Below are positions 1-64,000 of a stretch of DNA of 64,000 nucleotides, piece by piece (within the stretch, counting starts at the first letter, position 1; each line of letters opens with the position of its first letter). The DNA lies in IMG/VR virus record IMGVR_UViG_3300048921_000363, positions 1 through 64,000 of that record; one strand, 5' to 3'. The stretch is from a virus. Below the pieces are notes generated by a model that saw only the letters and a program-made list of their open reading frames with translations, had not been told where the DNA came from and made no database searches. Made by a program: the position numbers and the translations under genes.

Positions 1-41
1 GGTTTCTGGTGGGTTGGGTGTTGGTTTGAACATGGATGAAA

Positions 42-253
42 CTCCTAACACTTTGAGTGAAGGCTTCACCCTTTCGCTACCAAACGAAGGGTGGCGGCCA
101 TGAACAGGTTGGTAGACCGGGTGTTAGGAGCCGGCGCGCCCGAAGACGCCCTGTACATGACCACCATAGACCCCGATCGAAAGCACGACCGGAGACAATG
201 ACGCTGTACATCTAACACGCGGGCTACCAAACCCGATCACTGGTTTTCAGTGA
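42..253 (+). ncRNA. Candidate structured RNA or repeat element
   Basis: No ORF explains this stretch, but it is rich in perfect inverted repeats. A 10-bp pair (42-51 with 121-130) encloses a 7-bp hairpin (67-73 with 87-93) whose loop holds CTACCAAA. TTGGTAG at 109-115 can pair with that loop, giving a pseudoknot or alternative fold. A second hairpin (220-223 with 232-235) presents the same CTACCAAA loop. It is followed by a 6-bp hairpin (237-242 with 248-253). From memory, similar sequences recur near small DUF3077/DUF6124-type genes in Pseudomonas; this is not checked. A C4-type antisense RNA is an alternative. Strand is a guess. Confidence 0.4.
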
Positions 254-660
254 CCCGAGAACGATAAAAGCCACGGACTAGACGCACAAGCCGGCGAATT
301 CTGTCTTAGGTGTAGGGGGTGGCGCAAGGATGTGTAGGCCTCGAGCATCGTTGGCAAATCGGGTTTAAACACGACGAATTTTGTTGTTTATCCGCTCTGT
401 AATCAAATGGATTAGGGGGGCACCGGCCGGTGAATACTAAAAAAACAAATAAATATATCTGCCCCCTATTGTCCCTATTGCCCAAAAGGAATTTAAAGGA
501 AATCATCGCATACTACTGCGACAATAAAACCGAGCAAAGAAAATGGTTACCGCCGGAGATCAAAGCAATCTGCGGCGGTTGCGGTCGTTGTATGCATCAG
601 AGACGACTGTGAAACGAGCAGTAGATCGTGAGTAAAAAAAGAAACTCCATGCAATAAAAA
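254..660. other. Gene-poor stretch, no convincing gene
   Basis: No feature stands out. Short ORFs on both strands lack a ribosome binding site and any recognisable family. The second half is AT-rich like the adjoining defence-type genes. Confidence 0.5.
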
Positions 661-1503
661 CTAGCGAATCAAGCTAAGCATTTCTGAAGCTCTATCAGCG
701 ATCAACACTAAAATACGTTCCATTGCCACCGTACTCTGAAGCTCTTTAACCCCCTTAAACTCTTTTACTGACCAAGCCAGAACCTCAACAAAATCATGCC
801 CTCTAATATAGCTTCTTGGATCACCATTCAAACATGCAAACCATTTATCGAAATACTCGACAAAGGTCTCACTCTCTCTTGCCCTATTATTACTTTCCAA
901 TAAACGCCTAATAAATACGAGATGATCGAATTTTACTTTGCCAGCTGCTACCGACAATTGCTTCATCGGATCCAGCCACTCCACCGACCACTCTAACTCC
1001 TTATCAGCTAGCCTAAGGGCATACATAGCCTTGAGCACTTCAACAACAGAAGACACATACAAGTCAAAATCAACAATTTTTGCTTTTGACGCCTTTATTA
1101 AGATGTGCCTAAGAATATCGTGAGTAAAAAAATACAGCTCTATAGATACGTGATCTGTCCAGACCAGCCGAGGAACGTTATCAAGCTCAGACAACCAGTG
1201 ATCAAGGTCTCTGTCTACAACACAACGATAAGAGAGGTCCCCTTCAAGAGATGATAACTTTTTCGCGAGCGCTATAACTCGCTGCTTGTTCCCCGTCGTC
1301 AGATCATACTCCGCAAGCACTTCCCTGGACACGTCAATCGAATCGATATCATATATCACCTCATCACAACTACCTTCAGCCTCCAAGCATACAGAGAACA
1401 ACTCCTTATCAAAGAGACCTTCCACATAAACATCCTGAAGCCCCGGTTCATTTTCATACCGAGCCAACAGCTCATCAATACTGCGGCGTGGAATATTAGC
1501 CAT
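661..1503 (-). CDS. DUF4435 (TOPRIM-like) protein, AriB-like partner of ATPase
   Basis: This 280-residue protein has the features of the DUF4435 family: an early VEGxxDxxxF stretch (residues about 27-36, YVEGLFDKELF) and an acidic VDRDLD motif near residue 95. Both are typical of TOPRIM/OLD-type folds that bind metal. It overlaps the end of the upstream AAA ATPase gene by 8 bp, so the two are translationally coupled. An ATPase followed by a DUF4435 protein is the layout of the PARIS anti-phage system (AriA-AriB), where AriB is the toxic effector released when AriA senses a phage anti-restriction protein. The pairing here is inferred from order and motifs. Other ATPase-DUF4435 systems exist, so PARIS proper is not proven. 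Confidence 0.7.
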   Translation of the reverse strand: MANIPRRSIDELLARYENEPGLQDVYVEGLFDKELFSVCLEAEGSCDEVIYDIDSIDVSREVLAEYDLTTGNKQRVIALAKKLSSLEGDLSYRCVVDRDLDHWLSELDNVPRLVWTDHVSIELYFFTHDILRHILIKASKAKIVDFDLYVSSVVEVLKAMYALRLADKELEWSVEWLDPMKQLSVAAGKVKFDHLVFIRRLLESNNRARESETFVEYFDKWFACLNGDPRSYIRGHDFVEVLAWSVKEFKGVKELQSTVAMERILVLIADRASEMLSLIR

Positions 1504-2935
1504 GACTATTTACCAATCTGACCACACGATCCCTGTGCTGAGACAACAACTCCATCGAGTGCGAAGCAAATACAAATTGGATGTTTGAACCAACGGTAAT
1601 ATCGAGCAACGACTTAACAAGCTTTCTTTGCCACTTTACGTTAAGCGAAATCTCCGGTTCATCAATCATAAATACGCAAGGGCGATCTCTCCCAGTTAAC
1701 ACATAACAAAAAAGCAACAAAAGTTGTTGTTCACCAGAAGATAGGTGCCCAGGATCAAGCGGTTGCCCACGTGTACTGGCGATGCTAAAACCTTGACTAA
1801 CCTTGTAGGATATTTCTTTATCCGACAAGAAGCCATTAACGATTTTTATAAACCTATCAAGTACATTATAAATAGGATTAACTGCATCAATGCGCCCAAT
1901 TAAACTATCTACATAAGGAGCAAGGAGACCTGCCGCTAACTCTCGCTTCGCCCTTGAGCGATCGCTAAGCGGTTTCTTCAATTCTGATATCGAAAGGGGA
2001 GAGGCTAGCTCATAAACTGCTAATTCCGCCGTTTTAGCCTCGATTTCAACCAGTAGTCGTAAAAGATCATCAGTATCAACGATCTTTTCTTCTGCGTCCT
2101 TATTCGCAGGAGAAACCAGGTGCTTTAAAACATTCACATAGACAGTATGTACATTTTCCGTACCTTGATTTGCACTATGCACCGCTTTTGCGGATATCCA
2201 TTTACCTGCTGAACTCAATGCTTGAGATAGGGCAATCTGCCTAGACCTAACGACTAGGTCATTAATCCTTTTAGGCTCTTCATATCTCATCACTTTGCGA
2301 ATTTCAACTTCATCACTAGGATCGGATACCAGATCGCAATCCAAGCGTCTATCTGCGTTAAGGATAAACATAGTCGGTGCGACTTTTTTAAGAACCTCTA
2401 AATAAGTCGCCTCCCCGACCTTTGTATCGCCCAATATAAACTGCTTAGACTTGCTGTTTGCACCTATCACATCTTTCGGGCGTGAAACCAAGTGAATTGT
2501 GCCGTCTTTGGCTCGCCTAAAATATTGCATATCATGGGAATAATACATCTCCGATTCACGAATCCGCCCCTTTGGAATAAAATCCCATTCTACTATTGTC
2601 TTTTTTTTCTGCTTGATACTCAGAATTAAGCTTCTTTCAACATCCTCCCCTAATTCTAAATCCTCAACCGGTGATCGCCTCGCCGAAAGAATAATCCCGC
2701 TACTTAGCCTAACTTCCAAGCTTTCAAATGGTGCATCGAACAATGCATTTCTGTGCCCTCTATTCTCAGCTGCTGACAACAAGTGAAAAGCTAAACGCAA
2801 AATGGTACTTTTCCCAACACCATTATCGCCATACAAGATCGCAGCATTGCTAAGCGCACCTTCTTCTGGCAGCCGGTAGGTATACATACCAAATAGCTTT
2901 TCAACTACTATCTCGGAAATCAAAGGCGTATTCAT
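1496..2935 (-). CDS. AAA/ABC-type ATPase, AriA-like
   Basis: A 479-residue SMC/OLD-like ATPase. The Walker A motif (YGDNGVGKST) lies near the N terminus. An ABC signature (LSSGEQQLLL) and Walker B (VFMIDEPEISL) lie in the last quarter, followed by a FASHS H-loop. I start at the ATG at 2935, which has GGAG 6 nt upstream, rather than at an in-frame codon 39 bp earlier. The architecture fits AAA_15/AAA_21 ATPases such as AriA, which forms an assembly that holds AriB. The gene is AT-rich compared with the prophage genes to the right. It follows the sce7725 gene after about 120 bp and may share its transcript. Confidence 0.75.
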   Translation of the reverse strand: MNTPLISEIVVEKLFGMYTYRLPEEGALSNAAILYGDNGVGKSTILRLAFHLLSAAENRGHRNALFDAPFESLEVRLSSGIILSARRSPVEDLELGEDVERSLILSIKQKKKTIVEWDFIPKGRIRESEMYYSHDMQYFRRAKDGTIHLVSRPKDVIGANSKSKQFILGDTKVGEATYLEVLKKVAPTMFILNADRRLDCDLVSDPSDEVEIRKVMRYEEPKRINDLVVRSRQIALSQALSSAGKWISAKAVHSANQGTENVHTVYVNVLKHLVSPANKDAEEKIVDTDDLLRLLVEIEAKTAELAVYELASPLSISELKKPLSDRSRAKRELAAGLLAPYVDSLIGRIDAVNPIYNVLDRFIKIVNGFLSDKEISYKVSQGFSIASTRGQPLDPGHLSSGEQQLLLLFCYVLTGRDRPCVFMIDEPEISLNVKWQRKLVKSLLDITVGSNIQFVFASHSMELLSQHRDRVVRLVNSHG

Positions 2936-3052
2936 ACATCTCCATGAAATTGCGAAAAAACGGGACAGATTCATTTATCGCAAATAATGATAAATAAATT
3001 TTCCCCACTTTCTATTTAGAAATGGCATACGAGTGCATGCACTCACAAAAAA

Positions 3053-3982
3053 TCACCAACCTGACAGGGTTTGAATATGATGTTTAATTGATATTTTCTT
3101 CACAACCCCAAGCCCTGGATAATGGCGCGTCCCATAGAGGGTAATGAAATCTTGCAACCCCGCTGTATTAACGAAATTCGTAGGATTAGCTGTGACATGA
3201 GCAATCAGCAAATCTAATGCTTCACGAAACTTACCACCAGGGTCACTCTGGCTGTCATTATCAGAGTACGACGAAAAATGGCGGACATACATTTGTTTCA
3301 TTCTAGAAGGATCCAGATAAGACAAATGCAAGGTAACGACAAATGCTGGACCACCACCTTCCGAAAAGCGCTCTCCAAGAATCGTATAGTCACCGAAACC
3401 GATAGCATTCGGACGCAATCTATATTGGACGTGACAGTTAGAATAAAATGACTCCGCGCCATAGTCTAAATTTCTTGCTTTCTTGTCGAAACCATCATGA
3501 AAAAGAACTACGGCAGGAAGACTCCCCCAAACCGAATGGTCAGTTTTATCCGGATTCAGTGCCACAACAGAGGCTCGCATTAAATCCAGAGTAAGAGCTG
3601 GAGTAATGATACCTTCAACGTAAGCGACGAAAGGGGTAGTCAAATTTCTTAATAACGCTATAGCCGATACGTCAGTTGAATCGCGCACTTTTACACATGG
3701 GACGAATGCGCCAGTGCCATTACCAACTGTTGCGAGGTGTGCGATTAGCGACGCTGTGATATTCGATCCCGATACGCTCGAAAACTCGCCTTGAGATGGA
3801 TTAATTACCACCCACGAAGTTATGCCTGCAGCTGTTAATTCAGAGATAGTTATCGCTAGAGGGCCGAGACTTAAATTAACCGGCTCCAAAATTGGACACA
3901 CAGCACCCACGGGTATATGCCCAACAAGTTCCTTCAGCGCGGCTAGTTCAAATTGTTTGCCCTTGAGAATTGGGTAGTACAT
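3053..3982 (-). CDS. sce7725 family protein (Beta-protein-like)
   Basis: This 309-residue protein opens with MYYPILKGKQFELAALKEL and has PILEPV near residue 30, the recognisable start of the sce7725 family. That family resembles the Beta protein of phage P4 (part of the gop-beta-cII module), a barrel-like protein of unknown biochemistry. The start ATG has AAGGAAG upstream. It overlaps the end of the sce7726 gene by 40 bp, and the two families are typically found as a pair. The exact activity is unknown. Company with a PARIS-like pair suggests phage defence; that is inference. Confidence 0.75.
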   Translation of the reverse strand: MYYPILKGKQFELAALKELVGHIPVGAVCPILEPVNLSLGPLAITISELTAAGITSWVVINPSQGEFSSVSGSNITASLIAHLATVGNGTGAFVPCVKVRDSTDVSAIALLRNLTTPFVAYVEGIITPALTLDLMRASVVALNPDKTDHSVWGSLPAVVLFHDGFDKKARNLDYGAESFYSNCHVQYRLRPNAIGFGDYTILGERFSEGGGPAFVVTLHLSYLDPSRMKQMYVRHFSSYSDNDSQSDPGGKFREALDLLIAHVTANPTNFVNTAGLQDFITLYGTRHYPGLGVVKKISIKHHIQTLSGW

Positions 3983-4875
3983 ACAGCTTCCTTACTCAGA
4001 ATGGAACTCATGTTTTCCACAAGACAGACTCGAGCCTTTCGAGTCAAACCAGACTCAACGCCGGCCACGAATAAAGAAGTGGGCAAGGACAATATAAAAT
4101 CCTTATCCAAAGCTCTCGTGCGCCTAATCACTTTTCTAAATTCCGTACGAACCCTCTCATTGGTCGCAGAAGCCAACAACCGTTCACACTCACGGAAAAT
4201 CTCAGTATTACTTACATCGGGCGCAACACCAAACAAAGACTCGACAAGGCTCACATATTCTTTACGTCGAAGGGAGCGCATCAAAACCCCAATATCAATC
4301 GGCCCATTTATAAGCTGCGCTGACCTCACCTCTCGAAAAGACCCTCTCTTATTCAGAAGTATCACTCCGACTGCCTCTGGAACGGCATGAAAGACCGCAT
4401 TTAGATATTTTTCAGAAACAACCACATTAACCTTATCAAAGATCTTCAGATACGAATCAACCTGAGATCTCAGCCGCCCTAGATTATCGTAGTCAGTTTT
4501 AATTTCGTAACATGTTGAAATACCATTAACGATCACACAGTCCGCTTTACTTGCACCAACTCGAAACTCAGTAAACATTGTGGAACTACTAACCGAGTGC
4601 CTACCAACGAGAATTTTTTTTGCGATAGCATTCTTATAGTAGTACTCATTACGATACTTCTTACACAATAAGCTGTAGCAAAAATCAAAAACACTGCCTA
4701 CGGTGAAAACATCATCAAAGCTGTCTTGATAGCACTTAGCCACTTGAGTGACAAGAGAAAAATCGCCTTCCGAAACCGAGTTAATGTGGTGACTAGAAAA
4801 AATTTTAGCTATCTCTTTGAAACCCAACATATTTTTAATCCGATTAACGATGTCATCGTTAGTAAAAAACTTCAA
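3943..4875 (-). CDS. sce7726 family protein, possible nuclease fold
   Basis: About 310 residues. The middle contains FRVGASKADCVIVNG then CYEIKTDYDNLGRLRSQVDSY, an arrangement (acidic residue, then ExK in a beta strand followed by a helix) typical of PD-(D/E)XK nuclease-like folds and of sce7726 proteins. It is the first gene of the four-gene minus-strand cassette and overlaps sce7725. The longest ORF uses a TTG start with no strong ribosome binding site. Its 5' end abuts a decayed integrase only 12 bp away, so the true start or promoter may have been altered. Function is unknown; nuclease activity is an inference from the motif. Confidence 0.7.
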   Translation of the reverse strand: MKFFTNDDIVNRIKNMLGFKEIAKIFSSHHINSVSEGDFSLVTQVAKCYQDSFDDVFTVGSVFDFCYSLLCKKYRNEYYYKNAIAKKILVGRHSVSSSTMFTEFRVGASKADCVIVNGISTCYEIKTDYDNLGRLRSQVDSYLKIFDKVNVVVSEKYLNAVFHAVPEAVGVILLNKRGSFREVRSAQLINGPIDIGVLMRSLRRKEYVSLVESLFGVAPDVSNTEIFRECERLLASATNERVRTEFRKVIRRTRALDKDFILSLPTSLFVAGVESGLTRKARVCLVENMSSILSKEAVCTTQFSRANNLN

Positions 4876-4886
4876 AACTTACCAGT

Positions 4887-5262
4887 CAGATGCTGACGAC
4901 CAGCGTACCCATCTCTGCGTCCACGAAGGTGCGTATAGCTTCACATTAAGTTCCAGTCGCTCCCCCAGAGGCTGCTACACGAGGAATATCCCACCCATTT
5001 CAAACGTCCGATCATCCCCGGCGTGCCGAAGCTCATGAAAATGAAGATCAACCATTCCTAAAATCTGCATGCTCGCGTAAGGGAAGATGAAATTGAGCGC
5101 GCATTGTAGGGAAAAATCACTCCAACATCTCGTGGGTGTTCCCAGCACAATAGACCACGCTTCGTTCGGCGAAAATGACAACAGGCGTCATTTCCGATTT
5201 TTTGTCCAGGATTCTTCGTATCTCTGACGAGCATAGCTTGGAGAAATGGGGCCTGAGTTACT
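4887..5262 (-). pseudogene. Decayed dusA-type tyrosine integrase (C-terminal remnant)
   Basis: Short stretches in different minus-strand frames match the C-terminal half of the intact integrase at 48079-49197, in order: LVRDTKNPGQKIGND (intact: LVRDMKNPGQKIGND), IFPYNARSIS, LTRAC, LHFHELRH, then FEM. Frameshifts, an in-frame stop and loss of the rest destroy the gene. The catalytic HxLRH block is still readable. It sits beside the dusA fragment at 5382, as the intact integrase does at the other junction. It is therefore probably the dead integrase of element A, leaving that element unable to excise by itself. Confidence 0.8.
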
Positions 5263-5381
5263 GGTAGCACCCTTTTAACAAGCTGCATTCCCGTCAGCAC
5301 ACCACTCATAGCCCCCAAGCCCCACCTCCCCATTCCTGATAAACTCCCCCACCTCCCAGCCACACCGATTCCGTACCCCCA

Positions 5382-5459
5382 ATGCCCCCAATCTCCGCCA
5401 CACCCGCCCCACTCTCCCGCCGTTTCTCCGTCGCGCCGATGATGGATTGGATGCAGTAG
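5382..5459 (+). pseudogene. dusA: Displaced dusA N-terminal fragment (junction of elements A and B)
   Basis: An ATG opens a 25-residue frame, MPPISATPAPL followed by SRRFSVAPMMDW, then a stop after two unrelated residues. SRRFSVAPMMDW is the conserved N terminus of DusA just before its flavin-binding barrel. Reading is broken exactly where dusA-targeting elements recombine. The same motif with a different upstream sequence occurs at 49300-49401. Each element appears to supply a new dusA 5' end, and the next insertion then displaced it. Confidence 0.85.
5436..5450 (+). repeat. Attachment-site core, left copy
   Basis: CCGATGATGGATTGG, identical to 49378-49392. It encodes the PMMDW residues of DusA and marks the A/B junction. 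The true crossover core may extend a few bases with mismatches on the left side. Confidence 0.8.
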
Positions 5460-5593
5460 CCCGCCTCCCCCCCAACTGATTGGCTGAAGTCTCAAATCAT
5501 CTGCGCGTTGTAGCAATTTTTAAGCATGCGGTATCTAAGTGCCTCTCTGCTGCGGCCGCATGAGCTAGGCTTCGCGAACACCTCATTTCCAGG

Positions 5594-5821
5594 ATGGATC
5601 GCATGCCAAATAACTCAGCTTCTAATATCGCCACTGCTGACGCCCTGACGTTGCTCCTGCACAACCAGCATGCACTGGCGGCGGCAATCGAGGAGGTTGC
5701 CGTTTGGCTTGCAGCCAGTGGCGCGGCAGTGGTTGCAGATAACGCTGTGATGGCTATGGAGACCTTAGACACAAATGCAAAAGCGATCACAGATGCGATT
5801 ATGCGGATACGGCAATCCTAA
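5594..5821 (+). CDS. Small conserved-type hypothetical protein
   Basis: A 75-residue Ala-rich, helical protein with no recognised domain. It starts near the left end of element B after about 130 bp without a gene. GGA-type ribosome binding sequence precedes either the first ATG or the one three codons later, so the start is uncertain by nine bases. Its position suggests a cargo gene rather than a phage structural gene. I do not recognise a function. Confidence 0.45.
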   Translation: MDRMPNNSASNIATADALTLLLHNQHALAAAIEEVAVWLAASGAAVVADNAVMAMETLDTNAKAITDAIMRIRQS

Positions 5822-6130
5822 TATCGCCTTTGCAGGCAGCAATCGGCCAAAATCGGCACTCCGTGAGCGGCAGCTTTCGGCCAATAGCAGCCGCTCCTGG
5901 CCAGAGACAGCAGCTTGAAGGAATCTGCGAATCTATGGTCGATTCAATGACTAATTCGAGGCAGAAATTGGTCAGGAGGCTACCTTCGACTCAGAATAGC
6001 GAATTATAATAAAAACGAGATATCTTTAAACCAGTACAAAGCTGGACGCAATATCCGTCGATGTACTCCACTGGTTCTCGTGATTATTTACAATCTGAAA
6101 ATTTGATACGGCAAGTATAACTCGATATTA
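5822..6130. other. Intergenic stretch, nothing recognised
   Basis: Two tail-to-tail genes flank this stretch. It contains a short repeat of a CGGCCAA-type word (about 5845-5885) and then becomes AT-rich. I see no clear terminator or gene. Confidence 0.4.
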
Positions 6131-7525
6131 TCACGACAATGGCGTCTTCGGCTCGTCACTATCCAATTCATCATCTGTAACATCTAGGCTCGGTGGTAAA
6201 TTTGTGTTCATTGGTTTGTTGGAGTTGTGTTGATTCAAATCTGACTGTGATGCAGAGCGACTTGAAGTGGGAGCGCGAAGGTCGTCAAATTGTTGCGCAT
6301 CTTTCTGCTTGACAGCTTCATCAGAAGTGGATTCGCGCTCAGGCACACTTCTTGAAAGTTTGTGCTGTAGAAATCTTTTGTGATACGAGGAATAACTATT
6401 GTTGTGTGTGTTAATCTTGGCTGTGGGAAAAGCACTATTAACGGAAGATTTTTGATTTGAGTTGACCTCATACGAACGCGCAGTTTTCCTGATCATTTGA
6501 AGAATCTTATCCCTCAGTTCGTCAGTATAGTCCGATGAAGGGCTATCTTGATCGTTATCATCCTCTTCTTCAATTGTATGCTCGCTTTTTTCGTACGCGT
6601 CGCTAATCGAACTATCTAAAATTTCGGCATTGAGAAATAGTTTGCCATCCCTAAGAAAGTCCGAAGTACTATACATGTGAAATAATTCGATATTAGACAT
6701 GCGACAAATTTCGCTTTTTAAACTTTCATGAGGACCAATTATCTTCTCGCCAGCGGAATCAATAATGCTCCACCAGTCTTTTTTTGCGTCATCGGTGATA
6801 AAGATTACACGTTTGACTTCCACTGATGCAGCTTTAGATAGTAGCTGTTTCCAGATAATTAGGTCACCGAATGCTCGCTCATATTTCAACTGGCCATGCG
6901 TGAACGTAGGAGCTTCCTTTTCGCTATCTCCTTTAGTTCTATCCTCAAAGCCTGGAGGAGTTTTTTCTGCGTAACGAACTTTACCTTCTTCGTAAAGATT
7001 GTCTAGCCATTCTTGGTTTTCTGGAGGCGAACCAATTCGGTCATGAGTGAGCTCATCCAAACTTTCCAAGATGTTATCGTTAGAGCGTACGTCCGCTTGT
7101 TTTATGTCCCAAGGCGAAATTTTATTTTTTGTAGTATCTATATGTAACTTGATATTGGCAGCAAGCTCTTGGAGGTGGTTATTTATTTCGGGGAATTTTT
7201 TTGAAAGCCCTAGCTTGTTTAGTTCGCTATTGATGGAGGTGTTGATTTTATCTAAGAATGCATTGATATCACGGAATACCTTTTTCTCATTCTTAATGAC
7301 TTTTAATCGGTTCCTATGATACTCAAGGCCTACATGGTGCGGAATCCAAATCTTTTCTTTTAGCTTGAGTGCTGTGTTAAAGAAATCTATTCGAGTTTGA
7401 TCTTCATAGCCGTAAAGGTTAAGAAAGACATTGGTGTCAAATACAAAGATAGTATTGGAGGACGACCAGGCGCTTTTGAGGGAGTCAGTACTGGGTACTA
7501 AAAAACTTTCGAATATTTTTTTCAA
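6131..7525 (-). CDS. PIN-domain protein (PIN_8-like)
   Basis: 464 residues. The N terminus has FVFDTNVFLNLYGYEDQTRIDFF and then WIPHHVGLEYHRNR, the signature of PIN_8-type ribonuclease domains: first acidic residue in FDTN, a second near the conserved E of LEYH. VIFITDDAKKDWW (about residue 250) supplies the later acidic residues. The last 150 residues are low-complexity, rich in Ser, Asp, Asn and Gln, and probably disordered. The start is TTG, with GGTGA 4 nt upstream. The gene follows a Cas2-like gene by 80 bp on the same strand. RNA cleavage as defence or toxin is inferred. Confidence 0.7.
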   Translation of the reverse strand: MKKIFESFLVPSTDSLKSAWSSSNTIFVFDTNVFLNLYGYEDQTRIDFFNTALKLKEKIWIPHHVGLEYHRNRLKVIKNEKKVFRDINAFLDKINTSINSELNKLGLSKKFPEINNHLQELAANIKLHIDTTKNKISPWDIKQADVRSNDNILESLDELTHDRIGSPPENQEWLDNLYEEGKVRYAEKTPPGFEDRTKGDSEKEAPTFTHGQLKYERAFGDLIIWKQLLSKAASVEVKRVIFITDDAKKDWWSIIDSAGEKIIGPHESLKSEICRMSNIELFHMYSTSDFLRDGKLFLNAEILDSSISDAYEKSEHTIEEEDDNDQDSPSSDYTDELRDKILQMIRKTARSYEVNSNQKSSVNSAFPTAKINTHNNSYSSYHKRFLQHKLSRSVPERESTSDEAVKQKDAQQFDDLRAPTSSRSASQSDLNQHNSNKPMNTNLPPSLDVTDDELDSDEPKTPLS

Positions 7526-7604
7526 CTAATCACCATGAATTTAGCACAATAAGTAGTGGTCTGAAAATCTTTAACGCCAATTATTTTTTTAATTTTTATG
7601 CGAA

Positions 7605-7874
7605 TCATGTAATGTGATTGTTGAGCCAAGTCCAAGCGTCATTAGGTAACCATCCTTGAAAGTCTCTATTGACGTTTAAAACTAAAAGGCGGTCATTTTG
7701 ATCAATGTGCTTTAAGAGTCGATTCGAAAGCTGTTGAGCATTTTCAAAGGTGGAAATTAGCCATATAGATTCAAGTTCGTGCCAGAATCCCGAAGAGTTC
7801 CTAAGCTCTCGATAAAGCTCGCTGTAGTTTTGCCCCGGATTATTCAGATCGTACGCTACGCAATAAACAGACAT
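7605..7874 (-). CDS. Cas2-like ferredoxin-fold small protein (SinR/VapD-like)
   Basis: About 89 residues beginning MSVYCVAYDLNNPGQNYSELY, followed by WHELESIWLI and DRLLVLNVNRDFQGWL. The beta1-alpha-beta layout, with an early Y-D-L and later a strand rich in L and V, resembles Cas2/VapD-type proteins often annotated as SinR family. The ATG at 7874 is preferred over the one 12 bp upstream because GGAGAG precedes it. It is probably the first gene of an operon with the PIN-domain protein. There are no CRISPR repeats or cas1 nearby, so a CRISPR role is unlikely. Confidence 0.6.
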   Translation of the reverse strand: MSVYCVAYDLNNPGQNYSELYRELRNSSGFWHELESIWLISTFENAQQLSNRLLKHIDQNDRLLVLNVNRDFQGWLPNDAWTWLNNHIT

Positions 7875-8795
7875 ATAACTCTCCATCTTGATTTTGCGAT
7901 TTAATTTAAAGTAAAAGGCAAATTTTTTGAATGCTACTAATTTGCTCGGCGATTGTCCACACTGAAGAGCAACAGATAAATCAACAGCGCATTGATGAGC
8001 CGCACGCGGCCAAGTATTTCACGCCAAAGTGGTGCGGAGTAATTCAAGTCGCGGTGCAGGCGTTTTCCTCTACGGATTAGCATGAAATTTTTTCCAATTC
8101 CCCTCACTGCGGAAGCGTCATTAGCCCATGCTTGCATGGGCTAACGAGCACCTATTCCCGTTTATTGCTAGGCGCGCATGTATTCGGCCTGCACAGTCGC
8201 CACGAGCTAATCAGCGTTGTAGACCCACAGCTGATGCTTGATCGAAGATTCGCCTCCATTAGCTGGTCATGGGAAGAAATCATTGCATAAGTGGTTGAGG
8301 CTGGGGGAGTGTACGAGGCAGAGAGAGGGCCATGCACCTCAATATGTTGACTGGGTTTGTAGCTCGTCACACCCCGATTGACTCGGTCCTACTTGCGTAG
8401 ACGATTTCGAAGGATCGGTTTTGGCTGAGTGAATCGCCCGCTACCAGCCAAAAACAGTCATCTGGATGTGGTGGAAAACCAGAGGGTTAAAAAGCCCGAG
8501 CGGACAAACCAGATTTCACTCACCTAGTCATGCATCCAGCGTGGATAAAACACCAGTATGAGAATTGGATGAAGGCATAGTAGCGTTACGCCTCTACGAA
8601 CCCGATCGGGTGAACGTGCAACGGAGCAGGAAAATGGACTTTACAGAACCTTTGAACACAATGTCATTGAAAGTTGGTCAGCTTCGCCGTCGGAAGTAAA
8701 TTTTGCGAGATCAACACCCACAACATTAAACATAGTGATTGCCTCACGCAAGGCATATGAACTAATACAATTTATCTGTCCGCAGGTGCTGAGAT
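7875..8795. other. Long gene-poor stretch between divergent cargo operons
   Basis: About 920 bp separate the Cas2-like gene from the NACHT gene. Short ORFs (for example 7937-8137 minus, 66 codons with a hydrophobic C-terminal part) have no recognised family. Parts read like gene fragments but I cannot name them. Promoters for both flanking operons must lie here. Confidence 0.4.
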
Positions 8796-11045
8796 ATGTC
8801 TGCTACATGGAAGAACTTAGAAGAATACGTTCGCGCGATTGCCTCCTTAAAGTGGGGGGCACCTTGCAAAGCAGAGCATATTGACGGGGTTGATTTTGAC
8901 AGTGTTATTCGGATTTCCGATGATGAAGTTATCATCATAGAAGTCACTACTGAAAGAACCCTTCAGAAGGTGCGTGATGACCTCAACAAGATAAAACCTA
9001 CGAAAATCAGGCTCGCGGTTGAGGGTATAATCTGCCGAGCTTACATCATATTAGAAGGTGAGCCTACCCTTAGTATGATTGAAGCCGGCAAAAGCAGCCA
9101 TATAAAGGTGTGTTCGGCCGATGAGTTTAGTAAAGATTTTTTTGATTTCGCTTCCTACGACACTTTGCGAAAAAGATCGCCTTTTGGAAGTGCGGTAGAT
9201 TCCAAAACAGGTGCAAATGATCCTCGCGAATTCATTCATGTTCGTTACTCTGAAATAGATGGCTCAAAAAAATACACGGTAGAAAATATTGCCGCATGTT
9301 TGCAGCGTGGTCAAAACATTGTACTTACCGGAGATTATGGGACTGGTAAAAGCCGGTGTGTACGTGAGGTGTATGAGTTACTTAGAAATCAAACAAGAGA
9401 ATCAGGCGCTTACCCGCTGGCAATAAACCTACGAGATCACTGGAGCAGTTCAAGCGCGTTAGAAGTTATAGCAGGACACCTCGGTATTATCGGCATCGGC
9501 AGTTCTATAGACAATGTTATTCGACTCCTCAACTCTGGAAAACTCATCCTCCTGTTGGACGGGTTTGACGAGATCGGTACTCAAGTTCATGACGCGAGAG
9601 TCGAAGACAGAAAAAGCCTTCGACGAAGAGCAGTACAAGGCGTTCGCGACTTAATTACTCGTGGAAAAACGGGGATACTAATAACCGGTCGATCTCATTT
9701 TTTCGATAGTAGCGAGGAAATGCTAGAAAGCCTTGGTTTATCCGATGGGTCTAATACGGAGTGCATTGAGGCACCGGAAGAGTTCTCAGAAGATGAAGGG
9801 AATAAATACCTACACGCAATCGGCATTAAGTCCCTTGTGCCTGAGTGGTTACCGCGGAAGCCATTAGTTTTCCAGCTCCTCGTTGAACTAGACCCAGCAG
9901 ACGTTAGCGTTATTTTAAATCGCCAGCATGGTGAGTACGAATTCTGGGGCACCTTTATTCACGCAGTATGTAGACGTGAGTCTAGCGGAGTGGGCGGTTC
10001 GATTGCCCCTCAAACCATTCACGCGATTCTTCACAGATTAGCGTCCGTTACCCGCTACTCCGTCACAGCCAATGGCCGTCTTTCCCCCAGTGATATTGAT
10101 ACAGCATACCAAGCGGTAGTAGGATCAGTTCCAGACCAAAGTGGTCGCCAACTTCTTTCAAGAATGTGTACTCTCGGCAGGATAGAACCAGAGTCTCCTG
10201 ACCGACATTTTCTTGATCTTAATGTTCTTGACATCCTTCGTGCGGAAGCGCTTGTAGTAGACGTTATTAACATGAAGGACATACACGATCAAGTTCAATG
10301 GTGCCAATCACTCCGCCACCTTGGGGCATTTCATGCCGCACAAACAATTAAAGTCTTCGACTTGGAGCAACATTGTTTTTCTTATATAAGGAAAAATGGT
10401 AATAGCCGAAACACAAAAAAGCTTGGCGAGATAGTTTCAATTCTAACAATTTTTGGTGGAGATCCATTAGACTTTCAGTCTCTCCAGCTGTCTGGCTCAG
10501 TTTTCCCAGTGTTAAACTTTAGTGCTCGAATAATAAAAAACTTGGTGATCAAGGACTCCGAAATTGAACATTTATTTCTTGGGGCAACACCAATAACAGT
10601 ACAAGATGGCGTGGTGATTGATGGGTGCATCGTTTCACACGCACTTGGGGTTTCAGATTCACAAGGCCTCCCTGCCTGGGTTACAAATACTGAGGCCTTT
10701 AACTATGAGCGAATTTCCAATGCTTCAAGAATCAAAGAGAGCGTTCTACCTCCAGCACAAAAATTGTTTCTTTCTATAATTCATAAGATTTTTTTCCAGC
10801 CTGGTGGTGGAAGAGAAGAAGCATCACTATTAAAGGGTGGTTACGGCCAAAAATTCAGCCCAAAACTAGTGGACTCTATTATCAAAATGCTTTTGCGAGA
10901 GGGCCTTATAGACAGGGCAAAGGGAGATGACGGCTGGGTATATAAACCTATTCGTAGGTATACAGACCGAATGAATAAAATTCGCTCTGAGCTGACTCTT
11001 TCCGAAGACCCGATCTGGAAAGAAGCGTCTACCCTAAAGCAATAA
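8796..11045 (+). CDS. NACHT-type STAND NTPase with N-terminal nuclease-like domain
   Basis: 749 residues. The first 120 contain GVDFDSVIRIS then EVIIIEVTTERTLQKVRDDL, which resembles the D...ExT core of Mrr/PD-(D/E)XK-like domains. A NACHT domain follows: Walker A GDYGTGKSR near residue 185, Walker B LLLDGFDEIG near residue 255, and ILITGRSHF as the sensor strand. The C-terminal third holds no obvious repeats and ends with a winged-helix-like region (SPKLVDSIIKMLLREGLID). An in-frame TGA just upstream fixes the ATG start. Bacterial NACHT proteins are anti-phage sensors in which nucleotide-driven assembly switches on the effector. Here the effector would be the nuclease domain, by inference. 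Confidence 0.75.
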   Translation: MSATWKNLEEYVRAIASLKWGAPCKAEHIDGVDFDSVIRISDDEVIIIEVTTERTLQKVRDDLNKIKPTKIRLAVEGIICRAYIILEGEPTLSMIEAGKSSHIKVCSADEFSKDFFDFASYDTLRKRSPFGSAVDSKTGANDPREFIHVRYSEIDGSKKYTVENIAACLQRGQNIVLTGDYGTGKSRCVREVYELLRNQTRESGAYPLAINLRDHWSSSSALEVIAGHLGIIGIGSSIDNVIRLLNSGKLILLLDGFDEIGTQVHDARVEDRKSLRRRAVQGVRDLITRGKTGILITGRSHFFDSSEEMLESLGLSDGSNTECIEAPEEFSEDEGNKYLHAIGIKSLVPEWLPRKPLVFQLLVELDPADVSVILNRQHGEYEFWGTFIHAVCRRESSGVGGSIAPQTIHAILHRLASVTRYSVTANGRLSPSDIDTAYQAVVGSVPDQSGRQLLSRMCTLGRIEPESPDRHFLDLNVLDILRAEALVVDVINMKDIHDQVQWCQSLRHLGAFHAAQTIKVFDLEQHCFSYIRKNGNSRNTKKLGEIVSILTIFGGDPLDFQSLQLSGSVFPVLNFSARIIKNLVIKDSEIEHLFLGATPITVQDGVVIDGCIVSHALGVSDSQGLPAWVTNTEAFNYERISNASRIKESVLPPAQKLFLSIIHKIFFQPGGGREEASLLKGGYGQKFSPKLVDSIIKMLLREGLIDRAKGDDGWVYKPIRRYTDRMNKIRSELTLSEDPIWKEASTLKQ

Positions 11046-11197
11046 ATAGATAGTTACTGTATTTATTGGTGCGCGAATCGGAAGTAAGAGGAGCACTTCG
11101 TCAACCTTCGTACTATGCAGTCATGCCATGAATTCCAGGTACAACAGTTCGGTAAAATCACACGGTTTGTCCAAGCAGTCCTAAAATTCGGCGCATA

Positions 11198-11235
11198 GAC
11201 CGTCAATGCCGCTCCTTGGAGCGTCGTTGACGGTC
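11198..11235. terminator. Bidirectional-type hairpin between convergent genes
   Basis: GACCGTCAA at 11198-11206 pairs perfectly with 11227-11235, and CGCTCC/GGAGCG (11210-11215 with 11218-11223) extends the stem. It lies between the NACHT gene and umuC, which converge, and could end both transcripts. No long T run is present, so a REP-like repeat is the alternative. The rest of this roughly 295-bp gap holds nothing else I recognise. Confidence 0.5.
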
Positions 11236-11340
11236 AGTATCATTCTCGGTCGACGGGAGTAGCCGTGACCATATGAGCTTAGTGCTTTCCATGCTGGGGA
11301 GAGGCAGACTGACCGCTTCTGGCCGATAGCGGACGATTTA

Positions 11341-12618
11341 CTACCTACAGTTGATCGTCCATAACTGGTCCAATCGAGTCGTGAAGCTCTGACTCATCAT
11401 TTCGCGCCGCATGGCCCACTCTGGCTTGCTAGGGACGCTCGCCGCTCGCAGCGTCCCCCTTCCCCACCGCTCGTTGATCTGATCCAGTACGGCCATGACC
11501 TTGGTAGATTCAGTCGGTTGAGAAGCCGCAAACAGATCGTCCGTGTATTCACCTGGCCGACACAGGTTCATCAGCAACACCTCCGCCTTGCTGTACTTGA
11601 AACCAGGGCGATATACCCGATCCAGCGCATCGACTGCAGCCTTGGTCAGTAGCCGGACGTCATCCGTGGGGTAAGGCATATCGATCACCACACCATTGGC
11701 GTACTTCGCCTCCTCCGGTTTGAACATTCCGGTGCGAATACTCACGCGCACTTTCTTGCACAGCGAGTTTTGCGCCCTGAGCTTTTCTGAGGCTCGCATC
11801 ATGTACGTGGCCACCGCCTCCTTGATCGGTGCCAGCTCCGTCAGCCGGGTGCCGAACATTCGACTGCAGCAGATCTCTTGCTTCGGAGGATCGGGCTCGT
11901 CGAGTTCCAGACAGGGAGTGCCGGCCAGTTCTCGCGCCGTCTTTTCGATCACCACACTGAAGTTTTTGCGCAAAGTCCAAGGGTCGGCTTTTGCCAAATC
12001 CATCGCACTTTTGATTCCCATGGTATCCAGGTGCGCTTTCATTCGACGCCCTACGCCCCACACCTCTGAAACATCGGTGTTGCGAAGTACCCAGTCACGC
12101 TTAGTGGGGTCACAAATATTGACGACACCGCCCGTCTGCGCCTGCAGGCGCTTGGCGGTATGATTGGCGAGCTTGGCCAAGGTTTTGGTGTGAGCGATTC
12201 CCACCCCCACCGGAATGCCAGCGCACCTCAGCACCTGACTCCGAATCTGTCGACCGAGGCCGTCCAAATCATTGATGCCGGTGAGTTCGACAAAGGCTTC
12301 ATCGATGCTATAGACCTCGACTGCGGGCACCATGGACTCAATCAGCGTCATGACGCGTTCACTCATGTCACCGTAAAGCGCGTAGTTCGAGGAGAACGGG
12401 ACGATGCCGTGCTGCTTAAGCTTGTGTTTGATCTGGAAGTACGGCTCGCCCATTTTCACGTATGGCTTGGCGTCGTAGCTGCGGGCGATGACGCAGCCGT
12501 CATTATTCGATAAGACAACGATGGGGACCTTTGCCAGGTCAGGACGGAACACTCGCTCGCAGCTGGCGTAGAAACTGTTGCAATCGATCAGGCCGAACAC
12601 CGGCACCCGCTTAGACAT
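11341..12618 (-). CDS. umuC: Translesion DNA polymerase V subunit UmuC (RulB-like)
   Basis: 425 residues of a Y-family DNA polymerase. FGLIDCNSFYASCERVF near the N terminus carries the first metal-binding Asp. VYSIDEAFVEL (about residue 100) supplies the catalytic SIDE motif. GVGIAHTKTLAKLAN and VWGVGRRMKAHL are the fingers and helix-hairpin-helix parts. I start at the ATG at 12618, which overlaps the umuD stop by 8 bp, giving coupled translation. With UmuD' it performs error-prone bypass of DNA lesions. Carried in a prophage, it would raise UV tolerance and mutation rate of the lysogen, as plasmid rulAB does. Confidence 0.95.
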   Translation of the reverse strand: MSKRVPVFGLIDCNSFYASCERVFRPDLAKVPIVVLSNNDGCVIARSYDAKPYVKMGEPYFQIKHKLKQHGIVPFSSNYALYGDMSERVMTLIESMVPAVEVYSIDEAFVELTGINDLDGLGRQIRSQVLRCAGIPVGVGIAHTKTLAKLANHTAKRLQAQTGGVVNICDPTKRDWVLRNTDVSEVWGVGRRMKAHLDTMGIKSAMDLAKADPWTLRKNFSVVIEKTARELAGTPCLELDEPDPPKQEICCSRMFGTRLTELAPIKEAVATYMMRASEKLRAQNSLCKKVRVSIRTGMFKPEEAKYANGVVIDMPYPTDDVRLLTKAAVDALDRVYRPGFKYSKAEVLLMNLCRPGEYTDDLFAASQPTESTKVMAVLDQINERWGRGTLRAASVPSKPEWAMRREMMSQSFTTRLDQLWTINCR

Positions 12619-13036
12619 GACTGCGCACGCTACCAATGATCACGCCCCAGATCGCGAGCTCATCGCCTTCCAGCACGTAGCGCGGTGGATACTTGGGATT
12701 TTCGGACAGGAGGATCACCTCCTTTCCACGGATGCACAGCCGCTTGCAAAGCGGATCATTGTTAAGCAGCGCAACAACAATATGCCCGTGAGCCGGCTCC
12801 AGTGAACGATCCACTACCGCCAAATCGCCGTCAAAGATTCCTGCCCCCTGCATGCTCTCTCCGGCAATTTTCACCAAGTAAACATGCGGGGCCCGAATGT
12901 TGAGCACTTCGTCGAGTGAGATGTGGGTTTCGATGTGATCCGCTGCCGGCGAAGGAAAACCTGCCGGCACCCGAAAAAGACAAAGAGGTAATTTCCGACC
13001 GCCCACAACAATAGGGCCTAGGATTGAAAAGCTCAT
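12611..13036 (-). CDS. umuD: SOS-inducible UmuD (RulA-like) self-cleaving peptidase
   Basis: 141 residues of the S24 LexA/UmuD family. The cleavage site is an Ala-Gly in VPAGFPSPA (about residue 24). GESM supplies the catalytic Ser and NNDPLCKRL the Lys. RecA filaments stimulate self-cleavage to UmuD', the active partner of UmuC. It is the first gene of the umuDC pair and lies just behind a good LexA site. Confidence 0.95.
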   Translation of the reverse strand: MSFSILGPIVVGGRKLPLCLFRVPAGFPSPAADHIETHISLDEVLNIRAPHVYLVKIAGESMQGAGIFDGDLAVVDRSLEPAHGHIVVALLNNDPLCKRLCIRGKEVILLSENPKYPPRYVLEGDELAIWGVIIGSVRSHV

Positions 13037-13054
13037 GACGCACGACTTCCGATA

Positions 13055-13070
13055 CTGTACGAATATACAG
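13055..13070. promoter_or_regulatory. LexA box upstream of umuDC
   Basis: CTGT at 13055 and ACAG at 13067 with 8 bp between match the gammaproteobacterial CTGT-N8-ACAG SOS box. It ends 19 bp before the umuD start codon, as expected for a LexA-repressed promoter. Confidence 0.9.
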
Positions 13071-13160
13071 TTAACGTTCAGAGCGGCTCTCGGTCAATTT
13101 CTATACGAAATTTCGGATAGACGGGTAGGTAGGAAGTAGGGAAATGATTACCGGCAACCG

Positions 13161-13955
13161 TCAGAACAACCCTCCCAACGCTACCGGTTCCCAGTTCATT
13201 ATTACGAGCTCGCCACTGACTTCAGCCTTCCCCTGCCGCTGGTTGGTCGTGGTGTAGCGAATGTCCAGGGTTTCGAAGTGGAAGCCCGCAAACACGCGGC
13301 GGATGTCCGGGTGGTCATTGATGCTGACCATCACTTTGCCTTTGCAGCGGCGCATGAAGTCAGCCATCCGTTCGTAGTTCTCGAACGGAAAGTCCACGCC
13401 GTAGCCGGCGGTCTGCCAGTAAGGCGGATCCATATAGTGGAAGGTGTGGGCACGGTCGTAGCGTTCCGCGCATTCAAACCAGGGGAGGTTTTCGACGTAG
13501 GTGCCGGACAGGCGCTGCCATGCGGCCGAGAGGTTTTCCTCGATGCGTAGCAGGTTGATGGCCGGGGCGGTGGTCGCCGTACCGAACGTCTGCCCCGAGA
13601 CCTTGCCGGCGAAGGCGTGGTGCTGCAGGTAGAAGAATCGGGCGGCGCGCTGGATGTCGGTGAGGGTTTCGGGGCGGGTCATTTTCTGCCACTCGAACAC
13701 CTGCCGCGAGCTGAGCGCCCATTTGAACTGGCGCACAAACTCTTCGAGGTGGTTCTGCACGACACGGTAAAGCGTGACCAGGTCGCCGTTGATGTCATTG
13801 AGAACTTCGACGGGCGATGGTTGCGGCTTCATGAAGTACAGCGCGGCACCGCCGGCAAAGACTTCGACGTAGCATTCGTGCGGCGGAAAAAGCGGAATGA
13901 GGCGGTCGGCCAGGCGGCGTTTGCCGCCCATCCAAGGAATGATGGGTGTAGACAT
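13161..13955 (-). CDS. dam: DNA adenine N6-methyltransferase (Dam family)
   Basis: 264 residues from the ATG at 13955; a longer frame upstream has no support. IIPWMGGKRRL is motif X, VEVFAGGAALYF is the AdoMet-binding motif I, and YMDPPYW is the catalytic DPPY motif IV. This is the D12 class that usually methylates GATC. It is an orphan enzyme with no restriction partner nearby. It sits after the lysis genes at the end of the minus-strand late region. Protection of phage DNA from host restriction is the likely role. Confidence 0.9.
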   Translation of the reverse strand: MSTPIIPWMGGKRRLADRLIPLFPPHECYVEVFAGGAALYFMKPQPSPVEVLNDINGDLVTLYRVVQNHLEEFVRQFKWALSSRQVFEWQKMTRPETLTDIQRAARFFYLQHHAFAGKVSGQTFGTATTAPAINLLRIEENLSAAWQRLSGTYVENLPWFECAERYDRAHTFHYMDPPYWQTAGYGVDFPFENYERMADFMRRCKGKVMVSINDHPDIRRVFAGFHFETLDIRYTTTNQRQGKAEVSGELVIMNWEPVALGGLF

Positions 13956-14104
13956 GAAAGCAAGACCTTTACTGTATGGATAAACAGGTGCTAGGCTCGC
14001 CGCGCTTTGTGCACGGAGCAAGAGCCTTGGCTGGACTTGCAGGGACCATCTGCAGGGACGGCGGCCGTTCTGAATGTTGACGCATCCGGACCGGCCGCTC
14101 TTTT

Positions 14105-14641
14105 TCACTTCGGTGTTGATACTTCTTTGGCGTATGCCTGACAGGCCGCGAGGGCAATCAGCCCCCGGTCGCCGTCGTTGGTGACACCGATAATTCGTTG
14201 AGCATGCGCTGGGTCAAGTTCGGCTCTTGTGGTGCCATGAGCCACGCTGCCGGTGGTGGTGGCGGTTGGCATCGATCCGTTGCCGGTGGTGGCATCGAGG
14301 AGGACTGACAGGCGCAGATCAGCAGTGGCAAGGCGATCGCGCAGGCGATCCTGATCACGTTGGACATCGCTCAAGGCTCGGTAATGGGTTTGTTCACTGG
14401 TAGCCAGGCGCTGCTCGAGCGCGAGGCGTTTGTTTTGTTCGGCACGCTGCTGCGCGGCCGAGGCCAGGGCCAGTTGATTGAGGGTTTCAGTGTGGAGGCG
14501 GGCCTGTTCGGCGAGTTGTTTGCCGTAGCGCCAATCCTGCACTTGCCAGGTGATAGCAGCGGATCCGCCGACCAGAGTGGTCAGCAGCACCACTTTGCCA
14601 AACAGCCGATACGGCACCGGGATCATTTCGCCTAGGCGCAT
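14105..14641 (-). CDS. i-spanin (Rz-like lysis protein)
   Basis: 178 residues. A single N-terminal membrane segment (about residues 11-28, LFGKVVLLTTLVGGSAAITW) is followed by a long coiled-coil stretch rich in Gln, Arg, Glu and Ala, the plan of a class II inner-membrane spanin. It starts at the ATG at 14641, overlapping the endolysin stop by 10 bp. The o-spanin is encoded inside it in another frame. Together they fuse inner and outer membranes in the last step of lysis. Confidence 0.85.
   Translation of the reverse strand: MRLGEMIPVPYRLFGKVVLLTTLVGGSAAITWQVQDWRYGKQLAEQARLHTETLNQLALASAAQQRAEQNKRLALEQRLATSEQTHYRALSDVQRDQDRLRDRLATADLRLSVLLDATTGNGSMPTATTTGSVAHGTTRAELDPAHAQRIIGVTNDGDRGLIALAACQAYAKEVSTPK
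14158..14367 (-). CDS. o-spanin (Rz1-like lipoprotein), nested in Rz
   Basis: 69 residues, wholly embedded in the i-spanin gene in a different frame. The N terminus is a lipoprotein signal (IALPLLICAC lipobox, Cys near residue 20). The mature part is Pro-rich, as usual for Rz1. It anchors in the outer membrane and binds the i-spanin across the periplasm. Confidence 0.85.
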   Translation of the reverse strand: MSNVIRIACAIALPLLICACQSSSMPPPATDRCQPPPPPAAWLMAPQEPNLTQRMLNELSVSPTTATGG

Positions 14642-15186
14642 AACACCGCCCTCGCCCGCTCCCACAACTGCAGGCGCTCCTGCAGACCATTCAGGCCGCC
14701 GTTGATCTTGCGGGTGATCTCCTCGAACGCGCCCTGATCCGCCAGAGCATTCAGCCCACGAACCCACCAGAACCACGCGGCCGACTCGGCGGCCCACTGC
14801 GGCAGCTCCAGCAGCTCCGGCGTGCGCAGCAAACGCTCGTCGCCGAACAGCGCCAAGCTGCAGCGCAGATAGTTGTTGTGGCCGGTGATCTGAATCAGCC
14901 CACGACCACGGTAGCGCTGGCCATCGCCGTCGGCCTCGGGCGTGTTGCCCAGCCGCGCGGCCAGAGTGCCAGTGTCGTACTTGCTCAAGTACTGGTCGCC
15001 GCCAAGCTCACGCACGTAATTCAGTTCGCCGGATTCGTGTCCGACCTGGGCGAGAAACGCCGCCTGCCGTTGCGGTGTGTGGATCTGCCGGCGGACCATC
15101 GCCGCATTGAGCGCAGAAACAAAAACGCCCGCTTGGCGGCGGGCGTTGGGCATGATGCGTTGCAGCTGTTGCTCTGTCAGTGACAT
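14632..15186 (-). CDS. Endolysin, glycoside hydrolase family 19
   Basis: 184 residues. AFLAQVGHESGELNYVREL near residue 50 holds the catalytic Glu of chitinase-like GH19 lysins. RYRGRGLIQITGHNNY near residue 95 is the second family signature. It cleaves the peptidoglycan glycan strand at the end of infection. There is no signal peptide, so a holin must release it. The holin lies at the far start of the late operon rather than next to it. A terminator-like hairpin is embedded in its early codons. Confidence 0.9.
   Translation of the reverse strand: MSLTEQQLQRIMPNARRQAGVFVSALNAAMVRRQIHTPQRQAAFLAQVGHESGELNYVRELGGDQYLSKYDTGTLAARLGNTPEADGDGQRYRGRGLIQITGHNNYLRCSLALFGDERLLRTPELLELPQWAAESAAWFWWVRGLNALADQGAFEEITRKINGGLNGLQERLQLWERARAVLCA
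15117..15147 (-). terminator. Terminator-like hairpin inside endolysin codons
   Basis: A perfect 9-bp stem (15124-15132 with 15139-15147, 6-nt loop) is followed on the minus strand by a T-rich tract. It lies inside the endolysin coding sequence, encoding residues about 13-24, and is oriented with transcription. Confidence 0.55.
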
Positions 15187-15216
15187 TGGGTTCTCCTCGG
15201 TTGTGGGTCTTCGGCA

Positions 15217-16263
15217 CTACTGTTTGATCTGAACAACCTTCAGATCCTTCGCCGGCTTTTTCTTGCCTTTGGCTTTCGCCTTGCCCTTCTTGCCGCCATT
15301 GCACTCGACCGTCGTGCTCCAGCCGGCCTGAGTGAACACCTGCTCCACCGAGTCGACCAGGTATTCGCCGTCGAGCCCGACCTTGAAGCCTTGGGCGTTG
15401 ATTGATCGTTCGGCAAACAGGTCGATGCGGCCTGCCATCTCCAGCCGAACGCCGGCCGTCGAGCGGTTGAACGCGGTGAGACGCGCCTGAGCTGCCGCTT
15501 CGGCGGCTGACTTGTTCGGGTAGATGTGCCGGTCGGTGTGCACCGGCGGCAGGCCGTCCGGGGATTCATCATTGTCGAGAGTGACCACGGCGAGCTTGCC
15601 GGTCTTCTTGTCCTGATGCTTGGTCGACACGGCTTTGTGGGTGTTGCGGTCACCGAGTCTGAACTGGAAGCGGCTAACGTCTGGGCGGCGGATTGTCACC
15701 ACGCCGAGCGCCTTGCCCGACGCGCTCTCTCCGCCCTGACGCGGCATCACCAGCAGCTTGCCGTCGGCCACCTTGGCTGTGCAGTCGTATTGCTTGGCCA
15801 GGCGCGTGATGAAATTGAAGTCCGACTCGTTGAGTTGATCCGCACGCGGCACCTTAGTCTGAATTGGGCAGACCGCCTGCCAGCCATTGCGAGCGGCGAC
15901 GTCGGCTACGATCCGCGACAACAGCACGTTTTCCCAGCTGCCGCTGCGAGTGGTCTTGCCACTGCCGCGCATGTCGCTGGCCTTGCCAGTGATCACCAAC
16001 GTGTCCGGCGGACCAGATAGTTCGATCTCGTCAACGACGTAACGGCCGATGCGGGTCAGTTTGGTTTCTGCGTAGCCCAGGTAAATCTCGATACTGGCTC
16101 CGCGTGGAGGCAGCACCACCGCGCCGTCACGGTCGTCGATGCGCAGTTCGAACTCGTCGGACTCCATACCGGGTTTATCTGTGGTTTTCAGCTGCAGGAG
16201 GCGGTCATTGATTCGCTGGGTGATGTCGGCGCCGTCGGCGACCACGCGAAAGGCGGGAGTCAT
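15217..16263 (-). CDS. Phage late control protein D (tail hub gpD)
   Basis: 348 residues matching P2 gpD. It starts with PAFRVVADGADITQRINDRLL, has LVITGKASDMRGSGKT and a LNESDFNFITRLAKQYDC stretch, and ends with a very Lys-rich tail. In contractile tails gpD forms the hub (gp27-like) at the tip of the tube under the baseplate. It lies directly after a terminator-like hairpin and gpX. Confidence 0.9.
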   Translation of the reverse strand: MTPAFRVVADGADITQRINDRLLQLKTTDKPGMESDEFELRIDDRDGAVVLPPRGASIEIYLGYAETKLTRIGRYVVDEIELSGPPDTLVITGKASDMRGSGKTTRSGSWENVLLSRIVADVAARNGWQAVCPIQTKVPRADQLNESDFNFITRLAKQYDCTAKVADGKLLVMPRQGGESASGKALGVVTIRRPDVSRFQFRLGDRNTHKAVSTKHQDKKTGKLAVVTLDNDESPDGLPPVHTDRHIYPNKSAAEAAAQARLTAFNRSTAGVRLEMAGRIDLFAERSINAQGFKVGLDGEYLVDSVEQVFTQAGWSTTVECNGGKKGKAKAKGKKKPAKDLKVVQIKQ

Positions 16264-16276
16264 TTATTTTTTCCAT

Positions 16277-16300
16277 AAAAAAACCCGCGCAAGGCGGGCT
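16277..16300 (-). terminator. Terminator-like hairpin between gpX and gpD
   Basis: On the minus strand a CCCGC/GCGGG stem with a short loop is followed by a run of seven T. It stands in the direction of late transcription just before gpD. Confidence 0.6.
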
Positions 16301-16354
16301 TTGAAGGGGATGAAGCTAAAGGAGCAGCGGGCGTTACGCGGTGACTGTAGTTCA

Positions 16355-16561
16355 TCAATCCCACAGCGCTATCCCCTCCTCCGTTGGTTGGAGCAAATCT
16401 GGGAAGAGGATCACGATTCCAGCGCGATAAGGTTGCGGCTCCTCGGCCAATCCTTGATTGGTATCGAGAACGGCCTCGACCGTTCCGCTGAGATGCCCAT
16501 AGGCGTGGTAACACAAGGTATCGAGCAGATCCCCGTCAGACGTTCTGCAAGTCATCGCCAT
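16355..16561 (-). CDS. Tail protein X (gpX, LysM-like)
   Basis: 68 residues. DGDLLDTLCYHAYGHLSGTVEAVLD is the typical P2 gpX pattern, a LysM-like fold that helps close the tail tip. I use the ATG overlapping the end of gpU by 26 bp; another ATG two codons later is possible. The gpX of element C (58442-58654) is a clear relative. Confidence 0.85.
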   Translation of the reverse strand: MAMTCRTSDGDLLDTLCYHAYGHLSGTVEAVLDTNQGLAEEPQPYRAGIVILFPDLLQPTEEGIALWD

Positions 16562-17381
16562 AACGCACGAACTCCAGTGTAAACGCCTGCTTGCGCGGGA
16601 TACCGCCCTGCAGCAGCGCGTTCTGTTCTTCATCGACGCTCTTCAAGCACCAGGTGCCGAGCACGTCGCCATAGCCGGTGGTCAGCGTCAGCGGCAGCTG
16701 CTGAGCGCCGAGGCTGCGCAGGGTGTCCAGTTGTTTGATGCCGCCCTTGAACCCCGGAAAGATCGCGCCCTTAAGGGTGATTTTTTCTTCACCGATGCCC
16801 ACCGCCTGTTGCGCCGGTCGCCGGGTCAGGCGTTCCTGCGAAGCCCAGCGGTACTCGGTCGAGCGCCGCAGCTCGTCGAAGGCGGCGGTATCCAGGTTGA
16901 AGTAATACGGCACCGCCTTGGGATCCAGCGGCTGCACGATCAGCAGGTGCGGGAACGGCTTCACCGCTTCCGGTACCGGCGTCGCGTCCCCGGCCATCGA
17001 TCCGGTCGGCAGGATGTTCCCCAGCGACGGGCTGACCTTGCCGGCGATCTTGTTGATCGCGGTCGACGCCCGGGCAGCCTGTTCCTTCAGTTGGCCCATG
17101 CGCTCATCGATCTGGGACACGGCTCGCGTGGCTTTGTTGTAGGTGGCCACCACCTGCCCAACCTTGGCCTGGGCGGCATTCACCCCGCGCATCACGCGCT
17201 GCAGCTTTTCCCCAATTGCCGGACCGACAAATGGAATGCCTTCCAGCTCCGAGGCCGCACCGCTGATCTCGCTAATCGCACCGTTGATCGGCCCCATCAT
17301 GCCATCGAGGCTGCGCCGGCCGGTCTCCCCTGCTGCTGCCAGTTGCTTGAGCCCTGACTGCAGTTGCTCCATGTAGGCCAT
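16536..17381 (-). CDS. Tail protein U-like (gpU), N-terminally extended
   Basis: 281 residues. The C-terminal half (from FPHLLIVQ to LEFVRYGDD) is the P2 gpU domain, which caps or joins the tail tube and baseplate. P2 gpU alone is about 160 residues. Here about 130 extra N-terminal residues, helical and Ala/Gly-rich, precede it. The ATG has GGAGG 6 nt upstream. Confidence 0.8.
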   Translation of the reverse strand: MAYMEQLQSGLKQLAAAGETGRRSLDGMMGPINGAISEISGAASELEGIPFVGPAIGEKLQRVMRGVNAAQAKVGQVVATYNKATRAVSQIDERMGQLKEQAARASTAINKIAGKVSPSLGNILPTGSMAGDATPVPEAVKPFPHLLIVQPLDPKAVPYYFNLDTAAFDELRRSTEYRWASQERLTRRPAQQAVGIGEEKITLKGAIFPGFKGGIKQLDTLRSLGAQQLPLTLTTGYGDVLGTWCLKSVDEEQNALLQGGIPRKQAFTLEFVRYGDDLQNV

Positions 17382-17390
17382 CAGTCCTCC

Positions 17391-19835
17391 TTACACATCC
17401 GGTTGGTCGTACAGTTGGCGGTTCTGCAGCTGCTGTGTGGCCTGCTGCATTTGCTGCGCGATGAAGGGCTGCAGCTCCCGCGCCATCTGCGCCGGATCCT
17501 TGGCATCGCCCTGCACGGTGATGTGTAGCGGTGCCGAGATCTCGACCCGTTGTTCCATCTTCGGCGCCTCAGATCTGGCGACAGGCGTTGGTGCGGCCAG
17601 CAGTGCCGGCGGAACCGGGGCACTGGCGGGCGCCGCCAACGACCGGGCTACATCGCCCATCGCTGCAGGAGCCAATGGACCAGAGGCTGGCTTGGGCTCG
17701 AAAGACTTGGCAATGTCGCCCATCACCGGCGGCAGGTTTTTTCCAGCGTTGGCCATCATCAAGGGGCCTGCGTCCGGAACGCGCTTGAGCGACTCGTCGG
17801 TGCCGAACAATTTTTTGCCCAAAAACCCGCCGGCCGCATCGCCTCCCATATAACCGATATACCCTCCAATCGCTCCACCGACGATGTTGCCAATGATCGG
17901 TACCGCCGTGCCGATAGCAGCCCCGGCAGCCGCACCGGCCAAAGTGCCCGCTAGACTGCCGGCCGCTTGCCCGTAGCCTTCAGCCTTTTCGTCCTGAGTC
18001 TCGGCATTCTGGTAGGTGTCGTAGGCCTTGAAACCGGCGTCGATGGCCGCGAAGATCACCGGACCTTTCATGCCTTCGGTGATTTGGCCACCCCGCCCAC
18101 CACCTCTACTGCCGCCACCCTTACCACCTTTGCTCTTCTTGCCCTCCCCGCCGTTCATATCGCCGACATCCAGCCCACCCCCAGCCCCTGGCAGGTTGGT
18201 GACGATCACCTTTTGCGGAATATTCGGGTTGCCCATCAAGGTGCCACGCCCAAGGTTCATCAGGCCCTTTCCGACCTTGAACGCGCTGACGGCGCCCTTC
18301 AACGCCACCAGTCCAGCGACGGCCGTACCAATGCCCAGCGTGACCCGTGGAAACTCATCGGCAAAAACCGACAGCTTGCGGCTGACGTTGTTGATGCCGT
18401 CGGCCACGGCGTCGGTGACCGGTCGGATCGCATCGCCGATACTGCGCATGGCGTCGTCCATGGACTGGGCCATCTCGGACCACTTCTGCGCAGACGTCTG
18501 CCGGCGTTCAGCCAAGTTCTTGTCGAGGATCCCGGTGGCTCCGGCCGAGTCCTTTTTCAGCTGGTTGTACAGATCCTTGTTCTGCATGTACGCGGTCAAG
18601 GCTGCTTTCACCTGCATGTCAGCGAACAGGTCACCGGTGCGCAAAGCCTCCTCCAGCGACTTCATCATGGCCTTGGCTTTCTCGGGATCGGCCTCTTTGC
18701 TGATCGCCGCCGTGGCCTTGGCCATCTCGGCGGCTCGCTTCGGATCGGTGGCTTGGATGTATTTCTGGGCCAGGGCGAAACTGGACTCCAATGTCGACAT
18801 GCCGTTTTGCAAGCCCGTCTGCATCGACCCCTTGTAGTCGATACCGGCCTTTTTGTAGGCCTCGACCGTCTCGCCGGACCCGATTTTTTCCATCCAGTTT
18901 TTGAGGTTGTTCGCGGCTTCGTCCGAACCGCCGGCGGTCTTCATCTGCACCTGAAGCATCGCGCCGAGCTGCGTTACCGAGTCCATGCCGGTGATGCCCA
19001 ACTTGCCCATGCCGGCCAGCAGCTCAGGGAACCACTTGGCCATGTCGACCGCTTCGAAGCTACCTGCCTGGCCCTGATAGGCGATGGCTTCCAACGCCTT
19101 TTCCATTACCTTGGGATCAGTGATCTTGGCGTTCTGTCCCAGGGCGTTGATCATCTTGGCCGTTTCGGTGCCTTCCGATCCTTGGCCGATGGCAAACTTT
19201 GCCGCCGTCGGGGCATAAGCCAGCGCCTTGTCCAGTTCCATGCCGGCACCAACCAGGGCGTTGACCACCTCGGCCACCTGATTGCGTGCCATGCCGGTAT
19301 CGCGCGACGTGTCGATCACCGTCTTGGACAACTGCGCTTCTTCCGGTGAGTTGGCAATGTTGGCCTTGATCGCGATGTCACGAATGATCGCGCCGTAATC
19401 GGCACTGACCTTGGTCGGAATGGCTGCGGCGGCGGTCAGCGCACCGGCCTGACCGAGGGTGCTTTTCAGACCAGACCGACCTTCCTCGATCTGTCGATGC
19501 CCGAGTGCTTTGAGTTCGGCACCGGCGGCCACGCGGCCCATGGTGGCGTAAGCTTTGCTCAATCGCCCCACCTCGACGCCCTGTTTCTTCAGCAGTTCGA
19601 GGTTCTTTTCGTATTTGCTCAGCAGCTTGTCTGCACCTGCGGCACCGGTCATGTGCGCCTTGCGCCATTCATCACGCAAACGCATGGTGTCGCCGATGGT
19701 GTTCTGCAGGACTCGGGCTTTATTGCCCACCGAGTCCAGATGTTTGACCTTGCTTTCGACGTCCTTGAACGCTTTGCCTACCGTCGGATCGACGGCGCCG
19801 CCAATGACAAAGCCGAGCGCGAGGTTCTTCGCCAT
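17391..19835 (-). CDS. Tail tape measure protein
   Basis: About 814 residues, which would set tail length. It begins AKNLALGFVIGGAVDPTVGKAF, has long helical stretches, then a Gly-rich hydrophobic segment (AGSLAGTLAGAAAGAAIGTAV, about residues 630-650) resembling the membrane-active part of tape measures. Its C-terminal part is Pro/Ala-rich. I use the ATG at 19835 because AAGG sits about 7 nt before it. It follows gpE/E', its expected chaperone. Confidence 0.9.
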   Translation of the reverse strand: MAKNLALGFVIGGAVDPTVGKAFKDVESKVKHLDSVGNKARVLQNTIGDTMRLRDEWRKAHMTGAAGADKLLSKYEKNLELLKKQGVEVGRLSKAYATMGRVAAGAELKALGHRQIEEGRSGLKSTLGQAGALTAAAAIPTKVSADYGAIIRDIAIKANIANSPEEAQLSKTVIDTSRDTGMARNQVAEVVNALVGAGMELDKALAYAPTAAKFAIGQGSEGTETAKMINALGQNAKITDPKVMEKALEAIAYQGQAGSFEAVDMAKWFPELLAGMGKLGITGMDSVTQLGAMLQVQMKTAGGSDEAANNLKNWMEKIGSGETVEAYKKAGIDYKGSMQTGLQNGMSTLESSFALAQKYIQATDPKRAAEMAKATAAISKEADPEKAKAMMKSLEEALRTGDLFADMQVKAALTAYMQNKDLYNQLKKDSAGATGILDKNLAERRQTSAQKWSEMAQSMDDAMRSIGDAIRPVTDAVADGINNVSRKLSVFADEFPRVTLGIGTAVAGLVALKGAVSAFKVGKGLMNLGRGTLMGNPNIPQKVIVTNLPGAGGGLDVGDMNGGEGKKSKGGKGGGSRGGGRGGQITEGMKGPVIFAAIDAGFKAYDTYQNAETQDEKAEGYGQAAGSLAGTLAGAAAGAAIGTAVPIIGNIVGGAIGGYIGYMGGDAAGGFLGKKLFGTDESLKRVPDAGPLMMANAGKNLPPVMGDIAKSFEPKPASGPLAPAAMGDVARSLAAPASAPVPPALLAAPTPVARSEAPKMEQRVEISAPLHITVQGDAKDPAQMARELQPFIAQQMQQATQQLQNRQLYDQPDV

Positions 19836-19873
19836 GAGCATGCCTTATACGTCGGAAAGAGTTGAGCGGTGGC

Positions 19874-19991
19874 TCAGTCGGAGAGCCACCACACCAGTTC
19901 GTTGAAGGGCATGGCCGTAATTTCAGCCGCCGAGAACCCGGTCTCTTTGGCCATACGTTTGGCCAGCAGCTTCAACGTCGAGCCGTCGCAT
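19874..19991 (-). CDS. gpE' extension frame (tail assembly chaperone, frameshift product)
   Basis: A frame without its own good start continues from the gpE region and ends LLAKRMAKETGFSAAEITAMPFNELVWWLSD. This resembles the C-terminal extension that many phages add to the tail chaperone by programmed frameshift. The frame is offset +1 (equivalently -2) from gpE, not the -1 known for P2. Independent initiation cannot be excluded. Confidence 0.65.
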
Positions 19992-20306
19992 TTACTCGTC
20001 CGTGACCAGGCGAAAATAGCCCGCCTGCAGGCGCAGGTAGTCGACCATTTTCAGTCCCATCAGATCTGCTTCGGGGGTCTGGGTCAGCGAAGCGAACAGC
20101 GACATTTCACGTTGCTCCGCGTCACCGTTGGACGACGCTTGTGCCGCCCGAACATCCCGCACGCAGGGCGCGCGCATCATCAGCGTGTCGACGGTCACAC
20201 CGGACAATTCAGTCGGGTATTTGAGGGTGATGCGAAAACCGTCGTCGGACAGTTGCAGCCATTTAGGCAGGGGCGATTCAGTAGTCGATTGCATGTCTTG
20301 CTTCAT
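19992..20306 (-). CDS. Tail assembly chaperone gpE
   Basis: 104 residues with LPKWLQLSDDGFRITLKYP, typical of P2-like gpE. It lies between the tube protein and the tape measure gene, the conserved place of tail chaperones. These proteins coat the tape measure during tube assembly and are absent from the virion. GGA lies 8 nt before the ATG. Its end overlaps the frame of the gpE' extension. Confidence 0.8.
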   Translation of the reverse strand: MKQDMQSTTESPLPKWLQLSDDGFRITLKYPTELSGVTVDTLMMRAPCVRDVRAAQASSNGDAEQREMSLFASLTQTPEADLMGLKMVDYLRLQAGYFRLVTDE

Positions 20307-20316
20307 GTTTTTTTCC

Positions 20317-20820
20317 TTAAAGGCCTAGGGCGGAACGTTCGTCTGCGAGCTGGTCGACGCCGTCGATAACCAGCACCATGCCGACCATGTCGATCTCGTA
20401 AATCAATCGACCGCCGACTTCGAGCTTGTAGTAGGTCAATGCCATTGAGTGTTTGGTCTCGGCTTTTTCACCGGCCTTCCAGTCGCCCATGTCGACCTCT
20501 TTCAGACCGCCACGCATGGTGACGATCACCGGGGTGACCTTGCCCTGGAGGCCCTTGAACGTGCCGCGAAATACGGCATTGCAGGCGGTTCGGTCGGACA
20601 GTCCGAACCACTTCAACGCCTCACGACGCACGCCATTGGTGGTGAATCCGGACTCGAGTTTTTCGACACCGACCGGGATCTCGATCTCACCGGCCATGCC
20701 ACCGCCACGATAGGTTTCGGTTTTCAGCACGACCTTGGGCAAGGTAACGCTCGGCACATCGCCGGCAAAACTTACGCCGTCGATAAACGCCGCGCAGTTG
20801 GACAAAACTTCAGGCTTCAT
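20317..20820 (-). CDS. Major tail tube protein (FII)
   Basis: 167 residues of the P2 FII family, beginning MKPEVLSNCAAFIDG and containing YRGGGMAGEIEIPVGVEKLE. It forms the rigid inner tube of the contractile tail. It lies directly after the sheath gene, as in P2. Confidence 0.9.
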   Translation of the reverse strand: MKPEVLSNCAAFIDGVSFAGDVPSVTLPKVVLKTETYRGGGMAGEIEIPVGVEKLESGFTTNGVRREALKWFGLSDRTACNAVFRGTFKGLQGKVTPVIVTMRGGLKEVDMGDWKAGEKAETKHSMALTYYKLEVGGRLIYEIDMVGMVLVIDGVDQLADERSALGL

Positions 20821-20832
20821 CGGGTGGCCTCC

Positions 20833-21999
20833 TTAGGCGGCTTCAAGCACTTCGGTCATCCATTGGTTGGTGACTTCGAAGAGGAAATTTGGGTTCTCGG
20901 CCGGCGGTACGTCGGTAAAGCGAATTCGCCAGTACACCTTGCCCTGCTCGATCTGACTGGCCGTGTTCAGCTCTTCATCGGCGAACACTTCGAAGTTGAT
21001 CACCGCGCCCTGATTTTTCAGGTCGCGCATGAACGCTTCCAGGCCGTCGGTAACGTCCTTGACGTAGGTCTTGGTGATTGAGCGGTCGACCGCCCACTTG
21101 TGGCCGGCCTGCACCGCGTCCATGAGGATGAACAGCGTGCGCACGCGGGTGACGAACGCCCATTTCGGATCGCTCGACAGGGTGCGGTTGCCCCACAGCC
21201 GGTAGCCGTCGTCGCGAATGATCGTGGTGATGTTCGCGTTGTTGAGCAGGTTAGCTCGGCAGGTTTCGTCGCCGTCCAGGTACTCGACCGCGCGAGTGGT
21301 ACCGGTGATGCCAGTGAACTCCTTGTTCGAAGGCGAGGCCCAGAAGCCGTAGGTGGCATCCGTCCAGGCGAACAGACCGGCAGTCCACGCCGATCCCGGC
21401 GCATCAACGGTCTTGCTGGCATCGGTGTCCCAGAACTGCACGCCAGGGTCGACCATGAACAGGTTGCGGCTGCCGAAGTTGTCGGCGTAGGCCATGGCGG
21501 CCTCATCGGTGGTGCACGGCCCATCGATGATGGCGATGGCCCGCAGCTTTTGCGCGAGGGCATCCATCGCCGTGGCTATCGCTTGAGTAGCCGAGTGACC
21601 TGGTGCGATCAGCAGTCGCGGCTGTGCGTTAAACAGGCTCTTGCCATCGAGCAGCGCCTGCAGCCCGGTACGCTGACCTGAGACCAGAACGCCACCGATG
21701 ATCGCCGAGGTCTGCAGCGCCGGGTCGTCCATCTTCGGCACACCGATGGCGACGATCACCGCCTTGGCCTTGGTGTAGATCGCCTGGCAGGCTTTCGTGA
21801 TCGCAGCCCCCGCGCCGAAGGCGGCAATGGCTTCACGCTCGGTGGTGATCAGTTTGAGTTCACCGGCTTTAGCTGTACCGCCGCCGACTAGGCCGGGAGT
21901 GAAGGTGTCGCACAGGCCGATGATCGACGAGGACGGCAACGAGATGGTGCGTGCGCCAGTATCGACTGAAGTAGTCGTGACGCCGTGAAAGAAACTCAT
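20833..21999 (-). CDS. Tail sheath protein (FI)
   Basis: 388 residues. SFFHGVTTTSVDTG at the start and LWGNRTLSSDPKWAFVTRVRT near residue 285 are typical of P2 FI sheath proteins. The C-terminal half carries the conserved handshake region. It contracts to drive the tube into the cell. The ATG at 21999 has GGAG upstream; a TTG three codons earlier is less likely. Confidence 0.95.
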   Translation of the reverse strand: MSFFHGVTTTSVDTGARTISLPSSSIIGLCDTFTPGLVGGGTAKAGELKLITTEREAIAAFGAGAAITKACQAIYTKAKAVIVAIGVPKMDDPALQTSAIIGGVLVSGQRTGLQALLDGKSLFNAQPRLLIAPGHSATQAIATAMDALAQKLRAIAIIDGPCTTDEAAMAYADNFGSRNLFMVDPGVQFWDTDASKTVDAPGSAWTAGLFAWTDATYGFWASPSNKEFTGITGTTRAVEYLDGDETCRANLLNNANITTIIRDDGYRLWGNRTLSSDPKWAFVTRVRTLFILMDAVQAGHKWAVDRSITKTYVKDVTDGLEAFMRDLKNQGAVINFEVFADEELNTASQIEQGKVYWRIRFTDVPPAENPNFLFEVTNQWMTEVLEAA

Positions 22000-22015
22000 A
22001 GAGGTCAATCTCCAG

Positions 22016-22043
22016 AAACGAAAAAGCCCCGCATCGCGAGGCT
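22016..22043 (-). terminator. Terminator-like hairpin before tail sheath gene
   Basis: On the minus strand AGCCTCGC and GCGGGGCT (22025-22043, one mismatch) form a stem followed by a T run. It is oriented with late transcription between the tail fibre assembly gene and the sheath gene. Confidence 0.6.
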
Positions 22044-22068
22044 CTGAGAGTTTTTAAGGGTGGAAAAG

Positions 22069-22092
22069 AAAACGCCCCGTCATTGCGGGGCG
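22069..22092 (-). terminator. Terminator-like hairpin after tail fibre assembly gene
   Basis: CGCCCCG (22073-22079) pairs with 22086-22092, and a TTTTC tract follows on the minus strand. It is the first of a tandem pair of hairpins in this gap. Confidence 0.6.
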
Positions 22093-22093
22093 T

Positions 22094-22528
22094 CTATGGT
22101 GTTTGGTCGGCAATCCACAGGGGGCGCACAGGTCGGGCAGCGGCATCGGGGAAACCCTCCGTCACCGGCCAGTCTCGCAGCTGCTGCAGGTACGTCATCA
22201 GCTCCTTGTATTGCTCACTGTCCAACGTGGTCTTGCTGACGAACTCCAACTCATCCCGGTGACGCTCACGCAGCCACTTGATGCTTTCAATTTCAGCATC
22301 ACGCCACGCCCGTTCACGGGCCAGCTCAGTGCCAGGGTCGGCCACCGCCTCCACCAGTTCGGGCTGGCCATTTTTATCCAGCTGGATGACCTTCCCGGCA
22401 TATTCCCCTGCCAATAACTGCGCGTGCAGCGCCGGGGAAATCTCCACCGCATCTGCCGGAATACTTTTGGCAGAGTGCGTAGCCGTGTTGAAGAAACTGC
22501 GACTTAGCGCGTGGTAAAAAACGGACAT
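22094..22528 (-). CDS. Tail fibre assembly protein (Tfa-like)
   Basis: 144 residues. The C-terminal half (EIESIKWLRERHRDELEF ... TYLQQLRDWP) is the usual pattern of phage tail fibre assembly chaperones, which help fibres fold and may stay attached. It follows the fibre gene by 10 bp, the normal place. Confidence 0.8.
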   Translation of the reverse strand: MSVFYHALSRSFFNTATHSAKSIPADAVEISPALHAQLLAGEYAGKVIQLDKNGQPELVEAVADPGTELARERAWRDAEIESIKWLRERHRDELEFVSKTTLDSEQYKELMTYLQQLRDWPVTEGFPDAAARPVRPLWIADQTP

Positions 22529-22538
22529 TACCGCCCCC

Positions 22539-24020
22539 TCAGTATCCGATGGCCCACCAGGAGATTCGTCCCGGCGATGCCGTGTAGTTGTTCTGCAGCC
22601 TCAGCACCGACTTGGACATGATGACCGCACCAGGTGCAAAGGCCGACGTGGTGCTCATGGTCGAATAATCCATGTTCGCAAAAGCGCGCAACGCCGCCGT
22701 GGGAAAGACCATCGGAAACGATACGTCACGTACAGGCCCTATAGCGCCCACCGTGGCGGACGCCTGTGGGATATCGGTCAGTACGCCCCATTGCAGAATG
22801 AAGCCGCCCAGCCACGTCGGTAGCGCGACATAACCATTATCGCCGATCATCATCGAAACGCCGGCGCGCAGTTTTTTGGGGCTCACGGCCGTGCTGTCGT
22901 CCGTCCCCGTGTTGACTGCCAATTGGCTTGCGATGCGCACGAGCCCCAATATGCTTTCAGTGGCCTGTACCACCTTGGCGTTGATCGCCTGGAACACCCG
23001 CAACGCGCTCATGGGCTTGTTGGTGTCCGCACCGGTTTCCGCTTCGACCTGACTCGCGAAGGACACACCGTAGCCGGCCAGCGAGGTCGGCGTGGCGACT
23101 AGCGTTGACCAGTTCAGGGCCGAGAGGCCGCCACCGTTGCCATACAGCACGCCCTCGACATAGACCCCGGTCGACGTGACGCGCACTCCGTTACCCGTAC
23201 CGGAGGCCCACGGTGTCTGGCCCAATCCCATGTAGATGCAGTTGAGCGCGTTGTTATTACCCCATGCACCCAGCCCGCCCAGAACAGGGCAAGCACCGGC
23301 ATTGCTTCGCGCGTGAACGCCCCCCTCCCAAGACGGCACGGCGACGGCGATGACATCAAGACTGCTGCCGTTAAGCATGCGGATATTGCCGGCAACGTCA
23401 CCGCCCGAAGTGGTCAACGCGTCGGTGATGCCATAACCGGCCAGCGTGGTGGGACTGGAGCCGCTTTGCACAATGCCGCGCGCGTTGATCGTGACCTTGG
23501 TATAGGTGCCGGCCTCCTTGTTTAACGGCAGCACCTCCAGAATTGCCGCGTCGACGAAGGCCCGGGTAGCCAGCACCACGGCCGGATCAATCTTGAGCTG
23601 AATATTGCCCGTGTTGCTGACAATAAAATTCATCCGCACGATCTGCGTCCGGCCCGAGCCTTGCGACAGCAGGGGCTTGAAGCTCGGCGCGCAGTTGGCC
23701 ACCGCGACCAGGTCGCCATCGGCGTCGTACAGGCCGATCTCGCGAATCCACCGCCCGCCCTCGTCCGCCGGGATGACCTGCTCGGCAATCAGCACTGCCG
23801 GGTTGACCGGGTCGAGTAAAAGTCGATTGAGCGGCTTGCGCCGCCACTCGTTGATCAGCCTGGTCTGGCCCTCCGAGGGAATGACTGGGTCGACGTTGTT
23901 GGCATCACCCACGCCCATTTCGGTGATTTTCCAGGGTATGCCGAGCGCGTCGGCATTCGCCTGTTTGGCCATCCCCACCTTTGTGAGAATGGCGAAAAAC
24001 TGCGTATTCGCATCAGTCAT
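22539..24020 (-). CDS. Tail fibre protein (gpH-like)
   Basis: 493 residues. The N terminus (QFFAILTKVGMAKQANADALG, then WKITEMGVGDAN) is the conserved phage tail-collar domain that fixes the fibre to the baseplate. The middle contains LAGYGITDAL and LAGYGVSF repeats common in fibres. The C-terminal part should bind the receptor. It overlaps gpI by 4 bp. Confidence 0.9.
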   Translation of the reverse strand: MTDANTQFFAILTKVGMAKQANADALGIPWKITEMGVGDANNVDPVIPSEGQTRLINEWRRKPLNRLLLDPVNPAVLIAEQVIPADEGGRWIREIGLYDADGDLVAVANCAPSFKPLLSQGSGRTQIVRMNFIVSNTGNIQLKIDPAVVLATRAFVDAAILEVLPLNKEAGTYTKVTINARGIVQSGSSPTTLAGYGITDALTTSGGDVAGNIRMLNGSSLDVIAVAVPSWEGGVHARSNAGACPVLGGLGAWGNNNALNCIYMGLGQTPWASGTGNGVRVTSTGVYVEGVLYGNGGGLSALNWSTLVATPTSLAGYGVSFASQVEAETGADTNKPMSALRVFQAINAKVVQATESILGLVRIASQLAVNTGTDDSTAVSPKKLRAGVSMMIGDNGYVALPTWLGGFILQWGVLTDIPQASATVGAIGPVRDVSFPMVFPTAALRAFANMDYSTMSTTSAFAPGAVIMSKSVLRLQNNYTASPGRISWWAIGY

Positions 24021-24622
24021 GGATAGATGTCCAGAGTGTCTATGGTGTGTTCGCGCCCAACCACGCCGAAGCTGCCCGTGACTTCGATGTCACGCATCAC
24101 TGGTGGGTACACGTCGATCTCGTCGCCTTCGTAGAGGGACGCTGCAATGTTCAGATGACCTTGAGTTTCAAGGCTGATAGCCAGCCCGGTGAGCTGCCGA
24201 CTGACCGGCTTGGCGTCATCGATCAAGCGTTCCAGCTCGAGGTACATTTCCTCGGTGATGCCTGTGTCGAGGACACCAACCTTTAGCGCGAAGGTGCCCG
24301 GCACGCCCTCCGGCTTGGTCTGCCACCATTCCAGCACCTCAATCAGGTAGCCAAGCGGTTCGACCACCCGGCGCAGCGCGCCGATGGTGCCCTTGTGCTT
24401 GTGGATATAGAACGATGCCTTGATCGCGGCGCGCTTGACCGGCTCCGGCCACGCCGGATCCCAGCGGTCGACGGACCAGGCCCAAGCCAGGTGTGGCAGC
24501 AAATGCACGGGACAGGTGTCGGGGTTGTACAGCGTGCGTAACGGAATCAACGTGGTCTCAGCGAAGGTCGCTTCGATACCCCGTTCCAATGGAGTGCTGT
24601 TGAGCGGCAAGAGACTGCGCAT
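24017..24622 (-). CDS. Tail protein I (gpI)
   Basis: 201 residues of P2 gpI, with LLPHLAWAWSVDRWDPAWP near residue 40 and YIHKHKGTIGALRRVVEPLGY near residue 75. It is a baseplate wedge protein that links the wedge to the fibre. It abuts gpJ. Confidence 0.92.
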   Translation of the reverse strand: MRSLLPLNSTPLERGIEATFAETTLIPLRTLYNPDTCPVHLLPHLAWAWSVDRWDPAWPEPVKRAAIKASFYIHKHKGTIGALRRVVEPLGYLIEVLEWWQTKPEGVPGTFALKVGVLDTGITEEMYLELERLIDDAKPVSRQLTGLAISLETQGHLNIAASLYEGDEIDVYPPVMRDIEVTGSFGVVGREHTIDTLDIYP

Positions 24623-25507
24623 TTAACCTCCCAGTACGACGGTGTAACCCGTGCAGTAAGCGGCCTGTGCCTTGGTGGGTTTCAAATCCTGCCAATCCTT
24701 GAGCTCGACCCGCCCGACGCCGGCGACATGCAGCTGCGCATCGACACCGGACCGAGCCACCTCGACGCCCAGGCGGCGCCGAGGATTGATCCAGGCCTCC
24801 AACCGACGGATCGCCTCCGTGAGCGCGGCGTCGTTCTCCGGGCCGCTGCCCTTCATGTGCAGAACGGCATCCACGCGATAACGCAGGATCTCGGTGCCGC
24901 GCACGGTGACGCGGTCACCGACAGGGCGCACGTCATCGTCATTCACGGCCGCCGCGACCAAGGCCAGCAACTCCGGCCCGGCCGTCCCGTCGCCTTCCAG
25001 TCCCAGCACCGTGACGTCGACGCAGGCCGGCGCCGGACTTTCGGCCGTCGCATCGGCCACCAGCGCCGAGGCGTTCCGAGCATGGAGGATGTAGCTGTTG
25101 CGCGGCCCGGCTGTGGTCAGTCCTTCGTAGGCCAGCTGCACCCGTTCACGCAGCGCATCGTGGGACTCCATCACCGCCTCCACCGGCGGCACGGCCAACG
25201 GGTCCGCCGCCTGGATAACCAAGCGTTTGAGGTTGACGTTGGCGGCCAGGTGATCCAGATCAGTGCCGGTGGCATAGGCCAACAACTGGGCCTTCGCCGC
25301 GTCGTTGACTCTCGCCCGATTGCCGAGCTTGATGTAGCTGCCGACCTCCAGCAGCTTGGTCACCGGATCGCTCTCCAGCGAGGCCGTCCAGTTCTGCCCC
25401 ATGTGCCCACGAAACACGCCGAGCGCTTCGCTGTACGTATCTTCGAAATCCAGCGGCTCCAGCACGTCCGGCGCCGGCAGCTCCGACAGATCTACCAGGG
25501 TACTCAT
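24623..25507 (-). CDS. Baseplate assembly protein J (gpJ)
   Basis: 294 residues. LVDLSELPAPDVLEPLDFE at the start and the RARVNDAAKAQLLAYATGTDLDHLAA stretch mark the P2 gpJ family, a T4 gp6-like wedge protein. I start at the ATG at 25507. It overlaps gpW by 4 bp. The start of a paralogous gene is present in element C. Confidence 0.92.
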   Translation of the reverse strand: MSTLVDLSELPAPDVLEPLDFEDTYSEALGVFRGHMGQNWTASLESDPVTKLLEVGSYIKLGNRARVNDAAKAQLLAYATGTDLDHLAANVNLKRLVIQAADPLAVPPVEAVMESHDALRERVQLAYEGLTTAGPRNSYILHARNASALVADATAESPAPACVDVTVLGLEGDGTAGPELLALVAAAVNDDDVRPVGDRVTVRGTEILRYRVDAVLHMKGSGPENDAALTEAIRRLEAWINPRRRLGVEVARSGVDAQLHVAGVGRVELKDWQDLKPTKAQAAYCTGYTVVLGG

Positions 25508-25830
25508 ACCCACACCTCCAACGTGCCGCGTTCACCGAGGTACTCGCCGCTGATCTTGAAATTGATTTGACCGCCCAGGACGGAGACCACCACGACGCGC
25601 TCAAGCTTGAGCCGTGGCTCCCATTGGTTGAGCGCCCGCACAGCCTCAGCCTGCGCCGCGCTTTTCCAGCCTTCGTTGATGGGCAGGTCGACCATGCGCC
25701 GTAGCTTGCTGCCGTACTCCGGCCGTTCGCGACGGCTCAGCAGCGGTGTGCCGAGGATGTCCCCAACCGACTGACGTAAATGCTCGATACCGGAGATGGG
25801 CTGCCCGGTGTGGCGATCCATTCCGATCAT
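25504..25830 (-). CDS. Baseplate wedge protein W (gpW, gp25-like)
   Basis: 108 residues, GPW/gp25 family. HLRQSVGDILGTPLLSRRERPEYGSKL is the diagnostic stretch, with the EYGS motif. It nucleates sheath assembly on the baseplate. GGAG lies 8 nt before the ATG. It is similar to the element C gene at 63407-63751. Confidence 0.92.
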   Translation of the reverse strand: MIGMDRHTGQPISGIEHLRQSVGDILGTPLLSRRERPEYGSKLRRMVDLPINEGWKSAAQAEAVRALNQWEPRLKLERVVVVSVLGGQINFKISGEYLGERGTLEVWV

Positions 25831-25835
25831 CGGGT

Positions 25836-26099
25836 TTACTCCTTGAGCTGCTCGTATTCAGGGTGGGCCTTGAGACACTTCAGCGCGATGTCATCGCCCG
25901 CCTCGACCGAGACCAGGCTCTTGATCACGGGAAGCATGCGACCGTCCGGAAGGATCACCGTGCGTGAGCTGTAGAGGGTGTCGCGGAACTTGATAAACTG
26001 GTCAGAGGTTTGTCCGGGGAATCCCTGAGCAACAGGGACAAGCCCTGATACTGGCTGGGCATCCACAATCGCCTCGACTTCAGGTTTGGCCTTAGTCAT
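25836..26099 (-). CDS. Hypothetical protein between gpV and gpW
   Basis: 87 residues with no domain that I recognise. It contains GQTSDQFIKFRDTLYSSRTVILPDGRML. It is embedded in the baseplate cluster with 5 bp to gpW and follows a terminator-like hairpin. Similar small ORFs occur here in Pseudomonas P2-like prophages by recollection. It may be a structural accessory protein. Confidence 0.6.
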   Translation of the reverse strand: MTKAKPEVEAIVDAQPVSGLVPVAQGFPGQTSDQFIKFRDTLYSSRTVILPDGRMLPVIKSLVSVEAGDDIALKCLKAHPEYEQLKE

Positions 26100-26115
26100 A
26101 AATATCTCCAGGCAT

Positions 26116-26139
26116 GAAAAAGCCCGCGCACGGCGGGCT
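26116..26139 (-). terminator. Terminator-like hairpin after gpV
   Basis: AGCCCGC (26121-26127) pairs with 26133-26139 and is followed by a T run on the minus strand. It is oriented with transcription within the tail operon. Confidence 0.6.
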
Positions 26140-26154
26140 GGGTGGATGGGGTGA

Positions 26155-26742
26155 TCAATGTTTGTGGTTGGCAGTGTTGCCGGTAGTGTCCAGGATTGCG
26201 CCGTCGCTGGTGATGTTCTGCGTGGCGTGCAGTGGCCCGTCGATATTGACCGGTCCCTTGATGTTCACTTTCCCTTCGAGTTCGATCGTTCCCGACTTCA
26301 CGGTGACAGCGTTGTCGGTTACCTCGGCCTGGGTCGCCCCGACCTTGATGGTGACCGTGCCGGTCGGCAGGGTGATGCTGTAAATGCTGTCCTGCCAGTC
26401 GTAGACCAGACGCCCGCCATCCTCGAAATGCCAGACTTCGACGTGGTCGCGGTTGTCCGGTGGCGGGCCACCGTTACCATACAGGCCAGGAATGAATGTG
26501 CCCTGTGCCACGTCACCGCTAGCACTGATCAGGGTGCCCTGCTCGTTCAGGCTCGGCGCTCGCCAGTGACGCGCCTTGCCTGCAGCGACGCTGTGCCAGC
26601 GCACCCAGCCGCTGACCCATTCACCGTCCGACACGCGGCAGGCCGGTGGTGATGAGGTAAGGTCGACTGCGACCACATAGCAGTCCTTGACCAATCCGGC
26701 GAGCATGCGGTCATGCTGCGCCGCGACGTAACTGGCACTCAT
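26155..26742 (-). CDS. Baseplate spike protein V (gpV)
   Basis: 195 residues from the ATG at 26742, which overlaps the upstream gene by 4 bp; the longer frame is rejected for that reason. WVRWHSVAAGKARHWRAPSLNEQ and the later EGKVNIKGPVNIDGPLHAT repeats are typical of gpV: an OB-fold followed by a beta-helix spike that pierces the outer membrane. It ends GNTANHKH, a His-rich tip likely to bind a metal ion. Confidence 0.92.
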   Translation of the reverse strand: MSASYVAAQHDRMLAGLVKDCYVVAVDLTSSPPACRVSDGEWVSGWVRWHSVAAGKARHWRAPSLNEQGTLISASGDVAQGTFIPGLYGNGGPPPDNRDHVEVWHFEDGGRLVYDWQDSIYSITLPTGTVTIKVGATQAEVTDNAVTVKSGTIELEGKVNIKGPVNIDGPLHATQNITSDGAILDTTGNTANHKH

Positions 26743-27260
26743 GGCACGTCCTCCGGACGGAACGGACCATCGCCCGGTTCGATGTTCAGCATCAGGGTGC
26801 CCGGTGGCTGATCCGGCCATGGCCATTCGGCGTCACCGAGGTAAATCTGCTGTGTCCACTCCACCACCCAGACGGTGTAGCCGTCCAACTCGGGCTTAGT
26901 CCAGTCCGGTATGGCCTGCACGAACTCGGCCGGTTCGACCCGCACACCCCAGCTCTGCATGCGCAGCAGTGCGGCAAGGTGGCCGGCCAGAAACACCGCC
27001 TGCTGATGGTGATCCGGCTGGATAGGATCAGTGATGACCCGCGCCTCGAACTTATAGGCCAAACCAGTTTCGCCCGTTCCCGGGTCAAGTCCCGGCTCCA
27101 TCTCGGCCAGCTCAATCAGCACCGCCGGCAACGGTAGGCGATCCAGGTCATTCGGCCACATGGTCACGGCCTGCAGACTCGGGAAGTGATCCTGAATGCG
27201 CCGCTCAATGGCGTGATACAACTGCTCAAGACTGAACGGCTCGTCGACTTGATCCGTCAC
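26739..27260 (-). CDS. Phage protein, probable tail terminator or completion protein
   Basis: 173 residues with LYHAIERRIQDHFPSLQAVTMWPNDLDRLPLPAVLIELAEME at the N terminus, a pattern common to neck or tail-terminator proteins of mosaic phages. The position between the minor tail protein Z-like gene and gpV supports a role at the head-tail junction. The family name is not certain. Confidence 0.6.
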   Translation of the reverse strand: MTDQVDEPFSLEQLYHAIERRIQDHFPSLQAVTMWPNDLDRLPLPAVLIELAEMEPGLDPGTGETGLAYKFEARVITDPIQPDHHQQAVFLAGHLAALLRMQSWGVRVEPAEFVQAIPDWTKPELDGYTVWVVEWTQQIYLGDAEWPWPDQPPGTLMLNIEPGDGPFRPEDVP

Positions 27261-27261
27261 G

Positions 27262-27918
27262 TCATTTCCCCCTCAGATGCTTCTGCAACTCAAAGTTGAG
27301 TTCCTGCTGCAGGACGTGCAGCAACTGTTCGTCGGCCTTGCGGATCCAGCTCTCGAAATGTGGCCGTGCCTGCTCCAGCGACACCTTGGCTTTCGCCAGT
27401 GGAAAGCGGCTGCCGTGTTCGGCGATCCAACCCGAACTGGCCCCGCCTGCCCCGCTGACATCGCTGTCGGGGTAGTCACTGGCGTCGAAATGCTTGCTGG
27501 CTGTGCGGATCCAGACATCCGCACTGTTGCCGTAGACCTTCTTGAAGAACGCCCCCTGAAAGCGCCGACCGGCCACCGACACACCGGACCGACTCTGCCG
27601 AGGACGACCGATGCGGCTGGCCTCCATGGCGTTGAGGCCGAACCAAAGCTTGCCGCTGTTCGCGCCACCGCTGACCGGGTAAGCTCGCAGCCGCTGCCGC
27701 ACAGCAGCCACCGCAATGCGCTCCTGTCGGCCAACGGCGCGGGCAATTTGCGTAGCGAGCCATCGCAGGGTTTTGTTGATGGCTCGCCGCTGTGCAGCAG
27801 CAGCGGCCTTGGGCACCAGGGCGGCGAAATCCTGAAAGGCTTTCAGGTCTGCCGCCGAAGTCTGCAAGGAGATCATCCCACCGCCGGTCGAGGGTTTGAA
27901 GTAGCTGCCCACGCTCAT
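27262..27918 (-). CDS. Minor tail protein Z-like
   Basis: 218 residues, with RRAINKTLRWLATQIARAVGRQERI near residue 45 and the basic, Gly-rich middle of the GPZ family (prophage minor tail protein Z of lambda type). Such proteins join or complete the tail end that meets the head. It is 1 bp from the next gene. Confidence 0.75.
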   Translation of the reverse strand: MSVGSYFKPSTGGGMISLQTSAADLKAFQDFAALVPKAAAAAQRRAINKTLRWLATQIARAVGRQERIAVAAVRQRLRAYPVSGGANSGKLWFGLNAMEASRIGRPRQSRSGVSVAGRRFQGAFFKKVYGNSADVWIRTASKHFDASDYPDSDVSGAGGASSGWIAEHGSRFPLAKAKVSLEQARPHFESWIRKADEQLLHVLQQELNFELQKHLRGK

Positions 27919-28235
27919 GGCCGTTTCCTCAGGATCAAGGCGACAAGTCCGTCACCGCCCGGTTCCAGCTGCAGCAGGTCGTAGTCGCCGCCACCGTCCA
28001 GCTCCGGCAGATCCACGCTGACCAGCAATCCCCTTTTCAGTCCGTGCGAATCACGGACGCGGATCTCGAACTTCGGCTCACGCAACGCCGTTTTGAGGCT
28101 GCCCATCTTGGGTTGCATCCACGGCGCGGCGAACATGCCCAGCACCGGTTCGTCGCAGCCCTCGATCCGGGCCTTGTCGCCGAGCGTTTCGAACACCGTG
28201 TCATCGATGTCCTCCAGCAACTCGCGAAAAGACAT
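27915..28235 (-). CDS. Head-tail joining protein (FII/Gifsy-2-like)
   Basis: 106 residues from the ATG at 28235. SFRELLEDIDDTVFETLGDKARI resembles the Gifsy-2 or lambda FII-like head-tail joining family. It lies between the major capsid gene and the Z-like gene, the same place as lambda FII. Identity rests on position and a weak pattern. Confidence 0.6.
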   Translation of the reverse strand: MSFRELLEDIDDTVFETLGDKARIEGCDEPVLGMFAAPWMQPKMGSLKTALREPKFEIRVRDSHGLKRGLLVSVDLPELDGGGDYDLLQLEPGGDGLVALILRKRP

Positions 28236-28237
28236 GA

Positions 28238-29233
28238 TCAGAGCTCCAGAAGAACCTGTGCACGAGGACGAGTGCACAGGTGCAGCGGGTTGGACTGGGC
28301 CTCACCGGCCACGCCCTTGTTGAATGGCAGAGGTTCGAGCTTGCTGTAATAAGGCAAACCTTCGGTGTTGACCGTTTCCATGTAGTCGGCCGGTGCGAAG
28401 GTGGAGATGTAAAGATCAGGCACGCCTTCCGGCACCAGCAGCGCCTTGTCATCGTGGACGAACGAAACGCCCGCAACTTTGCCGCGATAGCGCTCCCAGA
28501 CAATCCCGCCGAATTCAAAGCTTTCTCGCGCATCACCACGTAATGCGGCAGCCTGCAGAGTATTCAGATAGGTGTCTGTGACCGATTTGTGGGAGATCAG
28601 TTTGCTCCAGAAGTTTTTGCCGCAGAATGCGCGCGAGCCGGAGCTAGTCACGCTGCCCAGGGCATCTTCCTGCATGTCCAACGCTTCGCCGGCACGCTCG
28701 CGCACATTCGTATCGAGATTGTTCAGGCCCATCGACATTTTCTGGCGGTTGACGCCAAAGGATTTGTAGATGTCCAACAGCACCGTCTTACCATCGGCAT
28801 CCAACACCTGGCCGTTCAATGCGCCCATGCGCTGAAATTCGTGGGTGGCGTCCAACTGCCGCCGCGCCTTTGCCAGACGCTTGTTGACCACATCCTGTAC
28901 AGACTGAAGCTCAGTGCGCGTTCCGAACGCGCGGATACCTTGAATCTCGTCGGCCTTGATGGTGAAGCGTTCCGGCAGGTGCACAGTATTGAAGGGGATC
29001 AGCGTCCGCTTGCTTGCGCCGACCACCAGACCAGAGGTGCCGCGCTCCCCTGCTGGGACCAGTGCCAGGGTGTCACCGTCTTTCTCGATCTGCACGGTCA
29101 GGGTGGTGGTGCCTTCCTCGCGGAACAGGCCAAGGCTGCTGATGCGGCCCGGCAGGTATTCCTGCTCGTTGATCGCAGCGGTCAGCGAGGGGACGCTGAA
29201 AGCATCGTCTTCAAAAATGGCGATATCGGCCAT
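28238..29233 (-). CDS. Major capsid protein (lambda gpE type)
   Basis: 331 residues of the phage capsid E family: IAIFEDDAFSVPSLTAAINE at the start, LIPFNTVHLPERFTIKADEIQGIRAFG near residue 80, and HEFQRMGALNGQVLDADG in the centre. It builds an HK97-fold shell. The ATG has GGAG upstream. Its presence with a P2-like tail shows that this phage is a mosaic. Confidence 0.92.
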   Translation of the reverse strand: MADIAIFEDDAFSVPSLTAAINEQEYLPGRISSLGLFREEGTTTLTVQIEKDGDTLALVPAGERGTSGLVVGASKRTLIPFNTVHLPERFTIKADEIQGIRAFGTRTELQSVQDVVNKRLAKARRQLDATHEFQRMGALNGQVLDADGKTVLLDIYKSFGVNRQKMSMGLNNLDTNVRERAGEALDMQEDALGSVTSSGSRAFCGKNFWSKLISHKSVTDTYLNTLQAAALRGDARESFEFGGIVWERYRGKVAGVSFVHDDKALLVPEGVPDLYISTFAPADYMETVNTEGLPYYSKLEPLPFNKGVAGEAQSNPLHLCTRPRAQVLLEL

Positions 29234-29246
29234 GAGTATTCTCCAG

Positions 29247-29274
29247 AAACGAAAAATCCCGCACTCAGCGGGAT
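29247..29274 (-). terminator. Terminator-like hairpin before major capsid gene
   Basis: ATCCCGC (29256-29262) pairs with 29268-29274, with a T run on the minus strand. It stands between decoration and capsid genes in the direction of transcription. Confidence 0.6.
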
Positions 29275-29295
29275 GTATATAAGTGAGGGATCGAC

Positions 29296-29640
29296 TTAAC
29301 GGACGATCACGAAATGAGTGGCGAGGGCCTTCTCGGCGGCCAGATCCAGGCCGGTCAGATGGGCTTCGCTGACCTCGGCCAGCCGCACCACCGCGCGACC
29401 GCGCCGCACGACATCGGACTCACCGAGCGGGCCGTAGAGAATGGCAACAGCGTTTTCCGTGCCGTCTTCTGCAGTCGGGCTGTACGGGGCGAATTCGCTG
29501 CTCGCAGTTACCAGTCCGAGGATCTGTCCGGGCTCCAGCGCCGGGCCTGCCGCGACGTTGATCGCTTCGCGGGAGATGTTGCCGGCGCCCTCGGACAGCA
29601 GGAATTCGCCTGCGTGCATCGGTTCCAGTTTGGAGGTCAT
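29296..29640 (-). CDS. Head decoration protein (lambda gpD type)
   Basis: 114 residues from the ATG at 29640, which has AAAGGAG upstream. HAGEFLLSEGAGNISREAINV is the typical start of the HDPD family. It forms trimers that cement the expanded capsid. A longer in-frame extension upstream overlaps the protease gene and is rejected. Confidence 0.9.
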   Translation of the reverse strand: MTSKLEPMHAGEFLLSEGAGNISREAINVAAGPALEPGQILGLVTASSEFAPYSPTAEDGTENAVAILYGPLGESDVVRRGRAVVRLAEVSEAHLTGLDLAAEKALATHFVIVR

Positions 29641-30779
29641 GGTCTTGCTCCTTTCGAGGTTGGGGACTGTGCGGCCTGACGGGCCGCCCAGATCGAGGAC
29701 GGATCGGGTTGTTTGGCTTGAATTTTGAGCGGCGGGTCTTCGTTCTGCGGCAAGCTGTTGTCGATCTCGAAGCCCCCGCCTTTGCCCACGACTTTGTCGA
29801 AGAGCCGCGCACGCACGGCGCTGGCATCCAGTCCGGCCTGCACAAACTCCACCGCGAACTCTGGCAACCGGGCGGCCACGCACAGATCGCGGATCGATTT
29901 GGCCTGAGTGATGGCGGCCTTCACCGTCGCCTCATCGACCAACTTGGTGGTGGCCAGCAGTGGCTCGATGAGGTTGCTCATTCCGCCCTGGTTACAAGAC
30001 TTGCTGATCAGCAGAGCCAGCGCCGCTGCATCCGCACCTGGCTCCGTTGGTTCAGGATCGTCGATCACAGGTTCGGTCGGCTTCGCGGGTTCGTTGAGCA
30101 GATCCAGCAACGCCTGGGGAGTGTGCTGGTACTTCTGCATCACCGTGCCCTGCCCCAGGCACGCTTTGATCTGTACACCGTCGCCGACCTCGTCGGCCAA
30201 CCCGAGGGCCACCGCTTCGCGGGCCGTCAGCCAGGTCTCTGCATTGACCAGACGCCGCAGCTCGACTTCGTCGATGTTCGGAGCCTTGGCCTTGTAGGCC
30301 GTGATGATGAGTTCCAGCGCTTGATCCAGCGCGGTCGCGACCTTGCGCATGTCCTCGGCATCACCCGAGGCATACGTCCAGGGATTGTGGATCATCAGTG
30401 CGGCGTTTTCCGCGATTACCACGCGATGAGCGCCGCAAACTGCAACGCTCGCGGCACTGGCAGCCAAGGCATCGACGCGGCCGGTGCAGCGTTCGCCCAA
30501 ACGCTTTAGGGCGTTATTAATGGCAAGACCGTCGAACAGGTCGCCGCCGATGCTGTTGAACGCCACAACAATCGGTGATGTACCGTCATCCAGCTCGGCG
30601 AGATCGCGCACAAACTGATTGGCGGTGATGCCCCAAGTGCCGATCTCACCGTAGACGTACACCTCGATAGTGCTTTGTTCTGCTTCACCGCTGGCCCGGA
30701 GGCTGTACCAGTGTTTGTCTTGCATGGGCGGTTGCCCGTCCAGTTTGTTGAAGATCCGTAGTGGGAACGGCGGTTTCAT
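29637..30779 (-). CDS. Prohead protease, ClpP-like (S14/S49)
   Basis: 380 residues. The first 200 form a ClpP-type domain: FNSIGGDLFDGLAI, then ALAASAASVAV with the nucleophilic Ser, and AALMIHNPW with the catalytic His. The C-terminal 150 residues are probably the scaffold-like segment found in lambda gpC/Nu3-type fusions. It overlaps the portal gene by 4 bp. It would mature the prohead. Confidence 0.9.
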   Translation of the reverse strand: MKPPFPLRIFNKLDGQPPMQDKHWYSLRASGEAEQSTIEVYVYGEIGTWGITANQFVRDLAELDDGTSPIVVAFNSIGGDLFDGLAINNALKRLGERCTGRVDALAASAASVAVCGAHRVVIAENAALMIHNPWTYASGDAEDMRKVATALDQALELIITAYKAKAPNIDEVELRRLVNAETWLTAREAVALGLADEVGDGVQIKACLGQGTVMQKYQHTPQALLDLLNEPAKPTEPVIDDPEPTEPGADAAALALLISKSCNQGGMSNLIEPLLATTKLVDEATVKAAITQAKSIRDLCVAARLPEFAVEFVQAGLDASAVRARLFDKVVGKGGGFEIDNSLPQNEDPPLKIQAKQPDPSSIWAARQAAQSPTSKGARP

Positions 30780-32260
30780 GGTTTCTCCTGGTCGTCAGGG
30801 TGAGTATCGACCTCGACGAGCGTTCGGTAATTGAGGCCCAGCTTGCGGGCACGTTGGGCGTCGGCCGCGTTCTCCGCATCGACGGCTTCGGCGTCGTAGC
30901 CAGTGCGCAGGCACATCTCACTGCGCGAGGCGAATCCGGCATTGACCTCCAGCATTCGCGCTTGCACGTCCTGTACTGGTTGGATGTAGGCCCAGCCTTG
31001 CGGCACCCAGCGAGTGCGCAGAAATTCGCGGCGGCGACTGGCGTAGTCCGGTAGGTCAATCACCCCAGCCAGCACGGCCATGTCCAGCCACGCGGCGCGT
31101 ACCGGCCGGCAGAGCTGGTGGATGTAGACGTTGAATTGCAGCTGTTCGAGGCGGCGTCGGAACTCGTTCAGCACCACTCGCAGCGCCCGGTCGTTGATGC
31201 CTTTCATGTCACCGGTGAGGATCTCGTAAGGCGTGTCGGTGCCGGCTGCTGCGGCCATCAGTTGCTGACGCATGAAGTCCGGGTAGTTGTTGCCGGCGTC
31301 CGGTGGATTGGAGAACTCGACCTCCTCACCGGCTCCCAGCTCCTGCATGGTGCCAGGCTCCAGCGCGACCATCGGCGTGAAGCCGTCGCGGTCGGCGGTG
31401 ATCAACTGGCCGGTGACCGGGTCGCGAGGAACCTGCCCCATGTCCGGCGATGGGCGCTTGATGAAGCCGGCAAACAGGTTGGAGACCTCCTGCCGGAACA
31501 GCACCGCGTCGTCGTAGTTGTCCAGGCTGCGCAGCCGCTTGAGAACCGGCGACATGCGCGGCACACCGCGCAACTGACCCGGTTCCAACGGTTCGAAGAT
31601 GTGCAGCACCTGGCTGGACGGTACACGCACCAGCTGGTTGTAGCCGCTGTTGAGCGACGACGCGTCTCGCGGGTGCGAGCGATACATCCAGTAGGCTACG
31701 CGCTTGCCGGCCGGGTTGAACTCGATCCCGGCGCGGATGATGTTGCCGTCGCGGGTGGTTTCGAATTTGTCGTGCGGAACAAATTCCGGTGCCAGGGTCT
31801 GCAGTTGCAGTGGCACGACCAGGCCTTCGTCGAGACCGCGCGGACGCAACCGGACAAAGCACTCACCCGCCGTTTCGACCGTGCGAGCCACCAGCGCCTG
31901 CTGCCCATAGAAGTCACAAAGGCCGTCCGCATCCGACTCGTCGGCCCAGTCGTCCCATAGTTCTTGCAGCAGCGTGCGCAGTTCTTCGTCCTTGACCTTC
32001 GGGCGCGGTGTGATGCCGGTGCCGATCAGGTTGCTGACGCGCTTGTTGATCGCGTTGGCCGCATACGGGTCATTGCGTACCGCTGCCCGCGACCGGGCTC
32101 GCAGGTTGCGTAGTGCCGGGGTGTTGATGCTGTTGATGCCGTTATCGGAAGCATCCCAACTGGCCGAACGACGGCCCTCTCCGGCGCCTTCGTAGCTGGC
32201 CTTGATGTTCGATGGCAGCAAAAATCCGCTACGCGTCAGTGCCGGAAATTGTCGAGACAT
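30776..32260 (-). CDS. Portal protein (lambda gpB type)
   Basis: 494 residues. RNLRARSRAAVRNDPYAANAINKRVSNLIGTGI is the diagnostic N-terminal stretch of lambda-family portals. FGP-like central repeats and TPYEILTGDMKGINDRALRVVLNEFRR follow. It forms the dodecameric ring for DNA entry. It overlaps gpW by one base. Confidence 0.93.
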   Translation of the reverse strand: MSRQFPALTRSGFLLPSNIKASYEGAGEGRRSASWDASDNGINSINTPALRNLRARSRAAVRNDPYAANAINKRVSNLIGTGITPRPKVKDEELRTLLQELWDDWADESDADGLCDFYGQQALVARTVETAGECFVRLRPRGLDEGLVVPLQLQTLAPEFVPHDKFETTRDGNIIRAGIEFNPAGKRVAYWMYRSHPRDASSLNSGYNQLVRVPSSQVLHIFEPLEPGQLRGVPRMSPVLKRLRSLDNYDDAVLFRQEVSNLFAGFIKRPSPDMGQVPRDPVTGQLITADRDGFTPMVALEPGTMQELGAGEEVEFSNPPDAGNNYPDFMRQQLMAAAAGTDTPYEILTGDMKGINDRALRVVLNEFRRRLEQLQFNVYIHQLCRPVRAAWLDMAVLAGVIDLPDYASRRREFLRTRWVPQGWAYIQPVQDVQARMLEVNAGFASRSEMCLRTGYDAEAVDAENAADAQRARKLGLNYRTLVEVDTHPDDQEKP

Positions 32261-32466
32261 CAGATCCCCTTGCCTCCGTGACTGATCCGCACGACCCGCG
32301 AGCGCGGAGGGGCAGCACTGATAAGCGAGCTGCGGATTTCTTCACGAGCGCGGAGCAGTTCGTCGACGTCGCGGTATTCCACCGTTCGGTCGCTGTAACG
32401 CACGGTCTTTTCACCGCGTGCGATGGCGCGCTCGATGACATCGAGATGTTTTTGAGTAAAGGACAT
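32260..32466 (-). CDS. Head-to-tail joining protein W (lambda gpW type)
   Basis: 68 residues: TQKHLDVIERAIARGEKTVRYSDRTVEYRDVDELLR fits lambda gpW, which seals the portal channel after packaging. The place between terminase and portal matches lambda exactly. Confidence 0.9.
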   Translation of the reverse strand: MSFTQKHLDVIERAIARGEKTVRYSDRTVEYRDVDELLRAREEIRSSLISAAPPRSRVVRISHGGKGI

Positions 32467-32467
32467 A

Positions 32468-34495
32468 TCAGCGTCTCTTCAGATAACCGCTGGTGGAACT
32501 GCGGCGTTGAGGGGGTGCGGCTGGGCGTGTCTGCACGACCGGCGCGGCAGGTGGTGGTGGCGCGGCTTGAGCCTGTCGTACAGCAGCAGGCTCAGGCGTT
32601 TCCCCGTCGTCGACGCGCGCCCCCTGAACTGGCTTGATGCCGAGGGCATCGTCGAACAGACCAGACTGGGCCAGTGCCTGACGCACCCGGTCCCAGTCGT
32701 GTTCCTGGTAGCGGTTGATGCCGAGGTAATGGGCCATGGCCAGGCAGTACACCATCAGGTCGAGCGCTTCGTTACGCTCGGCCTTACCCTTGACCCATTC
32801 GATGCGTTTGTGGCCGCGCACGTAGCGCACGACCTTGCGCTCGGCGACGCACTGGGCAAAGAACTCGTCCGGCAGGTCATTGGCAAAGTGCAGCGATCCC
32901 GGGCCGTCCGGGAACGGATAGCGGTTGTAGATCCAGTCCTTTGCCGTGTCGGTGCCGACGAACCAGAGCTCGGCGCCGTTGCGTTCGGTCTGGCCTTTCC
33001 AGGTCACGTCGACCAGGGATGGGCGCTGTGCGATGACCGGCCTGCCCGGCTTGCTTGCGCCTTTGATGGCGAAAACGTTGCGCCAACGACGTACACGGCA
33101 GAACTGATAGACCTCGTCGGTGTGGTGACCGCCGGAGTCGACGCCAACGGCAAGGATGCCCAAGCCGACGCCGCAAGGATGCCGGTAGCGAGCCTTGAGT
33201 TTTTCGTCCAGTACGGACCAGGTGCGCTCGTCGGCTGGATCGCCCCAGATGACCTGGTGATCGACCACCCAGCGCTCCATGCCGACGCCGAAGCCCATCA
33301 CCATCATTTCCAGGCGGTTGGCCTGGACGTCGACGGCACCGGTCAGCATCAGCACACCGGCCGGCATCGCGCCGAGGGTGTAGGTCTCCTGCCGCGCCCG
33401 GGCGATCAGCACTTCCGCTTTGGTCTGTTCGAGCGCACTGTCCCAGACCTTGGCCAGACGGGTGTTGTAGAACACCTGCATCAAGCTCGTGTCGCCTTGG
33501 GCCTGGGCTTTTTTGGCGTCCTCGAATTCTTCGGCGAGCGAGGCCCAGTCCATCCAGCCGGTCGGCGAGTAGAGGGAGTTGAGATGGAAGCCGACGGTCT
33601 TGCCGTCGCCGCTGCCATGGGCACGCCATTCACCTCGAGCAAGCATGTCGCTCTTGTGGTGTTCCTCGATCAGCACATCGCATTCAGGGCCTGCGCACTG
33701 GTAATGCACGGTGCTGTAGTCCTTGCTGTAGAGCAGGCGTTCCCATTCCAGCACCTGCATATGGCCGCAGGTGGGACATGGCACGTAGTAGTAACGCTGG
33801 TCACTGGAATCGAACAGGTCGGCGATTCGCGAGGCGCCCTTGATCGTCGGCGAGCTGGAGAAATAGATCTTGGCATTGCGACCGAAGTTGGTCGCCCGCG
33901 TCTCGGCCAGCTTGATGGGATCACCCTCCTGGCCGACATCATTCTCCCAACGGTCAACTTCGTCGCCGTAGATGTAGCGTGCCGACAGCTCCGATAGGTT
34001 GGCCGCAGAACCGGCGGTGGTGACGTACAGCGCCCCCCCCTCGAATTCCTTGGTGTCCATCGTGTTGCGCGCATCCCGCGAACGGGTGGCCGCGACACGT
34101 TCGCGCAGAACAGGGGTGGCCTTGATAGTCTTGCTGATCCGCCCCGATACGCGCTTGGACAGGCCGAGGCTGGGCAGCAGCGCCAGGATGTTCGACGGCG
34201 CCATGTGGATCAGGCCGCCCATCCAGTTCAATGCGATCTGGGTTTTCATCAACTGCGAGGCCACCATGGTGACCACGCGCCTGCAGGGATGAGCCGGCGA
34301 CAGGCAACGCATTGGCTCGCGGGCGTAAGGTGTCCGTGAGGTGCGGTACTGGCCGGGCTCGGGGGCACCGGTGTCTCGCGGGATCCGCATGTACTCGTCG
34401 GCCCATTGATCGATCCAGAGATCTGGGTCGGGGCGCAGTCCACGGAAATATGCCTCACGGTACACCTCTGCACCGTCAGGAAATTCCGTGTGCAT
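32468..34495 (-). CDS. Terminase large subunit (lambda gpA type)
   Basis: 675 residues of the GpA family. YMRIPRDTGAPEPGQYRTSRTPY near residue 35 and VTMVASQLMKTQIALNWMG (Walker-A-like ATPase region) lie near the start. RYIYGDEVDRW carries the Walker B acidic residues. VDVQANRLEMMVMGFG then GVDSGGHHTDEVY mark the nuclease part. It cuts concatemers at cos and pumps DNA into the head. The last 50 residues are Pro/Ala-rich. Confidence 0.95.
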   Translation of the reverse strand: MHTEFPDGAEVYREAYFRGLRPDPDLWIDQWADEYMRIPRDTGAPEPGQYRTSRTPYAREPMRCLSPAHPCRRVVTMVASQLMKTQIALNWMGGLIHMAPSNILALLPSLGLSKRVSGRISKTIKATPVLRERVAATRSRDARNTMDTKEFEGGALYVTTAGSAANLSELSARYIYGDEVDRWENDVGQEGDPIKLAETRATNFGRNAKIYFSSSPTIKGASRIADLFDSSDQRYYYVPCPTCGHMQVLEWERLLYSKDYSTVHYQCAGPECDVLIEEHHKSDMLARGEWRAHGSGDGKTVGFHLNSLYSPTGWMDWASLAEEFEDAKKAQAQGDTSLMQVFYNTRLAKVWDSALEQTKAEVLIARARQETYTLGAMPAGVLMLTGAVDVQANRLEMMVMGFGVGMERWVVDHQVIWGDPADERTWSVLDEKLKARYRHPCGVGLGILAVGVDSGGHHTDEVYQFCRVRRWRNVFAIKGASKPGRPVIAQRPSLVDVTWKGQTERNGAELWFVGTDTAKDWIYNRYPFPDGPGSLHFANDLPDEFFAQCVAERKVVRYVRGHKRIEWVKGKAERNEALDLMVYCLAMAHYLGINRYQEHDWDRVRQALAQSGLFDDALGIKPVQGARVDDGETPEPAAVRQAQAAPPPPAAPVVQTRPAAPPQRRSSTSGYLKRR

Positions 34496-34499
34496 GGGT

Positions 34500-35102
34500 T
34501 CAGTCCGTTGTCATGGCGTGTTCAAGGTCGGCTGAAGAGAGGCGCTCGGCTTCTTCCAGCGTTCGACGGAAGGTGGCCGTCAGGTGTTTTTCGATCAGCC
34601 AGGGATCGGTCATAGCCGCGAGATCGTGGGACAGTTGCGGCAACGGGCCGAACAACTGGTCGCGCAGCAAACGGCCGGCGTTGTAGGCACCGGTCTCGAC
34701 CGCTTCCTTGGAGACCAGTGCGCCCTGGGCTTTGCCCAGCTCAATCTCGGCCAGCTTGGCCATGTTGTGTTCGCGCAGGGCGCGGGCTTTCTGGAAGTCG
34801 GGCAGCTTGCCGTCGCCGGTGATCACCTGCGGCGGCGCAGCCGTGGAAGTCGGCTCGACGGAAGTGGACAGTTGGCTGTACACGTCGCGCTGAATCCGGT
34901 CTTGTTGGTGTCGCTCGGCGACGGCGGCTTTGCTTGGGTCAGCGGTGTCGCGAATCAGCGCTTCGCTGGCCGGCACGTCCACCAGTTTTCCGTCCGGCGA
35001 CAGCACCAGGCGGTTGTTGTTCTTCAACCAGGTGATGTAGCTCGGCGCCCTGCCGATCCGCGCCGCGAAGGCGCTTTTCGACAGGTAAGTTGGTTCTGTC
35101 AT
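34500..35102 (-). CDS. Terminase small subunit (Nu1-like)
   Basis: 200 residues from the ATG at 35102, preceded by AAAGGAGG. LSKSAFAARIGRAPSYITWLKNNNRLVL is a helix-turn-helix DNA-binding domain as in Nu1-type small terminases. A long coiled-coil middle follows. It recognises the packaging site and recruits the large subunit just downstream. Confidence 0.85.
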   Translation of the reverse strand: MTEPTYLSKSAFAARIGRAPSYITWLKNNNRLVLSPDGKLVDVPASEALIRDTADPSKAAVAERHQQDRIQRDVYSQLSTSVEPTSTAAPPQVITGDGKLPDFQKARALREHNMAKLAEIELGKAQGALVSKEAVETGAYNAGRLLRDQLFGPLPQLSHDLAAMTDPWLIEKHLTATFRRTLEEAERLSSADLEHAMTTD

Positions 35103-35268
35103 AAGCCCTCCTTTCAACGGCTTTTCAATGCAGACCTTTAAATTTCAATGGATTGAATTTCAGTAAGCTGGGGGCGCTCCCGCTAACACTTTCCCGCGGG
35201 TTTCCGACCCCGTGTCCTTCAGATACCCCTAGGGTCCCCGGCGGTTTTCGGCGCACCAGATCGGTGCA
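35103..35268. other. Noncoding gap between terminase and holin, possible cos region
   Basis: No ORF is present. Short GC palindromes (CCCGCGGG, CCCTAGGG) occur. In lambda-type phages cos lies just before the small terminase gene, so this is the natural place to look. The sequence alone does not show it. Confidence 0.25.
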
Positions 35269-35613
35269 TCACCCCTGCTCGCCCCCGGCCGGCGGGACTT
35301 CGCAGACGCCCAGCCGTTTGGCGGCCCAGCGTTCGTACAACCCGATGGCCACATCGGCACCGGCCATTGCCGTCAGGCAACCCAAGGCGCCCGCCGTCCA
35401 GATCGACATGCCAGCGGCGATCATCAACATCATCGCCGACACCCCGCAGACAATGCAGGCCCCGGACCGAAGCGCGAGGCGGCGCATCAACGCCCAGCCC
35501 CGCGCCCCATCCTTGTCGGCCCGCCACATCTCCCCCGATACGCCGCCGACTAAAGCCAGGACGATCACTAACCAGATCGGCATCTCTGCCAGCGCTTGTT
35601 GCTCGTTTGTCAT
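35269..35613 (-). CDS. Putative holin
   Basis: About 114 residues with three likely membrane segments: MPIWLVIVLALVGGVSG (about 10-27), ACIVCGVSAMMLMIAAGM (about 52-70) and a third Ala/Gly-rich segment (IWTAGALGCLTAMAGADVAI). It is small, has a charged C-terminal tail, and is the first gene of the late operon. This fits a phage holin that permeabilises the membrane to free the GH19 endolysin. Confidence 0.7.
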   Translation of the reverse strand: MTNEQQALAEMPIWLVIVLALVGGVSGEMWRADKDGARGWALMRRLALRSGACIVCGVSAMMLMIAAGMSIWTAGALGCLTAMAGADVAIGLYERWAAKRLGVCEVPPAGGEQG

Positions 35614-35630
35614 CGCCAACCCCTAAACGC

Positions 35631-35656
35631 AAAAACCCGGCGCAATGGCCGGGTTT
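35631..35656 (-). terminator. Terminator before holin, tR'-like
   Basis: AAACCCGGC (35633-35641) pairs perfectly with 35648-35656, and a T run follows on the minus strand. It lies between the presumed late promoter region and the first late gene, the place of lambda tR', which Q-modified polymerase reads through. Confidence 0.7.
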
Positions 35657-36140
35657 GGTGGTGTGGTGTCTGCCGCTCTCTGCGGTCGCACCTATCGAAG
35701 ATGACTACTTTTTACAGGTCGATTCCGGTGGCAGCAACCCCGGTTTAATGCCACCCGGCGAATAAGTGGGTAACACCGGGTGAACGCCTAGCGAATGTCG
35801 GCGAATATCCCACCCCGGCATTCTGCTGTTTCGGCGGCGCCCCATCTGTCCCACCATTCAGAATCGAAGTGGGACGTCTGAGAGCGCCTAAATCAGGGGC
35901 TTTGCCCCACTGTCCTACTTATCTCTCTCCTTTCTCGTGTAAAGGAAGAATCTTAAAGAACACGCGTGCGCGTGAAACGCGCGTATTGCTGCCCGCTACG
36001 CTTACACGGGCGGGAGTCACTTTGTAGCGGGACGGTGGGACAGCCCAACAACGACAAGGCCAGCACCTGTCCCACTGCATCAAAATGCAGCGGGACAAGA
36101 CGGGCCAGCGGGACATCAACAGCCGGACGAACGCCTGGGA
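35657..36140. promoter_or_regulatory. Presumed late promoter/antiterminator region with GNGGGACA array
   Basis: About 480 bp without a gene separate the Q-like gene from the holin. From 35846 to 36115 about eight copies of G(T/C)GGGAC(A), or close variants, occur in both orientations. One pair forms a 30-bp inverted repeat (36068-36097, 13-bp arms with one mismatch, loop CAAA). This is a likely binding region for the late regulator or an origin-like iteron cluster. Which of the two is not visible. Confidence 0.5.
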
Positions 36141-36500
36141 TCACGCAGCCAACCCCATCATCACGCCGAAGATCTGCAGGTGGGCGTCATGCAGACGCTG
36201 GTAGTACGTATCGCGGCCGCAACCGCAGTGCGCGTACCGCAAGCGCATATCAATATCGAGCGTGCAGTAATGTTCCCGCACAACCGTCACCAGCTCGGGC
36301 GCTAGATGCTTGGTCACGATCAACTCGATGTCGAGGGAACTCTCCAGCGGCGCACGAAAGGCCCGCCGCCCACGGATCAGTTGCCCATTGCTCTCCATCA
36401 TCATGGCAACCATGTTCCCCCCAGCAAGCCCCCCTTTCGAATGTTCAGAATGCAGCTCCTGCGCCCACAACCGAAGCAGCGAATCGATCTCCTTAATCAA
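36141..36500 (-). CDS. Putative late regulator (Q/RinA-like antiterminator)
   Basis: About 119 residues. RLRYAHCGCGRDTYYQRLHDAHLQIFGVMMG resembles the C-terminal DNA-binding pattern of phage late activators and antiterminators (RinA/ArpU/Q-like), in which a TYYxRLxxAH helix recurs. I use a TTG start with GAGGAG 7 nt upstream; a TTG 15 bp earlier gives the longest frame. It is the last gene before the late promoter region, the usual place for Q. Family assignment is moderate. Confidence 0.55.
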   Translation of the reverse strand: MIKEIDSLLRLWAQELHSEHSKGGLAGGNMVAMMMESNGQLIRGRRAFRAPLESSLDIELIVTKHLAPELVTVVREHYCTLDIDMRLRYAHCGCGRDTYYQRLHDAHLQIFGVMMGLAA

Positions 36501-38709
36501 AGCAAGGCTCCTCAATCGGTTCCCGCTTCAACGCCGAAGCACTGCCCCACCCTGCTGGCTTCTTATAAGCCCACGGCCGCTGACCACTCTTCACCAACGG
36601 CGGCAACCGAACACGACGCCATCCCAAGCGATGCATGATCGCTCCGACGCGCATCTGCTCCGGCTTGCCCCAATGCCCGAAGTCCAACTTCAACGCACTA
36701 GTCAGCACTTCGCTGCCGGTGGTGGTCTCGCCAATCTGCGACTCTTCCAGCCAGGTCAGAATCGGCCCTTCCCACTCGTCTACCACAAAGCGCTCGTCCT
36801 GCTCTTCGCCGAACATCGCCGCTTCATCCAGCGTCACCCACCAGATGTCGCCCGCGTCGTAACAGAACACTGCTTCAGCCCAGAGCTGATCGCGGATCGA
36901 ACGCAACAGCTCCAAATCCACCTTGGTACACGCCACCGGCCAGTACCGTCGGTTACCGGTCGCGTCCTTCAGGTACTCGTCCTGGTTCGTCGTCCCCACG
37001 AACACGCACTGACGCGGCACATCCATCGTGCGACGGCCGTAGCTCTCGCGGTAGGTATCGGTCGACGCCGAGAAAAACTGCTTGGCCTTGGTACTCTCGG
37101 CCTTGTTGAAGCTGTCCAGCTCGCCCAGCTCGACGATCCACTTGCCCCGGATCGCCTGAAAGCCATCCTTGTCGCCCAGGGCGAACGGCGTATCCATAAA
37201 CCATTCGCCGCCGAGGATGCTCATCGCCGTGGACTTACCGGCGCCCTGCGCACCCTCAAGAATCATCACCGAGTCAGCCTTGCAGCCCGGCTTCATCACC
37301 CGTGCCACGCCCGACAACATCCAGCGCTTACCGACCTTGCTCGAGTAATCGGTAGCATTCACGCCCATGACATCCGTGAGCCAGCTTTCCAGGCGCGGCA
37401 CGCGATCCCACTCAAGCTTGCGCAGGTACTGCCGCACCGGATGAAACGCGTGATCATGCGCGACCACGCTCACCGCCTCGATCACATGCGATGCCTTCAC
37501 CCGCAAGTTGTACTGCTGCGCGAGCCACTTCATTACCCGCACATCATCGATGTCCGCCCAATCGCCCGTGCCGCCGCCATACGGCGCCGCACGCAGCTTC
37601 ACGATCTTCGAACTGAACGCGCTGTAACTGATCACACCGGCCCAGCGTTCATCATTGGCTAGGATCAGCTCGACGTTCTGCATGTGCGCAATCAACGCAC
37701 CGCTTTCACTTCGAGCCAGCATGTCCTTCCAGCCACCAGCGGCCGGCGGCTTGACCACGGCCAGCACCTGACGGCGCACAGCCTCCAAACCTTCGGCAAC
37801 ATGCAGGTCGTTGAAGTCGGTCCACTTGATCTCCCGCTCACCGGAAAAGATCGGCGCGACCACCTGGCCACCGACGATCAGCGCCGCGTTGCTAGCCTTC
37901 TCCTCACCAGGGTTCCAGGCATCGCCGTTCGGCTTCGTGGTCTTCCAGTCATCGTCCCGACAGATGATCAACGGGCAGCCGGCGAACCGCTCGCGCATCG
38001 CCTTGCAAACCACCAGCAGGTTACCGGCGTCAAACGCGATGGACACGGTCAGCGACGTCGCCATATGCAGGCTAGCGCCGGTGGCGTAGCCTTCACACAC
38101 CAGCACCGGCTCACCCGGATCCGGATGCGGCCCGATCAGATGAAAGGCGCCCTCCTTCGACATCCCATAGGGCCAGTACGTCTTGTCGCGACCGGTGTCT
38201 TCTTGTTTGGTTGGGTACACCACCTGCAGGCCGACAATCTCGTCGCGCACGTTGCACATCGGCACCAGGAACGCACCGGTGCGCGGCGCATACCGAACAC
38301 CAATACCGACGATCTGCTTACGATCCAGATAGTCGCTCCGGCCCTTCTCCGGCATGCGCTTGAACATGCCCGCCGCACGCTTGGCCGCACGACGCGCTGC
38401 ACTGGCAGCGATCTCGGCAGCCCGGCGCTTTGCCTCTTCCTGCCGAGCGCGCATGACCTCACGCTCTTCCGGCGACATCCGCCCGGCCTTGACCTTGATC
38501 TTCTGCGATTCACCCGAACGCCAGTCACCGAACGCGCCGAAAATCAGCGTCTCACCTTTCTCGGTGCGGTGCTCGTGGACGATGTACCAGCCGTTCTTTT
38601 CCTTGCCCTTGTCCTGCGCTGTTTTGCACCGGGTCAGCTTGCCAAACACCAGCGGCTGCGCAGGCTCCAGACCGTAATCCGCGAATTGCCCCAACACTTC
38701 ATCGAGCAT
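36493..38709 (-). CDS. VapE-type primase-helicase with TOPRIM domain
   Basis: 738 residues. A TOPRIM-like region (EPVLVCEGYATGASLHMA near residue 205, then LIICRDDD) suggests primase activity. The VapE/D5-type helicase part follows, with Walker A LEGAQGAGKSTAMSIL near residue 480 and KWIVELGELDSF as Walker B. It would prime and unwind the phage origin. The ATG has AGGGG 7 nt upstream. It overlaps the zinc-finger gene, so replication genes form one leftward early operon from cro. Confidence 0.9.
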   Translation of the reverse strand: MLDEVLGQFADYGLEPAQPLVFGKLTRCKTAQDKGKEKNGWYIVHEHRTEKGETLIFGAFGDWRSGESQKIKVKAGRMSPEEREVMRARQEEAKRRAAEIAASAARRAAKRAAGMFKRMPEKGRSDYLDRKQIVGIGVRYAPRTGAFLVPMCNVRDEIVGLQVVYPTKQEDTGRDKTYWPYGMSKEGAFHLIGPHPDPGEPVLVCEGYATGASLHMATSLTVSIAFDAGNLLVVCKAMRERFAGCPLIICRDDDWKTTKPNGDAWNPGEEKASNAALIVGGQVVAPIFSGEREIKWTDFNDLHVAEGLEAVRRQVLAVVKPPAAGGWKDMLARSESGALIAHMQNVELILANDERWAGVISYSAFSSKIVKLRAAPYGGGTGDWADIDDVRVMKWLAQQYNLRVKASHVIEAVSVVAHDHAFHPVRQYLRKLEWDRVPRLESWLTDVMGVNATDYSSKVGKRWMLSGVARVMKPGCKADSVMILEGAQGAGKSTAMSILGGEWFMDTPFALGDKDGFQAIRGKWIVELGELDSFNKAESTKAKQFFSASTDTYRESYGRRTMDVPRQCVFVGTTNQDEYLKDATGNRRYWPVACTKVDLELLRSIRDQLWAEAVFCYDAGDIWWVTLDEAAMFGEEQDERFVVDEWEGPILTWLEESQIGETTTGSEVLTSALKLDFGHWGKPEQMRVGAIMHRLGWRRVRLPPLVKSGQRPWAYKKPAGWGSASALKREPIEEPCFD

Positions 38710-38929
38710 GGCGAGCCCCTCTCAATTCCACGAGAGAAAGGCACCCAACGCACTGCGTGCAGCCGGGTTGCGCCAAGCGACGAGCCTCAGAGATCGGGTC
38801 ATCACACGTTTCGCAAAACAGAAACGAATGCGCCGCCAAGGCAGGCTTGGCGGAGAGAAGGCGTGCAGCAAGCGCTTGATCGATACGCTCTTGCACCAGG
38901 TCATTAGCAAAGTCAGCAATGTCAGCCAC
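38699..38929 (-). CDS. TraR/DksA-type zinc-finger protein
   Basis: 76 residues from a GTG with GGGGTG upstream. CETCDDPISEARRLAQPGCTQCVGC is the C4 zinc finger of the TraR/DksA family (CxxC...CxxC). TraR proteins bind RNA polymerase in the secondary channel and mimic DksA with ppGpp. Here it overlaps both neighbours by 8-11 bp. Longer frames upstream fall inside the CII-like gene and are rejected. Confidence 0.8.
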   Translation of the reverse strand: MADIADFANDLVQERIDQALAARLLSAKPALAAHSFLFCETCDDPISEARRLAQPGCTQCVGCLSLVELRGARHAR

Positions 38930-39440
38930 GATCAACACCCCGCGTTGTCTGGTTGACATACGTGGCGCGGTTGAACATCCCCAGCAGCCCCTGAATCCCA
39001 CGAAACACCTGCAGACGAATCGCGGCGAGTTCCTCATCAGTAACGACACCGTCACCAATGCTCTTAGCCCAGGTATCCGCCAGATCTGCCACCTGCCGGA
39101 AGTAATCCGCAATGCCGGTGGTCAATGTCTCGGGCATGTCATTGGTGTACGCCTCAGCCAGCTCCTGCCAGGTCGTGTCACCGACCAACGCATGCACCGC
39201 ATCCAAAATGCGGCGATCCTTGGTCAACTCCAGAATCTCGCCGAACTCTTGAATGTTCACCGTATGGCTAGGGTGGGTTGGGGAAAGTTTGTGCTGCAGA
39301 GTGGTCGCATTCCGGCCGGTGGTGGCGGCGATGGCAGCTGCACCGCCGGGGTAGTCCCGGGCGGCATGGTAAAGCGCAAGATCGAGCGGCAAAACTTCCC
39401 GCTGCGCCCGGTCTAGAGAGCTCAGAATGATACGGCTCAT
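38922..39440 (-). CDS. Phage regulatory protein CII family
   Basis: 172 residues. ALYHAARDYPGGAAAIAATTGRNATTLQHKLSP is the HTH of the CII/CP76-type family, and HTVNIQEFGEILELTKDRRILDAVHAL follows. Such proteins steer lysogeny or repress replication genes; the target here is unknown. AAGGA lies 8 nt before the ATG. It is second in the leftward operon from cro. Confidence 0.85.
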   Translation of the reverse strand: MSRIILSSLDRAQREVLPLDLALYHAARDYPGGAAAIAATTGRNATTLQHKLSPTHPSHTVNIQEFGEILELTKDRRILDAVHALVGDTTWQELAEAYTNDMPETLTTGIADYFRQVADLADTWAKSIGDGVVTDEELAAIRLQVFRGIQGLLGMFNRATYVNQTTRGVDRG

Positions 39441-39771
39441 GGCATTAATCCTTGTAAGTTGCCAGTGCCGCGCGACATGCAGTGGTGATACATTTGCCGC
39501 GTGGCTTGAAAGGGCCCAAACGCCGGCTAGATCTTCGGGATCGATACCGGCACCGTGCCGGGGCGAACAATCCGTTGCTCACCCCTGGCGCAACAGCTGC
39601 CCAATCTGTGGTGGAAAAGGCAGCAACACCAAGGCTTCCGAGCCTTGGAAAAGCGCGATAACGGGAGGTAGTTGCATGTGGTGTGCCCGCCTACCTTTAT
39701 CGCGACCCGACAGCGCTGTGGTGGTGCGTGCCGGGAGGAACTGGGCGGCCCTTGGGTCGCCTTTTTTCTAT
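39441..39771 (+). other. Region between cro and cII, possible Ash-like peptide on the opposite strand
   Basis: A perfect 8-bp hairpin with a TCCG loop (39629-39648) is followed by GGGAGG and an ATG at 39676 opening a 40-codon ORF. An alternative frame from TTG at 39672 runs 60 codons into cro. Such short, overlapping ORFs on the strand opposite cII recall Ash-type regions of P4-like elements. No firm match; a regulatory RNA is equally possible. Confidence 0.3.
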
Positions 39772-40032
39772 CTACGCTGCAGCTTTCTGAGGAGCTGATG
39801 AGTTCAACAGCCAAGCAGCTTGAAAAGCATTGCCTTTCCGCTCTGCGGCACTAGCCAAAAGCTCAGCGTATTTGGTTTCACCGGTGTAATCCGTTCGCGG
39901 CAGGCATCCAGCCTGACGCCATTTGTTCAGAGCTTGATAGCTTCGATTGCATATTTTGGCGGCGGCCCCAATGCCACCTACTGCTTCAAAGGCATACGCA
40001 ATCGCGCTCGGAAAATCTGCGGGGTCCAACAT
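39772..40032 (-). CDS. Cro-like / YdaS-type HTH repressor
   Basis: 86 residues from the ATG at 40032, which has GGAGG upstream. VGGIGAAAKICNRSYQALNKWRQAGCLPRTDYTGET is a helix-turn-helix of the Cro/YdaS class. It is divergent from the CI-like gene with three operators between them. It is the first gene of the leftward early operon and should turn down CI when lytic growth starts. Confidence 0.8.
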   Translation of the reverse strand: MLDPADFPSAIAYAFEAVGGIGAAAKICNRSYQALNKWRQAGCLPRTDYTGETKYAELLASAAERKGNAFQAAWLLNSSAPQKAAA

Positions 40033-40046
40033 GACAGCCTCCATTT

Positions 40047-40063
40047 ATCAACTTACGGTTGAT
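40047..40063. promoter_or_regulatory. Repressor operator OR, site 1
   Basis: ATCAAC-N5-GTTGAT, a perfect dyad just upstream of cro. It covers the start region of the presumed leftward promoter (TATAAC-like -10 at 40065-40070 on the minus strand). Confidence 0.75.
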
Positions 40064-40070
40064 GTTATAG

Positions 40071-40087
40071 ATCAACTGACTATTGCG
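40071..40087. promoter_or_regulatory. Repressor operator OR, site 2 (imperfect)
   Basis: ATCAAC-N5-ATTGCG: the left half is perfect and the right half matches 4 of 6. It falls in the spacer of the presumed cro promoter. Confidence 0.5.
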
Positions 40088-40103
40088 CAACCTTTATGAG
40101 ACT

Positions 40104-40120
40104 CTCAACTCATGGTTGAT
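40104..40120. promoter_or_regulatory. Repressor operator OR, site 3, over CI start codon
   Basis: CTCAAC-N5-GTTGAT. It overlaps the CI-like gene's ATG at 40112, suggesting that the repressor limits its own expression. Confidence 0.65.
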
Positions 40121-40843
40121 AAAAATTCTCTCCGCGCAGCTTTCAGCGAGCGCCTACACGAAGCTCTCGACGATTCCGACGTACGCAGCCGGGGTCGTGG
40201 AGTGGACATCCATCGACAGTTGAAAAGCATGGGAGTTGAGAAAACCACTCAAGCAATCAGCAAATGGCTAAACGGTGAGGCAATCGCAGAGGCCGACAGC
40301 ATGTCCGCGCTTTGCTCTTGGTTGAAGGTTCGGCGCGAGTGGCTGGAGTACGGAGTACTACCAAAACACCAGTCTGAAGAGAGCAATGTCCACAGGATAA
40401 CCGCCGATGACAGAAGCAATGTAAGCGAGGTCAATCAGCGTTTTGGCAAGGTCCCGTTGATTTCGTGGGTCCAGGCAGGCGCGTGGTGTGAAGCGATTTC
40501 AAATTTTGAATCTTACGATGCGGATTCTTGGCTGTCTTGCCCTGTCCAGATAAGCAGTCATGGGTATGCGTTGAAAGTCCTTGGTGACTCAATGACGAAC
40601 CCCGGTTCGGGTCGTAGTTATCCAGCTGGATGCATAATCTTTGTTGATCCAGAGGCCGAAACTAGAACCGGGGACCGTGTGATTGCAAGTCTACCAAGAA
40701 CCAATGAAGCAACATTTAAGGTCCTAGTAGAAGATGCCGGCTTTCAATATCTAAAACCGATAAATCCGCAGTATCCGATAATTGAAATTACGGAAGAGAC
40801 ACATATCTGCGGGAAAGTTGTCGGTGCTTTCATTCCGGAGTAA
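40112..40843 (+). CDS. CI-like repressor with S24 peptidase domain
   Basis: 243 residues. The N-terminal HTH (RGVDIHRQLKSMGVEKTTQAISKWLNGEAIAEADSM) binds the operators. SWVQAGAW (about residue 123) is the Ala-Gly cleavage site. KVLGDSM carries the catalytic Ser, and ETRTGDRVIASLPRTNEATFK the Lys region. RecA-stimulated self-cleavage would induce the prophage after DNA damage. It converges with the KAP NTPase gene, with only 4 bp between stops. Confidence 0.93.
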   Translation: MVDKNSLRAAFSERLHEALDDSDVRSRGRGVDIHRQLKSMGVEKTTQAISKWLNGEAIAEADSMSALCSWLKVRREWLEYGVLPKHQSEESNVHRITADDRSNVSEVNQRFGKVPLISWVQAGAWCEAISNFESYDADSWLSCPVQISSHGYALKVLGDSMTNPGSGRSYPAGCIIFVDPEAETRTGDRVIASLPRTNEATFKVLVEDAGFQYLKPINPQYPIIEITEETHICGKVVGAFIPE

Positions 40844-40847
40844 CTAT

Positions 40848-42647
40848 CTAAAGCTTTACACCATACATATTCTCAACCCTAATAGAGTTGAGTTTATTCT
40901 CACCCCCAACTTTCTTTAAAGCATCCACTACTGCGTGACTAATCGCCGCATAGAGCTCCGCATCATCCGAATTTGTAGTCGATATATTTCGAAAAGAGAG
41001 CAACCCACTTCTAATCTTTGTAGTTATATTTTCGGGAGATGAGCGCATCCACTGTACATAGTCATCTACAGTCAAGGTTGCGAGATATGCCACATCCTCC
41101 GGACTCCAAGACCGTTCAGTTGCGATCCGCCATGAGATATCATCAATATTATAATTCTTACCCGACTTACCCGCCTCAATGACTTTTGACCGTAGCGATG
41201 CATTCTTAACGCGTTCCAAGGTCCAAGAAGACATGATGGCATCATCCTTGAAACTATCATAATGAATGGATATGTAATCATCTATATATGCGTTAACGGA
41301 TTCACCCATTTCCTCCAACATCTCAATAGCAGAGGAAAAGTCAGATAATGAAATGCTTTTCAGCTCTCTATCAAGGATACTTTTAAGCTCAGACTTAAAC
41401 TTCTCGGCGTCATCCCCAAAAGAATCATGGTAAATCTTCCACGCACTCTTTAGTTCAGCGTCAACATTACTCTTACGATAATGCTCTTCGACCTCTTTAA
41501 ATACCCGTAAGACCGAGAGTTCATCAACATACCCACACTCTAGATAATTTCCGATTAGAGAGTCAAACTTTGATTCAGACATTTGCAGATCAATGTTTAT
41601 GTTTTTGAATGCCAACTGACCTTCAGTCAAGCTTTCCGCACTTGCGGATAGGTACTTTGCCCATGACCCGCCTACTAAGCTGCTCCGAAGATCTGCATAT
41701 TTTATAAAACTACTGCCCAGATAATAGGATGAACACAATACCGCCGCATGCAAATAAAACTCGCAAACCAAGCCATCCTCTTTATCTTTGAGAAATGAAG
41801 CATGCGCATGCAATAAAGCTCTTAATTTACGGAGTACCCTTACGTTCTTTACACCTATCCTAAGCACCACCGACTTCAAATATTCAACTTGATTTAATTC
41901 GGTTGTAAAGACATGAGAAAAGTTTGTGTCGCAAGACGGGTTATATAACAACTCAGCGTCAACTACTTTTTCCCGGTACGACTCAAACTGTTCTAAGTCT
42001 TTGCTGTCTTTATCAAAAGATTTTTCATTAAAAATCAGTACAACCTTACATGACTTGCGTTGAGCCAATTCATCTGCCAGCCCCATCAACTCTTTGATGC
42101 TTAGCGAACTTCCCTTCCGCTCTATATCATCAAAACAAACGACGTAGTTATTTACCACACTGTATTCAACACTGGACAACAGGCTAGAAAACTTGTCAAG
42201 CACCGGAATTTTTTTTGCCGTACCACTGATCCAACCCAGCCAGGGCAGCTTATTTTTTGCAAACTGGAGAGTAGACTTAACTTTTGGAAACTTTGAATAA
42301 AGCGTATTAGATTTTTCCAGCTCTATTTCAAATGAACGGATAACCGCATCATCAGAAGCGATAGCTCTTCCACTTTGAAATACACTAGCCTTAATATCTG
42401 CGAGAGAATTCTTTCCAAACAGGGAAACATAGCTATATGCAATTTGCTTCAGATCTTTTTTCTGGATTCGGCTGTTTATATATTCTTCCCAGAAAAAAGT
42501 TTTTCCGACACCCCAATCTCCCCTTATTACTACAACTCCAGAGTTCGACTCGAAAAAGACATCAAAAGATTTTTTCAAATACTCCATATTCTCAAAGTCC
42601 TTTTTTCTGTGAATAGACCGCATCATATCAATGAGCCACACCTTCAT
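40848..42647 (-). CDS. KAP-type P-loop NTPase, probable prophage-borne defence gene
   Basis: 599 residues. Walker A is GDWGVGKTFFW near residue 42, and Walker B is VVCFDDIERKG near residue 170, followed by LADELAQRKSCKVVLIFNEK. This is the KAP family pattern. No membrane segments stand out; the C-terminal half is helical and has no recognised domain. The gene is clearly AT-rich against its neighbours. It lies between CI and the second operator cluster, where lambda keeps rexAB, pointing to a gene expressed in the lysogen that excludes other phages. The ATG has AAAGG 8 nt upstream. Confidence 0.75.
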   Translation of the reverse strand: MKVWLIDMMRSIHRKKDFENMEYLKKSFDVFFESNSGVVVIRGDWGVGKTFFWEEYINSRIQKKDLKQIAYSYVSLFGKNSLADIKASVFQSGRAIASDDAVIRSFEIELEKSNTLYSKFPKVKSTLQFAKNKLPWLGWISGTAKKIPVLDKFSSLLSSVEYSVVNNYVVCFDDIERKGSSLSIKELMGLADELAQRKSCKVVLIFNEKSFDKDSKDLEQFESYREKVVDAELLYNPSCDTNFSHVFTTELNQVEYLKSVVLRIGVKNVRVLRKLRALLHAHASFLKDKEDGLVCEFYLHAAVLCSSYYLGSSFIKYADLRSSLVGGSWAKYLSASAESLTEGQLAFKNINIDLQMSESKFDSLIGNYLECGYVDELSVLRVFKEVEEHYRKSNVDAELKSAWKIYHDSFGDDAEKFKSELKSILDRELKSISLSDFSSAIEMLEEMGESVNAYIDDYISIHYDSFKDDAIMSSWTLERVKNASLRSKVIEAGKSGKNYNIDDISWRIATERSWSPEDVAYLATLTVDDYVQWMRSSPENITTKIRSGLLSFRNISTTNSDDAELYAAISHAVVDALKKVGGENKLNSIRVENMYGVKL

Positions 42648-42676
42648 CGCAAGCCTTTCACGATGCAGTCGTAATA

Positions 42677-42693
42677 ATCAACCATGGGTTGTT
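42677..42693. promoter_or_regulatory. Repressor operator OL, site 1
   Basis: ATCAAC-N5-GTTGTT, one mismatch in the right half from the CI-region operators. It overlaps the TTGACA -35 box of the rightward early promoter. Confidence 0.7.
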
Positions 42694-42720
42694 GACAAAA
42701 AACAACCACTGGTTGATATT
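42692..42720 (+). promoter_or_regulatory. Rightward early promoter
   Basis: TTGACA (42692-42697) is a consensus -35 box. About 17 bp on, TGATAT/GATATT near 42714-42720 is a weak -10. Both boxes are overlapped by operators, so the CI-like repressor should silence the operon that begins at 42756. Confidence 0.6.
42701..42717. promoter_or_regulatory. Repressor operator OL, site 2
   Basis: AACAAC-N5-GTTGAT. It lies 24 bp centre-to-centre from site 1 and covers the -10 of the rightward promoter. Confidence 0.7.
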
Positions 42721-42755
42721 CATCTCACTCTTCCACCACAGAGCGAGGCAATACC

Positions 42756-42932
42756 ATGCACACCACAGCAACCCTGCACGTCCACCCGGCCGCTGCTGAC
42801 CCCTTCCGAATCTTCGAGATCCGCCGCCTAGCCCGCGAGTGCGGCTGCGCGTTTGTCACCACCAAACTGAAGCAGCAAACGCGCACAGCCCCCGCCCCAT
42901 TCGACCCGAACGGCGGAGGGCATGCTGCATGA
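42756..42932 (+). CDS. Small early phage protein, unknown
   Basis: 58 residues, His/Ala-rich at the start, with FRIFEIRRLARECGCAFVTTKLKQQ in the middle. It is the first ORF of the rightward early operon and overlaps the next gene (ATG at 42929) by 4 bp, which supports translation. No family recognised. Confidence 0.5.
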   Translation: MHTTATLHVHPAAADPFRIFEIRRLARECGCAFVTTKLKQQTRTAPAPFDPNGGGHAA

Positions 42933-43519
42933 TCAAGTACAGAATCGACAACCGCACCCTGCAGTTGCTGAACGCCCAGGTCAACCTGACCGAGACCTTC
43001 AACCACGTCCTCCGGACAGCGCCCAAGCGTGAATGCCTGGCGTTCCGTCTCAAGGTCGAACGAGGCACAACAGAGAGCACCTTCGTCGTCGAGCTGGGCA
43101 GCGAACGCCACACGCTGACCCTGCAGAACGACAAGAAAACGCACCTCAAGCTGGCCGACTTTATCGAAGAGATTGCCAACGGCCCATTCGACGCGAGCAA
43201 CACCAGCGACCTGGTGCACCGCCCGCATGCCAGTCGCAAATACGGCCGCTTCGAAGTCTCCGACAAACAACGCGTATTCGAGCTGGTACGCACCGGCGGC
43301 GTGCTGAGCCTCGACATGGGCTTCGACTCCCCCCTGCAGGTCGCGCTGCACCGCACCCAATCACGCTCGGGTGTCACTACCATCCTGAGCATCGGCAACA
43401 CAAACCCGCACACCCGGTGCTTCACCGTATACGGCACCGATGTCGAGATCTACGGCAAGGTCACCGAGTCCATCAACCACCTCGCTGCAGCGGCCACCCC
43501 AGCCGCGCACGCGGCATGA
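42929..43519 (+). CDS. Unknown early phage protein
   Basis: 196 residues from the ATG at 42929; the longer frame overlaps the previous ORF and is rejected. IDNRTLQLLNAQVNLTETFNHVLRTAPKREC and a beta-rich centre (STFVVELGSERHTLTLQND). No domain that I can name. Its early place suggests a host-takeover, exclusion or regulatory role. Confidence 0.6.
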   Translation: MIKYRIDNRTLQLLNAQVNLTETFNHVLRTAPKRECLAFRLKVERGTTESTFVVELGSERHTLTLQNDKKTHLKLADFIEEIANGPFDASNTSDLVHRPHASRKYGRFEVSDKQRVFELVRTGGVLSLDMGFDSPLQVALHRTQSRSGVTTILSIGNTNPHTRCFTVYGTDVEIYGKVTESINHLAAAATPAAHAA

Positions 43520-43529
43520 GGGGGACGCT

Positions 43530-43814
43530 ATGGAACGTACCCTCGCCCAAGCCGCAACCAAACTCGGCCTCACTCGGCCAAAACTCATCGCTCGCATGCG
43601 GGAAAAAGGTCTGCTCAACGAGAAGAACCTACCGGCCTACCCCAACCGTGACCGCGATTACCTGCGCATCAATAACGGTCAGTGGTACCACGACCAGTTC
43701 GGCATGCAGTACAGCCAGTCGACCAGGGTGAAACAACCCGGCATCCGCTGGCTGGCCGAACAGTTGGGCATCGACCTGCCTGCCATCCCGGCAGACAGCC
43801 GTGACGTGGCCTAG
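43530..43814 (+). CDS. KilA-C-like DNA-binding protein
   Basis: 94 residues. AATKLGLTRPKLIARMREKGLLNEKNLPAYP, then WYHDQFGMQYSQSTRVKQPGIRWLAEQL, resembles the KilA-C domain at the end of phage antirepressors, here as a free-standing protein. It may modulate repressor action or replication. Its end overlaps the next small gene. Confidence 0.7.
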   Translation: MERTLAQAATKLGLTRPKLIARMREKGLLNEKNLPAYPNRDRDYLRINNGQWYHDQFGMQYSQSTRVKQPGIRWLAEQLGIDLPAIPADSRDVA

Positions 43815-43980
43815 GAAATACGCCCGCCAGATCATCGCCATGCGGACACGAGAGGAGCGCAACGCCGCGCTCCTGGAAGTGCCCGAACATCTGCGCGAGC
43901 TGACCAGAACCCACTGCCTGAACGCCTGGAACCACCCGGCCCGAAAACAACGCAAGGAGGCCCAACAGAGCCATGAGTAA
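43801..43980 (+). CDS. Small phage protein
   Basis: 59 residues from a GTG, basic (KYARQIIAMRTREERNAALLEVPEHLRELT), overlapping the KilA-C-like gene by 14 bp and the PrtN-like gene by 8 bp. This tight packing argues that it is translated. I recall similar ORFs upstream of prtN-like genes in Pseudomonas prophages but know no function. Confidence 0.55.
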   Translation: MTWPRKYARQIIAMRTREERNAALLEVPEHLRELTRTHCLNAWNHPARKQRKEAQQSHE

Positions 43981-44290
43981 CACAGCACAAAACCCGCTGC
44001 GCCTGCACCCGGCACCGGAGTCAGCCACCGTCGAACTGCTCTACCGCATCTTCGGCGACGTCCTGATCCCGCTCGACAAAGTGCGCGAACAGTACTTCCG
44101 CAACCTCAACGAGCAATCGTTCGTGGCCGAGATCAGCAGCGGCCGTATCCAGCTGCCCATCACCACGCTGGACACCAGCCGCAAGGCACCCAAGTACGCC
44201 CACATCCGGCACGTCGCCTCACTGATCGACATCCGCGCCTACAAGGCCGACGAAGACATGCAGCGGCAGCAGGAAGAAACAAACGAGTAA
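43973..44290 (+). CDS. PrtN-family pyocin activator
   Basis: 105 residues: LLYRIFGDVLIPLDKVREQYFRNLNEQSFVAEISSGRIQLPITTLD is the PrtN family pattern. In P. aeruginosa PrtN activates pyocin genes through P-box sites once PrtR is cleaved. Here it may activate early or lysis functions of the prophage. A second, shorter relative lies at 47416. Confidence 0.85.
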   Translation: MSNTAQNPLRLHPAPESATVELLYRIFGDVLIPLDKVREQYFRNLNEQSFVAEISSGRIQLPITTLDTSRKAPKYAHIRHVASLIDIRAYKADEDMQRQQEETNE

Positions 44291-44346
44291 CCCCAAAACC
44301 GAACGGCTGCAACCACCAGCCAATGACATCACCAGGAGCACACCAC

Positions 44347-44826
44347 ATGACAGAAGTTCAGATCTACGCACTGATAGCAATCATCCTAATGATTGCCGCC
44401 ATCTGCTGGCTCGCCTACCGGAATGGCTACAGCAACGGCCATGCCGATGGCCAATCACAAGGCTACAGCGAAGGCTATGACGTCGGCGGCTGCGTTGGGT
44501 ATCGCGATGGCGTCGACGAGGGGAAAGCGATTCAGCGCTCTGACGACTCGGTGGAGATCCGCAACCTGACGCACTCCCTCGAACAGGCTCAAGAACACCG
44601 CAAGAAACTGTTCGCACATTACGAACGCGCCTTGTCGGCATCGAAGCTCGGAGAGCCTGCACGCCAGACCCTACTGGAAATCGCCGAAAAACTGCGCATC
44701 GCTTCCGAAACATTCGCCGCCTTCCGCACCGGAAAAAAACTCGAACGCGACACACGCACCCTTCGCGACCAGGCACTCGCCATAGCAGCCCTGCTGGAAC
44801 CAGCAGACCAGGAGAGGGCCGCATGA
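44347..44826 (+). CDS. Small membrane-anchored phage protein
   Basis: 159 residues. An N-terminal membrane segment (IYALIAIILMIAAICWLAY) is followed by a run of Gly/Tyr-spaced repeats (NGYSNGHADGQSQGYSEGYDVG), then a coiled-coil region. No family recognised. It overlaps the next gene by 4 bp. Confidence 0.6.
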   Translation: MTEVQIYALIAIILMIAAICWLAYRNGYSNGHADGQSQGYSEGYDVGGCVGYRDGVDEGKAIQRSDDSVEIRNLTHSLEQAQEHRKKLFAHYERALSASKLGEPARQTLLEIAEKLRIASETFAAFRTGKKLERDTRTLRDQALAIAALLEPADQERAA

Positions 44827-45431
44827 GCCAGACCTGCCCCCAATCCAAAACCCACCGCAACCCGGCCTACACCCAAGTAGCGGCAGATGAACCAACGCGC
44901 AATCGAACTTCGGAGGAAAGCGGCATGCAAAAGGACCAGAACGACAACCAACCCACGACCGCTTTGCTCCGCAAGGAAACCAGCGTCGACGCATTAGAAA
45001 CAAGCAGCCTCTGCTGCGCAGCAGCAGGCATTATTGCATCTTCCAGCAGCACCGCTGAGGCACTTATACCCCACGAAAAGCTGCGCGAGGCAGCCACACC
45101 CAATGCAACGCTAACCGCTCAAAATCGCCCGCCCGCGCAGCTTGCTGTGGGGTATCCGCCCCCTGACAGCAACTCTGATAGTCCATCACAAGAAGCCGTC
45201 GACGAAGTGCAGATCGACGAGCGCGTCGAGTTCGAGAAAGAGTTCCCGATCCCTGAGGGCCTGAAGCACTGCGCCCAGCGAGGCACCTACATCACCGCAC
45301 CAGGTACGGAGACATCCGACTCTTTCGCCCGTGAGCATTACGCGTACCGGGCCGGCTTCGTAGCATGGAAGCGCAGAGCCTGGAAGCACGCCGCACTCGT
45401 TGGCCAACAAGCCGAAGGAGTCCGCACGTGA
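44823..45431 (+). CDS. Hypothetical early phage protein
   Basis: 202 residues. The first 120 look disordered (Ser/Thr/Pro-rich). The C-terminal 70 (EFEKEFPIPEGLKHCAQRGTYI ... AYRAGFVAWKRRAWKHA) are ordered and recur in Pseudomonas phages by recollection. Its end overlaps the methyltransferase start. Confidence 0.55.
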   Translation: MSQTCPQSKTHRNPAYTQVAADEPTRNRTSEESGMQKDQNDNQPTTALLRKETSVDALETSSLCCAAAGIIASSSSTAEALIPHEKLREAATPNATLTAQNRPPAQLAVGYPPPDSNSDSPSQEAVDEVQIDERVEFEKEFPIPEGLKHCAQRGTYITAPGTETSDSFAREHYAYRAGFVAWKRRAWKHAALVGQQAEGVRT

Positions 45432-47419
45432 TCAAGCGCACTTTCAAACACTTCCACATGTGCTGCGGGCTGGGCAGTGGTGCCGCAGGTTTTAGTGACT
45501 CCAAGCCTGCATTGGGTTCAGTACAAGCCGAATGGCGATGCTTGGGCGGTGTTGACGTCGACTCTGCTGGACTACGCGACTTTCAAATGATGACTGGCGT
45601 GCCAGGGACGTTGATGGATCTGTTTACCCGCGAGCAGTTCACTGCATTCCACGGTCAGGAACCGCCGTCTCACTGGAAAGAGGCCACCGCTGAAGATCTG
45701 CGCCGCGCTGCCGGCAACGAAGATCCGGACGCCGTGTTCATAAGCAGTCCGTGCAAAGGCGCCTCGGGGTTGTTGTCCGAGACGATGAGTCAGACGCCAA
45801 AGTACCAAGCCCTGAACGAACTGACGCTCCGCTGCGTGTGGCTGATGTGTGAGGCATGGAAGCATAACCCCGTCTCGCTGATCATCTTCGAGAACGTGCC
45901 ACGCTTGGCCACTCGCGGCCGACACCTTCTAGATCAGATCAACAAGCTGCTCAGTTTCTATGGATACGCGGTCGCTGAAACCACCCACGACTGCGGTGAG
46001 ATCGGTGGCCTGGCACAGAGCCGCAAGCGGTTCTTGCTGGTCGCAAGGCACGTCGAGAAAGTCCCAGCGTTCCTTTATCAGCCTGAAAAACGCAGCCTGC
46101 GAGCCGTCGGCGATGTGCTCAGCCGCATGCCGCTGGCGGGAGACATCGAACAGGCCGGACCGATGCATCGTGTGCCGGCACTGCAATGGAAGACATGGGT
46201 TCGACTGGCACTGGTAGAGGCCGGCAAAGATTGGCGCAGCCTTAGCCGATTCGCGATAGAGGATGGCCATCTACGCGACTTCGTGATCGTGCCCGAATAT
46301 CGCGCCGGCTATCTGGGAATAAACACCTGGACCGAAAACGCCGGCACCGTAGCCGGCAGATCCACACCTACCAATGGCAAGTTCTCAGTCGCCGACCCAA
46401 GGCCTACCAGCAAATTCGAATACACCCAATACGGCGTGCTGCCCTTCGATCGCCACTGCGGCGTCGTAACAGGGCAGCGAAGCCCAGGGCAAGGCACATT
46501 CAGCGTGGCCGACCCACGCATGACCGGTGGAAGTCACACCAATGTATTCCGCGTGATTAACAACGATCAAGCCGCTGGCACCGTAACCACCAGTCACGGT
46601 CCGAGCTCCGGTGGACAGGCAGTGGCAGACCCTCGACAGCCAACCAAGGGCTTCGGCAAATACCTAGTAACTGACTACACCAAACCAGCAGGCACCGTCA
46701 TCGCCGGGAGCACCACCGGGCAAGGCGCTTTTGCCGTAGCAGATCCTGCTTACAAGAACTGGCATAAAGGCGCCAGCACCCAAAAGTTACGCGTCACGCC
46801 ATGGGGCAAATCAGCCAGGACAGTGACCGGCTCGCAGCAGGTCGCCAGCGGTGCCCTCTCTATCGCGGACCCACGCCCAGGCATGTCTCGCAGCAAAGGC
46901 GACGCATACCTCACCGGTGGGCATTACGGCGTGGTCGATTGGAAAGATCCAGCCGGCGCCGTATCCGCCAGTGCATGCCATGACAATGGCAGATGGTCCG
47001 TTGCAGACCATCGAATGCCAGCCGCCAATGACCGACTCACCTGCATGATCGCCAGCCTCGACGGTACCTGGCATCGGCCTTTTACAACGCTGGAACTGGC
47101 CGCGCTGCAGTCGTTGTTTGATCCAGAGGAACATTGGTCTACTGATGCGCAGACAGTTCGTGACATTCAGATGATGCAGCACGCCCGCAAGATCGAGAAC
47201 GCGAGGTTCTTTCAACTGGACGGTATCAACGATGGCAGCCATCGCGAACGCATCGGCAACGCAGTGCCGCGTGCGGCAGCAAAAGCCATGGCCGACGTGT
47301 TCGGTATGACACTGCTACTGTCAGACGCTGGCGAGACGTTCATGCTCAGCAACGTATCAATCTGGGTTCAGCCGGTAGCCGTTGCCCTAAGCGCTTCCAT
47401 TCGGGAGGTTCAGGCATGA
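45428..47419 (+). CDS. C5-cytosine DNA methyltransferase with central VADPR repeats
   Basis: 663 residues from a GTG at 45428. The AdoMet motif I is HMCCGLGSGAAGF. Motif IV reads ISSPCKGAS instead of the usual PPCQxxS but keeps the catalytic Cys. Motif VI is FENVPRL, VIII is QSRKRFLLVA and X is IGNAVPRAAA. Between VIII and X lie about six degenerate 40-50-residue units, each ending in VADPR or a variant, a region that holds target recognition. No restriction partner is present. It probably modifies phage DNA to avoid host restriction. Confidence 0.9.
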   Translation: MIKRTFKHFHMCCGLGSGAAGFSDSKPALGSVQAEWRCLGGVDVDSAGLRDFQMMTGVPGTLMDLFTREQFTAFHGQEPPSHWKEATAEDLRRAAGNEDPDAVFISSPCKGASGLLSETMSQTPKYQALNELTLRCVWLMCEAWKHNPVSLIIFENVPRLATRGRHLLDQINKLLSFYGYAVAETTHDCGEIGGLAQSRKRFLLVARHVEKVPAFLYQPEKRSLRAVGDVLSRMPLAGDIEQAGPMHRVPALQWKTWVRLALVEAGKDWRSLSRFAIEDGHLRDFVIVPEYRAGYLGINTWTENAGTVAGRSTPTNGKFSVADPRPTSKFEYTQYGVLPFDRHCGVVTGQRSPGQGTFSVADPRMTGGSHTNVFRVINNDQAAGTVTTSHGPSSGGQAVADPRQPTKGFGKYLVTDYTKPAGTVIAGSTTGQGAFAVADPAYKNWHKGASTQKLRVTPWGKSARTVTGSQQVASGALSIADPRPGMSRSKGDAYLTGGHYGVVDWKDPAGAVSASACHDNGRWSVADHRMPAANDRLTCMIASLDGTWHRPFTTLELAALQSLFDPEEHWSTDAQTVRDIQMMQHARKIENARFFQLDGINDGSHRERIGNAVPRAAAKAMADVFGMTLLLSDAGETFMLSNVSIWVQPVAVALSASIREVQA

Positions 47420-47685
47420 ACACTTTGTTCTTACTCATGGCTCAATACGACGGACAGGCAGTTATCCCACTTGATCGCGTCTGCGCGGATTACATGCATT
47501 TAACAGTGGAAAAATTTAAGCGCAAACAACTAGATGGCGAAATAGATATACCCGTTGTTCGCTTGGGCGCTAACAGTCAAAAGGCAGCGTTAGGAATTCA
47601 CCTTAAGGATCTGGCGGACTACATAGATAGACAAAGGGAAAAAGCAGCCAAAGAGCAAAATTTACTAATGGGCCGTGCTGCATGA
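47416..47685 (+). CDS. Second PrtN-family protein
   Basis: 89 residues: LFLLMAQYDGQAVIPLDRVCADYMHLTVEKFKRKQLDGEIDIPVVRL matches the PrtN pattern, including the IPLD box. It overlaps the methyltransferase by 4 bp and ends at a strong terminator, so it is the last gene of the rightward early operon. It is more AT-rich than the first copy. Confidence 0.8.
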   Translation: MNTLFLLMAQYDGQAVIPLDRVCADYMHLTVEKFKRKQLDGEIDIPVVRLGANSQKAALGIHLKDLADYIDRQREKAAKEQNLLMGRAA

Positions 47686-47711
47686 AAAAAGGGGCTGACG
47701 CCCCTTTTTTT
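47685..47711. terminator. Bidirectional terminator
   Basis: An A run, GGGGC-TGAC-GCCCC hairpin, and T run. It can end both the rightward operon and the leftward DUF3892 gene. Confidence 0.85.
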
Positions 47712-48015
47712 AAAGTTTGAATTCTTTCAACTCGCCCAAATTGTCTTTGACCTGACCATTACGGTCGGTCGAAAGAAAACTCTCTCCGACCACATGAATA
47801 CGCTCCCCACCGTTCCACACTTTCGTATCTGTATTCCACACAGCAGTTCGAAAATTCGCGGTTTCCGTCGTAATCAAATTCGCAACGAACTCTCTGCTGC
47901 TGACCATAGCGGCCCCGACTGTCAACTCAGCGCGATTCCGATGGCGCACATGCACATGGGTAATGTGGGATTTTTTTTCATCGTATCGAACTGCGGTTAC
48001 ATAATAATCCGTCAT
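47710..48015 (-). CDS. DUF3892 family protein
   Basis: 101 residues. DYYVTAVRYDEKKSHITHVHVRH is the DUF3892 start, a small fold of unknown role. The ATG at 48015 is favoured by AGGGA spacing. It sits alone between the early operon and the integrase. Confidence 0.75.
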   Translation of the reverse strand: MTDYYVTAVRYDEKKSHITHVHVRHRNRAELTVGAAMVSSREFVANLITTETANFRTAVWNTDTKVWNGGERIHVVGESFLSTDRNGQVKDNLGELKEFKL

Positions 48016-48078
48016 TTCCATTCCCTAAATTTAAGAACAACACGGCGATTTGATAGTAGTGGCGATGTAAAATCAACC

Positions 48079-49197
48079 CTAAGTGCCATCACCTATCAAT
48101 TCCCTAAATTCATTTAACCTCAGCATCCACAACCAGCCACTATACCGATCTCCTCGCCCGCGGAGATGCGTATACCTCCGCAGCGAGTTCCAGTCCCGGT
48201 GTCCTGAGACACTAGACACTCTAGGAATGTCCCAGTCCATTTCGAAAAGCCGGCTAACCCCCTCGTGTCTAAGGTCATGGAAGTGTAAATCCTCAATACC
48301 AAGCATCGGGCACGCCCGCGTGAAAGCAGCCGAAACCGACCTAGCGTTGTAAGGGAAGATCTCCCGCTCGACCTTGGGCATGCTCTGCAGAATGGCCCAA
48401 GCCTCATCAGGCAGATAACACCACACATCATTACCAATCTTTTGCCCGGGGTTCTTCATATCGCGCACCAGGACCGACTGCCGAGACTCATCGAGATCAT
48501 CCCAACGGATACGCGTAATTTCCTCCTGTCGGCGCGTCGAAAAAAGCGCAAAGGCGATCACCTTCGGCATGTCGATCTGAGCTTTACGACGTTCCTGCAT
48601 TTCGAAGAAATGCGCCATGAGCTTGTCCAGCTCATCAAGCGTCGGCCGGCGATTACGCTCTCTGCTCTTGCTCACCATACCTAGCTTGCGCAACACCTTC
48701 CTGGCATCAGACATGGCCAGCGGATCCACCTCATAGCCCCAAGCTGGACGCGCCACAGACAACACCGCCCCCAAGTGTGAGAGATCATTTCCGACCGTTT
48801 GCGCCTGAACGCCGCCGCCCTCTTTACTCATCCGCCATTGTGCGAACTCCACCAGCTTCTGGCTGGTCAGAGCCGAGTCCTCAAGGTCGCCCAGCCAAGT
48901 ATGCTTGATCGCTTTCAAGGTGGCGTTCTTGGTCTTGCCCAGCGGCCGGATTTTCTCGTACTCGTCCAGGTACTGCTCGATCATCTTCCTGATCGTCACA
49001 CCCTTACGGTTTGCGCGCTCAATCGCACCAGGCTCAGCCAGCTCCGTCTCACGCCGTTTGATCCAAGCCTGGGCGACCTGCTTTCGGTCGAAGGTTTGGC
49101 TTTCCTGATAAACTGAGCGCCCGTCCCGATTGATCCGTATCTGCGCTGTGTAGGCCGTAGAGTTGTCCTTGCGCTTGCGTGATGTGATCGTGCCCAT
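48079..49197 (-). CDS. int: Tyrosine integrase, dusA-targeting type
   Basis: 372 residues. Arg in STRRQEEITRIRW, the HDLRHEGVSRLFE box and GHRDWNSLRRYTHL with the nucleophilic Tyr form the catalytic set. The N-terminal part holds an arm-binding domain. The gene is beside the dusA fragment and divergent from it, as in dusA-associated islands. The decayed copy at 4887-5262 is its homologue. It would catalyse integration and excision of element B at the PMMDW codons of dusA. Confidence 0.95.
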   Translation of the reverse strand: MGTITSRKRKDNSTAYTAQIRINRDGRSVYQESQTFDRKQVAQAWIKRRETELAEPGAIERANRKGVTIRKMIEQYLDEYEKIRPLGKTKNATLKAIKHTWLGDLEDSALTSQKLVEFAQWRMSKEGGGVQAQTVGNDLSHLGAVLSVARPAWGYEVDPLAMSDARKVLRKLGMVSKSRERNRRPTLDELDKLMAHFFEMQERRKAQIDMPKVIAFALFSTRRQEEITRIRWDDLDESRQSVLVRDMKNPGQKIGNDVWCYLPDEAWAILQSMPKVEREIFPYNARSVSAAFTRACPMLGIEDLHFHDLRHEGVSRLFEMDWDIPRVSSVSGHRDWNSLRRYTHLRGRGDRYSGWLWMLRLNEFRELIGDGT

Positions 49198-49299
49198 TTC
49201 CAGTTGCTACATTGCCGAATTCGCTTGCTACATTGTAGCAACCGACTTCAGAAAACAAGGGAAAATGGGTAAAAACCGCTGTATAAAAGATCAGTATTA

Positions 49300-49401
49300 A
49301 TGAATTTCGAAAAACCTGAAGCGCCCGCAAATACTAGCCCTGCCCGTTCCGAGCCGTCTCGCCGCTTCAGTGTGGCCCCGATGATGGATTGGCACGGCTA
49401 A
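49300..49401 (+). pseudogene. dusA: Displaced dusA N-terminal fragment (junction of elements B and C)
   Basis: An ATG opens a 33-residue frame, MNFEKPEAPANTSPARSEP followed by SRRFSVAPMMDW, then HG and a stop. The SRRFSVAPMMDW part is the DusA N terminus. No continuation of dusA follows, so another element must be inserted here. The first 20 residues differ from the copy at 5382, consistent with each element bringing its own 5' end. Confidence 0.85.
49378..49392 (+). repeat. Attachment-site core, right copy
   Basis: Identical to 5436-5450 over 15 bp and in the same reading frame of dusA. It marks the boundary between elements B and C. Confidence 0.8.
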
Positions 49402-50300
49402 TCCTGTAGGCCGCTAAACCTCTGGCCTCCAGCCTCATCAAGAAGCGCGCGTACCATTTTCGTACCACCCCCACTCTCTTTTTTCTGCCCAGGCGGGAAG
49501 CGGCGCTCCTCTCGCATCGTCGTTACGCTCGCCTGTCGCTCCAATCCAAAGCACTTCCTACAAGCGTTTCCGTCGCGGGCAAAACGATCTGCGTCCAAGT
49601 GTCTCTTCGTCATCTGCATGAGTGAGTGGCGAGGCGATCGGCTGTACCGCCTGATAGGTAATGTTCTTTTTTCGGGAAAGGCATCGGAAAAAGGTAATTT
49701 TGGTAAGTCGAACGGTCAATCTGGCTGAGAGCCTTGATTTTACTGGGCTGCAAAGGATTGGCATGAAGTAATTTTTGAGTAATGTAGAAGTAAGGTAATT
49801 ACCTTTTAAGGAAGTAATATTTGTTTTTTTGCATCGCTTATAAATCAACCACTTACAGCCACATTACCTTTTTCATTACTCAAAATTACCTTCTGAAGTA
49901 ACCCGGCAAAGCCAATGAATCCGGGGCTTTCACCGGTGTTCCAATATTCGAATTACCACATTACTTTTTTCCGATGGCGTTCCTGAAAAAGACGCACCGA
50001 ATAGTTTCATCTACCTGCCTTCCGCTTCACCTGATCCGCCCTGTCAGACACCCGCCCTTCGCAGGGATCCGCAGGCTTTTTCACCTTCGACGTCACTGCT
50101 ACAGCGCCCGGCTGTGGGGGCGCTTGGCTAGGTGCAGGACTGCGGAAAAAAAGACCCATTTAGCCCGCAGGCGAGGTGGGGGGACGACGGCGCGCGCCAG
50201 GTGAGAACGGGCATCTTTTAAATGGCTTGTAGCACGCCAAAGCCCCGCATCGAGTAGCAGCTCGTCGCCTCCTGCTCGCGTCTATTTTTCAGCTCACTTA
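49402..50300. other. Gene-poor left end of element C with RGTAAT repeat array
   Basis: No convincing gene in about 900 bp. Between 49657 and 49965 about twelve copies of (G/A)GTAAT occur in both orientations, including the palindrome GGTAATTACC at 49794-49803. The density is far above chance. This resembles iterons of a replication origin or sites of an AT-hook-like regulator, but no replication gene is adjacent. Confidence 0.55.
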
Positions 50301-50316
50301 CTGTACAAACATCCAG
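50301..50316. promoter_or_regulatory. Candidate LexA box (one mismatch)
   Basis: CTGT-N8-CCAG, one base from CTGT-N8-ACAG, starting 39 bp before the next start codon. A second palindromic GTACATGTAC lies just after it. Confidence 0.5.
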
Positions 50317-50339
50317 TACATGTACAGCGATTGAAATAT

Positions 50340-51065
50340 ATGAACTTCAACCAGGCCAAGGTGCTAAGACTCAAGGGTTGGCGCGCCACGCTAGACGACC
50401 AGGACTTTCGTATGCAGAACCCGGAGGCACACCGGGAAACGCTTCATCAAATGGCTGCTGCCCTGCATAACGAGGGATTGATCGACCAGCTTGAGCAGTT
50501 CGATATGAACGAGATGGCGGATGCCGCCTACTGGCATTCTGTCGAGGAGCTTCAAAACTCGCCGGGCCAGTACCGCGGAGCTTCGACCTACGATGTCGTG
50601 CAAGTCGACAACGGAAGGCTGCTTGGCAATATCAGCAGGTCGATCTTCAACTTCGAAAGCGACGAACCACGCGGCGCCTCCTTTCCTTACGACGGCAAGG
50701 TTTACTCTGGCGCGGACGGGGTGCGGCTGACCTTGGAGCTTTCTCGGAAGATTGGGACTATCTCGGGCCTGATGCTGGAACTGAATGGGCGCCGGTACCA
50801 ACTGGTTGAAACCGAACGGGTCGTTCGTGGGGTTGATTACAAGCCAATGGATGATCCAGACGCTTACCGCGCTCTCGTTGATGCGGCTCAAGTAGCCCAG
50901 GAAGAGCGCGACCTGCACGCATTTGAAAGGGTGCGCCCTCACATCGAATCGGCAGCTTTCTGTATGTGTCCGACCTGCCTCGATCGCTTCGATGCGCGTG
51001 AGGACTGCCCAACCTGCATCGGAAAAGGTTTTGTGACGAAGCCGGCGCCAGCGGGTCTACGCTGA
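50340..51065 (+). CDS. Hypothetical protein with C-terminal zinc motif, SOS-linked
   Basis: 241 residues from the ATG at 50340. The C terminus has CMCPTCLDRFDAREDCPTCIGKG, a pair of CxxC knuckles like DnaJ zinc fingers. The rest (NFNQAKVLRLKGWRATLDDQDF) is not a family I can name. It lies 22 bp before the SRAP gene and after a LexA-like box, so both are probably one SOS-type operon. Confidence 0.6.
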   Translation: MNFNQAKVLRLKGWRATLDDQDFRMQNPEAHRETLHQMAAALHNEGLIDQLEQFDMNEMADAAYWHSVEELQNSPGQYRGASTYDVVQVDNGRLLGNISRSIFNFESDEPRGASFPYDGKVYSGADGVRLTLELSRKIGTISGLMLELNGRRYQLVETERVVRGVDYKPMDDPDAYRALVDAAQVAQEERDLHAFERVRPHIESAAFCMCPTCLDRFDAREDCPTCIGKGFVTKPAPAGLR

Positions 51066-51087
51066 AAGCTCACGCGAGGAACGGGCA

Positions 51088-51801
51088 ATGTGTGGACGAC
51101 TCTCCCAATACAGCGGCATTCACGACTTCGTGGCGGCGCTGAGTATGCCGAATGCCCTGATCAACTCGACCGGGGAGCAGCCTTTCGAGCAGTACAACGC
51201 CGCGCCGACTGCCCAACTCGCCCTTTTTCACCAGGAAGGCCAATTCCTGTACGCCGACAGGGTTCGGTGGGGATGGCGCCCCCACTGGGCAAAAGATCGG
51301 GCTGCACCGATCAACGCCAGGGTCGAGAAAGTCGCCCACGGCCCATTCTTCCGCACGATCTGGCCGCACCGGGCGATCATCGCGATCAACAACTGGTTCG
51401 AGTGGGTCGACGAAGGCGGGCCGAAGAAGCAGCCCTATCTGATCAGGCATTGCGACCAATCACCGATCCTGTGTGCCGCAATTGGCCAATACCCGAATGA
51501 GGAACACGGCCCGAGCGAGCATGACGGCTTCGTGATCATCACCGCGGACAGCGCTGGTGGCATGGTTGATATCCATGATCGGCGGCCGGTCTCTTTATCG
51601 CCTGAACTCGCCCGAGAATGGCTGGATCCGGCCACACCGAAAGAACGCGCCGAGCAGATCGCGCTTCATCAGGGGGAGGTGACAGAAGCCTTCGAGTGGT
51701 TCAAGGTTGATCGGGCAGTGGGAAATGTCAGAAATCAAGGGCCTGACTTGATCAGTCCTTTTGGTACGATTGAAACTGGGGACGAGAAAAGCAGTGGATG
51801 A
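51088..51801 (+). CDS. SOS response-associated peptidase (SRAP, YedK/HMCES-like)
   Basis: 237 residues. Cys2 (MCGRLSQY) is the residue that forms a DNA-protein crosslink with abasic sites. NNWFEWVD carries the conserved Glu and DIHDRRPV the catalytic His. SRAP proteins shield abasic sites in single-stranded DNA. Here the gene is phage-borne and paired with a zinc-motif protein. Confidence 0.92.
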   Translation: MCGRLSQYSGIHDFVAALSMPNALINSTGEQPFEQYNAAPTAQLALFHQEGQFLYADRVRWGWRPHWAKDRAAPINARVEKVAHGPFFRTIWPHRAIIAINNWFEWVDEGGPKKQPYLIRHCDQSPILCAAIGQYPNEEHGPSEHDGFVIITADSAGGMVDIHDRRPVSLSPELAREWLDPATPKERAEQIALHQGEVTEAFEWFKVDRAVGNVRNQGPDLISPFGTIETGDEKSSG

Positions 51802-51923
51802 TAGCTCCAATTGCTTTGTCGTTAGCCCGACTCGAACAAGCGTTGATCTTGACCTGGCACAGGGAAGAAGCGTGAAAGTAGAGTCACTATGTAGGCTATG
51901 AGTGCCACTTAAGGAGAAGAAAG

Positions 51924-52307
51924 ATGGGCCAGGAAAATTTTCACGCCAGCGTTCAGTACGGTGATTTTAAAGGTACAGCAGCTGCTGATCGCCGCGATCA
52001 AGACAGCATTTCTCGGTACCTTGAAAAAGAAGGCTTGATAAACCAAGGGGAATTCTTGGTTGGGATTGAGGCATACACCTCAGAGGTGTCGGGCAAGCCC
52101 CAAGTCACCGACGTAAGCGTTACTGCTCTTGTAACAAAGTACGAAGGGTATGATGATGTGCAGGCGGCTGTGGATTCCGGTAATCCACTCAAAGTTCGCA
52201 AAATTGAATTTGATCTGCCTCTGGTAGATTTCTTCAGCCTCTTCAAACGATTTCATATCACTATCTCTAGTCATGGAATGATTGATCAACGCGACATCAT
52301 TTTTTGA
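51924..52307 (+). CDS. Hypothetical protein before the portal gene
   Basis: 127 residues, soluble, with FHASVQYGDFKGTAAADRRDQDSISRYLEKEGLI. The ATG has AAGGAGAA upstream. Function unknown. It sits next to the portal gene, a frequent cargo or defence site in P2-like prophages. Confidence 0.6.
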   Translation: MGQENFHASVQYGDFKGTAAADRRDQDSISRYLEKEGLINQGEFLVGIEAYTSEVSGKPQVTDVSVTALVTKYEGYDDVQAAVDSGNPLKVRKIEFDLPLVDFFSLFKRFHITISSHGMIDQRDIIF

Positions 52308-52329
52308 CGACTGAGAGCAAAGGTATTGT

Positions 52330-52352
52330 GCCCCGAGCTAACTAGTCGGGGC
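52330..52352. terminator. Hairpin between converging gene ends
   Basis: GCCCCGA (52330-52336) pairs perfectly with 52346-52352, with a 9-nt loop. The gpQ stop lies in it. No clear T run, so terminator strength is uncertain. Confidence 0.4.
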
Positions 52353-53360
52353 CAATTCGTACGGTCTGAATCTCATAACTTCTTCACCCAGCCAGTCGTT
52401 CAGCTGAGTCATCCGCGTCTGAATCGGCTCCAGCTCATTGGCCGCATAGATTTGCGCTGCCTCCCGAATCGACCCAAACCCACCCGCGTTCTGCGGGACA
52501 ATCCCCATCAATTGCGGTGGAATTCGCAAGCTCGCCAACACGTCATCCCTGGTCTGATTCTTGATCGCGTTGAATTCATCCTTCGCCGCCACCTCGCTCA
52601 CCGGGATCAGCTGAATCCCGTCCTTCTTGCCGGTCGGCGAGTAAACAAACAAATTCCGGAAATTCCCCGGCCCTTTCGATTCCTTCAGCGCCTTACGCAA
52701 CGCATCAATATCCGCTTCAGTCTGCGCTGCATCTGTCATGTACAAGATGAACCCGGCATGGCTCCCGTTCTCGTAATACTTGCGCCGAAATAAAGTCGCC
52801 GACTCGTTCAACAGCGCCGACTGCAACGCGCTGATCCACTCCGGCAACCCATAAATCTCCTGATGCAGATCCGCCTCACGCAGGTGAAAAATGCTGTCCG
52901 GCTCAAACTCATGCTCATCCTTCCATCCCCGCACCTGGTAAAACTGCCCATCCGGCCCCGCACGCATGTACTTGGCCAACGGCGTTTCCAATTTTCGAAC
53001 CCCGCCCAACCGCGAACGGCGCCCCTCAAGGTAGCCATTGCCCAGGCAGAGAAAGTCCAAAGCAAACTGCTCAAACGAGGCCCGCGACAGCAGCGGATGC
53101 GGGATAAAAGTCTTGCTCAACAAATTGCGCTTGAACATCAACCCGGAATGCAGATGCACGCTCGCCCCCACCGACCGGGCCAGCCCGTCAAGCGACAGCG
53201 GCGGCTCATACCACCGCCCGTTAAACCAGCACTCCAGGTAATCGAAAACCTCCCGCCCCCCCAGCACCGGCGTCGGCTCGCCGAAGGAAAACACCTGAGT
53301 CCCCGCGCCAGTGGCGGGTGTCGTCGCGGGCAACGTCTGGTTGGCCATTTGTTCGGTCAT
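52338..53360 (-). CDS. Portal protein (P2 gpQ, PBSX family)
   Basis: 340 residues. FGEPTPVLGGREVFDYLECWFNGRWYEPPLSLDGLARS is the P2 gpQ N terminus; QTRDDVLASLRIPPQLMGIVPQNAGGFG is the conserved C-terminal stretch. It forms the portal ring. The ATG (GGAG 8 nt upstream) overlaps the gpP stop by a base. Confidence 0.95.
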   Translation of the reverse strand: MTEQMANQTLPATTPATGAGTQVFSFGEPTPVLGGREVFDYLECWFNGRWYEPPLSLDGLARSVGASVHLHSGLMFKRNLLSKTFIPHPLLSRASFEQFALDFLCLGNGYLEGRRSRLGGVRKLETPLAKYMRAGPDGQFYQVRGWKDEHEFEPDSIFHLREADLHQEIYGLPEWISALQSALLNESATLFRRKYYENGSHAGFILYMTDAAQTEADIDALRKALKESKGPGNFRNLFVYSPTGKKDGIQLIPVSEVAAKDEFNAIKNQTRDDVLASLRIPPQLMGIVPQNAGGFGSIREAAQIYAANELEPIQTRMTQLNDWLGEEVMRFRPYELAPTS

Positions 53361-55117
53361 CAGTAAATCTCCATGCGCCCGGTGTTGGCAGTGGTCTGCC
53401 CCTCAAGCGGTTCGTGGTGCAATGCGTGAAAGAGCGCCCATGCCAGGTCGGCGTGGCCGGTGTTGTCGTTGCGGCCGGCGGTGTAGGTGTACTGGCGCCC
53501 GCCGGCGGTGACGGTTTTGCGGATCGCCATCAGCGACTGGGCCATGTCAGTCCAGCCGGCATCGAATTCGAGCCGGCCCTTGTGAATCACGTCGTAGGCC
53601 TTGAGCACCAGGCGGGTTTTGACTTCAGGCGAGTAGCTGAACGTGGTCACCGCAGGGAAGAACTGGCGCACCAGCTGGGCCACGCCACTGCCCAGACCGG
53701 TAACGTCGATCCCGATGTAGGTCACCCAGTAGCGGTCGCATACGCTCTTGATGAACGCGGCCTGCGCGGCGAAGTCCATGCCCCGGAACTGGTGACGCTC
53801 AAGGATGCGGAACTTGCCGCCGGGCACCAGGGGCGGCGCGACTACCACCAAGCCAGAACAGTCGCCCGTCTCGGCCGGGTCGTAGCCAATCCATACCTGA
53901 CGGTCGCCGAACGGGCGCATGGCGAAAGGTTTGTAGTCCTCAGCCCACTCGACCCAGCTGTCCACCATGCACGACTGCAACAGGGTCAGCGGGAAGATGC
54001 TCGCGCCGTCATCGACGAACTCGCACATCAGCAGGTTGGCGAACGCCTCGGGGCTGTATTCGCGGCGCAGTTCCTCTATGTCGAACAGATCGCAACCACC
54101 CCGCTCCGCGTCCAGAATCGTGACGATCTGCCGCCACAACCGGTCCTCACAGAACCGGCCCTGCTGGAGCGCGCCGTGGGACACATCCACTTTCGTATGC
54201 TGCGCAGCGGGCTTGCCTTTGTTGAAGCGCTCGCCAGTCCAGAAGGTGTACGCCTCATGGGCCATGCTCGACGGCGTCGAGAAGTAGGTCTTTCGCCACT
54301 TCTTGTGCATCGCCATGCCCGAGGCGACCTTGTTCAGTTCCTCGAACTTGAACGTCCAGAAAAATTCGTCGAAGTAGAAATTACCGTGATAGCCCTGGGC
54401 GGTACGCGCGTTGGTACCGAGGAAAAACAACTCCGCGCCGTTGGGCAACACAATGGGGTCGCCGGTAAGTTCGACGCCGATCACCTCGCGGCAGAACGCC
54501 TGAATGTAGCCCCGGAACAGATAGGCCTGGTTCTTCGAGGCCGACAGGAAAATCTGGTTGCGCCCGGTGTCGAGTGCATCGATGAACGCCTCGCGGGCGA
54601 AGTAGTACGTCGCGCCGATCTGCCGGCTCTTTAGGATGACGCGGGTGCGCTGGTTGCCAGCCCGGTACCAATCCTTCTGATAGTCAAAACAGCCATCGAT
54701 GAAGGCCTCGCGCAGCAGCTCGATCTGGTCTTCGTCAATCTCGTTTTTGACGGCCTTTTTCTTCGGCTCGGCGTTGCGTTTGGCCAGGTTCGGGTTGAGG
54801 TCGGTTTCGGTACCGCCACCCTGAAAGCGCTGGATACGTGCCTGCCGTTCGAGCTGGCGGTGCAGCAGATCAATCTCCTTGAAATCGCCGCCGCTTTTCC
54901 CATCCTTGAGGATCAACTGCACCAACCGCGCTTCCAGCGCCCCGCCGATGCGCTCGACGTTGTCGGCCCGGTCCCACTCGTCGCGGGCCTTCCAGCTGTG
55001 TAGCGTTTTTTCCTTTTCGCCCGTAGCCTCGGCAATCTCGCAGATGCGCCAACCCATCCAGTACAGGAACTTGGATTGGCGGCGGGGATCGATGGGCAAC
55101 AGTGCGGTCGTAGTCAT
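53360..55117 (-). CDS. Terminase ATPase subunit (P2 gpP)
   Basis: 585 residues from the ATG at 55117. YWMGWRICEIAEATGEKEKTLHSWKARDEW is an N-terminal HTH. ILKSRQIGATYYFAREAF holds the Walker A region, NFYFDEFFWTF Walker B, and WIGYDPAETGDCSGLVVV begins the nuclease domain. It packages DNA with gpM. It is divergent from gpO. Confidence 0.95.
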   Translation of the reverse strand: MTTTALLPIDPRRQSKFLYWMGWRICEIAEATGEKEKTLHSWKARDEWDRADNVERIGGALEARLVQLILKDGKSGGDFKEIDLLHRQLERQARIQRFQGGGTETDLNPNLAKRNAEPKKKAVKNEIDEDQIELLREAFIDGCFDYQKDWYRAGNQRTRVILKSRQIGATYYFAREAFIDALDTGRNQIFLSASKNQAYLFRGYIQAFCREVIGVELTGDPIVLPNGAELFFLGTNARTAQGYHGNFYFDEFFWTFKFEELNKVASGMAMHKKWRKTYFSTPSSMAHEAYTFWTGERFNKGKPAAQHTKVDVSHGALQQGRFCEDRLWRQIVTILDAERGGCDLFDIEELRREYSPEAFANLLMCEFVDDGASIFPLTLLQSCMVDSWVEWAEDYKPFAMRPFGDRQVWIGYDPAETGDCSGLVVVAPPLVPGGKFRILERHQFRGMDFAAQAAFIKSVCDRYWVTYIGIDVTGLGSGVAQLVRQFFPAVTTFSYSPEVKTRLVLKAYDVIHKGRLEFDAGWTDMAQSLMAIRKTVTAGGRQYTYTAGRNDNTGHADLAWALFHALHHEPLEGQTTANTGRMEIY

Positions 55118-55164
55118 GGCCGCGATGCTGCCGCCCACGCTCGCGACTCAATAGTGCCGCCCCT

Positions 55165-55183
55165 TGTAGCCCCCTTCCCTACA
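55165..55183. promoter_or_regulatory. Ogr-like activator site between gpP and gpO
   Basis: TGTAG-N9-CTACA, a dyad in the divergent P/O promoter region. P2 late promoters carry a TGT-N12-ACA-type dyad near -55 bound by Ogr/Delta zinc-finger activators. The same dyad and spacing recur before gpV at 62773. Confidence 0.65.
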
Positions 55184-55271
55184 GTCCCGCCTCGTTGCCG
55201 CAACTCGCGCGCGTCACGACCATGCCCCTCATCGCAACGCTTTCAGCGCCCACGCATTGAGGATTCCCGGC

Positions 55272-56099
55272 ATGAAGAAATTTCGCAGCAACTGGTTCCG
55301 TGTCGCCGTCGAGGGCGCTACCTCGGACAAGCGGACCATCAAACGCAGTTGGCTGGAACAGGCCGCGAAGAACTTCAACCCGGCCACCTACGGCGCACGC
55401 ATCTGGCTGGAGCACTTCCGCAGCCTGCTGCCCGACAGCCCCTTCAGGGCCTACGGCGACGTGCTGGCCGTGAAGACCGAAGAAGTGGACGTGAACGGCC
55501 AAAAGAAACTGGCGCTGTTCGCCCAGGTCGAGCCGACTGCCGACCTGATCGCCATGAACAAGGCGAAACAGAAGATCTACACGTCTATCGAAATCGACGA
55601 CAGCTTCGCCGACACCGGCGAGGCCTACATCGTCGGTTTGGCGGTCACCGACTCACCGGCCAGCCTCGGCACCGACGTCCTGGCGTTCTCCGCCCAGAAA
55701 CCTGACGTCAGCCCCTTCAAGGATCGCCACTACTCCGCGACCTCGATGTTCACCGAAGCGGTCGAAACCGAACTCACGTTTGAAGAGATCGAGGAGAAGC
55801 CAAGCATCGGCGCCCAGCTGTTCAGCAAGGTGCAGAATTTGCTCAAGGGCAAGCAAGCCAAGGATGACAGCGAGTTTTCGCAGATCAGCGATGCCGTCGA
55901 AGCCGTGGCCGATCACGTCAAGGATCTGCCCGACCAACTCGCCGCCGAGAAGAAATTCTCCGCAGGCCTAAAGACCCAGCTCGATCAACTGAGCAAGGAC
56001 TTCACCGAGATGAAGCACAAGCTCTCCACCACCCAGGACCACAGCCAAAAGACCCGCCCTCCGGTAACCGGTGGCGACAAGGTCATGACCGACTGCTGA
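55272..56099 (+). CDS. Capsid scaffolding protein/protease (P2 gpO)
   Basis: 275 residues from the ATG at 55272. KKFRSNWFRVAVEGATSDKRTIKRSWLEQAAKNFNPATYGARIWLEH is the gpO start, containing the serine protease part. The C-terminal third is a coiled-coil scaffold. It shapes and matures the prohead made of gpN. Confidence 0.93.
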   Translation: MKKFRSNWFRVAVEGATSDKRTIKRSWLEQAAKNFNPATYGARIWLEHFRSLLPDSPFRAYGDVLAVKTEEVDVNGQKKLALFAQVEPTADLIAMNKAKQKIYTSIEIDDSFADTGEAYIVGLAVTDSPASLGTDVLAFSAQKPDVSPFKDRHYSATSMFTEAVETELTFEEIEEKPSIGAQLFSKVQNLLKGKQAKDDSEFSQISDAVEAVADHVKDLPDQLAAEKKFSAGLKTQLDQLSKDFTEMKHKLSTTQDHSQKTRPPVTGGDKVMTDC

Positions 56100-56142
56100 C
56101 AGCCGGCCCACCCACAGCCCCGAACCACGAAGGACGACTTTC

Positions 56143-57162
56143 ATGCGTAACGATACCCGCGAACACTTCAACGCCTACCTGAGCCAGGTGGCGCGCCTCA
56201 ATGGCGTGTCATCGACCGCCAACACCTTCGCCGTCGATCCGACGGTTCAGCAGACGCTGGAAACCCGCATGCAGGAATCCAGCGAATTCCTCGGCCAGAT
56301 CGGCATCATCGGCGTCGATGAACTGCAAGGCGAAAAGGTTGGCTTGGGTGTCAGCAGCACCATCGCCGGCCGCACCGACACCACCGGCAACGGCGTGCGC
56401 CAGCCGCGCGACGTGTCGTCGCTGGACAAAAAGGGCTACAAGGCCGAACACACCGACTTCGACACCGCCATCCGCTACGCACAGCTCGATGCCTGGGCAA
56501 AATTCCCAGACTTCCAGGCACGTCTGCGCGACGCAATCCTCAAGCGCCAAGCCCTCGACCGGATCATGGTCGGCTTCAACGGCGTCAGTGTGGCCGCCAC
56601 CACTGACCGTCAGGCAAATCCGCTGTTGCAGGACGTCAACATCGGCTGGCTCCAGCAGTACCGCACCAATGCCCCGGCGCGCGTCCTCAAGGACGGCAAG
56701 GCCACCGGCAAAATTGTCATCGGCACTGGTGCGGAGGCTGACTACAACAACCTCGACGCCCTGGTGTTCGACGCCGTTGCCAACCTCATCGACCCGTGGC
56801 ACCGCAAGGATCCGGGCATCGTGGTCATCCTCGGCAGCAACCTGGTTCACGACAAATACTTCCCGCTGATCAACAAGGAACAGCCCGCGTCCGAAAAGCT
56901 GGCCACCGACATGATCCTTTCGCAAAAGCGCATGGGCGGTAAGCAACCGGTTGAAGTCCCGTACGTGCCGGACGGTGCCGCGCTGGTCACCTCGCTGGCC
57001 AACCTCGCCATCTACTGGCAGATCGGCGGACGCCGCCGCTACGTGAAGGAGGCGCCAGAAAAGAACCGCATCGAGAATTACGAATCCAGCAACGACGCTT
57101 ACGTCGTCGAGGATTACGGTCTCGGATGCCTGATCGAAAACATCGAGCTTGAGGGGGCGTAA
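56143..57162 (+). CDS. Major capsid protein (P2 gpN)
   Basis: 339 residues: FNAYLSQVARLNGVSSTANTFAVDPTVQQTLETRMQESSEFL is the standard P2 gpN N terminus, usually cleaved by gpO at about residue 31. It forms the head shell. Codon use is GC-rich and regular. Confidence 0.95.
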   Translation: MRNDTREHFNAYLSQVARLNGVSSTANTFAVDPTVQQTLETRMQESSEFLGQIGIIGVDELQGEKVGLGVSSTIAGRTDTTGNGVRQPRDVSSLDKKGYKAEHTDFDTAIRYAQLDAWAKFPDFQARLRDAILKRQALDRIMVGFNGVSVAATTDRQANPLLQDVNIGWLQQYRTNAPARVLKDGKATGKIVIGTGAEADYNNLDALVFDAVANLIDPWHRKDPGIVVILGSNLVHDKYFPLINKEQPASEKLATDMILSQKRMGGKQPVEVPYVPDGAALVTSLANLAIYWQIGGRRRYVKEAPEKNRIENYESSNDAYVVEDYGLGCLIENIELEGA

Positions 57163-57165
57163 GCC

Positions 57166-57867
57166 ATGGCCAGCAGCCTCGCCAAGCAGCACTTCCAACG
57201 GGTCACTGCCGCCCTTGAGGCGGCAGCGACCGAGCCGACCCAAACCATGGCAGGCGCCACAGCTTACGAGCACCAGCTCAACCAGTTGCTGCAAGACCGC
57301 CTGCGCCTGAAACAGGTGCAATCGAACCAGGGTAAAGCCGAACTCAAACGCCAACTGCTGCCCGAGTACATCCCCTATGTGCAAGGCGTGCTGGACGCCG
57401 GCCAAGGCGCCCAAGACGAAGTGCTGACCACCATCATGGTATGGCGCTTCGATGCCGGCGACTTCACCGGCGGCCTCGACATCGCCCAGTACGTGCTGCA
57501 ACACAAGATGGTCATGCCGGACCGCTTCGCCCGCACGCTGGGCTGTCTGGTCGCCGAAGAAGTCGCGACCGCCGCGTTCAAAGCGCAGAAAGTCGGCGAA
57601 CCGTTCGACCTGGCCATCCTGCACCGCACCGCTGAGCTGACCGACGCCGAAGACATGCCGGATCAGGCACGCGCCAAGCTGTTTCTCGCCATGGGCCGCG
57701 CAACCTTGGAAGGCATCACCGATGAAACGCCCGGCCAACCCGGCCAGGTGCAGGCCGGCATCGACCTGCTGAAAAAAGCCATCGACCTGCACGACGCCTG
57801 TGGTGGCAAAAAGGATCTGGAGCGGGCCGAACGTCTGCTCAACAAACTCGCTGCCGCTGGCAGCTAA
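57166..57867 (+). CDS. Terminase endonuclease subunit (P2 gpM)
   Basis: 233 residues. YEHQLNQLLQDRLRLKQVQSNQGKAELKRQLLPEYIPYVQGVL is the gpM signature, with WRFDAGDFTGGLDIAQYVLQH in the middle. It cuts cos DNA with gpP. Confidence 0.92.
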   Translation: MASSLAKQHFQRVTAALEAAATEPTQTMAGATAYEHQLNQLLQDRLRLKQVQSNQGKAELKRQLLPEYIPYVQGVLDAGQGAQDEVLTTIMVWRFDAGDFTGGLDIAQYVLQHKMVMPDRFARTLGCLVAEEVATAAFKAQKVGEPFDLAILHRTAELTDAEDMPDQARAKLFLAMGRATLEGITDETPGQPGQVQAGIDLLKKAIDLHDACGGKKDLERAERLLNKLAAAGS

Positions 57868-57971
57868 CCGAGCGTCCCCACGCACCCCGCCGGCTCGGGG
57901 CGGATCGGCCAGGCCGCTCCTCCTGAACGTGAAGCCCCGACCACCGGCGACCTACAACAGAGCGCAGATTC

Positions 57972-58442
57972 ATGAGCGGATTCGTAGCGGGCGGCAGCAC
58001 TACTCCGGCCCCCAGCGGCCACATCAACACCGACCCCTTCTGGCCATCGATCGACCTCGACGACGTGCGCGGCACTTTGCGCATCGACTCCAGCGTCACG
58101 CCGATCCGTCTGGAAACCGCGACCATCGCCGCTGCTATCGGTGTGAACCGCGAGTTTGCCGCATGGCGCCGCGCCAAACAGGCCGAAGGCTATGCCACCC
58201 TCACAGACGTACCGGCCGAGCAGATCGAGGACAAATCTGAACTCGTTCACCTCTACCAGCGAGCGATCTATGCCGCGACCGGCGCGGAAATTTGCGAGCG
58301 CTACCGCTCCTACGACAGCACCAACAGCGGCAGCCAGAACGCCGAAGAACTGACCCCGAGCATCGATGAACTGCGCCGCGACCAGCGCTGGGCCGTGCGC
58401 GACTTCCTCGGCCTCGGCCGCACCACCGTGGAGCTGATCTGA
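57972..58442 (+). CDS. Head completion protein (P2 gpL)
   Basis: 156 residues. DPFWPSIDLDDVRGTLRIDSSVTPIRLETATIAAAIGVNREFAAWR matches gpL, which seals filled heads and makes the neck connector. It overlaps gpX by one base. Confidence 0.92.
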   Translation: MSGFVAGGSTTPAPSGHINTDPFWPSIDLDDVRGTLRIDSSVTPIRLETATIAAAIGVNREFAAWRRAKQAEGYATLTDVPAEQIEDKSELVHLYQRAIYAATGAEICERYRSYDSTNSGSQNAEELTPSIDELRRDQRWAVRDFLGLGRTTVELI

Positions 58443-58654
58443 TGGCCATCAGCATGCGTGCCCAGCAGGGCGACACCGTGGATTCCCTGTGCTGGCGTCA
58501 CTACGGCCGCACCGCCGGCGTGACCGAAGCAGTACTCGACGCCAACCCCGGACTCGCCGACCACGGCCCAATCTTGCCGCAAGGCCTTCTGGTGCAGATG
58601 CCCGAAGCCCAAGCCGCCGCCCCGCAACGGCAGATGGTGCAGCTATGGGACTGA
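58442..58654 (+). CDS. Tail protein X (P2 gpX)
   Basis: 70 residues with a LysM-like pattern (QQGDTVDSLCWRHYGRTAGVTEAVLDANPGL). It is a relative of the element B gpX (16355-16561). Confidence 0.92.
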   Translation: MAISMRAQQGDTVDSLCWRHYGRTAGVTEAVLDANPGLADHGPILPQGLLVQMPEAQAAAPQRQMVQLWD

Positions 58655-58699
58655 AACGCCCGCACCGCGCCCTTGAACCCAACCACTCTGGATCATGGA

Positions 58700-59023
58700 A
58701 TGAAACGCATGCCTGACCGTCCCGATACCTGGGCCTGGCTCGCCGCCTGGCTCGAACAGAACTGGCCCACCCTATACGCCGGCTTGTTGGCCCTGGTCAT
58801 CGCGGGGCTTCGCGTCATTTACGGTGGTGGCACCTGGCGCCGAATGCTCATCGAAGCGCCGCTGTGCGGTGCCCTCGCCGTTTCCGTCAGCCATGGGCTG
58901 TCGCTGCTGGGGATACCCGTCTCCACCGCGCCATTCTTTGGCGGCGCCATCGGCCTGCTGGGCGTCGAAGGTACCCGCGCCGCAGCAAGGAAGTTTTTTA
59001 CCCGCAAGGTAGAACAGCTCTGA
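58700..59023 (+). CDS. Putative holin
   Basis: About 107 residues with three likely membrane segments: TLYAGLLALVIAGLRVIYG, LCGALAVSVSHGLSLLG, and FFGGAIGLLGVEG. It ends in a basic tail. It takes the holin place between gpX and the lysin gene in P2-like phages. An ATG three codons later is also possible. Confidence 0.8.
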   Translation: MKRMPDRPDTWAWLAAWLEQNWPTLYAGLLALVIAGLRVIYGGGTWRRMLIEAPLCGALAVSVSHGLSLLGIPVSTAPFFGGAIGLLGVEGTRAAARKFFTRKVEQL

Positions 59024-59048
59024 CCGCCCAATTTCCCAAGGAGGCAGC

Positions 59049-59408
59049 ATGAAAAGCACACACGTAGCGCTTGTACAACGAGTCGAGCAGCTTGAGAAAT
59101 TCCGAGCAGAAGTTCTGACAATTTGCGAGAGCGGCAAACATCGAATCAAGCACACACAGTTACAGATGTGCAGCTTTCTCGATCGCCTTAAGAGCCTGGC
59201 GCTTGAAGCAGAACGCTCCAACTGCCCAGACAACTCAGAAGTGCTGCAGATCGAAGCCGACGCCCGCCGCATCTATGAGAGTTGGGCAGACAAACCGGGG
59301 TTCGTTCCTTGGGAGGTCGGTGGAAATTCGACCATGCAGGAAGTCGCGAGAGCCGAGGCTCGGCGGCTTTGTTCCGAGGCATCCAGCAATAACCCACCCA
59401 CCTGCTGA
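59049..59408 (+). CDS. Hypothetical protein between holin and endolysin
   Basis: 119 residues, mostly helical, Cys-containing (six Cys), no signal or membrane segment. A GGAGG precedes the ATG. It is inserted in the lysis cassette. No family recognised; it could be an accessory lysis or exclusion protein. Confidence 0.55.
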   Translation: MKSTHVALVQRVEQLEKFRAEVLTICESGKHRIKHTQLQMCSFLDRLKSLALEAERSNCPDNSEVLQIEADARRIYESWADKPGFVPWEVGGNSTMQEVARAEARRLCSEASSNNPPTC

Positions 59409-59418
59409 GGGCCAACGC

Positions 59419-60264
59419 ATGACTACCACCTTACGTCATGGGGATCGCTCGCAAGCGGTGCGTAGCCTGCAAAAGAACCTCAACCAACACGGCGCCAAGC
59501 TGGAAATCGACGGTGATTACCGCGATGCCACAGAGGCCGCCGTGCGTGCTTATCAGCTCAAAGTCGGTTTGGTCGTCGACGGAGTCGCGGGCAACAAAAC
59601 GCAGGCCGCGCTCGCCGGTAATGACTGCCAGCAGTTGCTGAGAAACGCCGATCTGGTCAGTGCTGCCGAGCGCTTGGGCGTGCCGCTGGCCAGCGTCTAT
59701 GCCGTCAATGAAGTCGAGTCCAAGGGCAATGGCTTCCTCGACAATGGCAAGCCGGTGATTCTGTTCGAACGCCACATCATGTACCGCCAACTGTCGAAGG
59801 TTCGGCATGATGGCGACGATCCCACGGCGCTCAAACTACACGCTGACCAGTTGGCGGCGACCAACCCTGCAATCGTCAATCCAAAATCGGGTGGCTATGC
59901 CGGCGGCAGCGCCGAACACCAGCGCCTGGCAACCGCTCGCTTGATCGATGACACCGCCGCACTGGAGTCCGCCTCTTGGGGTGCTTTCCAGATCATGGGC
60001 TTTCACTGGCAGCGCCTGGGCTATAGCAGCGTACAGGCTTTTGCCGCTGCCATGAGCGCTGGCGAGTCGCAGCAGTTCGATGCGTTCGTCCGGTTCATCG
60101 AGACCGACCCGGTGCTGCACAAGGCGCTGAAAGGCCGCAAATGGGCCGAATTCGCCAAGCTCTACAACGGGCCTGACTACCAGCGAAATCTGTACGACAT
60201 CAAACTCCAGCGCGCCTACGAGCGGCACGACGACTGCGGATGTGGTCAGGCGGTGGCCGCATGA
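59419..60264 (+). CDS. Endolysin: peptidoglycan-binding plus N-acetylmuramidase domains
   Basis: 281 residues from the ATG at 59419. Residues 1-70 are a PG_binding_1 domain (LRHGDRSQAVRSLQKNLNQHG ... VVDGVAGNKTQAAL). The rest is the N-acetylmuramidase family (VYAVNEVESKGNGFLDNGKPVILFERHIMYRQL, with the catalytic Glu in NEVESKG; SWGAFQIMGFHWQRLGY). It degrades the cell wall. It is a different class from the GH19 lysin of element B. Confidence 0.92.
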   Translation: MTTTLRHGDRSQAVRSLQKNLNQHGAKLEIDGDYRDATEAAVRAYQLKVGLVVDGVAGNKTQAALAGNDCQQLLRNADLVSAAERLGVPLASVYAVNEVESKGNGFLDNGKPVILFERHIMYRQLSKVRHDGDDPTALKLHADQLAATNPAIVNPKSGGYAGGSAEHQRLATARLIDDTAALESASWGAFQIMGFHWQRLGYSSVQAFAAAMSAGESQQFDAFVRFIETDPVLHKALKGRKWAEFAKLYNGPDYQRNLYDIKLQRAYERHDDCGCGQAVAA

Positions 60265-60467
60265 TCGACTTCGACGCGGTTCAGCTGCTGAATGTGCAAG
60301 ACGGTGATCTGCTGGTGGTACCAGAGGACAGTGATCAGCAAGACATGGTGCAGCTGCGCGACGCGCTCCGCATTCAGGATCCTCGCCGCAAAGTCATCAT
60401 CATTCGCGGCCCGGTCCAGCACATGGACATTGGCGACATGAACCAACTCGGTTGGTACCGGGCGTGA
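60261..60467 (+). CDS. Small phage protein
   Basis: 68 residues, acidic, beta-rich (AVQLLNVQDGDLLVVPEDSDQQDMVQLRDAL ... KVIIIRGPV). It overlaps the endolysin and spanin genes by 4 bp each. Function unknown. Confidence 0.6.
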   Translation: MIDFDAVQLLNVQDGDLLVVPEDSDQQDMVQLRDALRIQDPRRKVIIIRGPVQHMDIGDMNQLGWYRA

Positions 60468-60907
60468 GTACCCTGCGGCAAGCCTTGCTTGGTATTGCGC
60501 TGCTGGCAGCTCTTGGATTGCTGATCTGGTGCCAGGAGCTGCGTATCAGCGGCGCGAACAAGGACACCCAATTGGCCGAGCAGGACGCCAGCCATGCGCG
60601 CGAACAAGCCGAACGCAACCTCGCGAACGCCAATGCGTTGCGCGACACCCTGCAACACGAACGCAACGCCCAGACCACCCTGCGCACGCAACAGGATCAA
60701 CTGCGCCAAGGCCTGGCAAAGCGCGAACTCACCATTGAGGCTTTGAAACGTGAAAATGCCGAATTACGCGATTGGGCTACCCAGCCTATGCCTGATGCTG
60801 CTCGCCGGCTGCGCAAGCGCCCCGCCCTCACCGGCGCCGACGCTTATCGTCAGTGGCTGTCCAGCCGTAGTTCACTGCACTCTACCGGCGACCAGCCCGC
60901 GCAATAA
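60464..60907 (+). CDS. i-spanin (LysB/Rz-like)
   Basis: 147 residues from a GTG. The membrane segment LLGIALLAALGLLIWCQEL is followed by a long coiled coil (AREQAERNLANANALRDTLQHERNAQTTLR). This is the P2 LysB layout. The o-spanin LysC is encoded in an overlapping frame. Confidence 0.85.
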   Translation: MSTLRQALLGIALLAALGLLIWCQELRISGANKDTQLAEQDASHAREQAERNLANANALRDTLQHERNAQTTLRTQQDQLRQGLAKRELTIEALKRENAELRDWATQPMPDAARRLRKRPALTGADAYRQWLSSRSSLHSTGDQPAQ

Positions 60908-61007
60908 CGGCGATCAACTGACTGATCAGGATCGAGTCGAAGCCGCTTGGGCAGAATGCGCAAGCCAGGTGGACATGATTTATCAACACCAGCAGGCCCG
61001 ACGATGA
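60756..61007 (+). CDS. o-spanin (LysC/Rz1-like lipoprotein)
   Basis: 83 residues with a lipoprotein signal (LPSLCLMLLAGCAS; lipobox Cys near residue 19) and a Pro-rich start after it. It overlaps LysB in another frame and extends beyond it, as in P2 LysC. Confidence 0.85.
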   Translation: MPNYAIGLPSLCLMLLAGCASAPPSPAPTLIVSGCPAVVHCTLPATSPRNNGDQLTDQDRVEAAWAECASQVDMIYQHQQARR

Positions 61008-61480
61008 ACAAGCCCGACAGCCTGAAAGCCCACCTGCTCGCCACTGTGGCCGAACTCAAACACAACCCCGACCGACTGTTAATCTTCATAGACAACGGCA
61101 AGATCCGCTGCACGGCCGCGCAGACGCTTTCTTTCGAATACAGCTTCGACCTGCAGGTCATCCTCACCGACTTCGCCGGCCACCCCGACAGCGTTATGTT
61201 GCCGCTGCTCGGTTGGTTGAGCGTTCACCAGTCCGAACTGCTGGAGAACCTGAGCAAAGCCTCAGACGGCATCCAGTTCGAGGCCGACATCCTCGACAAC
61301 AGCAAGGTCGATATGAGCCTGACGCTGCCCCTGACCGAGCGTGTCGTGGTGGGCAAGGACGATCAGGGCAACACCACCATTCGCCATCCTGGCGAGCCGC
61401 AGCGGGCTGCTGACTTTCTAAATCCGAACTGGATACCCGGCGCGCAAGGCACCGGCAGTGAATGGGTACTACCGCAATGA
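61004..61480 (+). CDS. Tail completion protein R (P2 gpR)
   Basis: 158 residues from the ATG at 61004. DSLKAHLLATVAELKHNPDRLLIFIDNGKIRCTAAQTLSFEYSF matches gpR, needed to finish the tail's upper end. It overlaps LysC and gpS by 4 bp each. Confidence 0.92.
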   Translation: MNKPDSLKAHLLATVAELKHNPDRLLIFIDNGKIRCTAAQTLSFEYSFDLQVILTDFAGHPDSVMLPLLGWLSVHQSELLENLSKASDGIQFEADILDNSKVDMSLTLPLTERVVVGKDDQGNTTIRHPGEPQRAADFLNPNWIPGAQGTGSEWVLPQ

Positions 61481-61941
61481 CCAACCGGCTGGAAGCGCTG
61501 GAGGACTGGGCGGCGGGATTGCTTGGGCAGCTTGAGCCGGCATCGCGCAACAAGCTGGCTCGCAGTCTCGGTCAGGCGGTGCGTCGTAGCCAGCAGCAGC
61601 GAATCATTGCCCAGCAGAACCCGGATGGCAGCAAGTACACGCCGCGCAAGCAACGCAACCTGCGCCGTAAACAGGGTCGGGTGAAGCGTAAGGTGAAGAT
61701 GTTTCGGAAGCTGCGCACGGCGAGCTTTTTTAAGGTTCAGGGCGACAGTAACGCTATCAGTGTCGGATTCGCGGGCCGAGTCGCCCGCATTGCCAGGGTT
61801 CATCAGTACGGACTAAAAGATCGAGCTGCACCCGCGGCGCCTGAAGTGAAATTCGAGCAGAGAGCAATCCTTGGCTTTACCGATGCCGAACTGGATCTTA
61901 TTAGGGACCAGATGCTTATTTACTTTGCTTCTCGAATGTAA
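61477..61941 (+). CDS. Tail completion protein S (P2 gpS)
   Basis: 154 residues from the ATG at 61477. LEALEDWAAGLLGQLEPASRNKLARSLGQAVRRSQQQRI is the gpS/virion morphogenesis start; the middle is very basic. It ends the operon R-S before a cargo gene. Confidence 0.9.
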   Translation: MTNRLEALEDWAAGLLGQLEPASRNKLARSLGQAVRRSQQQRIIAQQNPDGSKYTPRKQRNLRRKQGRVKRKVKMFRKLRTASFFKVQGDSNAISVGFAGRVARIARVHQYGLKDRAAPAAPEVKFEQRAILGFTDAELDLIRDQMLIYFASRM

Positions 61942-62039
61942 TTATTTCCCTTCAAGCGTTTTTATTTCAGTCGAAAACCGGTAAAAACCATCTGAGCGGG
62001 GTAAAAGGAAACCATCGTAGCAAGGGAGCAGGTTAAAAG

Positions 62040-62762
62040 ATGAAAAAGACTTTCAAGGCACATTGCCCTCGTTGCGACGGGGAAAGGATCTGCTGGATAC
62101 ACGGTGAGTTTGAAAAACCATGGGATTGGGACGACGGCCAGCACTCCATGTGGGGGCAGAGTGACTATAAGTTAGCTCAGTGCTGTGGTTGCGAGGAAGT
62201 TTTCTTTCATGAAAGCAGCTGGGATTCGGAGGATCGAGATTACGAGTACGATCCAAGAACAAGCCAGGAAGTCGCCGTATTTCCGCGCACTATTACTACA
62301 TTTCCTGCACCGAAAAAGGAAAGCAAACAACCTGACTGGGTTTGGGATATCGCAAAAATCGACCCACAGCTGTTTACAATTTTGAGCGAAATGTATCAAG
62401 CATATGAGCATGGCGCATTCATTCTTGCATCAGTTGGTTTGAGGACGGCTTTTGACCGTACAACCGAAGTGCTTAAGATCGATCCAGAACTGACATTGAA
62501 AGAAAAGGTCGCCCTACTTCTTAACGACGGATATATAGGCGATACCGAATCCCAAACACTGGGAGTAGTCACAGATGCTGGAAGCGCCGCCGCACACCGA
62601 GCTTGGGCGCCTACACAAAAAGAGTTTGAAACGTTATTGAAAACACTCGAGCTTTTCATTCAGCACACGGTAGTTAGTGGCAAGTCGGCTTTGAATGTTG
62701 CAGATAGCATTCCAAAGCGCCCTCCCAAAAAACAAAAACCGAATAAAAAACCTAACGAGTAA
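62040..62762 (+). CDS. DUF4145 cargo protein (moron)
   Basis: 240 residues. An N-terminal zinc pattern (HCPRCDG ... CCGCEEVFFHES) is followed by a DUF4145 domain (EMYQAYEHGAFILASVGLRTAFDRTTEVLKID ... DAGSAAAHRAWAPTQKEFE). The tail is Lys/Pro-rich. It is visibly AT-richer than flanking tail genes and lies between S and V, where P2 keeps the nonessential orf30. DUF4145 domains occur in defence proteins. A lysogen-expressed exclusion role is inferred. Confidence 0.8.
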   Translation: MKKTFKAHCPRCDGERICWIHGEFEKPWDWDDGQHSMWGQSDYKLAQCCGCEEVFFHESSWDSEDRDYEYDPRTSQEVAVFPRTITTFPAPKKESKQPDWVWDIAKIDPQLFTILSEMYQAYEHGAFILASVGLRTAFDRTTEVLKIDPELTLKEKVALLLNDGYIGDTESQTLGVVTDAGSAAAHRAWAPTQKEFETLLKTLELFIQHTVVSGKSALNVADSIPKRPPKKQKPNKKPNE

Positions 62763-62772
62763 CCCTAATCTT

Positions 62773-62791
62773 GTAGGACTTGGACCTACAA
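62773..62791. promoter_or_regulatory. Ogr-like activator site before gpV
   Basis: TGTAG-N9-CTACA within a 21-bp dyad (62772-62792, 7-bp arms). P2 starts its V operon from a late promoter here. The spacing is the same as the site between P and O. Confidence 0.7.
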
Positions 62792-62837
62792 CACTTCGAA
62801 GCTGCGTTGTCGCCCGCATGGCGCCACCATCGGCGCC

Positions 62838-63410
62838 ATGAACGACTTAGCCACCCTCGCCCGCCTGATCGAAAATCTCATCCGCCTCGGCACCATCGCT
62901 GCCGTCCAGATGAGCCCCCCTCGTGCGCAGGTCAAAACCGGAACCCTCACCACCGGCTGGCTCCCATGGATTGCCGCCCGGGCCGGTGCCGACCGCGAGT
63001 GGAATCCTCCAACCGAAGGCGAGCAGGTCATCCTCTTCAGCCCCTCCGGCCAACTCGGTAACGGCATCATTCTGACAGGCCTGTTCAGCGACAACATCCC
63101 GGCCAACGGCGGCCGCGAAGGCCTTCACCGCCGCACCTACCGCGACGGAACCGTCATCGAATACGACAGCGTCGCGCACCATCTCAACGCCACGCTGGCC
63201 GAAGGCGGCACAACCAACCTGATTAGCACCGGCGGTATCCACATCGTCGGCCCGATCACTCATGAAGGCGACTACACCCAGACCGGCAACCAAAATATCA
63301 CCGGGATGGTCACCGTTTCCGAAGACGTCATCGCGGCCAGCATCAGTCTTGTGAAGCACCTGCACGGCGGCGTCATGCCTGGCGGCGCCAAGACAGGGAA
63401 ACCGGAATGA
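62838..63410 (+). CDS. Baseplate spike protein V (P2 gpV)
   Basis: 190 residues: NDLATLARLIENLIRLGTIAAVQMSPPRAQVKTGTLTTGWLPW is gpV's OB-fold; GDYTQTGNQNITGMVTVSEDVIA belongs to the spike helix. It ends with KHLHGG, a His cluster for the tip. It overlaps gpW by 4 bp. Confidence 0.93.
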   Translation: MNDLATLARLIENLIRLGTIAAVQMSPPRAQVKTGTLTTGWLPWIAARAGADREWNPPTEGEQVILFSPSGQLGNGIILTGLFSDNIPANGGREGLHRRTYRDGTVIEYDSVAHHLNATLAEGGTTNLISTGGIHIVGPITHEGDYTQTGNQNITGMVTVSEDVIAASISLVKHLHGGVMPGGAKTGKPE

Positions 63411-63751
63411 ACCGAGAAACCGGCGCAGCCCTCGGCCTAGTCGAGCACATCGCCCAGTCCATCACCGACATCCTGACTACCCGCATCGGCACCCGCGTCA
63501 TGCGCCGCGAATACGGCAGTCTCCTGCCCGAACTGGTAGATCAGCCGTTCAACGACTTCACTCGCCTGCAGGTCTACGCGGCCACCGTCATGGCCCTGAT
63601 GCGCTGGGAAACCCGCATCAGCCTTAGCCGTATCCAGTTCATCGGTGCGAACCTTCAGGGTCAAGCGTCTTTAGAGTTTGAAGGCACCATCGTCGACAAT
63701 AATCAGCCGCTGAGCCTGAGCGTTCCTCTGCAACTGGGTGCCAGCGTATGA
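63407..63751 (+). CDS. Baseplate wedge protein W (P2 gpW)
   Basis: 114 residues of the gp25 type: EHIAQSITDILTTRIGTRVMRREYGSLLPELVDQPFN, with the REYGS motif. It is a paralogue of 25504-25830. Confidence 0.93.
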   Translation: MNRETGAALGLVEHIAQSITDILTTRIGTRVMRREYGSLLPELVDQPFNDFTRLQVYAATVMALMRWETRISLSRIQFIGANLQGQASLEFEGTIVDNNQPLSLSVPLQLGASV

Positions 63752-64000
63752 ACAACTTCACGGCGATCGACCTCAGCCAACTGCCCGCGCCGCAAGTCGT
63801 CGAACAGATCGATTACGAACAGATCCTCGCCGAGCGCAAGGCCTACGCCGTCAGCCTCTGGCCCGCCGAGGAGCAAGCCGAGATCGCTGCACGTCTCAAC
63901 ATGGAGTCGGAACCGCTCACCAAACTACTCGAGGAAAACGCCTACCGCGAAACCGTCTGGCGTCAGCGCGTCAATGAAGCATCCGTGGCCAATATGCTCG
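63748..64000 (+). CDS. Baseplate assembly protein J (P2 gpJ), cut by window edge
   Basis: The first 84 codons of gpJ: FTAIDLSQLPAPQVVEQIDYEQILAERKAYAVSLWP. It overlaps gpW by 4 bp and runs out of the window. It is related to 24623-25507. Confidence 0.9.
   Translation, partial: MNNFTAIDLSQLPAPQVVEQIDYEQILAERKAYAVSLWPAEEQAEIAARLNMESEPLTKLLEENAYRETVWRQRVNEASVANML

Follow-up and report, generated by a model that had tools for sequence, protein, structure and literature searches.

A probable C4 antisense RNA cassette ahead of a DUF6124 gene in a viral contig, and its relatives in Pseudomonas

The first few hundred nucleotides of the window, i.e. the whole 64-kb stretch of the virus record that was analysed, very probably make up, on the minus strand, a C4 antisense cassette that is complete and acts in cis: a promoter, an a1/b1 leader, the C4 RNA and the a2/b2 target sites precede a DUF6124 gene, whose small protein the cassette would silence. 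Only two Rfam matches in the whole window exceed their gathering score: the C4 antisense RNA (RF01695) at 171-87 (-), full length, with 74.3 bits (gathering 45, E 1.2e-12), and the c4-a1b1 target (RF03163) at 267-216 (-), with 48.3 bits (gathering 46.7). The element is a member of a family that is already known, since the order and spacing of the cassette equal those of c4-icd in phage P1. The identity of the C4 and the order of the parts are shown here, and complementarity within a locus is retained across many loci.

Layout and folding of the cassette

The features of the cassette, all on the minus strand, are the following.

298-327 (-): conserved block TTGCGC...CAGAAT, possible second (upstream) promoter
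261-289 (-): promoter-like TTGTGC-N17-TATCGT, putative
216-267 (-): a1/b1 leader, c4-a1b1 (RF03163)
224-231 (-): target site a1 (TTTGGTAG), complementary to a'; the second loop of the earlier note
212-218 (-): target site b1 (GTGTTAG), complementary to part of b'
87-171 (-): C4 antisense RNA (RF01695); predicted mature form 165-90, with ends placed after the P1 annotation
121-130 (-): C4 loop b' (CTCCTAACAC), unpaired in the fold of 165-90
109-115 (-): a' (CTACCAA), a single-stranded segment of C4 that has no pairs in the fold of 165-90
77-84 (-): target site a2 (TTTGGTAG), complementary to a', a hairpin loop in the fold of 89-34; the first loop of the earlier note
42-51 (-): target site b2 (GTGTTAGGAG), the 10-nt complement of b', over a Shine-Dalgarno-like AGGAG, ending 8 nt before the ATG at 33-31
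1-33 (-): 5' end of the ORF (11 codons), DUF6124 as judged by relatives, cut by the contig end

In other words, a1/b1 lie upstream of C4 and a2/b2 downstream, with b2 over the ribosome-binding site. When the flanks were shuffled (mononucleotide shuffles), none of 20000 contained exact complements of a' both upstream and downstream together with a downstream complement of b'.

The earlier note had read this region on the plus strand, as one RNA whose two identical loops compete for the same partner, and had proposed a regulatory or antisense RNA to be compared with Rfam C4. That comparison was decisive, and the antisense reading stands. The elements it pointed to are in the sequence as well: CTACCAAA occurs twice, the copy at 77-84 belonging to a hairpin of about 7 bp and that at 224-231 to one of 4 bp (CGGG/CCCG), and TTGGTAG at 109-115 (+) is the complement of the C4 segment a'. 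The strand, on the other hand, has to be reversed. We reject a plus-strand switch because the minus strand carries the ORF as well as the two Rfam matches; with the minus strand as the functional one, the plus-strand loops are the complements of target sites. They correspond to two separate targets of an RNA that, by analogy with P1, would be processed out. As for the supposed 10-bp closing pair, CTCCTAACAC at 42-51 (+), the complement of b2, is complementary to GTGTTAGGAG at 121-130 (+), the complement of b', but this is the pairing of an antisense RNA with its target and not a stem. An additional partial copy, CTAACAC at 212-218 (+), was missing from that list. The remark that nothing coding explains the region does not hold, as the element is the leader of the minus-strand ORF starting at 33.

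The predicted mature C4 (165-90, minus strand) folds at -38.5 kcal/mol (z -4.50) into a long outer stem with two inner hairpins, the C4 architecture, with b' in a loop and a' single-stranded; all ten b' bases and seven a' bases are unpaired. On the same strand the a1-bearing stretch folds with a z-score of -3.06 and the a2/b2-bearing stretch with -3.23, while the plus-strand stretch 42-253 has a z-score of -2.82. We aligned 74 of 77 loci (alignment A2; L225, L229 and L233 were left out), i.e. 73 C4s of two Pseudomonas genomes and that of the window. Compensatory changes are found in 15 of the 21 consensus pairs of C4, and a covariance model built from the same sequences detects c4 of P1 at 55.2 bits. 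Homologues with compensating changes, which the earlier note had asked for, thus exist both inside C4 and between C4 and its targets.

Upstream, TTGnnn-N17-TAnnnT is present in 60 of 77 stretches, where 1.9 would be expected, and the second block, TTGCG-N19-CAGAAT, in 44 of the 77 loci. The window has both (289-261 and 327-298). These promoter-like sites came from the comparison of loci; a generic promoter scan gave no promoter in the window. The two putative promoters recall the tandem promoters of P1.

We propose that the leader would be transcribed from the minus-strand promoter through a1/b1, C4 and a2/b2 into DUF6124, and that the C4 portion would then be excised from it, as is done by RNase P in P1. 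The freed C4 would expose b' and a'. The former would pair with b2, which covers the ribosome-binding site, the latter with a2; C4 would also pair with a1/b1 upstream in the same mRNA. As a result, the DUF6124 small protein would stay untranslated. Both the processing of C4 and the translational block are expected here by analogy with P1/P7. According to excerpts of PMC5320573, RNase P processes C4-like RNAs at GGW, a' confers target specificity and b' partly occludes ribosome-binding sites. The GGT at the predicted mature 5' end (165) of the window C4 agrees with the GGW motif given in these excerpts.

DUF6124 and other products behind C4

The ORF of the window runs off the contig after 11 codons. 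Completing it from the other end of the record failed, as there is no terminal repeat and that end holds an integrase next to a Dus-family gene (PF01207). The ORF is lengthened to MFKPTPNPPETDPVSPYKFPD (21 codons) in L040, a contig that overlaps the window by 7409 nt with 100% identity. Full ORFs of 119 aa follow the leaders of L038 (290 nt, 97% identical to that of the window, 281/290) and L047 (96% identical over 339 nt), and also that of L049, whose leader is just 75% identical to the one of L038. The proteins of L038, L047 and L049 match Pfam DUF6124 (PF19619) at 64.7-64.8 bits (cut-off 27), and therefore the ORF of the window, with its 11 codons, is assigned through these relatives as a probable DUF6124 gene.

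The predicted structure of DUF6124 has three helices, a helical hairpin with an N-terminal helix (mean pLDDT 78.7, pTM 0.51). Neither PDB nor BFVD gave a match to this fold at E <= 0.001, and the best match of the sequence to PDB had an E-value of 0.14; with such uninformative matches the fold gives no function. PADLOC (L008) and NCBIfam and PHROGs (L008, L005) gave no annotation either, and no paper on DUF6124 was found in the open-access literature searched. The protein alignment (A1) holds 48 proteins, L033 and 47 from the 68 loci found by protein similarity. Of the others, L111 was excluded because of an in-frame stop and L124 unnecessarily, and the remainder were either partial matches or not selected. 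In one place, G044:C1:4202483-4202683, the same sequence matches both DUF6124 and DUF3077, which suggests that the two families are related.

Within the genus Pseudomonas, 79 genomes centred on G003 were searched, scoring 47 C4 candidates per genome at most, so that high counts may be too low. A C4 match is present in 73 of them, in 72 above the cut-off. Over the 79 genomes the median is 13 and the maximum at least 47 per genome; 46 of the 79 have 10 or more. DUF6124 is present in 60 of the 79 genomes, never without C4, and C4 occurs without DUF6124 in 13. The two counts correlate with a Spearman coefficient of 0.885. The class draw comprised 185 genomes including G003, with up to 22 C4 candidates per genome scored and stricter filters: C4 was found in 6 of the 184 other Gammaproteobacteria (1-3 matches each) and DUF6124 in none. 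The 14 control genomes had neither.

The coupling is close in the two genomes analysed locus by locus, G044 with 41 and G018 with 36 C4 matches, each on one contig of 6.5 Mb. A same-strand DUF6124 follows within 1 kb downstream in 33/41 and 27/36 cases (60/77), compared with 0.24% for random placement, and in 57 of these 60 pairs the gap between C4 and the DUF6124 domain is 180-230 nt. For the other 17 of the 77 matches no DUF6124 lies within 1 kb downstream. By coordinate comparison, five of the seven DUF3077 matches in the two genomes lie within 1 kb behind such C4s; 65 of the 77 C4 matches thus precede either DUF6124 or DUF3077. Conversely, DUF6124 matches without a C4 number 5/38 and 2/29 (7/67). 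Starting from protein similarity, a C4 above the cut-off was found just upstream of 62 of 68 DUF6124 genes on genome contigs. Among the stretches of phages, plasmids and viral contigs, 48 out of 49 are matched by the C4 model R1, and the sole miss, L039, begins at the ATG. For five of these stretches (L005-L009), resemblance to the C4 stretch had been the search criterion; the remaining 44, with 43 matches, came from the protein or a start-codon pattern. A loose pattern scan of viral contigs gave 26 stretches. On one plasmid (L009) C4 is followed by an ORF that does not resemble DUF6124 over its length. DUF6124 is the usual product of C4 cassettes in Pseudomonas.

Other products occur. Behind the 16 full C4s without DUF6124 the ORFs include DUF3077 proteins (L183, L186, L203), a Bro-N antirepressor-like protein (L195) and proteins with no Pfam match. 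Of the eight C4 loci of other Gammaproteobacteria, the ORFs of all but L257 were compared with Pfam: one is Bro-N (L261) and one SymE (L262), and the five others had no match above the cut-off. In L262 (1501-1835) a C4 with matching a2/b2 stands directly before the SymE-family toxin ORF. The C4s ahead of Bro-N antirepressor-like ORFs in L195 and L261 are near the classic use in phages. Antirepressors and a SymE-type toxin among the products of C4 are the sole clue to the role of DUF6124 and no more than hint at it; it is our conjecture that DUF6124 is a product that the cell must normally keep off, either a growth inhibitor or an antirepressor.

A different view of the same layout is that of a classic prophage immunity operon, where DUF6124 would be a mere icd-like leader ORF enabling an antirepressor further downstream and C4 would quiet the prophage. 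P1 has its immunity region laid out in this way, Bro-N antirepressor-like ORFs do occur behind C4 (L195, L261), and the virus record to which the window belongs has at its far end an integrase and a Dus-family gene. We still regard this as unlikely, given that there are dozens of cassettes per Pseudomonas genome, that neither an ORF nor an annotation of an antirepressor comes directly after DUF6124 in the four plasmid regions read, and that 11 of 57 DUF6124 ORFs have an intrinsic terminator-like site behind them.

Complementarity within and between loci

We compared the longest Watson-Crick runs between C4 segments and flanking stretches in a set of 77 loci, consisting of 76 full C4s and the window. 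A 45-nt partial C4 below the cut-off (L254) was dropped from the run, seed, energy and promoter counts, and L220, without an ORF row, from the seed count. Downstream, b' has a mean run of 7.40 nt with its own stretch vs 4.76 nt with other loci, and a' 7.04 vs 4.33. Upstream, the corresponding values are 6.52 vs 4.82 for b' and 7.01 vs 4.49 for a'. In all four tests the observed mean was reached in 0 of 5000 permutations, with common descent not corrected for. With segments taken at fixed offsets, and so including a few stem bases, the 76 ORF-bearing loci have 70 different b' and 35 different a' sequences. Runs of at least 6 nt are present at a2 in 75/76 and at b2 in 61/76 loci, and in these 61 the b2 run ends at a median of 8 nt before the start codon. 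In raw counts for the eight C4 loci of six other gammaproteobacterial genomes, each C4 has a downstream complement of at least 7 nt before the ORF, and in six of them both a2 and b2 reach at least 6 nt.

The energies of the duplexes (a plus b) give a less clear-cut picture of specificity. For 30/41 and 21/35 C4s in the two genomes, their own target is the best one, while the own C4 ranks first for only 17/41 and 12/35 targets; margins have a median of about 1 kcal/mol. As the own partner is often not the energetically best and margins are small, some of the C4s are predicted to engage in cross-talk, and the orthogonality of the cassettes would be incomplete.

This predicted cross-talk is one reason to consider that the main targets of C4 are reached in trans, at other places in the genome, while the sites beside it serve autoregulation. 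The C4 of P1 is summarised in PMC12197685 and PMC8546580, and the passages of PMC8546580 that treat it call it trans-acting. Furthermore, three of the six C4-less DUF6124 loci in genomes (L139, L140, L146) retain an a1/b1 element above the cut-off, and could be orphan targets of a trans-acting C4. Nevertheless, the complementarity within a locus far exceeds that with other loci, and b2 is located at the ribosome-binding site of its own ORF. We consider a mainly trans-acting role improbable.

It is also very improbable that the cassette of the window is an inert relic of a phage immunity region, with an inherited structure whose use has been lost. Its position at the contig edge next to variable cargo would fit such a relic, but none of its stems is broken, its two seeds, b1/b2 and start codon are intact too, and the compensatory changes in C4, together with seeds that match in locus after locus, suggest that selection has continued.

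L038 and L049 encode identical proteins of 119 aa (CDS alike at 349/357 nt) behind leaders that are 75% identical (212/281) and differ in b'/b2. Tentatively, and with more doubt than belief, we suggest that the phage C4 immunity switch has been turned, throughout the genus Pseudomonas, into dozens of cassettes that silence themselves largely independently of each other, in which barcode pairs (b'/b2 with a'/a1/a2) guard DUF6124 or DUF3077 proteins that are harmful or antirepressor-like once released. The barcodes would turn over fast and be exchangeable as a block with no change in the protein, as in L038 and L049, and the set might provide innate heteroimmunity or sensing toward mobile elements. 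If this is true, the cassettes would respond to mobile elements carrying matching or mismatching barcodes. In any case, the 36-41 C4 matches per genome in the two genomes form a natural set of antisense pairs on which to study how RNA-RNA specificity evolves and is kept apart.

Known systems and surroundings

The closest known system is the c4-icd-ant (immI) operon of phages P1/P7. According to its record, P1 has tandem sigma-70 promoters, a1, b1, C4 (77 nt), a2, b2 and icd, in the same order as in the window. The distance from b2 to the ORF start is 8 nt in the window and 10 nt in P1, and the predicted mature C4 has 76 nt compared with the 77 annotated in P1. The products differ: in P1 it is Icd and in the window DUF6124 (by relatives), and P1 Icd has no detectable similarity to the DUF6124 profile, so that what lies downstream of C4 here is, as judged by relatives, not icd. 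The seeds differ as well, and Pseudomonas genomes have many copies. P1 also has ant in the operon; the contig of the window stops 11 codons into its first ORF.

Both motifs, C4 and c4-a1b1, are listed by Weinberg et al. 2010 (PMC2864571). In the excerpts of PMC5320573, Group 1 C4-like sRNAs of Acinetobacter baumannii AB5075 are highly expressed, apparently processed and variable in a', and Pseudomonadales are quoted among the predicted hosts of C4-like RNAs. Judging from these excerpts, A. baumannii AB5075 (Group 1) and Pseudomonas share the presence of many C4-like RNAs per genome. The same excerpts leave the targets of the A. baumannii sRNAs open, whereas most C4s analysed here match cis sites before a defined small-protein family; thus cis targets and a protein family are now given to this RNA class, and DUF6124, widespread in Pseudomonas, is tied to a known silencing mechanism. 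We found no description of the expansion of C4 in Pseudomonas or of its link to DUF6124 in open-access titles and abstract openings. C4 and its targets are known; within that scope, the Pseudomonas set of C4-DUF6124 cassettes would be a new form of the C4 system.

Two further systems resemble the cassette in part. The a1/b1 leader of the window resembles isrK (RF01394) of Salmonella Gifsy-1 at 26.2 bits, below the gathering score of 50, and no antQ/anrP context is seen with it. The a1/b1 leaders of L137, L138 and L145 exceed the isrK gathering score, linking isrK to the target leaders of C4. The SymE/SymR type I toxin-antitoxin system likewise has a small ORF beside an antisense RNA, and the C4 of L262 precedes a SymE-family ORF. 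SymR lies opposite symE, unlike C4, which is a structured RNA upstream on the same strand as the ORF.

The cassette (1-338), common to relatives, is separated by variable cargo (339-5310) from a shared block that starts at about 5312. Only about 0.2 kb separates the two blocks in L037 and L048, and the cassette therefore seems to border an insertion hotspot. The cargo includes a minus-strand pair (661-2974) of AriB-like (661-1503) and AriA-like (1496-2974) genes according to PADLOC, which we take to resemble the PARIS defence system; its ATPase also matches the PtuA and AbiLi models. PADLOC also reports a cll-like protein at 3943-4875. Further on, a PIN_8 protein (6131-7525, -) and a NACHT-domain NTPase (8796-11045, +) are defence-like candidates with no PADLOC match. 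The window at 48137-49392 and L003 at 18287-19751 are alike: over 1 kb the window shares 69% identity with the L003 integrase gene. Behind this comes a 40-nt sequence like the one next to the L003 integrase, the latter sequence lying within the 5' end of a Dus-family gene. The two regions possibly belong to tandem elements using the same site.

Follow-up and report, generated by a model that had tools for sequence, protein, structure and literature searches.

A KAP-type NTPase gene as probable anti-phage cargo of an accessory slot in the immunity region of Pseudomonas prophages

The window analysed here, a 64-kb stretch of viral DNA (positions 1–64,000 of the IMG/VR record IMGVR_UViG_3300048921_000363), contains a gene for a predicted NTPase in the midst of an immunity region. 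Does such a gene serve the cycle of the phage itself, or does it protect the lysogen against other phages? The CI-type repressor gene (40112–40843, + strand) encoded an S24 peptidase domain (Pfam Peptidase_S24, 3e-24). On its other side were genes for a Cro-like regulator (39772–40044, −; profile searches) and a CII-like regulator (Phage_CP76; 38922–39440, −; Pfam and PHROG). A scan for the 17-bp operator ATCAACYnnnGGTTGAT returned exactly four sites in the window, against 0.5 expected by chance. Two of them were right operators, ATCAACTTACGGTTGAT (40047–40063) and CTCAACTCATGGTTGAT (40104–40120), the latter overlapping the CI start codon, and two were left operators, ATCAACCATGGGTTGTT (42677–42693) and AACAACCACTGGTTGAT (42701–42717). 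The sequence-only reading had described two operator clusters with the NTPase gene between the repressor and the second of them, and both points were confirmed. A predicted left lytic promoter (TTGACA-17-GATATT; 42692–42720, +), a consensus match only (10/12), overlapped both left operators. The first gene to the right, D1 (42932–43519, +; PHROG 15582, unknown function), was used as a marker. We refer to the interval from the CI stop codon to the left operators (40844–42676) as the accessory slot; in relatives whose slot was empty, hardly any of this interval was present. The left operon also contained a long C5 cytosine DNA methyltransferase-like gene (45365–47419, +; 684 aa), with a repetitive-looking central third of the translation.

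The gene in the slot encodes a KAP-type NTPase, as had been claimed. Its product matched Pfam KAP_NTPase (PF07693; E = 5.4e-8, 32.9 bits against a curated cut-off of 20), PHROG 4740 over nearly its full length (E = 7e-62) and the PADLOC profile PDC-S49 (E = 1.7e-20), for which the tool gives no family cut-offs. The PADLOC profile of PifA did not match at E values up to 1, and the protein was not assigned to PifA. The open reading frame as called and as first claimed (40848–42647, −; 599 codons) is probably too long. The homologues from loci L002 (62% identical), L061 (39%) and L164 (65%) start with M-E-x-L at the position corresponding to residue 21, and a predicted promoter lies within the first 20 codons (60 bases) of the called frame. 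The true start is therefore most likely 42587 instead of 42647, giving a protein of 579 aa (40848–42587, −). The KAP and CI genes were arranged tail to tail, their stop codons separated by 4 bp, and no terminator-like site was predicted between them.

Loci gathered from IMG/VR by similarity to CI or D1 numbered 83 after removal of duplicates, the window included. Both flanks were present in 77, of which 76 were classifiable and one was unclear. The slot was empty (about 280–294 bp) in 12 loci and occupied (1.0–3.9 kb, median 1.7 kb) in 64. All 77 loci had the right operator pair and 76 had one or more left operators; the same scan, run on 90 kb of cargo, gave eight matches. The cargo proteins of the occupied slots fell into 42 families, a count that depends on automatic ORF choice, and a tree built from the 1.14-kb CI region required at least 53 changes of cargo. 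None of the Septu (seven), AbiC-like (six) and NACHT (five) occurrences grouped with another of its kind on this tree. KAP, a minor cargo, was gained about three times, in three separate places. In 62 of the 64 occupied slots the cargo was on the minus strand, convergent with CI, with a median stop-to-stop distance of 15 bp. The only plus-strand cargos (L083 and L150) were long proteins behind a small ORF, one with a PIN-TPR-GreABC match. Mean GC content was 0.41 for slot cargo, 0.50 for CI and 0.58 for D1, in the phage DNA to the right; the AT-richness noted for the NTPase gene was confirmed. The sequence-only reading had proposed looking for gene swapping in relatives, and had named conservation of the same core gene in all of them as contrary evidence. 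Swapping was what the comparison revealed, and the slot was variable.

At least 40 of the 64 occupied slots had a PADLOC match. In a control with ten proteins encoded by neighbouring phage genes of the window, nine had no match and CI had a weak one near its N-terminal part. PADLOC and Pfam scans identified Septu PtuA/PtuB in seven loci and a CBASS cyclase with Cap15 in two. The cargo also comprised complete Lamassu LmuA/B/C, NACHT proteins with a SNaCT13 domain (five loci), AbiC-like proteins (six loci), DRT5, PD-T4-10 with PDC-S21, PDC-S28 helicases, SIR2 and others. A second KAP family (PDC-S20, with PifA and QatA profile matches) was found in the same slot in L079, L080 and L294; the PDC-S20 and PDC-S49 KAP families aligned only around the Walker A motif. 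With the same flanks, different cargo, empty versions and known defence systems among the cargo, the locus has the comparative features of a prophage defence hotspot. The comparison strongly supports the proposal that an exclusion or defence gene occupies this part of the immunity region, given the number of interchangeable families and the share of occupied slots with PADLOC matches. We conclude, with a probability of about 0.78, that the KAP gene is superinfection-exclusion (anti-phage) cargo, housed in the dedicated accessory slot of this family of Pseudomonas prophages.

The gene could instead have a lytic or regulatory function, being repressed by CI via the left operators and used early in the lytic cycle or, through convergent transcription, for tuning the CI switch. 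Its start is near the left operators, it runs towards cI with hardly any spacing, and in Staphylococcus aureus phage 80alpha defence is under the control of an antisense arrangement around cI (PMC11087260). However, twelve relatives had no slot gene at all and others had unrelated genes, so the KAP gene appears dispensable for the phage cycle. Moreover, with the revised start the predicted KAP promoter lies outside both operators. The promoter element GTGTGGCTCATTGATATGAT (42622–42641, −), ending in an extended −10 (TGATATGAT), would give a transcription start near 42615, and the left operators are centred near −70 and −93 relative to it; no steric block by CI is therefore expected. A promoter across the left operators (TTGTCA...TATTAC), implying CI repression, was also considered and was dropped in view of the homologue start at 42587 and the motif at 42622–42641. 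We consider a lytic or regulatory role unlikely. Interference between cargo and cI transcription is possible as a side effect, and convergent cI transcription might silence the predicted KAP promoter.

Alternatively, the slot may take up morons of any kind, with defence genes merely common among them, and the KAP protein may serve the host otherwise, for instance in the stress response or in the control of plasmids or competitors. Several cargo families had no defence match (HIT-domain proteins, peptidase C92, DUF4062, unknowns), and since about a third of the occupied slots had no PADLOC match, the slot could also hold non-defence morons. KAP proteins are also known in eukaryotic signalling. 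We nevertheless regard this explanation as improbable for the KAP gene: most occupied slots matched defence models, in contrast to essentially none of the ten neighbouring phage genes, and members of the KAP family turn up again in the P2 hotspot and on phage-plasmids.

In a P2-like prophage of Rahnella (L167), the KAP gene was flanked by the portal gene and a gpA-like replication gene (identities by eye from translations); this is the P2 gpA–gpQ position, which has been described as a defence hotspot (PMC9122126). In another P2-like phage (L211) it adjoined an HTH regulator. The KAP relatives of L164, L167 and L211 also matched the PDC-S49 and PHROG 4740 profiles. Nearly full-length KAP genes, approximately 30% identical, were present on phage-plasmids of Klebsiella, Escherichia and Salmonella, mostly 105–115 kb in size and recognized by phage tail genes on IncFIB replicons. 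In the phage-plasmids L227 (Salmonella) and L228 (Klebsiella), the KAP gene was at the same place, between genes for a small AAA ATPase and a DnaB-like helicase, and is perhaps a core gene there. The KAP gene of Campylobacter prophage CJIE4 was similar to ours over a third of the protein; its product was seen by proteomics, and the gene was proposed to confer superinfection immunity (PMC3995785).

The KAP protein contained the two motifs expected of PF07693 members, a Walker A motif (GDWGVGKT, residues 23–30; 42498–42521, −) and a Walker B region with an acidic pair (CFDDIER, residues 151–157; 42117–42137, −). Among 24 homologues, G23, W25–T30, D153, D154 and R157 were invariant, as were a sensor-type Asn and several Arg/Lys positions, and C151 and E156 were conserved in at least 90%. 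KAP genes often become pseudogenes (PMC3995785, citing earlier work), but an inert or decaying passenger is very hard to reconcile with a reading frame and catalytic motifs that are all intact here and in relatives down to approximately 25% identity. In the AlphaFold model (mean pLDDT 85, low confidence at residues 109–131), the first ~265 residues formed an ASCE/AAA+ module and the remainder was all helical. Its Foldseek neighbours were ORC/Cdc6, TnsC, RdrA of RADAR, Apaf-1 and CED-4, which shared the ATPase fold only (TM 0.2–0.3). A sequence search for related solved structures gave nothing useful. Many KAP P-loop NTPases have transmembrane segments inserted in the NTPase domain, and QatA-type members have been described without them. 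In the present protein no transmembrane segment was predicted (best 19-residue mean hydropathy 1.18).

If the KAP gene is anti-phage cargo, as we favour, the following mechanism can be envisaged. Neither of the outward-pointing lytic promoters should transcribe the slot. Cargo enters convergent to cI and is very often exchanged between phages, and it brings or acquires a predicted promoter of its own adjoining, not overlapping, the CI operators. The KAP protein would be expressed in the lysogen as a soluble STAND/AAA+-like ATPase with a predicted N-terminal ATP-binding module and an all-helical C-terminal half. It would most likely sense an invading phage through one of its products or effects, oligomerise on ATP and then abort the infection. 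By analogy with such ATPases, the C-terminal half is likely the sensor and ATP-driven oligomerisation the switch.

Single-gene defence by KAP proteins is already known. PifA of plasmid F, which excludes T7, is a KAP family ATPase; it has the family in common with the protein described here, but its profile matched the PDC-S20 cargo of the slot and not this KAP. Tmn is likewise a KAP-family anti-phage system (PMC11846954), although it has two transmembrane domains and the present protein has none predicted. With Tmn, the PifA model in PADLOC and the CJIE4 proposal as precedents, a single-gene KAP exclusion system is not the novelty it had been taken for. PDC-S49 is a candidate single-gene defence family only; we found no tested member of PDC-S49 or PHROG 4740, and no mention of PDC-S49 by name in the literature searched, mostly without subscription papers.

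Lambda RexAB and BTP1 BstA are prophage-encoded exclusion systems with genes beside cI (PMC8585504), and the KAP gene had been described as occupying the lambda rex position. This is correct insofar as the slot, too, separates the repressor gene from the next operon and lies between cI and the left operator/promoter region. It does not extend to the operon: the rex and bstA genes follow cI in its own orientation, whereas the slot cargo is on the opposite strand, convergent and not co-transcribed with cI, and has its own predicted promoter. Temperate phages have defence hotspots at the gpA–gpQ site of P2-like and the cI–int site of K139-like phages (PMC9122126), which are likewise single swappable sites for many defence systems, including Septu. 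The slot differs from these in the phage family, in its position (cI to left operators), in the nearly fixed convergent orientation and in the common promoter motif. In Gifsy prophages, gipd474 and remAIN are anti-phage genes swapped in the immunity region, one of them a single ATPase (PMC12724215); GiPD474 is a ParA/MinD-like ATPase, unlike KAP. No description of this slot in Pseudomonas phages was found in the literature searched, which left out most subscription papers, and both the slot and the 20-bp promoter palindrome common to its unrelated cargo look unreported. We place the slot among the prophage defence hotspots as a new example, with a nearly fixed convergent orientation and a promoter element undescribed in the literature found.

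As an independent check, D1 was found in 47 of 399 Pseudomonas genomes (about 12%). Among the 37 D1 stretches fetched, 23 had a CI relative and the slot, which by size was occupied in 22 and empty in one (L298). Most of the readable cargo belonged to the same families as in the IMG/VR set. Six of the 23 slots (L271, L288, L293, L297, L299 and L300) were beside a CI only 32–35% identical and without ATCAACY operators; in three of these divergent-CI prophages (L297, L299 and L300), the cargo was on the plus strand. A first scan of the genome collection with the single KAP protein found no relatives. KAP was present in 12 of the 399 genomes, and the sole one that also had D1 carried both far apart. 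Since no member of this KAP family was found inside the slot in the 399-genome sample, KAP is a rare slot cargo.

The KAP gene alone adds one more member to a candidate defence family, and the slot matters more. It offers a precise, bounded address, in a prophage family whose marker gene occurred in about 12% of the Pseudomonas genomes sampled. More than a dozen uncharacterised families share it with Septu, CBASS, Lamassu and DRT, so that small, self-contained candidates for anti-phage function can readily be drawn from it, with empty slots as natural controls.

The upstream regions of unrelated cargo had in common a 20-bp, partly palindromic motif, about TGrTGGCaatTTGcTATcaT. A palindromic model reached a log-likelihood of 160, compared to 40–48 in dinucleotide shuffles. 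The motif scored at least 13 bits in 69% of occupied slots and in 1.1% of control stretches. In split-half tests, 15/29 and 8/30 held-out sequences were above the 99% control level. In the separate genome set, 10 of 18 slots (minus-strand or unread cargo) reached 13 bits; these included close relatives of training sequences. A match as good as that at 42622–42641 is not rare on its own in 64 kb, and its weight comes from its position and from the relatives. The motif-bearing regions belonged to slot cargo of the loci L002–L163 and L271–L307. Three other interpretations of the motif were rejected. A sigma-54 (−24/−12) promoter has a GG–GC spacing that was wrong in most sites (hand check). A property of KAP genes would not explain its absence upstream of 16 of the 17 relatives outside the slot, including a gene 65% identical. 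A CI operator does not fit its presence in L288 and L293, phages whose CI differs and which lack ATCAACY operators.

We tentatively propose, as a possibility that we rate below even odds, that the slot is a regulated cassette site in which unrelated defence genes converge on a palindromic promoter element bound by one phage- or host-encoded regulator. If so, the defence genes of the prophage family would form an exchangeable arsenal with a single shared control, independent of immunity type. The common palindrome also gives experimental access to a standing question, namely how swappable defence genes stay switched on in a lysogen while induction of the prophage itself is left unharmed. A weaker match to the motif, which may be due to chance, was present at 48072–48091 (−), approximately 50 bp upstream of a small ORF (47710–48021, −) that neighbours the integrase gene; this ORF is possibly a second accessory gene.
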